Below the pieces are notes generated by a model, which worked only from the letters and a program-made list of their open reading frames with translations, was not told where the DNA came from and did no database searches. Of a stretch of DNA of 20,105 nt, positions 1-20,105 are shown piece by piece (the first letter of the stretch is position 1; each line of letters starts with the position of its first letter). A program made the position numbers and the translations under genes. Source of the DNA: a virus; the IMG/VR virus record IMGVR_UViG_3300037261_000054, positions 1 to 20,105 of that record; one strand, written 5' to 3'.

Positions 1-250
1 GTATTTCATGCACGCCCATCCACCATACAGTCAGATCACGCTCCATCTCCATCCTACCGGAACAGAGAACCACACGATTTCCTGGCACTTGTAGCAGAGT
101 GCGTAGAACATGAACGACAGGCTCTACCGGAGTGTCCATGGCAGCAGCCTTGCGAAACGCATTCCAATTACTTCTTTTTTTATCAGCAACATAGTGTCTC
201 CGATGTGCTATGTCAGCTATTGTCCCGTCAACGTCCCAAATAAAATCCAT
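1..250 (-). CDS. HAD-superfamily phosphatase, possibly a polynucleotide 3'-phosphatase (partial, C-terminus outside window)
   Basis: The reading frame starts at an ATG (250-248) and stays open to the window edge, giving 83 residues of the N-terminus. HAD motif I is clear: WDVDGTIAD, with Asp6 as the expected nucleophile and Asp8 as the acid/base. Motif II follows near residues 62-66 (VLCSGR). The segment between them (RHYVADKK...NWNAF...PVEPVVHVLR) matches the phage HAD type found as stand-alone phosphatases and as the C-terminal half of T4-like polynucleotide kinase/phosphatase. The start ATG shares one base with the TGA of the upstream HNH gene (TGATG), so translation is probably coupled. 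Motifs III and IV lie beyond the edge, so the substrate (RNA/DNA 3'-phosphate or free nucleotide) cannot be decided. An RNA ligase elsewhere in the window makes an RNA-repair role attractive, but that is inference. Confidence 0.82.
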   Translation of the reverse strand, partial: MDFIWDVDGTIADIAHRRHYVADKKRSNWNAFRKAAAMDTPVEPVVHVLRTLLQVPGNRVVLCSGRMEMERDLTVWWMGVHEI

Positions 251-738
251 CAGATGTGCCTCCAAGTTTTTCGGTTCTTGACCTTTTCAATAACCGATTT
301 GTTCACATTGTATAGCACAGCCAACTGAGAATAGGAACGAGAATCTTTTCGTATCGACAAAACAATTTCCTCTGTCAATTTTGAACGAGGATTTCTGGCA
401 CCAGTCATACACGGACGAGAAGGATTGCGACGATTAAGAGCCTGTTCGCTGCTGGTTGCCCATCTGACATTCCCAGGCTCATATCCTTTATTGTTGTCTT
501 TTCGATCAAGACTATGAGCAGACGACGGTCGTGGCCCAATATGAGACAAGAATGCCAAGAAATCGGTTTCCCATTCTTGACAGACAGTTATTCCACGATC
601 CACATATAATTTCGTTTGTTCGTCTGTATAGCCACGAACACGCGATTTCATATTCATCCAAGCAGAATATTCTACTGTCCATGAATTGTCTTTCGATGCT
701 CCATGTATATCTCGTGGAACTCCTATTTTACCCGCCAC
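250..738 (-). CDS. Free-standing HNH homing-type endonuclease
   Basis: The protein has about 162 residues. The core reads HSLDRKDNNKGYEPGNVRWAT-like, the signature of the phage HNH family whose members begin HGxSK...EYxAWxxMKxR, seen here as HGASK...EYSAWMNMKSR. A GITVCxEW stretch precedes the core. The C-terminal 50 residues (GARNPRSKLTEE...YSQLAVLYNVNKSVIEKV) look like the DNA-binding helix-turn-helix tail common in these enzymes. I prefer the GTG at 738, which has AAGG nine bases upstream and gives an 11-nt overlap with the peptidase gene. A TTG at 756 in the same frame is possible. The region is more AT-rich than its neighbours (about 40% G+C by hand count over 301-360), as is typical of recently acquired mobile endonucleases. 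The target site is unknown. Confidence 0.85.
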   Translation of the reverse strand: MAGKIGVPRDIHGASKDNSWTVEYSAWMNMKSRVRGYTDEQTKLYVDRGITVCQEWETDFLAFLSHIGPRPSSAHSLDRKDNNKGYEPGNVRWATSSEQALNRRNPSRPCMTGARNPRSKLTEEIVLSIRKDSRSYSQLAVLYNVNKSVIEKVKNRKTWRHI

Positions 739-1210
739 GCTTAGTGTCCTTTTCAACTATGGGCAGATGTTTACCACGGCTGTATGGTTTTGTCAACGAC
801 AAAACTTCACATTTGCCACCAGCGTAAGCTAGATTTTCGATGCACAGTTTGACGGTTTCTTCCGCACTGGCTCCAGCGTGTAATGCGCCACGAGCGAAAT
901 CGCAGCAGGCTCCGATGACATAGAACTTGACGTTGGAATAATCAACAACATCAGCGTCTTCGAACTTATAGACTTTACCATCAGGAGCCAACACCAGAGC
1001 GTCGATCTCTTTCAACTTCAGAGCAGGAGCAATACGACCAGCGTGCATCCATTTCTCAAATTTGACGATCTCGGCATTAATACCAGAGCAGCCGAATATC
1101 CAGCCATCCTTGGTCTTCTGGACCTTGTGAGCGTGCGATACGATGCAGCCGGAAGCCCACTCTGCGGTGTCTCCTGCCATGATGCCGTCTCGATACACGA
1201 TGACTGTCAT
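728..1210 (-). CDS. HslV/proteasome-like Ntn-hydrolase peptidase
   Basis: This 160-residue protein begins MTVIVYRDGIMAGDTA. It resembles HslV, in which the initiator Met is removed and Thr2 becomes the N-terminal nucleophile. An AGD motif (residues 12-14) and the lysine of HKVQK (about residue 29) match the conserved Asp/Lys of proteasome beta-type subunits. The stretch FYVIGACCDFARGAL...AEETVKLCIENLAYAGG matches the alpha-helical half of HslV (YAIGSGGxFAxGAM...). Stand-alone HslV-like proteins are recurrent in phages of Proteobacteria. No HslU-type unfoldase is visible here, so it either uses host HslU, acts alone, or has another role. AGGAG lies 7 nt before the ATG, and the start overlaps the upstream 45-aa gene by 4 nt (ATGA). 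Confidence 0.85.
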   Translation of the reverse strand: MTVIVYRDGIMAGDTAEWASGCIVSHAHKVQKTKDGWIFGCSGINAEIVKFEKWMHAGRIAPALKLKEIDALVLAPDGKVYKFEDADVVDYSNVKFYVIGACCDFARGALHAGASAEETVKLCIENLAYAGGKCEVLSLTKPYSRGKHLPIVEKDTKRGG

Positions 1211-1344
1211 TCAGTTTCTCCTATCTCTGGAAGTTCATTACAGTTATTACTCTGCACATTTCTAAAAGAAAGATGGCCTCTTCTGCATGGTTTATCAGGT
1301 AGATATCTCTTAAGTTTCAGAGAAATGGCTTCTGTTCGTTTCAT
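1207..1344 (-). CDS. 45-aa peptide with a PCxxGH zinc-binding motif
   Basis: A short frame fills the gap between recombinase and peptidase exactly: its ATG (1344-1342) overlaps the recombinase TGA (ATGA) and its own TGA overlaps the peptidase ATG (ATGA). That double 4-nt coupling argues that it is translated. The sequence contains LPDKPCRRGHLSFRNVQSNN followed by CNEL. This matches the N-terminal zinc-knuckle of phage HNH endonucleases such as the one at 15803 (HPCKAGHFGKREVINCVCLEC). Cys and His of PCxxGH and one distal Cys are present, but the final CxxC cysteine is missing. It may be an independent tiny zinc protein or the stub of a decayed HNH gene whose catalytic part has been deleted. 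Confidence 0.6.
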   Translation of the reverse strand: MKRTEAISLKLKRYLPDKPCRRGHLSFRNVQSNNCNELPEIGETE

Positions 1345-1931
1345 ATTGCGGAAACTAATCGACCTACATTATCAGACAAGGCTACATAGCGTTCGGTCGT
1401 GGCCAGAGAAGCATGCCGTGCTAATTTCTGAACGTCCCTGATCGAGCAGTCATGAATGTTGGCTTTTCTAGCTAAAGTGGTAATAAAAGTTCTGCGCCCG
1501 CTGTGACTGCTACATCCTTTTAATTCACATTTAGCATATAAATGTGAAAACCACATGACAATAGCATTCGCGGCTACCGGACGAGGTTTGCCTTTCAACT
1601 TGTAGATTTGGTAAATGACATATTCATCGTCAGGACGCAAAGCACGAAGCTGTGTGAGTAGCACAAACAAGTGTGGATGCATGGGGAGAGACGCCTCGCG
1701 CTTGCTCTTGGTGATGCTGGCTGGCACGAACAGATAATCCTCACGGACCTCACCTTCGGCATTGCAGACATCTTTCCAACGTAGTCCACCGATTTCACAA
1801 GCACGCAAACCAGCTTTGTAAGACAGAAGGATCATGGTCTGGTTTCGAAGGGAATGCTCACCCTGAGAAACCATCGCCATGACTTTCGCTTGCTGACGCT
1901 GGTCGAGAACCTGGGCGTGTTTGTCGGCCAT
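1341..1931 (-). CDS. Tyrosine recombinase/integrase, catalytic domain only
   Basis: About 196 residues from the ATG at 1931, which follows AAAGGAG with an 8-nt spacer. An in-frame TTG one codon earlier is less likely. All tyrosine-recombinase catalytic positions are visible: Arg43 in KAGLRACEI, Lys75 or Lys77 in the beta-hairpin (SITKSKREASLP), HSGRR (His143, Arg146), HASLATTERY (His173, nucleophile Tyr182). The family normally has an N-terminal SAM-like core-binding domain of about 100 residues. Here only some 20 residues precede the catalytic domain. It could be a minimal integrase, a resolvase for genome monomerisation, or a remnant that still keeps every catalytic residue. The start shares one base with the stop of the 58-aa gene. 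A tRNA-Thr about 400 nt upstream is a conceivable attachment-site relic. Confidence 0.88.
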   Translation of the reverse strand: MADKHAQVLDQRQQAKVMAMVSQGEHSLRNQTMILLSYKAGLRACEIGGLRWKDVCNAEGEVREDYLFVPASITKSKREASLPMHPHLFVLLTQLRALRPDDEYVIYQIYKLKGKPRPVAANAIVMWFSHLYAKCELKGCSSHSGRRTFITTLARKANIHDCSIRDVQKLARHASLATTERYVALSDNVGRLVSAI

Positions 1932-2107
1932 CAAGGTATCTCCTTTCCAAGGTAGAAGACATCTTTAACCTCTTCCACATGGAATGTCCAGCCTGAAATG
2001 CCTGCTTCTCGCCAATATTTGACAAGATTTTCAGCACCCTCCTTCGACCGGAACAGAGATGTCGCTCCGCGAGTCCCCGAAGGCGTCACAGAGACGACGC
2101 GGAACAT
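1931..2107 (-). CDS. Small protein of unknown function, 58 aa
   Basis: The frame starts at ATG 2107-2105, sharing a base with the TAA of the 66-aa gene (TAATG), and ends in a TGA sharing a base with the recombinase ATG (TGATG). The peptide begins MFRVVSVTPSGTRGATSLFR and continues with AENLVKYWREAGISGWTFHVEEV. This looks like a compact beta-alpha-beta fold with a well-formed amphipathic helix. There are no cysteines and no membrane segment. No strong ribosome-binding site precedes it, consistent with translational coupling. I do not recognise the family. The perfect fit between two genes and the sensible composition support it as real. Confidence 0.6.
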   Translation of the reverse strand: MFRVVSVTPSGTRGATSLFRSKEGAENLVKYWREAGISGWTFHVEEVKDVFYLGKEIP

Positions 2108-2307
2108 TAGGTAGCCGTGCCCGCTGACAGAGCATCAAGCCGCGAGTGCCATGTGGCAGCTTTACCACTGCCGGTCTCGCCATCCATCTCCTGATAGAGA
2201 GCAGCACGAGCAGCCACATTGGCCATATGCTTCGCATGCTTCTTGTGCCGATTGAGATGAGCACTCCGACGCACAATACCTGAAGGTTTCGTCTGGGTCT
2301 CGGACAT
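2107..2307 (-). CDS. Small basic/Ala-rich protein of unknown function, 66 aa
   Basis: The ATG at 2307 is preceded by AAAGGAG with a 6-nt spacer, one of the clearer ribosome-binding sites here. The peptide starts MSETQTKPSGIVRRSAHLN and is rich in His, Lys, Arg and Ala, with a probable helix in the middle (KKHAKHMANVAARAALYQEM). There are no cysteines or membrane segments. It is the first gene after the tRNA-Thr and heads the coupled run that continues with the 58-aa protein and the recombinase. Function unknown; a nucleic-acid-binding accessory to the recombinase is only a guess from charge and position. A longer frame overlapping it (2031-2276) has no start signal and is rejected. Confidence 0.65.
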   Translation of the reverse strand: MSETQTKPSGIVRRSAHLNRHKKHAKHMANVAARAALYQEMDGETGSGKAATWHSRLDALSAGTAT

Positions 2308-2324
2308 GTTTGACTCCTTTCAAA

Positions 2325-2400
2325 TGGTGCTGGCTACAGGATTCGAACCCATGGCCCGCTACTTACAAGGCAGCCGCTCTACCAACTGAGCTAAGCCAGC
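2325..2400 (-). tRNA. tRNA-Thr (anticodon UGU)
   Basis: A complete cloverleaf can be drawn on the minus strand. The acceptor stem GCTGGCT pairs with AGCCAGC. The D arm has GCTC/GAGC. The anticodon arm is GCTGC-CTTGTAA-GTAGC with one G-U pair, giving anticodon TGT. The T loop is TTCGAAT; its stem ATGGG/CCTGT contains two G-U wobbles. The discriminator is A, followed by an encoded CCA. It would read ACA (and by wobble other ACN) threonine codons. It lies between the candidate structured RNA and the 66-aa gene, and no separate promoter is visible. It is probably processed from the transcript begun at the promoter near 3153-3181. Confidence 0.93.
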
Positions 2401-2784
2401 GAAAAAATGTGCTTGGAGAGATGCTTCATTGATGTCTAATCTGTTTTCACATCTCTCCTGACGCCAGCCACTGCGGGTCTTCGACCAGACCTGTTGTGTG
2501 GGTGCAAACCCACTTCGTTCATGGGGCTTGGTCCCCACTATCTCGGAGCGACCCGAGAACGTCTAATAAGTGGTCCCTAAGCATCATATTCCGGGGTTCA
2601 ATAAGCCTCCTCGCCTTGCGGTTAGAGGAAACCACTTTATCTATTCGAGTCGGTGGCTCGCCGCCCTCCCGGCGACGATTTACCTGTTGCGACAGCACCA
2701 CCTACTTAACCTCTCTGCGACACTCAGCATAGTGCCAAGGAGTTCGGGTAAAGCCGACCTCCCGCATCCTACCAGAGAGAACTA
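2401..2784 (-). ncRNA. Candidate structured noncoding RNA between the Sm-like gene and tRNA-Thr
   Basis: About 384 nt hold no convincing gene but many compact helices. On the minus strand: GGAG/CTCC plus TCGG/CCGA (2762-2739); a three-way junction closed by GGTGG/CCACC (2702-2698 with 2656-2652), enclosing CTGT/ACAG (loop CGCA) and TCGCCG/CGGCGA (2675-2658); a 7-bp long-range helix AAGTGGT/ACCACTT (2637-2631 with 2574-2568) enclosing CCTC/GAGG with an inner GCAA loop; then hairpins at 2558-2541 (6 bp), 2537-2522 (5 bp), 2513-2498 (6 bp), 2491-2476 (5 bp) and 2458-2415 (9 bp), the last followed 7 nt later by T6. All are perfect Watson-Crick pairs read by eye. The strand follows from the same-direction neighbours; the hairpins alone do not decide it. 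I do not recognise tmRNA, RNase P RNA or a group I intron core. Confidence 0.55.
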
Positions 2785-3117
2785 TTACGCCGAGATCGGC
2801 GCTTTCAGTTCGAAGCGTGTCCCACGCACCGTGACCGCAGTCACCGTGTCGAGGTTCACGTTGCGGAAGTCATCAGTCGCCACATCCCAAACGCAACGCA
2901 GGTTCGGATGGTTCGGGTTCTGGAGGATACCATCCCGAGACAGACCGATCTTGACGTTTGCGGGCATCCCCACAAAGCGCTCTTCGAGCGGAGCAGCACT
3001 GATCTGCATGCGGCGGCCCGAACCGTCCTTCTTGACGAACTCGACAGCCACGAACGTTGAGCCAGCACTATCGAGTAAGCGATTGATAAGCTGACGGCGA
3101 GCGGTAACGTTTGCCAT
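2785..3117 (-). CDS. Sm-like/SH3 beta-barrel (WYL_2, DUF2693-type) phage protein
   Basis: This 110-residue protein opens MANVTARRQLINRLLDSAGS. A beta-rich core follows: TFVAVEFVKKDGSGRRMQIS, later NLRCVWDVATDDFRNVNLDTV. The pattern "F.KKDGs.R.M ... VWD...dFR.vnLDtV" is that of the small phage WYL_2/DUF2693 family, described as an Sm-like SH3 barrel and thought to act as a nucleic-acid-binding or transcription-linked module. No ligand residues can be assigned from sequence. AAGG sits 9 nt before the ATG, and a near-consensus sigma70 promoter lies 36 nt upstream inside the end of the preceding gene, so expression is likely strong. The downstream structured region and tRNA are probably on the same transcript. 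Confidence 0.7.
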   Translation of the reverse strand: MANVTARRQLINRLLDSAGSTFVAVEFVKKDGSGRRMQISAAPLEERFVGMPANVKIGLSRDGILQNPNHPNLRCVWDVATDDFRNVNLDTVTAVTVRGTRFELKAPISA

Positions 3118-3134
3118 TGTTTTAACCTTTCAGT

Positions 3135-3479
3135 TCATGTTTCGATGGAGGCATTATACGACGATGGAGGCGGGTTGTCAACACTTTTTTCCGTCTCTGG
3201 GAAGAAATCATAAGTAAGATATTCCATCAGCGCACGATTTCCGTCTCTCTGGACGAGACGCATCCCATCAACCATGTGTCGCATCTGGAGAGCCTGATCA
3301 AGCGTTAGCCACACACGTCTCCAATGCTCTTGCATAGGCTTGTGGTTCGGCGGGCCGATCCCGTGCTCTGGGCAGTCCATATTAAAGGCAAAGACCAGAT
3401 TGCCCGCTGGACCGAACATCTGCCCGATCCGGTTGCGTGGCGTGGTCTTGCAAGTGCATTCCAATGCGTCAGCACCCAT
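3135..3479 (-). CDS. Small protein with CxC...CPEH putative metal motif, 114 aa
   Basis: The ATG at 3479 is preceded by GGAG with a 7-nt spacer and overlaps the end of the zinc-finger gene by 11 nt. Residues C8, C10, C36 and H39 (ECTCK ... DCPEHG) form a plausible zinc-binding quartet. A central helical region (RRVWLTLDQALQMRHMVDGM) follows. The last 20 residues are low-complexity (VDNPPPSSYNASIET), and their codons contain the entire sigma70 promoter of the next gene. This suggests the tail is selected for DNA signals as much as for protein. Function not recognised. Confidence 0.65.
   Translation of the reverse strand: MGADALECTCKTTPRNRIGQMFGPAGNLVFAFNMDCPEHGIGPPNHKPMQEHWRRVWLTLDQALQMRHMVDGMRLVQRDGNRALMEYLTYDFFPETEKSVDNPPPSSYNASIET
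3153..3181 (-). promoter_or_regulatory. Consensus sigma70 promoter embedded in the 3' end of the 114-aa gene
   Basis: On the minus strand the -35 is TTGACA (3181-3176), the spacer is 17 bp, and the -10 is TATAAT (3158-3153): both hexamers match consensus perfectly. The codons for VDNPPPSSYN at the end of the upstream gene contain it. It should drive the Sm-like gene and, by read-through, the structured region and tRNA-Thr. Confidence 0.88.
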
Positions 3480-3651
3480 AATCTGGCTCCGGTTGTTTTG
3501 GGGCCGTGGTTGGGGGCTTCTTCCCGAAATTCGATTCTGGCTTCTTCATAGGTTCGGGAGGCGGTGGCTGCGGATGGGCGCAGGCAAAGCAGGACTCGTA
3601 GTGGTTATAGTTGTTGACCCTGCAATTTGGACAAGTCCAAAAAAGTCTCAT
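3469..3651 (-). CDS. RanBP2-type zinc-finger small protein, 60 aa
   Basis: The N-terminus reads FWTCPNC, a run containing Asn, then ESCFAC. This is the W-x-C-x2-C-...-N-x6-C-x2-C layout of RanBP2/Npl4-type zinc fingers (C7, C10, N14, C21, C24), which bind RNA or protein. The remainder is Pro/Lys-rich and probably disordered (PQPPPPEP..., KKPPTTAPKQPEP). I start it at ATG 3651, which overlaps the TGA of the membrane-protein gene in an ATGA. An upstream GTG in frame (3663) has no better signal. It is the middle gene of a three-gene unit (membrane protein, zinc finger, CPEH protein). A generic zinc ribbon cannot be excluded. Confidence 0.68.
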   Translation of the reverse strand: MRLFWTCPNCRVNNYNHYESCFACAHPQPPPPEPMKKPESNFGKKPPTTAPKQPEPDYGC

Positions 3652-3791
3652 CGTGAAGCCCACCAGCCGAGAAAGCAGCCAATACCGGCAGCGATTCCCA
3701 TGAGAACGAGAAAAGCAAGCACATCGCCACCTGTGAAATCTCCAGATGCGGTGCCAGGATCGAGGATGATGGGCTGGTTTCCGATAAGCAT
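3648..3791 (-). CDS. 47-aa single-pass membrane protein
   Basis: The ATG at 3791 follows TAGGAGATACACC, a strong ribosome-binding site, and lies a few bases past an excellent promoter. A longer frame opening at 3905 would run through that promoter and is rejected. The peptide has a short N-terminal segment (MLIGNQPIILDPGTASGD), a hydrophobic Gly-rich span of about 20 residues (VLAFLVLMGIAAGIGCFLGWW) and a tiny basic end. That fits an inner-membrane anchor with a short cytoplasmic tail. Its TGA overlaps the next ATG by 4 nt. Function unknown. A small, strongly expressed early membrane peptide could interfere with host envelope or superinfecting phage, but nothing in the sequence proves it. Confidence 0.68.
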   Translation of the reverse strand: MLIGNQPIILDPGTASGDFTGGDVLAFLVLMGIAAGIGCFLGWWASR

Positions 3792-3803
3792 GGTGTATCT
3801 CCT

Positions 3804-3832
3804 ATACCGTATGCCGTCCTTATATACGGTAT
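3804..3832. promoter_or_regulatory. Perfect 9-bp inverted repeat overlapping a -10 box (candidate operator)
   Basis: Arms 3804-3812 and 3824-3832 read ATACCGTAT and its exact reverse complement, separated by 11 nt. One arm covers the first base of the -10 hexamer (3824-3819) and the DNA upstream of it. The other lies downstream, around the start of transcription and just before the ribosome-binding site. Repressor binding here would block polymerase. It could instead form a 5'-UTR hairpin. I see no other copy of the repeat in the window. Confidence 0.5.
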
Positions 3833-3847
3833 CGCGTATGGCGTCAA
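3819..3847 (-). promoter_or_regulatory. Sigma70-type promoter for the 47-aa/zinc-finger/CPEH unit
   Basis: On the minus strand the -35 is TTGACG (3847-3842), the spacer is exactly 17 bp, and the -10 is TATAAG (3824-3819). The -35 overlaps the TGA stop of the GIY-YIG-like gene within GCTTGACG. The start codon of the membrane protein lies about 27 nt beyond the -10. Confidence 0.78.
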
Positions 3848-4260
3848 GCATTTTCAGCAAACGTTGAAACCCTTGTTTTTCCTGAAAAACCATAATGAGA
3901 AGCAATTTGTCTAATTCTCTCTCGACTGAGATTATACATTTTTGCTATGGAGGCGAATGATAGATTTGTTGTCTTTACCAATCGCAAAATCTCTGTGTGT
4001 TCTGGGCGGATTCTTGCTGAATGGATATCTCTTGTCAACATATCATCAGACCAGTGAAACCATTCTCCGCGAATATGCAGTTCTTTGTATTTTTTATGAT
4101 ACAATCTCTCGGTTTCTAGTCCTCCTTCTATAATTCTAATCAATGTGAGGATTTCATAATGATTATTCTGTAACTGCCGTATACGTTTTTCAACCGGACC
4201 ATCGGAATATCCGATTTTGACAGGTCCATGTTCTCCTGCTCGAATTATGTATACTGACAT
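3844..4260 (-). CDS. GIY-YIG-like (T5orf172) protein with C-terminal sigma-region-4-like helix-turn-helix
   Basis: 138 residues from ATG 4260, which has AAGGAG 8 nt upstream; a longer frame from 4293 would run into the promoter. The N-terminal 75 residues carry a divergent GIY-YIG nuclease core: VYIIRAG (Tyr4), KIGYS (15-19), R26 in VEKRIRQLQ, and GGLETERLYHKKY with Glu49 as the expected metal ligand, then GEWFHW. This is the T5orf172/MUG113 type. Residues 92-124 (ILRLVKTTNLSFASIAKMYN, then LSRERIRQIA) resemble sigma70 region 4.2, a DNA-binding helix-turn-helix often seen as the targeting tail of phage GIY-YIG enzymes. The gene is AT-rich (about 37% G+C over 3901-3960), suggesting a mobile origin. 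A strong promoter drives it. It could be a homing endonuclease or a repurposed regulator. Confidence 0.82.
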   Translation of the reverse strand: MSVYIIRAGEHGPVKIGYSDGPVEKRIRQLQNNHYEILTLIRIIEGGLETERLYHKKYKELHIRGEWFHWSDDMLTRDIHSARIRPEHTEILRLVKTTNLSFASIAKMYNLSRERIRQIASHYGFSGKTRVSTFAENA

Positions 4261-4281
4261 TGCTTTTCTCCTTGATTTAGT

Positions 4282-4310
4282 ATCATAGCACATGTTGCAT
4301 CAGTTGTCAA
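4282..4310 (-). promoter_or_regulatory. Sigma70-type promoter, leftward, for the GIY-YIG-like gene
   Basis: -35 TTGACA (4310-4305), 17-bp spacer ending TGTGC, -10 TATGAT (4287-4282). It is back to back with the rightward promoter at 4334, the -35 boxes being 23 nt apart. Confidence 0.85.
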
Positions 4311-4333
4311 GAAAAAAATAACAGAAATTTTTG

Positions 4334-4362
4334 TTGACAGGCCCGATCCGCATGGCTATAAG
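4334..4362 (+). promoter_or_regulatory. Sigma70-type promoter, rightward, for rIIA
   Basis: -35 TTGACA (4334-4339), 17-bp spacer, -10 TATAAG (4357-4362). The rIIA ATG lies at 4397 behind AAGGAG. Upstream is an A-rich stretch (4311-4332) that could serve as an UP element for both divergent promoters. Confidence 0.85.
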
Positions 4363-4396
4363 GGGTCATCGAAACAGTCACAAGGAGCACCGAAAA

Positions 4397-6619
4397 ATGC
4401 GTGAGGTCAACCCCGGCAAGGACGCTGCGATTGAGATGGGTGGATTGACAGAAGTCAATGACTACACCATCCAGGCCGATAGCGGGATGTTCAACATCCT
4501 TATCAATGCGCTCTACTCCGACAAGCCTCGTGCGATCATCCGTGAGTTGTTCACGAATGCTCTCGACAGCCACGTGATGGCGGGGACGCCAACTCGTCCG
4601 TTCCTCTTTCAGGCTCCGACACGGTTCGATGATACTTTCCGCGTAAGGGATTATGGCACTAGCTTGTGCCACGACGACGTGATGCATCTCTACACGACGG
4701 TCGGACGCTCCACCAAGCAGGACAGCAATAAGACGGTCGGCAAGTTCGGTCTGGGATCGAAGGTTCCTTTCGCCTACACCGACAGTTTCACGATCACCGC
4801 ATACCTCAACGGCGAGGTCCGTGTCTACAACGCTTTCAAGGACAGTGGCAAACCGAGGCTGGCACTACTCATTCGCGATAAGACGACTGAGGAAAATGGA
4901 TTGGAGGTATCCTTTCCGGTTCGCCAGGAAGATCACAACTCGTTTGTTCACGCCGCGAAGCGTGTGCTTCTCGGGTTCGATGTCATCCCAACTAACAATA
5001 TTGGTGTGACCAAGACCGAGTTCAAGGTGCTGTTCGAAGGCGCTGACTGGAAGATGGTCAAGAGAGACGACACCAACGGCTTCCGTGGCGCATATGTTCG
5101 TCAAGGGTGCGTTCTCTATCCCATCGATGTCGCTGCGTTGAAAAACGTTCGTGCCAGCACTGGCTTGGAAATCCTCTCGGACGAGGCAATGGTGCTCGAA
5201 ATGCCGATTGGATCGGTTGACATCACGCCGTCTCGGGAAAGCTTGTCCTACGATGCGGTGACTGTGGCAAATTTGCTACACAAGTTGGATGAAATCCAGT
5301 CTGATGTCGTGGAAAAGCTGACATCCTCGATCAAAGACGCCAAAACCTACTATCAGGCAGTCAAAATTCGCAACTCCCTGCTCACCAACATCACGTCTTA
5401 CAACCTGCGCAATCTCGTGGCTAAAGCGACCATGTGGAAGAAGCGTAAGATCGCGGCACATGTCGATATCACTGGAAACATGATGGCGGTGCTGAACCGT
5501 CGCGGCATTCATCTCAGCGAGATCGAGAGCAGCAGAAGCCGCCGTGGTTCAGCCCGTCGCTACAGTCTGACATATCGCTCGCATGTCTCGTTCACTCCGA
5601 TGAAACACACGTTCATCTATGGCAGGAGTGGACTGAAGTATCTCGGTTATCGTCTCGCGGCCTCCATGGCGGCAAACAGCAACTATCAAGGCGCTGTCTA
5701 CTATCTTCAGGATTTCGTCCCTGGCGGCAAGCAAGAGATGATCCTGCGCCTCGCCATGGGTCGGCCTGCTGACGAAGACCTGGAGTTCATCGACCTGGAG
5801 CCGATTCCGTTCACGAAGCCTGATTTCACGCGGTCGAAGATCACAGTGACGCAGTTTCACCACAGCAAGTTTCGGGCTATGGACATTAAGCGTCTGGCTG
5901 AATTCGACAACATCTACTATGTCCACACTCACTCAGGCGTGCCGCAACGGAACGGTAAGAGCACAGATTGCTCCAATGTCGAAAACTTCTGGCAGCAAAT
6001 GAAAAGGGTCAATCTGATCACTGAAAACAGCATCCTTATCGGCATCCCCGCATCGCGTAAGGATATCGCGGCTGACGTCCCCGCTGAGTGGGACGATTTC
6101 TTCGCCATCGTGGAGAAGGAAGTGGTCGCCAAGTTCAATGCCGAGGCTGCTGCGAAAGCTGAGCTTGCCCTGGAGCTTCGCAACGAAGACAAGACTGCTC
6201 TGCTGCTGACCGTCATGAATGCGGTCGATGCGAAGCGCACTGAGATCGAGGCCACCGGCTCATGCTTTGTCGAGGCGATGGACAAGCTGATGCCATTCTT
6301 CGAAAATAGCAAGCTGAACTCTGAGTATCATCTGGCGATGAAACGCCTGATCACGCACACATTCTCAAAAGATGAGATTGAGAAGATGATCCCAGTATAT
6401 GATACAAAGGCTTGGAAATTGGATTTTGAAGCTTGCATCAAGCTGGTGCATACGACCTATCCGATGCTCAAGCTGCTGATCAACGAATGTGGTTACCATC
6501 TCGGCTATGGTGACAATGTGAAGCAGCATGTTCCGGTTATCGTTGACTATATCAATTCGAAGGACTACCATCTGCGCCGTGGTTGGAAAAAAGACTTCCA
6601 ACTGAAAAAAGTTGCTTGA
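4397..6619 (+). CDS. rIIA: rIIA-like GHKL ATPase-domain protein
   Basis: 740 residues from ATG 4397 (AAGGAG nine bases upstream). A frame open from 4331 would put the start inside the promoter and is rejected. The N-terminal 200 residues form a GHKL/HSP90-type ATPase: N box RELFTNALDSH (Glu50, Asn54, Asp57), G1 box RDYGTSL (Asp85, Gly87) and ATP lid GKFGLGSKVPF (115-125). The remainder is the long variable body seen in phage rIIA proteins, with a charged Ala/Glu helix near residues 570-600. Length matches T4 rIIA (725 aa). In T4, rIIA and rIIB are membrane-associated early proteins that affect lysis inhibition and let the phage escape RexAB exclusion; the biochemical role is unresolved. It is directly followed by rIIB, the usual order. 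Confidence 0.9.
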   Translation: MREVNPGKDAAIEMGGLTEVNDYTIQADSGMFNILINALYSDKPRAIIRELFTNALDSHVMAGTPTRPFLFQAPTRFDDTFRVRDYGTSLCHDDVMHLYTTVGRSTKQDSNKTVGKFGLGSKVPFAYTDSFTITAYLNGEVRVYNAFKDSGKPRLALLIRDKTTEENGLEVSFPVRQEDHNSFVHAAKRVLLGFDVIPTNNIGVTKTEFKVLFEGADWKMVKRDDTNGFRGAYVRQGCVLYPIDVAALKNVRASTGLEILSDEAMVLEMPIGSVDITPSRESLSYDAVTVANLLHKLDEIQSDVVEKLTSSIKDAKTYYQAVKIRNSLLTNITSYNLRNLVAKATMWKKRKIAAHVDITGNMMAVLNRRGIHLSEIESSRSRRGSARRYSLTYRSHVSFTPMKHTFIYGRSGLKYLGYRLAASMAANSNYQGAVYYLQDFVPGGKQEMILRLAMGRPADEDLEFIDLEPIPFTKPDFTRSKITVTQFHHSKFRAMDIKRLAEFDNIYYVHTHSGVPQRNGKSTDCSNVENFWQQMKRVNLITENSILIGIPASRKDIAADVPAEWDDFFAIVEKEVVAKFNAEAAAKAELALELRNEDKTALLLTVMNAVDAKRTEIEATGSCFVEAMDKLMPFFENSKLNSEYHLAMKRLITHTFSKDEIEKMIPVYDTKAWKLDFEACIKLVHTTYPMLKLLINECGYHLGYGDNVKQHVPVIVDYINSKDYHLRRGWKKDFQLKKVA

Positions 6620-6644
6620 CTTTCTAAACGAAATCTGTCATACA
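6616..6644 (+). promoter_or_regulatory. Candidate promoter for rIIB
   Basis: -35 TTGACT (6616-6621) overlaps the rIIA stop codon in GCTTGACT. The spacer is 17 bp and the -10, CATACA, is weak (6639-6644). It sits 31 nt before the preferred rIIB start. Confidence 0.5.
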
Positions 6645-6674
6645 CTCAATCACCAAACAGGAAAGGATAAAGCT

Positions 6675-7925
6675 TTGGCAAACGTTCCTTACAGCATCAC
6701 CCCTGGTGCTATCATGGTCGTCCTCGACAACCAACCCAAGGTTGTTAGCTCGACCCACATGAACTACGAGCGGCTGAAAGATGCCCTTCGGGCTGCAACC
6801 CACGATGTGGGCTTGATCTCTGATCTGGCCGATATCAAGAAGTTCGTCACTCGCGTTACTCTCGGCAACGTGGAACTGAGCGATACCGGCGTTCGTTGGC
6901 ATGGTAATGAGGTCCACAACGTGATCGCGGAACGTCTGATCCAGATGCTTCGTGCCGGTCAGGATTTGGTGCCGCTTGCCACGTTCCTTGATCGTGTGAT
7001 GCTCAACCCAGTTCTCGATGTCCGCGAAGACTTGTATGCGTGGCTTGAGAGTGGAAACCAGCCGATCACTCCTGATGGCAAGATTTTGGCCTTCAAGAAG
7101 GTTCGTGCCGACTACATGGACGCCCACAGTGGCACGTTCGATAACCATATCGGACAGCAGCCGACTGAGGATCGCACTCGGGTTGACACCAACCGGAACA
7201 ACGAGTGCTCTCGTGGTCTCCACTTCTGCGCTTTCGGATACCTCGCTCACTATAGCGGTGGTTCTGGCTCGCATGTGATGATCGTGGAAGTCGATCCGGC
7301 TGACGTGATGGCTATCCCGACTGACTACAATCGTCAGAAGGGACGCACCTGGACCTACAAGGTCATCGGTGAAGTGCCGGAAGAGACTGTTGCTTCGTTC
7401 TTCGAAGGTTCGCCGGTTGTGCAGCCTTATGTCGAAGACAACAACGACGATGATGGTTTCATTGACGACGATGGTGTGTATGTCTCCTTCGACGGAGACG
7501 AAGAGGACTACCAATTCAGCGACGACGAAGAAGTGGTCTGTCTGGACCGCGAGGACGGTGGTTACGAATACGACCTCACGGAAGGTGCCACCTACACGCT
7601 GATCTACGGCACCGACAGTGACGGCGACGTGTTCTTGGAAGGCGACGACGGCTTGGGCGACTACTACCCTGCTACGTTATTCTCCAACCAGATCGCTCGT
7701 GCCTTCCCTGCCACGCCTGAAGTTCAGGTTGAAGCAGAAGACTACACGTCTGCCGAGGTTGACAGTGCGAAGCCAGTGCTGATGTTCACGCACGGATTGA
7801 AGTCGATCCTGTCCACGGAACTTACCACGCTGGTCGAGAACCACGGACAACGCGGCACCGCTGAACTGATCGGTGTGCCTCGGACGACGATCCAAGGCTG
7901 GTTGAAGGCAATCGACAACCAGTAA
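6675..7925 (+). CDS. rIIB: rIIB-like protein with acidic linker, SH3-like segment and C-terminal helix-turn-helix
   Basis: 416 residues from a TTG at 6675, which has AGGAAAGG upstream with an 8-nt spacer from AGG. The resulting N-terminus (MANVPYSITPGAIMVVLDNQ) matches rIIB family starts; an in-frame TTG at 6612 lacks a site. Residues 1-240 are the rIIB core, including NPVLDVREDLYAWLESGNQP and CSRGLHFCAFGYL. Residues 254-286 are extremely acidic. Residues 287-338 (EVVCLDRED..., LTEGATYTLI, DGDVFLEGDDG, YYPATLF) resemble a small SH3-like barrel found as a stand-alone phage protein. The last 35 residues (TTLVENHGQRGTAELIGVPR, then TTIQGWLKAI) are a helix-turn-helix. T4 rIIB is 312 residues, so the tail is an extension. 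It is expected to work with rIIA at the membrane. Confidence 0.87.
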   Translation: MANVPYSITPGAIMVVLDNQPKVVSSTHMNYERLKDALRAATHDVGLISDLADIKKFVTRVTLGNVELSDTGVRWHGNEVHNVIAERLIQMLRAGQDLVPLATFLDRVMLNPVLDVREDLYAWLESGNQPITPDGKILAFKKVRADYMDAHSGTFDNHIGQQPTEDRTRVDTNRNNECSRGLHFCAFGYLAHYSGGSGSHVMIVEVDPADVMAIPTDYNRQKGRTWTYKVIGEVPEETVASFFEGSPVVQPYVEDNNDDDGFIDDDGVYVSFDGDEEDYQFSDDEEVVCLDREDGGYEYDLTEGATYTLIYGTDSDGDVFLEGDDGLGDYYPATLFSNQIARAFPATPEVQVEAEDYTSAEVDSAKPVLMFTHGLKSILSTELTTLVENHGQRGTAELIGVPRTTIQGWLKAIDNQ

Positions 7926-7984
7926 AAAGTTAACCTTGTGGGTGGCTTAAGGCAAAACCCTCGTCTTTTTCTAAGGATACCAGG

Positions 7985-8521
7985 ATGATGATCATACTCT
8001 TTGGACTTATTGCTTTCATCCTGGGTGCCTTGGGTCGTCGAGCGGCTGGAGGGTTGGTTCAAGACCTCACCGGCAAAGACATTGGTGATCTACCAGTGCG
8101 ACTATTCTACGGCCTGACGGTGGCTCTGGCGGCTCTTATGGGAGGCTCCATGCTATGGGTTCCCGTGCTGATGCTGCCAGCGGTGTTCGTTGGCACGACG
8201 ACAGGCAATTTCGACAGCATGTCCATGGGGCATGGGACTTATACGAAGTGGCATGACTACCTTGGCATGACATGTCACGGTTTTCTATCTGCCTTGTTGC
8301 CTGCGATTGTCACGCTGCTGGCTGGTCATGTTCTGGGTGCCATTGGCGTCTTTTTGGCTATCACATTGCTCGCCACTCCATCGTATCTGGTGGGTTGGAG
8401 CTTGTATACCCCGACCTCAAACGCCAGTTGGCCTTTGGGTTTCCGACCGCCTACTCCACTCGCTGAGTTTCTTTGGGGCGGACTGACTTCTCTATCCGTC
8501 TACATCGCATTCGTTTTGTAA
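7985..8521 (+). CDS. Multi-pass membrane protein of unknown function, 178 aa
   Basis: The ATG follows AAGGAT with a 6-nt spacer. I count four to five hydrophobic segments: about residues 2-16 (IILFGLIAFILGALG), 42-70 (FYGLTVALAALMGGSML... to ...LPAVFVG), 98-116, 118-138 (VLGAIGVFLAITLLATPSYL) and 160-178 (EFLWGGLTSLSVYIAFVL). Between them are Gly/Asn/His-rich loops (TTGNFDSMSMGHGTYTKWHD). No catalytic motif is visible. It lies directly after rIIB and before another membrane protein, so the unit from 4397 to 8812 is strongly envelope-oriented. I do not recognise a named family. The 59 nt before it hold no convincing promoter or terminator. Confidence 0.75.
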   Translation: MMIILFGLIAFILGALGRRAAGGLVQDLTGKDIGDLPVRLFYGLTVALAALMGGSMLWVPVLMLPAVFVGTTTGNFDSMSMGHGTYTKWHDYLGMTCHGFLSALLPAIVTLLAGHVLGAIGVFLAITLLATPSYLVGWSLYTPTSNASWPLGFRPPTPLAEFLWGGLTSLSVYIAFVL

Positions 8522-8536
8522 GAAAGGAAACAAGTT

Positions 8537-8812
8537 GTGAACACGAAATCTGTTACCATCAACACGTTCCCAGTTACGTCGATCCTTGGCCTCATCTTCA
8601 TCACTTTGAAGCTGACCAACTATATCGACTGGTCATGGTGGCTCGTCCTCCTGCCGTTTTATGGTTTCCTGGCCTTTGGCTTGGCGTTCGCTGCCATTTG
8701 CCTACTCTTCGCTGGAGCGTGCTTCGGCATCGTTGGAGTTGTTGAATACTACCAGAATCGGAACGATGAGAAACAGCGCATTCGCAACCGCCTGATCAAC
8801 AAACGGGATTAA
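8537..8812 (+). CDS. Transmembrane Fragile-X-F-type small membrane protein, 91 aa
   Basis: The start is GTG 8537 with AAGGAAA upstream. The sequence ITLKLTNYIDWSWWLVLLPF is the hallmark of a phage/bacterial family annotated as transmembrane Fragile-X-F protein (F.tLKLTg.I.WSWWwVl.P.). A second hydrophobic span (AFGLAFAAICLLFAGACFGI) and a charged C-terminal tail (QNRNDEKQRIRNRLINKR) follow. Two membrane passes with the tail probably cytoplasmic are expected. The family function is unknown. The gene is 15 nt behind the preceding membrane protein and 5 nt ahead of the next gene, so they are likely cotranscribed. Confidence 0.78.
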   Translation: MNTKSVTINTFPVTSILGLIFITLKLTNYIDWSWWLVLLPFYGFLAFGLAFAAICLLFAGACFGIVGVVEYYQNRNDEKQRIRNRLINKRD

Positions 8813-8817
8813 GCACA

Positions 8818-9210
8818 ATGCCAGTCATCAAACAGAAGCGCATCTTTCGCGTCGATTTGAAAGCTAATCCTGATGTGTTGTATCTCTTCGGAGATAATGA
8901 CAAGCGTTTCGGGATGGGCGGTCAAGCTGGAGAGATGCGTGGCGAACCAAATGCTTGCGGTGTCAGAACCAAGTGGCGTCCAGATATGCTTTCAAACTCA
9001 TTCTTCACTGACGAGATATTCGAGAAAGTGAGGGATATGATTGATGCAGACCTAGATAGGGCAGTGGCAAGGCTGCGACAAGGAGGCATAGTAGTGGTGC
9101 CGTCTGACGGACTTGGGACTGGCTTATCCGAACTACCAACACGTGCTCCGCGTATCGCTAAGTATCTTGATTGGGCGTTGGAGCACCTGGACTCAACGAA
9201 ATCGTATTAA
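8818..9210 (+). CDS. Conserved phage protein with YLFGDN...GGQAGEMRG motif, 130 aa (possibly macro-domain-like)
   Basis: The conserved block is LYLFGDNDKRFGMGGQAGEM followed by RGEPNACGVRTKWRP, with a second block GGIVVVPSDGLGTGLSELPT near the C-terminus. I have seen this pairing (GDN-x-GGQA-x-RGEPNA ... DGLGTGLaeLPTrAP) in many phage hypothetical proteins. The Gly-rich loops are reminiscent of macro/ADP-ribose-binding folds, but I cannot prove that assignment by eye. No membrane segment. The stop codon ends one base before the tRNA-His, and RNA ligase follows the tRNA, so it may belong to a tRNA- or NAD-related module; that is inference from position only. Confidence 0.72.
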   Translation: MPVIKQKRIFRVDLKANPDVLYLFGDNDKRFGMGGQAGEMRGEPNACGVRTKWRPDMLSNSFFTDEIFEKVRDMIDADLDRAVARLRQGGIVVVPSDGLGTGLSELPTRAPRIAKYLDWALEHLDSTKSY

Positions 9211-9211
9211 C

Positions 9212-9288
9212 GGAGGACGAAGCCAAATAGGTTGAGGCGTCGGATTGTGATTCCGAATAAATGGGTTCGAACCCCATCGTTCACCCCA
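9212..9288 (+). tRNA. tRNA-His (anticodon GUG)
   Basis: The anticodon arm is TCGGA-TTGTGAT-TCCGA (anticodon GTG). The T arm ATGGG-TTCGAAC-CCCAT is perfect. The D arm is GCC/GGC with a GG in the loop. The 3' end is C73 followed by encoded CCA. The extra 5' G at 9212 pairs with C73 as the G-1 identity element of tRNA-His. The acceptor stem GAGGACG/CGTTCAC has one A-A mismatch at the second pair and one G-U, which is unusual. The gene begins 2 nt after the stop of the GDN/GGQA gene and ends 18 nt before RNA ligase, so it must be processed out of the mRNA. Confidence 0.88.
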
Positions 9289-9306
9289 TCATGAAGGAGT
9301 AAAGTT

Positions 9307-10014
9307 GTGACTGAATACCCGAAAATTCACACCATCTTCAAGCGTGACATGACGCAGAAATCCAAGCCACTTAAAATGTGGGATTGGACCTATCCCGAAT
9401 TTGAATACCTACAACACAACGATTGGGAGTTCACTGAGAAGGTGGATGGGACCAATCTTCGTGTGATGATCGAACCGAGTGTGGCTGTAGAAGGATGCAG
9501 CGCACCGTGGACACAGGCTCGTGTTCGTTTCGGAGGGAGAACCGGCAACGCAAGTCTGCCGGTCCCACTTTTGGACCATTTGAACGAGTTGTTCTCGCCA
9601 GAGTTGAAGGCTGCGCTTATCGAAGCTTTCCCAGGTGGAGCAGTGCTCTACGGCGAAGGCATCGGCAAAGCCATCCAGAAAGGCATCTATGGTCCACAGT
9701 ATGCTTTCGTGCTGTTCGACGTGTTCGTGAACGATAAAAAACAGCAAAATGGTGGTTGGTGGCTGGAAGGACTGAATGTCCGCAACATAGCTGTTAAGTT
9801 CGGATTGCATTACGCTCCTGTCATTGCTACAGGAACGCTCGTGGATATGATAGTCCGCGTGCGTGAAGGCATCCAGTCAGAAATCGTTTGGCCAAATGGA
9901 AAAGTTCCGATGGCGGAAGGACTGATCGGACGACCGTCTGTGCAGTTCTGCACTCGCCGTGGCTCTCGTATCATCACGAAACTCAAAACAAAGGATTTCG
10001 AAAATGTCAATTAA
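9307..10014 (+). CDS. RNA ligase (T4 Rnl2/RNA_ligase family)
   Basis: 235 residues from GTG 9307, preceded by AAGGAG. All nucleotidyltransferase motifs are present in order: motif I EKVDGTN with Lys45 as the AMP-accepting residue, RFGGRTGN (74-81), motif III YGEGIG (115-120), IIIa FVLFDVF (134-140), motif IV AEGLIGRP (203-210) and motif V IITKLKTKDF (222-231). The length corresponds to the catalytic domain alone, without the C-terminal domain of T4 Rnl2 (334 aa). It should seal 3'-OH/5'-phosphate RNA ends, for example nicked tRNAs cut by host defence nucleases. The gene is immediately downstream of a tRNA, and a HAD phosphatase on the other arm could supply 3' end healing. It overlaps the next gene by 11 nt. 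Confidence 0.9.
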   Translation: MTEYPKIHTIFKRDMTQKSKPLKMWDWTYPEFEYLQHNDWEFTEKVDGTNLRVMIEPSVAVEGCSAPWTQARVRFGGRTGNASLPVPLLDHLNELFSPELKAALIEAFPGGAVLYGEGIGKAIQKGIYGPQYAFVLFDVFVNDKKQQNGGWWLEGLNVRNIAVKFGLHYAPVIATGTLVDMIVRVREGIQSEIVWPNGKVPMAEGLIGRPSVQFCTRRGSRIITKLKTKDFENVN

Positions 10015-10276
10015 GATGGTAATGCGAACGATCAGTGATCCGGCGAAGACCGTAACTGTTATCTTTACCGACAGAGGCAAGCAGGCAGATGGTGTCATGT
10101 CTTTTCTGTCCGAGTATGTTGTTAATGGAGACACTATACCGGCGTTGTTCGTAGCTGACTCGGAGCGACATGATATGATGCAGCTTGGTGAAGATCGTCT
10201 GACATTCGATCAGGAAGTTCTGGCGGCGCATGATCTCAATCTCAGCGCACTGACGCACGTCTCGCCAATTACCTGA
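10004..10276 (+). CDS. Small protein of unknown function, 90 aa
   Basis: The ATG at 10004 has AAGGA 8 nt upstream, placed inside the last codons of the RNA ligase. The frame ends one base before the helicase ATG. The sequence is beta-rich at the start (IKMVMRTISDPAKTVTVIF) and acidic/hydrophobic later (ALFVADSERHDMMQLGEDRL), with no cysteines or membrane segment. It sits between RNA ligase and helicase in a tight unit. No family recognised. Confidence 0.65.
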   Translation: MSIKMVMRTISDPAKTVTVIFTDRGKQADGVMSFLSEYVVNGDTIPALFVADSERHDMMQLGEDRLTFDQEVLAAHDLNLSALTHVSPIT

Positions 10277-10277
10277 C

Positions 10278-12098
10278 ATGCAAATCGACTATCACGATGG
10301 CATCTTCGTAGCTCTGTGCAGCTTCGAAGAACGCCTCGCATTCAAGGAAGCAGGATGGACATTCGATGGCTCAATCAAACGTTGGGTCACTGATGACGTG
10401 ACCAAGGCGTGGGCGTTCGAAGCGTTCACGACTGATGCGGCGAATGCTGAACTTAATCTCCGCAAAGACAGCGCCATGTCATCTCTTGTTATGTCATACG
10501 CAGAGGAGATTGAACTTGAAATACCGGCCCCTGTCGGACTTACATATGACCCTCATCAGAAAGTTGCCATTGCCTACGCATCCATGCGTTCTGGAACGCT
10601 CTGTGCCGACCCTCCAGGACTTGGTAAGACTATCATAGGCGTCGGGCTCTCCAACTACGTGCCCGACATTTGGCGTGTCCTGGTGGTGCCCCCGACGCAT
10701 CTTACGATCAACTGGAAACGAGAATGGGAGAAATGGTGTGTTAAGAAATTTACAGTGGATATCGCTCGTGGCATTCCTCGCTCTGTGCGGGTTGCAGGCC
10801 CAGGTAAAGCTAAATACCAACACCTTACCGAGCATCATTGGCCCGACAGCGATGTTGTCATCTGTCCATATTCCATGCTCTCTGTCTTCCATGAACAGTT
10901 GCGTGCCGTGGTCTGGGACCTCGTTATCTTCGACGAGTCACATGCCATGGCCAATGCATCTACTCAACGAACCAGACAAGCACTCGGTGGCGATGAGATA
11001 AAAGAAAACAGGCGAACCAAGACTAAAGCACAAGCAGCCGTCTCTACCATACCAGCGGAGCGTCGGTTGTTCATGACCGGCACGCCCATCCTGTCACGTC
11101 CGGTTGAGTTATGGCCTACTGTCCATGCACTTGATCCTGATGGCATTGGAAAGACGTGGACAACGTTCACCAAACGATATTGCAGCGGGTTCCTGAACAA
11201 GATCAATGGTCAAAAGTTCTGGGACACATCTGGCAACAGTCATTTGACGGAGCTACAAACAAAACTGCGCTCTAAGTTCATGGTCCGTCGTGACAAGCAA
11301 TCGGTGTTGAAAGATTTGCCTGACAAACGTCGTCAGCTTATCGAGTTGCCAAAAGATGGTTTGGTCGAATTGATCAATGATGAAACGATTGCCATCACCA
11401 ACCTGCGCAATGGGATGGCTGAATTCGCAGGCGACCGAGTTGACCTACGCACCGTTGACAACGCATATTGGGACAAGCTTGCCGATAAGCTGGAAACGAA
11501 GTATGGGAACTGGGCTGATCCTGACTACCTAAACCAGTTTCGGCAGTTGTCGCCTCCAGAGGAAGTTGCGTTCGAAGAGTTGTCGCTTGCCCGCAAGGCC
11601 CTCGCCATCGCCAAAGTCCCGATGATCTGTGATCACTTACATACATACGTCGATGCTGGCGAAAAGGTGATTTGTTTCGTCGTTCACACAGCGATGGCAG
11701 AGGCCCTACAAGCCCATTTCCCGACCGCTGGCATCGTGACAGGTAAGGTGCCACCAAAGGCGCGTATGATGGCTGTAGACCGCTTCCAGCTTGATCCTGA
11801 GTGTAAGCTGATCATCCTCAACATCACGGCAGGCGGGACAGGATACACACTCAACGCCTCGTCCATCGTGGTATTCGCAGAACTGGATTGGGTGCCAGCA
11901 CTTATTGAGCAGGCCGAGGATCGTGCATGGCGTCGTGGACAGAAGAACGCTGTCCTGGCTCAGCATCTCGTGGTTGAAGGATCGCTGGATGCCAAAATGG
12001 TGACAATTCTCATGGAGAAGCAACTGGTCTCAATTAAAGCTCTGGATGCTGATCATTTGGATTTGTCTCAATCAAAAGACTTGTTTTTTGCCTCGTAA
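10278..12098 (+). CDS. SNF2-family DNA helicase/translocase (SMARCAL1-like)
   Basis: 606 residues. Motif I is ADPPGLGKT (110-118; usual consensus ADEMGLGKT, here DPPG instead of DEMG). Motif Ia is VLVVPPTHLTINWKREWEKW, motif II DESH (219-222), motif III MTGTPI (266-271). The C-terminal RecA lobe has VICFVVHTAMAEAL, motif V ILNITAGGTGYTL (513-525) and motif VI QAEDRAWRRGQ (545-555). The N-terminal 60 residues (SFEERLAFKEAGWTFDGSIK) resemble the HARP-like accessory segment of SMARCAL1-type phage helicases. Such enzymes remodel or reanneal DNA at forks or act in phage replication/recombination. The gene follows the 90-aa gene without a spacer and has no clear ribosome-binding site of its own, so it is probably coupled. 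Confidence 0.93.
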   Translation: MQIDYHDGIFVALCSFEERLAFKEAGWTFDGSIKRWVTDDVTKAWAFEAFTTDAANAELNLRKDSAMSSLVMSYAEEIELEIPAPVGLTYDPHQKVAIAYASMRSGTLCADPPGLGKTIIGVGLSNYVPDIWRVLVVPPTHLTINWKREWEKWCVKKFTVDIARGIPRSVRVAGPGKAKYQHLTEHHWPDSDVVICPYSMLSVFHEQLRAVVWDLVIFDESHAMANASTQRTRQALGGDEIKENRRTKTKAQAAVSTIPAERRLFMTGTPILSRPVELWPTVHALDPDGIGKTWTTFTKRYCSGFLNKINGQKFWDTSGNSHLTELQTKLRSKFMVRRDKQSVLKDLPDKRRQLIELPKDGLVELINDETIAITNLRNGMAEFAGDRVDLRTVDNAYWDKLADKLETKYGNWADPDYLNQFRQLSPPEEVAFEELSLARKALAIAKVPMICDHLHTYVDAGEKVICFVVHTAMAEALQAHFPTAGIVTGKVPPKARMMAVDRFQLDPECKLIILNITAGGTGYTLNASSIVVFAELDWVPALIEQAEDRAWRRGQKNAVLAQHLVVEGSLDAKMVTILMEKQLVSIKALDADHLDLSQSKDLFFAS

Positions 12099-12109
12099 TC
12101 TGATATGCT
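12081..12109 (+). promoter_or_regulatory. Candidate promoter for the HD-protein/replication operon
   Basis: -35 TTGTTT (12081-12086, poor), 17-bp spacer, -10 TATGCT (12104-12109). It overlaps the end of the helicase gene and lies 19 nt before the next ATG. The leader AGGAGATACAC repeats almost exactly the leader before the 47-aa gene at 3791. Confidence 0.4.
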
Positions 12110-12128
12110 TCACAAATAGGAGATACAC

Positions 12129-12701
12129 ATGGCGATGAAAGAAAATATGATCGGTAAACTCTGCACCTATAAAGGTCGGATTATCGATCTACGCAACATG
12201 GAGCCGGAAGATTTCGACGTGGTTGAGATCGCTCACGCTCTGAGCCTCCGCTGCCGCTTTGGTGGCATGTCAAAGGAGTTCTACTCAGTCGGTCAGCATT
12301 CCTTCTATGCAAGCTGGATGGTCCCCGCCAAGAAAGCTTTAGCGGCTCTCCTCCACGACGGAGTTGAGGCGTATCTTGGCGACATGGTATCTCCTTTGAA
12401 GCCACTCTTCCCAGAATTCAAGACGTTCGAAAAGAAGCTTGGTGGGCAGATGGCGTTGTCTTTCAGTCTCGCCGTCGATGCTCTGGAAGACCCAGATATC
12501 AAGATGGTCGATCAAAAGCTGATGGCTCTGGAAGCCGCATATCTCATGACTGATCCATCGTTTGTGTTCGACTATGTTGGCACGCCTGATGGTTCGATGT
12601 TCATGATCGACCGCTCGTTCCACTGTTGGGAACCAAAGATTGCTGAAGACATCTTCATGCAACGTTTTAACGAGTTAAAGGATGGAGGTCACATTGCCTA
12701 A
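12129..12701 (+). CDS. HD-domain phosphohydrolase (YfbR-like 5'-deoxynucleotidase)
   Basis: 190 residues; the ATG is preceded by TAGGAG with a 7-nt spacer. HD-superfamily ligands are visible: His57 in SVGQHS, His76-Asp77 in LAALLHDGVEAYLGD and Asp128 in MVDQKLMALEA. The arrangement RFGG...YSVGQHSFYAS...HDGVEAYLGDMVSPLK is that of YfbR-like enzymes, which cleave dNMPs to deoxynucleosides and phosphate and are common in phage nucleotide metabolism. It probably helps balance or recycle the deoxynucleotide pool during replication. It overlaps the methyltransferase by 8 nt. Confidence 0.87.
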   Translation: MAMKENMIGKLCTYKGRIIDLRNMEPEDFDVVEIAHALSLRCRFGGMSKEFYSVGQHSFYASWMVPAKKALAALLHDGVEAYLGDMVSPLKPLFPEFKTFEKKLGGQMALSFSLAVDALEDPDIKMVDQKLMALEAAYLMTDPSFVFDYVGTPDGSMFMIDRSFHCWEPKIAEDIFMQRFNELKDGGHIA

Positions 12702-13275
12702 CGATCCCGCGATGTTCGGTCTGGATTACGACCGTGAAGCCAATGACCTTTACCCGACGCCTGGGTGGGTGACGGAAGCAGTTATACCATTTTTGCGATT
12801 TCATGGTATCACTCCCAAGCATCCCATCTGGGAGCCTGCGTGCGGCAATGGTAAGATGGCGGAAGTGTTACGCAAAGCTGGCTTCGTCATGAAAGCGACC
12901 GATATCAAAGATTATGGATATGGGTTCATGTCAGATGTCCAGGACTTCCTGGCACCACCAAAAACTGTAGGTCATGGCTGCATCGTGACCAATCCACCAT
13001 ACGGCAACAATGCTCAGTATTTCATCCAGCAGGCGTTGGATCACACGCAGGTATGCGCGGGTGTCGTGGCGATGCTGTTGCGGAATGAATACGACAGTGC
13101 CAAAAGTCGTGTTGATTTATTCGAACGTCCGTTTGCTCGCAAAGTGGTTTTAACCACACGTCCACGATGGATTGAAGGATCGACAGGTGCTCCACGGCAC
13201 AATTATGCGTGGTTCATTTGGGACTGGACGTGGACTGACCGACCGACTATCTCTTATCATGTGAAAGGAAAATAG
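12694..13275 (+). CDS. N6-adenine DNA methyltransferase
   Basis: About 193 residues. Motif I WEPACGNG (SAM binding, residues 46-53) and motif IV TNPPYG (99-104) define an adenine-specific methyltransferase. The opening FGLDYDREANDLYPTPGWVT is typical of small phage Dam-like enzymes. I prefer the TTG at 12694 because TGGAGG lies 5 nt before it; an in-frame ATG at 12682 sits directly behind AAAGG with no spacer. No separate target-recognition domain is evident, so the recognised sequence is likely short. The likely role is protection of phage DNA from restriction or marking of replicated DNA. No cognate restriction enzyme is nearby. Confidence 0.87.
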   Translation: MPNDPAMFGLDYDREANDLYPTPGWVTEAVIPFLRFHGITPKHPIWEPACGNGKMAEVLRKAGFVMKATDIKDYGYGFMSDVQDFLAPPKTVGHGCIVTNPPYGNNAQYFIQQALDHTQVCAGVVAMLLRNEYDSAKSRVDLFERPFARKVVLTTRPRWIEGSTGAPRHNYAWFIWDWTWTDRPTISYHVKGK

Positions 13276-13278
13276 GTC

Positions 13279-13695
13279 ATGAGACTTTCAATCACAGTAT
13301 GGACTGATGATGGCAAAGAGATCGCATTTTCCAAAATCGTAGTCCCAATGAAGAACGATGAAGCTACAATATGGGCCACACACAGCATCAACGAAGCTGT
13401 AAAATACACTTACAAAATCGATGCAATGGATGACGATGATGAAGATGGTCCACGAGTCCCGCTCGTCCCACTGCTGCGTGATGTCGAGATAACTCTCATT
13501 CCAGCATCAGCAAAAGTTGAAGTGCATAATGCGCTTGTGAATGGTCTGGAGATTGATAATGCGGTTGCTGTCAAGATCATAGAGGCTGCGCATCAAGGCG
13601 TTTGTGTCAAGGTAGCCGAGAAAGAGACGCCAGAAGAAGCCATGCGAGTTCTGGAGATTTTGGAAGCGGCTGGAGCAAAGGTGCGGCTTATCTGA
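13279..13695 (+). CDS. Protein with ribosomal L7/L12 C-terminal-domain-like ending, 138 aa
   Basis: The N-terminal half (residues 1-75) is beta-rich (SITVWTDDGKEIAFSKIVVP) with an acidic run DDDDED (51-56). Residues 98-138 (VKIIEAAHQGVCVKVAEKET, then PEEAMRVLEILEAAGAKVRL) closely track the end of bacterial L7/L12 (KxVxEAP..VKEgvsKeEAEelKkkLEeAGAkVelk). In the ribosome that domain binds translation factors; ClpS shares the fold. A phage protein carrying it might contact a translation factor or a protease adaptor, or merely share the fold. The stop overlaps the polymerase ATG by one base, so the two are coupled. The similarity is a by-eye impression, not a proven homology. Confidence 0.6.
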   Translation: MRLSITVWTDDGKEIAFSKIVVPMKNDEATIWATHSINEAVKYTYKIDAMDDDDEDGPRVPLVPLLRDVEITLIPASAKVEVHNALVNGLEIDNAVAVKIIEAAHQGVCVKVAEKETPEEAMRVLEILEAAGAKVRLI

Positions 13696-15821
13696 TGGCA
13701 TCGTATCCTCGCATACGCACAGCGATTTTTGATGTTGAGTCGGATGGTCTTCTAGACCAACTCACGACGATTCATTGCTTGCTGATTAGAGATTTCGAGC
13801 GACGAGTGACGTATCGTTTCCGTCGTAACGATGTCGAGGATACGATTGACGAAGGTCTCGACCTGTTGGAAGACGCAGAGATTGTTGTAGGTCACAATTC
13901 TGTAATGTTCGACGAACCCGCGTTGTGTAAAGTTTACGACGGAATAGCCCTTAGAGGGCTAAAATATGATACACTTGTCATGGCTCGCATGTGCTTTGCC
14001 GATCAGAAAGACAAAGATTTCGAACTGTGGCGGCGTGGCAAGCTTCCAGGCAAATACATCGGCTTCCACACATTGAAGGCGTGGGGTTGGCGATTGGGAA
14101 TGCATAAAGGTGACTATGCGGATGACAAAGCCGCCGAGGCTAAAGAACTCGGTATTGAAGACACTACACAACTTGTCAAGTTCGTGTGGGGTCAGTGGTC
14201 GCAGCCTATGGAGGATTATTGCGCACTCGACGTGGACATCACGACTATGCTATGGTCACGTATCGTGGCTATGCACTGGGACCCACGTGCTATTGAGCTT
14301 GAGCACGCAATCCATACGCTTATGTTCCAGCAGGAGCAAAATGGTATCCATTTTAATACCACTGCTGCCGAGGCGCTTGCAGTCCAACTTGAAGACGAAT
14401 GCCACAAGCTTGAAATCGAAGTCATCGAGCATTTCGGAAAATGGTGGAAACCCACTAAGAAACGCATAGTTCGTCAGCTTTGGGAAGACCCAGATGGCGT
14501 CAACAAAGGCAAGAAATACGAGGGACTGTGGAATGGCACTTACGAGGACGGAACGGTTATCGAAACCACACGACGAGCGATTTGGGCGGATGTCACGTAT
14601 CCTAAAAGAAACGTCAGCTATGGGGACGTGCTCAGAGGAAGCTACTCAACAGATGCTCCTTTCTGTAAGGTCGAGAGAATTGAGTTCAACCCTGGAAGCC
14701 GAGTGCAAATCATCGACAGGTTCACCACCGTCTATAATTGGAACCCCGTGGACTTCACTGAAAAAGGAAATCCAACAGTCGATGACGATGTTCTTCGCAC
14801 CCTTATCGGTCACATACCGATGGCTGAGGAACTTGCGGAAGTCTTCTACTACAACAAAAGACTGAGCCAACTTAAAACTGGTGCGAAAGCGTGGCTGAAA
14901 AAGGTTCAACCTGATGGTAAAATACATGCTTACGTTAATGTTGGTGGGACCATTTCTGGTCGTGCTTCTCATGTCGATCCGAATTTGGCTCAGGTCCCTA
15001 AGGTCAAATACGTCAAAGCGGTTGACGCAGATGGAAATGTGATCCTCAATGCCAAAGGGAAACCTAAAGAGGTAGTTGGGTTAGGCAGAGCAGGCGATCA
15101 TGGCTTCGAATGCCGATCTTTGTTTTATGTTCCAGCACCATGGAAGATGATGGGCATTGATATGTCTGGCATCGAGCTAAGATGCTTTGGTGAGAAGCTG
15201 TCGAAATACGATGGAGGGGAATATCTCAATCTCGTATTAAGCGGTGATCCTCATTCATACAATCAACAATTGGCTGAACTCCCTACTCGTGATAATGCCA
15301 AGACGTTCATCTATGCTCTTTTATACGGGGCTGGGGATATCAAGCTTGGGAGTATTGTCGCTCCTCTCGCAGACGAAGAAGAACAGAGAGCGATTGGTGT
15401 TCGTCTTCGTGCTCGGTTTATGTCTGGTCTTCCTGCTTACGCTCTTTTAGTAAAGGAGATTAAACGCTATGCGCGATCAGGGTTCATTCCTGGTCTGGAC
15501 GGCAGAAAACTGTATGTCAGATCACCCCACTCAGCTCTCAACGTTTGGCTCCAAAGTGACGCCGCTCTGCTTAGTAAGAAATGGATTACTCTCACAGTGG
15601 AGAAGTTAGAAGCTCATGGATTACGCCATGGTTGGGATGGAGACTTTGTTCAATTGCTTTGGATACACGATGAATGTCAATCTGCAATAAAACCAGAAAT
15701 TTCGGAGTTGTTTTCAGAAACTTCTGTTTTATCAGCTAAAGAAGCTGGTAAGTTTTTCAATTATAATTGTCCTATTGATGTAGTTCCTAAAATTGGACAA
15801 ACATGGGCAGAATGTCATTGA
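13695..15821 (+). CDS. Family A DNA polymerase with 3'-5' exonuclease domain (T7-like)
   Basis: 708 residues from ATG 13695, which shares a base with the preceding TGA; no strong ribosome-binding site, so coupling is likely. The exonuclease is complete: Exo I FDVESDG (Asp13, Glu15), Exo II VGHNSVMFDE (Asp73), Exo III YCALDVD (Tyr175, Asp179). The polymerase motifs are A GIDMSGIELR (487-496, catalytic Asp489), B RDNAKTFIYALLYG (532-545, Arg532, Lys536) and C WIHDE (656-660). Motif B is almost identical to T7 gp5. No 5'-3' exonuclease domain. It replicates the phage genome together with the helicase and nucleases nearby. The last 55 codons (from about 15655, at motif C) turn abruptly AT-rich, merging with the HNH gene that overlaps by 19 nt. 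Confidence 0.95.
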   Translation: MASYPRIRTAIFDVESDGLLDQLTTIHCLLIRDFERRVTYRFRRNDVEDTIDEGLDLLEDAEIVVGHNSVMFDEPALCKVYDGIALRGLKYDTLVMARMCFADQKDKDFELWRRGKLPGKYIGFHTLKAWGWRLGMHKGDYADDKAAEAKELGIEDTTQLVKFVWGQWSQPMEDYCALDVDITTMLWSRIVAMHWDPRAIELEHAIHTLMFQQEQNGIHFNTTAAEALAVQLEDECHKLEIEVIEHFGKWWKPTKKRIVRQLWEDPDGVNKGKKYEGLWNGTYEDGTVIETTRRAIWADVTYPKRNVSYGDVLRGSYSTDAPFCKVERIEFNPGSRVQIIDRFTTVYNWNPVDFTEKGNPTVDDDVLRTLIGHIPMAEELAEVFYYNKRLSQLKTGAKAWLKKVQPDGKIHAYVNVGGTISGRASHVDPNLAQVPKVKYVKAVDADGNVILNAKGKPKEVVGLGRAGDHGFECRSLFYVPAPWKMMGIDMSGIELRCFGEKLSKYDGGEYLNLVLSGDPHSYNQQLAELPTRDNAKTFIYALLYGAGDIKLGSIVAPLADEEEQRAIGVRLRARFMSGLPAYALLVKEIKRYARSGFIPGLDGRKLYVRSPHSALNVWLQSDAALLSKKWITLTVEKLEAHGLRHGWDGDFVQLLWIHDECQSAIKPEISELFSETSVLSAKEAGKFFNYNCPIDVVPKIGQTWAECH

Positions 15822-16315
15822 TTAGTCGCAAAGAAGCTAAGGCGCTCGGGCTTACACAATACGATTCCGCACATCCTTGCAAAGCAGGACATTTTGGTAA
15901 ACGTGAAGTTATTAACTGTGTATGTCTGGAATGCAAAAAGATCAGTTATACTAAGTGGCAAACTGGGGCAAAAGGAATGGCGTATCGGGCTAAAGAAATG
16001 GTAAGATATCGCGAACAACCTAAAAATAGAATGTTGAGCCGAGTAAAAACCAGAGCCGGAATAAAAGGAATCGAATTTGATCTTACTATAAATGACATAA
16101 AGATTCCCAACGAATGTCCTGTTTTAGGTATTCCACTGTTGATCGCCAATGGCTATAGATTAGACAATTCTCCATCTATTGATCGAGTAGATAGCAGCAA
16201 AGGATATATTCGTGGGAATATTAAGATTATAAGTTGGAGAGCGAATAAAATCAAGTCTGATGCCACGGCTGACGAACTTCTCGCTATCGCAGCATACATG
16301 AAACAAAACGCTTGA
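15803..16315 (+). CDS. HNH endonuclease with N-terminal zinc knuckle
   Basis: 170 residues. The N-terminal zinc knuckle is PCKAGHFGKREVINCVCLEC (Cys26, His30, Cys41, Cys44; Cys39 also near). The HNH core is CPVLGIPL (105-112) and SPSIDRVDSSKGYIRGNIK, followed by SWRANKIKSDAT. This is the free-standing phage HNH family often found beside replication genes. Two ATGs, 15803 and 15812, are possible; both overlap the polymerase stop. Gene and upstream polymerase tail are AT-rich (about 33% G+C over 15661-15780 against about 58% over 9901-9960). That suggests arrival by homing, with co-conversion of the polymerase end. The target is probably the polymerase 3' region in phages lacking the gene. Confidence 0.85.
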   Translation: MGRMSLISRKEAKALGLTQYDSAHPCKAGHFGKREVINCVCLECKKISYTKWQTGAKGMAYRAKEMVRYREQPKNRMLSRVKTRAGIKGIEFDLTINDIKIPNECPVLGIPLLIANGYRLDNSPSIDRVDSSKGYIRGNIKIISWRANKIKSDATADELLAIAAYMKQNA

Positions 16316-16340
16316 CAACCGCCTCAACTTGTGCTATGCA
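16312..16340 (+). promoter_or_regulatory. Sigma70-type promoter for the DEDD exonuclease operon
   Basis: -35 TTGACA (16312-16317) contains the HNH stop codon in GCTTGACA. The spacer is 17 bp ending TGTGC, and the -10 is TATGCA (16335-16340). The next ATG is at 16367 behind GGAAAGAG. Confidence 0.78.
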
Positions 16341-16366
16341 ACACCCACAATGGAAAGAGTTACACG

Positions 16367-16957
16367 ATGACCAAAGTCCTAACCTACGATACCGAAACTA
16401 CTGGAAAATGGAACTTCAACGCTCCACCCGGTCATCCTTCTCAACCACATTTGGTTCAGCTTGGTGCCATTCTGGAGGATTATGAGACCGGAGTGATCCA
16501 TTGTCAGGTTGATGTCCTCGTCGATCCGAATGGCGAATGGGAAGTATCCGAAGAGGTTTCCAAAATCCACGGCATCACGAATGAAGAAGCTTGTAAGCAC
16601 GGCATCTTGTTGTCGAACGCCTGTTATCTGTTCCGCGATCTGGCTCGACAGGCTGACATCATCGTGGCACACAATCTTGAATTCGACAAGAACATTATGA
16701 CTCATGCCTTGTTGGAAGCCGAGTTGCCTAATATCCCATGGGAGAAACGCATTCAGCGTTGCACGATGCGAACTGCCACAAACATCGTCAAGGCTCCGAA
16801 TGCCAACGGTCGTAAAGGATACAAGTGGCCCACGCTGAATGAAGCACACATGTTTTACTTTAACGAACCTGTCGTGTTCGCACATACCGCGATGGCTGAC
16901 GCCATGGCGTGTCGCCGTATCTACGGCGCACTTGAAAAAACGGGAGCATTCACATGA
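16367..16957 (+). CDS. DEDDh 3'-5' exonuclease (DnaQ/Pol III epsilon-like)
   Basis: 196 residues from ATG 16367; a longer frame from 16331 would start inside the promoter. Catalytic residues: Asp8 and Glu10 in YDTETTG, Asp107 in VAHNLEFDK, His173 and Asp178 in FAHTAMADAM. SKIHGIT (65-71) is the usual second landmark of DnaQ-fold exonucleases. It degrades DNA or RNA from 3' ends. Since the polymerase already has a proofreading domain, this one probably works in recombination, repair or host DNA/RNA breakdown. Its stop overlaps the next ATG (ATGA). Confidence 0.9.
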   Translation: MTKVLTYDTETTGKWNFNAPPGHPSQPHLVQLGAILEDYETGVIHCQVDVLVDPNGEWEVSEEVSKIHGITNEEACKHGILLSNACYLFRDLARQADIIVAHNLEFDKNIMTHALLEAELPNIPWEKRIQRCTMRTATNIVKAPNANGRKGYKWPTLNEAHMFYFNEPVVFAHTAMADAMACRRIYGALEKTGAFT

Positions 16958-17178
16958 TACCTATGCCGAAAGAAACCCAATCGTATGCGATGACCATGGC
17001 GATTAAGAACCGTGCTCTCGCTGACAATCACATTCAGACCGCTCTCGGGCAGATCGCCACGGGAGCCATGCTGGAGATGTTCAATGCTGGTTATGCAAGG
17101 GCGCTCGCTGACATGAACAATGCTGATGACGATGGTAACGCTGTTGTCGAGATCAGCGATGAAGAGGCAAAGCCATGA
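16954..17178 (+). CDS. Small helical protein of unknown function, 74 aa
   Basis: The ATG overlaps the exonuclease TGA (ATGA), and GGGAG lies 7 nt upstream. The peptide is Ala/Met-rich and helical (NRALADNHIQTALGQIATGA, MLEMFNAGYARALADM) with an acidic C-terminus (DDDGNAVVEISDEEAKP). It looks like a small soluble helical-hairpin protein. No family recognised. It ends in an ATGA overlap with the next gene, so all three genes are coupled. Confidence 0.68.
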   Translation: MIPMPKETQSYAMTMAIKNRALADNHIQTALGQIATGAMLEMFNAGYARALADMNNADDDGNAVVEISDEEAKP

Positions 17179-17588
17179 CCATCTCTTTCAAGCAGAGAGC
17201 CAACGCCAGCACCGCACTATGGAGCGGTCGTATCCCGATCAACGCCCCGCAGGAGGCTGAGACGCTTGCCCAGAGCCTCATGGGTGCTCCAGAGCCACCG
17301 CCGGTCTACACTTCTAAGGAAGCGGCTGAGACCGCTCTCAGGCTCAATAGGCCGCGTGGTCGATCTGATGGTCGCACATGTGGTGACAGGTTCGAACGAT
17401 GTGCTTCCCATATCACGTATGCTTGGATGCCAATTCGCCGTCGCATCGGTAAAGCTTGGCACGTCGGTCAGGTCGCTCTCCACGTCTATCACGCCACGAA
17501 GGGATGGAAGATTTCTCACGGGCACAACAGTCCAGTGTTCAAGTCCATGCAGCCTCAAAATGAGGTCATCGGAGTTGCAGGATCGTGA
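17175..17588 (+). CDS. Protein of unknown function, 137 aa
   Basis: Chosen over competing frames in the same region because its ATG overlaps the upstream stop (ATGA) and its stop overlaps the next start (GTGA). The N-terminal 50 residues are Ala/Pro-rich and possibly flexible (GAPEPPPVYTSKEAAETALR). The C-terminal half is basic with aromatic residues (ITYAWMPIRRRIGKAWHVGQ, VALHVYHATKGWKISHGH), pI probably high. No catalytic motif or membrane segment is recognised. Confidence 0.6.
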   Translation: MTISFKQRANASTALWSGRIPINAPQEAETLAQSLMGAPEPPPVYTSKEAAETALRLNRPRGRSDGRTCGDRFERCASHITYAWMPIRRRIGKAWHVGQVALHVYHATKGWKISHGHNSPVFKSMQPQNEVIGVAGS

Positions 17589-18007
17589 AGAATCCAGATG
17601 GATGGGGCCAATACTTTCTCCCTGCATTCTTTCTCGCGATTGTTCTGGTTGCGGCAGTCGCGAGTTGCACTGCTGACGCAAAGCCGCCTCAAGGCGTTAC
17701 GATTGATCCAGAACTACATGAATGGTTCGAACGTCAGAAGAACCAAGGTGGTTCACCATGCTGTAGTGTTGCTGATGGGCACATGCTGGAAGAAGACGCT
17801 GTTCGCATAGTCGGAGACCACTATGAAGTAAATATCAACAACAAGTGGCACAAGATTGAACCACGCATGATGCGTCAGAATGCGCTTGACGATCCAAACC
17901 CAACTGGAAAAGCTGTTGTGTGGTATGTGCTGTTTGAACCAGCATTATACAACGAACTATACGAAGGAGTATATATTTACTGCTTCGCCCCAGGCTACAC
18001 AGGATAA
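17585..18007 (+). CDS. Exported protein/lipoprotein candidate of a Rhizobiales-type family, 140 aa
   Basis: The start GTG 17585 overlaps the previous stop. Residues 12-27 form a hydrophobic signal/anchor (LPAFFLAIVLVAAVAS) ending VASC, a near-lipobox with Cys28. The mature part has EWFERQKNQGGSPCCSVADG, then HYEVNINNKWHKIEP, NPTGKAVVWYV and a C-terminal YIYCFAPG. This is the pattern of a small cysteine-containing exported family I know mainly from Rhizobiales chromosomes and their phages (WF..L..p..g.sCC..aDg...). Function unknown; location is probably periplasmic or inner-membrane-anchored. Its presence within a replication/recombination operon is odd and suggests acquisition of a host gene. 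Confidence 0.78.
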   Translation: MKNPDGWGQYFLPAFFLAIVLVAAVASCTADAKPPQGVTIDPELHEWFERQKNQGGSPCCSVADGHMLEEDAVRIVGDHYEVNINNKWHKIEPRMMRQNALDDPNPTGKAVVWYVLFEPALYNELYEGVYIYCFAPGYTG

Positions 18008-18011
18008 CCAA

Positions 18012-19214
18012 ATGAAGCTAAACTTTGAAGACATGTTCTCTGAGTTCGTCGCAGCGACGAAGAAGGAGTGGGCTCATGACCGACAGAAATCAGTTGGAGC
18101 ATCAGAGGTCTTCGCCTGCCTTCGCATGGCATGGTTTAAGAAGCGTGGCGACGAATTCACAACGCCGGTTCAAATCGGTCTTGAAGTCAAGCAAACTGGA
18201 ACTGAGATATTAGATGACGAGGTAATCCCGATCTATGAAGAAGTCCCTATCTTTCAAGATCAACCTATGTATCCTGTTGATGATGATGCACCTGAAGGTT
18301 GGGGTGCTGCCAGACGCGGCGACCTTGTGGAAGCACATTTCGTCGTTCCCACTATCCGTGATCATCTCCCTAAAGGAAAACTCTTATGGGGCGGGACTGA
18401 TCAGAAAACTCTTCACCATGGTTATAATAGTGCTACTCCTGACGGGCTTATTGTTGGTGTGGACCGTGATAGCCTTATTGATTACGGTGTCACTGACATA
18501 TTGGGGAATTGCTTTGTTCTGGAAATTAAGTCCATTGATCCTCGGGTGAACCTTGAGGAAGCCAAAGCCATCCACATTGGTCAGGCTAAGACGCAGTTGG
18601 GCATCATAAGAGAGAAGACGCCATATAAGCCCATGTATGCCATCATCCTGTATGTTGATGCGTCTTTCCTTGACAAGATCAGCGTCTTTGTCGTTAAGTT
18701 TGAAGAAACCGTATGGGAAGCCGCGCAAACTCGTGCCAACATCGTGTTCACGACCGATGACCCGGCTCTCGTGCCACCGGAAGGAAAGATCACGAACGAA
18801 TGCCAGTATTGCCCGTTCCAACGATCCTGCGCCATCGTTACGTGTGGCTCCATACCGGAAGACAATGCAGCGGAAGCAGCGAAGAATGAGACCGTCTTAA
18901 TGGAATTCGATGATCATGTCGCAATCTGGAAACAATCAAAAGCCGAGTTCGACGCCGCCGAAGAAGCCTATAAAGGCGTCAGACAGCAAATCAAAGATGC
19001 ACTTATCGACGCTGGCACACGCAAGCTTGGTGGGAAGAAGGCCAAAAGGCCGTGGTCTGTCTCGTGGACTGCCCAAGAAGGCGCTTCCAGGCTTGATCAA
19101 GGTCTTTTGAGGAATGCTTTAGGTGATCTTGAGCCATTTAAGACATCAGGCGATCCATTCGACGTGTTGCGTGTGACATTCGCAAAAGAGAGTTCGTCTG
19201 AGGATAATGCTTGA
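18012..19214 (+). CDS. PD-(D/E)XK exonuclease, Cas4/RecB-like with cysteine cluster
   Basis: 400 residues from ATG 18012 (AGGA upstream); a frame open from 17880 overlaps the previous gene and is rejected. The nuclease core is visible: GASEVFACLRMAWF (Cys37), Glu107 in LVEAHF, Asp144 in SATPDGLI and the EIKS motif (171-174), then QLGIIRE...YAIILYVDAS. Cys264, Cys267 and Cys273 in CQYCPFQRSC, together with Cys37, match the iron-sulfur cluster layout of Cas4/AddB-type nucleases. Residues 300-380 form a charged helical tail. Phage enzymes of this kind resect DNA ends for recombination or packaging-linked replication. The downstream 254-aa gene, separately promoted, may be its single-strand-binding partner (inference). 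Confidence 0.87.
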   Translation: MKLNFEDMFSEFVAATKKEWAHDRQKSVGASEVFACLRMAWFKKRGDEFTTPVQIGLEVKQTGTEILDDEVIPIYEEVPIFQDQPMYPVDDDAPEGWGAARRGDLVEAHFVVPTIRDHLPKGKLLWGGTDQKTLHHGYNSATPDGLIVGVDRDSLIDYGVTDILGNCFVLEIKSIDPRVNLEEAKAIHIGQAKTQLGIIREKTPYKPMYAIILYVDASFLDKISVFVVKFEETVWEAAQTRANIVFTTDDPALVPPEGKITNECQYCPFQRSCAIVTCGSIPEDNAAEAAKNETVLMEFDDHVAIWKQSKAEFDAAEEAYKGVRQQIKDALIDAGTRKLGGKKAKRPWSVSWTAQEGASRLDQGLLRNALGDLEPFKTSGDPFDVLRVTFAKESSSEDNA

Positions 19215-19239
19215 CATCCTCAGTGAATTGTGCTAAACC
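19211..19239 (+). promoter_or_regulatory. Candidate promoter for the 254-aa gene
   Basis: -35 TTGACA (19211-19216) contains the nuclease stop codon in GCTTGACA. The spacer is 17 bp ending TGTGC; the -10, TAAACC (19234-19239), is poor. A small inverted repeat CTTAA-TTG-TTAAG (19249-19261) lies just downstream. Confidence 0.55.
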
Positions 19240-19283
19240 ATCGTCAAGCTTAATTGTTAAGTGAAAAGTGAAAAGGTGATAAG

Positions 19284-20048
19284 ATGACAAACGAAGTGAC
19301 AAAGACGGCGAACAGTTCACTGGCTTTCCCAACGGATGGTCCTGATATCTTCGCCAAGAGAGCCGCTGATCTCGGCGCTATTCAAGGGTCGTTCTTGAAG
19401 TTCGACGGCAATTCCGGCGACTTTGAGTATGGTCCGAAGGACGATGCCAAGGAAGTGACACATGGCACACTGGTCGCCGCAAACATGACGACGTTCAAGA
19501 GTGGCTGGATTTGTTGGGTCGCTGGTGAAGCGGTCGAGGAAATCATGGTTCCGATCCTGGAAGGCGAACCGCCTGCCGAGGATACGTTGACCGATCATGG
19601 TCCGTATGTGACCTATGATGACGGCACTGCTGACGGCTGGCAGGAGCAGAACGGCATCGAGCTTCGACTGATGAACAACGGCGAACTGCTGATGTTCAAG
19701 AGCACATCGAAGAGCGGCAAGCGTGCGTTCGGCAAGCTGCTGCAAGACTTCGCGAAGATTTATCGTCAGAAACCAAATCAGGTTCCTGTCGTTGAATTGA
19801 GTGCTCAAGCATTCGAGCCGAAGGTCGGCAAGGCTGGTGGTCCTCAGAAGAAGATCGGGAAGAAGTTCGCTCCGATCCTGAAGATTGTTGACTGGATGCC
19901 GGTTGACGATTTCGAAGCGCTTGTTGCGAGTTCAAGTGTTGCCCCCGCCGAGAAGACGGAAGGTGAGGATGACGCTTCGAACTATGCGAACGACAGCACT
20001 GAGACGACTGAGGCGGGGACTTCGAAGCGGGCGCGACGCACCGCCTAA
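19284..20048 (+). CDS. Conserved phage protein downstream of the nuclease, acidic C-terminal tail, 254 aa
   Basis: The ATG is preceded by AAAGGTGAT. The body (residues 1-200) is beta-rich with a run of conserved-looking landmarks: DLGAIQGSFLKFDGNSGDFE, HGTLVAANMTTFKSGWICWV, GELLMFKSTSKSGKRAFGKL, QVPVVELSAQAF, APILKIVDWM. I associate this pattern with a hypothetical family common in Rhizobiales phages and prophages. The last 40 residues are acidic and Thr/Ser-rich (EKTEGEDDASNYANDSTETT) and end in a basic patch. Acidic tails are typical of phage single-strand-binding proteins. Position after a recombination nuclease and high expected expression agree, but no OB-fold can be proven by eye. Confidence 0.72.
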   Translation: MTNEVTKTANSSLAFPTDGPDIFAKRAADLGAIQGSFLKFDGNSGDFEYGPKDDAKEVTHGTLVAANMTTFKSGWICWVAGEAVEEIMVPILEGEPPAEDTLTDHGPYVTYDDGTADGWQEQNGIELRLMNNGELLMFKSTSKSGKRAFGKLLQDFAKIYRQKPNQVPVVELSAQAFEPKVGKAGGPQKKIGKKFAPILKIVDWMPVDDFEALVASSSVAPAEKTEGEDDASNYANDSTETTEAGTSKRARRTA

Positions 20049-20060
20049 GTTCTGCAACGA

Positions 20061-20102
20061 CACCACGTGTGTAGGCGAGAATAACTACTCGCCCACGTGG
20101 TG
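20061..20102 (+). terminator. Strong two-part hairpin downstream of the 254-aa gene (candidate terminator)
   Basis: CACCACGTG (20061-20069) pairs perfectly with CACGTGGTG (20094-20102), and inside it GGCGAG (20074-20079) pairs with CTCGCC (20088-20093). A 4-nt bulge TGTA and an 8-nt loop complete it. It starts 12 nt after the stop codon. The window ends before a U-run could be seen, so a terminator is likely but a protein-binding palindrome (CACGTG core) is possible. Confidence 0.55.
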
Positions 20103-20105
20103 GCC

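Follow-up and report, generated by a model that had tools for sequence, protein, structure and literature searches.

GOLLD and ROOL are phage RNAs that are often located near tRNA islands (PMC12286853). Many GOLLD members are longer than 800 nt, and the RNA assembles into a homo-oligomeric cage and is induced during lysis (PMC12286853). Should unrelated structured RNAs share one neighbourhood in related phages, comparing their tRNA processing, lytic timing and partners would give a handle on the role of these abundant or cage-forming RNAs. Here we describe a candidate structured RNA of 384 nt (2401-2784, minus strand), which occupies the gene-free stretch from a stop codon to a tRNA gene in a viral DNA of 20,105 nucleotides (the whole stretch analysed, hereafter “the window”). 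The claim stays limited to a putative structured RNA of no known family, represented by a single sequence. A previous sequence-only reading of the window had singled out the same stretch; its observation is largely right, while its interpretation exceeds the data.

Gene neighbourhood and predicted transcript

The source contig is a 20.1-kb IMG/VR fragment whose genes include rIIA, an SNF2-type helicase, a family-A DNA polymerase and a XerC-like recombinase, and this gene content places it, judging from sequence similarity, with phages of Alphaproteobacteria of the phiCbK/DSS3P8-like kind. The DNA polymerase shares 52% identity with that of Microcystis phage Mwe-JY26 and about 45% with those of phiCbK-like Caulobacter phages, and rIIA next resembles its equivalent in DSS3P8-like roseophages. 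A scan of IMG/VR with the DNA polymerase gave no matches and a search of a genome collection with rIIA found none, whereas the alignment of a WYL_2-like gene product gave 15 matches in that collection, with titles naming Rhodobacteraceae or related genera. On the minus strand, the gene order is that WYL_2-like gene of 110 aa (2785-3117, PHROG 2267), the RNA stretch, tRNA-Thr(TGT), two small genes and the XerC-like tyrosine recombinase (1341-1934), which lies less than 0.5 kb from the RNA stretch and served as the synteny anchor of the locus. The orthologue of the 110-aa gene in a related contig (L002, see below) matches Pfam WYL_2, an Sm-like SH3 barrel, at a sub-threshold score. Elsewhere on the contig, an HslV-like peptidase gene of the proteasome beta type is present at 728-1210, and the phages DSS3P8, RXM and RcXuper carry counterparts near the recombinase, annotated as proteasome subunit beta. 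Among the ORFs at 250-756, 3844-4293 and 15803-16315, one is an HNH endonuclease by its PHROG match, and the other two look by eye like GIY-YIG and HNH homing-type endonucleases.

The stretch 2401-2784 is non-coding according to a codon-usage scan, and its ORFs have no credible family match in Pfam or PHROG; codon usage and domain searches together gave no sign of a protein-coding gene in any frame, and coding ORFs were rejected. The earlier description of the stretch as gene-free was thus borne out, and the match to a protein family that the same reading had named as the finding to look for against its proposal was searched for, with none credible. A same-direction tRNA had also been reported downstream, and corresponds to tRNA-Thr(TGT) at 2400-2325, minus strand, whose 5' end directly abuts the candidate RNA.

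A sigma-70 promoter, TTGACA-17-TATAAT, is found at 3181-3153 (minus strand) with 12/12 matches to the consensus. It had been described as near-consensus and as upstream of the RNA; it is in fact a perfect consensus and does lie upstream, but the 110-aa gene separates it from the RNA, so that it precedes the WYL_2-like gene and hence also the RNA and tRNA-Thr. The same reading had placed a terminal hairpin before a T6 run at the end of the RNA. The hairpin is there (2458-2415; a stem of 9-10 bp, 2458-2449 with 2424-2415, around a loop of some 24 nt), but the T6 run lies 7 nt beyond the stem, and terminator prediction gave nothing on the minus strand from the promoter to the tRNA; a canonical terminator at this position was therefore rejected. 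With a promoter preceding the 110-aa gene and no predicted terminator before the tRNA, the RNA would be the middle part of a transcript comprising the WYL_2-like mRNA, the RNA and tRNA-Thr.

This arrangement could also suit a cis-acting 3' UTR and tRNA leader, the hairpins of which shield the 3' end of the WYL_2 mRNA and space the tRNA for processing: operon and strand are shared, the promoter lies only upstream of the WYL_2 gene, and the terminal hairpin and a T-rich spacer come directly before the tRNA. We consider such a leader unlikely, since a protective 3' hairpin would need nothing like the length and elaboration of this stretch, and since its counterpart in L002 has repeated junctions with compensatory changes and is not followed by a tRNA.

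Predicted helices and their significance

All the helices proposed in the sequence-only reading were found on the minus strand of 2401-2784. Following the RNA from its 5' end, a three-way junction that was absent from that reading spans 2779-2711, where a 7-bp helix (CUCUCUG/CAGAGAG) closes the hairpins 2763-2738 and 2737-2718; the closing helix has a pair probability of at least 0.97. In the second three-way junction (2702-2652), GGUGG/CCACC closes the hairpins CUGU-CGCA-ACAG and UCGUCGCC-GGGAG-GGCGGCGA. Folded alone, this junction reaches -24.1 kcal/mol; within it the hairpin 2678-2658 alone is certain, and the closing helix competes with the pairing 2706-2697/2574-2565. The third junction (2637-2568) is closed by AAGUGGU/ACCACUU (2637-2631/2574-2568), and encloses an internal-loop hairpin (2633-2604) with a GCAA loop, in the form CC-GCAA-GG. 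The segment 2558-2476 is taken up by four hairpins in a row (2558-2541, 2537-2522, 2513-2498 and 2491-2476), each with a stem of 5-6 bp and a loop of 4-6 nt, and the terminal hairpin follows.

The segment 2574-2568 has two possible partners: it pairs with 2637-2631 in the fold of the earlier reading, or lies in the helix 2706-2697/2574-2565 of the minimum free energy (MFE) fold. The MFE fold has -140.3 kcal/mol and the other -135.9 kcal/mol, 4.4 kcal/mol apart, and predicted thermodynamics does not select the earlier fold over the MFE helix.

The minus strand of 2401-2784 has an MFE z-score of -3.26, with none of 100 dinucleotide-shuffled copies as stable (repeats with smaller shuffle sets gave -3.18 and -2.4 to -2.8), and the plus strand one of -2.20. 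This strand difference bears on the proposal that the stretch is a DNA element, either a site for the XerC-like recombinase (as a folded single strand or an inverted repeat) or a replication origin. What speaks for such an element is the proximity of the recombinase, which lies less than 0.5 kb away in this contig and immediately next to the gap in L002; the more significant fold on the transcribed strand, the presence of the recombinase without such a stretch in close relatives and the lack of a long inverted-repeat core make it very improbable.

When the contig was scanned in 104 strand-windows of 384 nt, using fewer shuffles, 2401-2784 ranked about fifth; two windows fell below -3.2, and some coding windows reached equal z-scores. 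The stretch has five hairpins with a perfect Watson-Crick stem of 5 bp or more, where 1.7 would be expected; 20 of 1000 shuffles had as many, and some coding windows hold 6-7. Since similar values occur in coding windows, the evidence from thermodynamics by itself is moderate: the folding is above chance, real and not exceptional.

The same figures leave room for GC-rich filler that folds by chance, left by the turnover of a tRNA island and holding no functional RNA. A moderate z-score matched by some coding windows, no homologues, and relatives that lack the stretch would all be expected of filler. On the other hand, 384 nt of non-coding DNA are unusual in so compact a window, as the codon-usage scan shows, pseudo-tRNA remnants were not found in 2401-2784 at E<=10, and the orthologous gap of L002 is structured too, all of which makes filler improbable, to about the same degree as the cis-acting leader.

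Known families, related phages and the GOLLD comparison

Rfam 15 at gathering thresholds detected tRNA only, and at E<=10 gave chance matches for 2401-2784, with no family among them. This agrees with the earlier statement that the RNA could not be matched to GOLLD, ROOL, tmRNA, RNase P RNA or a group I intron; on this basis none of them is recognisable here. DNA similarity searches of GenBank phages and PLSDB plasmids returned tRNA or random matches only. Exact segments of the RNA were found in IMG/VR 0 times (CGCAAGNCGAGGAGGNTTA), 3 times (CCGGAATATGATGCTT) and 24 times (CCGCAAGGCGAGGAGG), and none of these matches was a homologue by model. A covariance model of 2702-2567 (R2) found only itself when run over 98 loci; in 49 complete or partial phage records it gave two matches, both weak and at chance level. 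The term “class”, as used in the sequence-only reading, is therefore not supported, with no second member in GenBank phages, PLSDB plasmids, IMG/VR patterns or R2 searches, and nothing in the analysis backs its suggestion of a regulator or decoy.

The finding is best supported by L002 (also L014; IMGVR_UViG_3300047172_000052), which has a structured RNA in the orthologous gap. Its gene order is as in the source contig, with a homologue of the 110-aa gene (45% identity), a gene-free gap of 366 nt and the recombinase (54%). The gap (L002:5322-5687) folds with a z-score of -4.64, has no Rfam match, and can be read as a row of three three-way junctions, of which the last two are a tandem duplication; the duplicated hairpin stem stays paired even though two G-C pairs (alignment columns 8-29 and 12-25) are replaced by A-U. 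It shares with the window RNA its place after the WYL_2-like gene, a similar length and a chain of three-way junctions, but differs in having the recombinase directly after it, without a tRNA, and in showing no sequence similarity: local alignment of the two RNAs was no better than for shuffles. R2 gave a weak match to the third junction of L002 (11.5 bits, the second-highest score in 85.6 kb scanned with filters off), which was not reciprocal, as the reverse covariance search (R1 on the source window) produced only noise.

Other relatives fill the equivalent gap with protein. Small protein genes occupy it in Mwe-JY26 and in the contigs L162 and L163, with the recombinase present, and the RNA would thus be optional cargo. 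A further gene-free stretch was found in Sphingobium phage Lacusarx (L041:7088-7363); it is unannotated, has a z-score of -3.61 and no Rfam match, and follows a TTGACA-type promoter directly before a tRNA of a large tRNA island. This leader resembles the window RNA in being gene-free, folded, directly before a tRNA and near the same recombinase, yet it has no sequence similarity and another fold, and lies downstream, not upstream, of the recombinase. The Lacusarx tRNA island contains more gene-free gaps between its tRNAs. The RNAs of L002, Lacusarx and the window are short enough for easy probing and expression, and the locus, where structured RNAs of different kinds neighbour one set of genes, is of greater interest than the single sequence described here.

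The comparison with GOLLD made in the earlier reading proved apt, as two relatives carry GOLLD beside the same recombinase gene with tRNAs embedded. Directly downstream of the XerC-like recombinase, Rfam recognizes GOLLD at L048:8307-8791 (172 bits) and L024:7965-8449 (137 bits), with tRNA-Arg and tRNA-Lys as the embedded tRNAs. The L024 score is below the Rfam gathering score of 150, so that default annotation would miss this GOLLD.

The candidate window RNA and GOLLD (RF02032) are both large, elaborate non-coding phage RNAs beside a tRNA, in the same recombinase neighbourhood, with one weakly similar pair of hairpins. These are two abutting hairpins at 2658-2605 that weakly resemble a pair in the GOLLD 3' domain, and beyond them the RNAs are not alignable. 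Among the loci compared by blastn and local alignment, the best match of the window RNA is a 38-nt hairpin in the GOLLD 3' domain of L024 (L024:8166-8203), and 1 of 500 shuffles aligned as well. A GOLLD model of this lineage (R3) scores 2605-2658 at 8.7 bits (E 0.82), the top of 57.9 kb, a score equalled by contigs that share a 16-mer by chance. GOLLD of L024 and L048 is about 1.2 kb long and has the tRNA inside it, whereas the window RNA has 384 nt, precedes its tRNA and is missing the hallmark 3' end (GUGUAAUCUCAGCC). The Rfam GOLLD model, which covers the conserved 3' region, has no match in 2401-2784 at E<=10, and on this result and on length, membership in GOLLD was rejected.

The hairpin pair could nevertheless come from a degraded or shortened GOLLD, a divergent remnant or minimal form of an ancestral GOLLD at this locus, and the L024 alignment and the first rank of the same pair with R3 would fit such an origin. 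We regard it as distinctly unlikely: the Rfam model is silent here, yet gives 137-172 bits on the GOLLDs of relatives, the GUGUAAUCUCAGCC end and most of the length are absent, and R3 gives equal scores to unrelated contigs that happen to contain this 16-mer. It stands behind the cis-acting leader and the chance filler, which are about level, and ahead of the recombinase DNA element. ROOL is likewise an ornate phage RNA near tRNA islands (PMC12286853), but no match to it was found here with Rfam 15 at E<=10. Kinship of the window RNA with the L002 RNA and with GOLLD, as far as alignments and models indicate, is suggestive at best, and it is assigned to neither.

A proposed route from transcript to RNA

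RNase P cleavage at the 5' end of a tRNA is a step of tRNA maturation. From the arrangement described, we infer transcription, processing, stability and trans function of the window RNA as follows. The consensus promoter at 3181-3153 would drive a WYL_2 transcript carrying the RNA as its 3' part and running into tRNA-Thr, and RNase P would create the RNA 3' end by cutting at the tRNA 5' end (2400/2401). The RNA 5' end may arise from a cut, or from an exonuclease stopping at the first junction, right after the stop codon. Some 380 nt long, compact and resistant to nucleases, the released RNA would act in trans, belong with ornate phage RNAs such as GOLLD and ROOL, be made together with tRNA-Thr during lytic infection and work as a structural RNA.

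A structured RNA is favoured by the fold above shuffles, the excess of hairpins, the absence of coding signal, the promoter, the tRNA and the context provided by L002, Lacusarx and GOLLD; the failure to find a homologue, and with it any covarying pairs, the coding windows of equal z-score, the ambiguous fold, the unalignable L002 RNA with its weak, one-way model match and the protein genes in other relatives count against it. Weighing both, we give an even chance to 2401-2784 being a real structured RNA, released from the tRNA-Thr transcript as proposed. That it stands for a class of its own among ornate phage RNAs, made up of compact, RNase P-released chains of three-way junctions and hairpins in a cargo position beside the recombinase, interchangeable there with GOLLD or other RNAs, is a possible but tentative extension. 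If RNA classes do swap at this position, a shared role is suggested; by analogy with GOLLD and ROOL it might be that of a scaffold, which for the window RNA we hold to be doubtful.

Finally, in an observation made post hoc that may be due to chance, 8 nt of the RNA (2700-2693, UGGUGCUG) match the complement of the tRNA-Thr 3' end (2332-2325, CAGCACCA) at every position.
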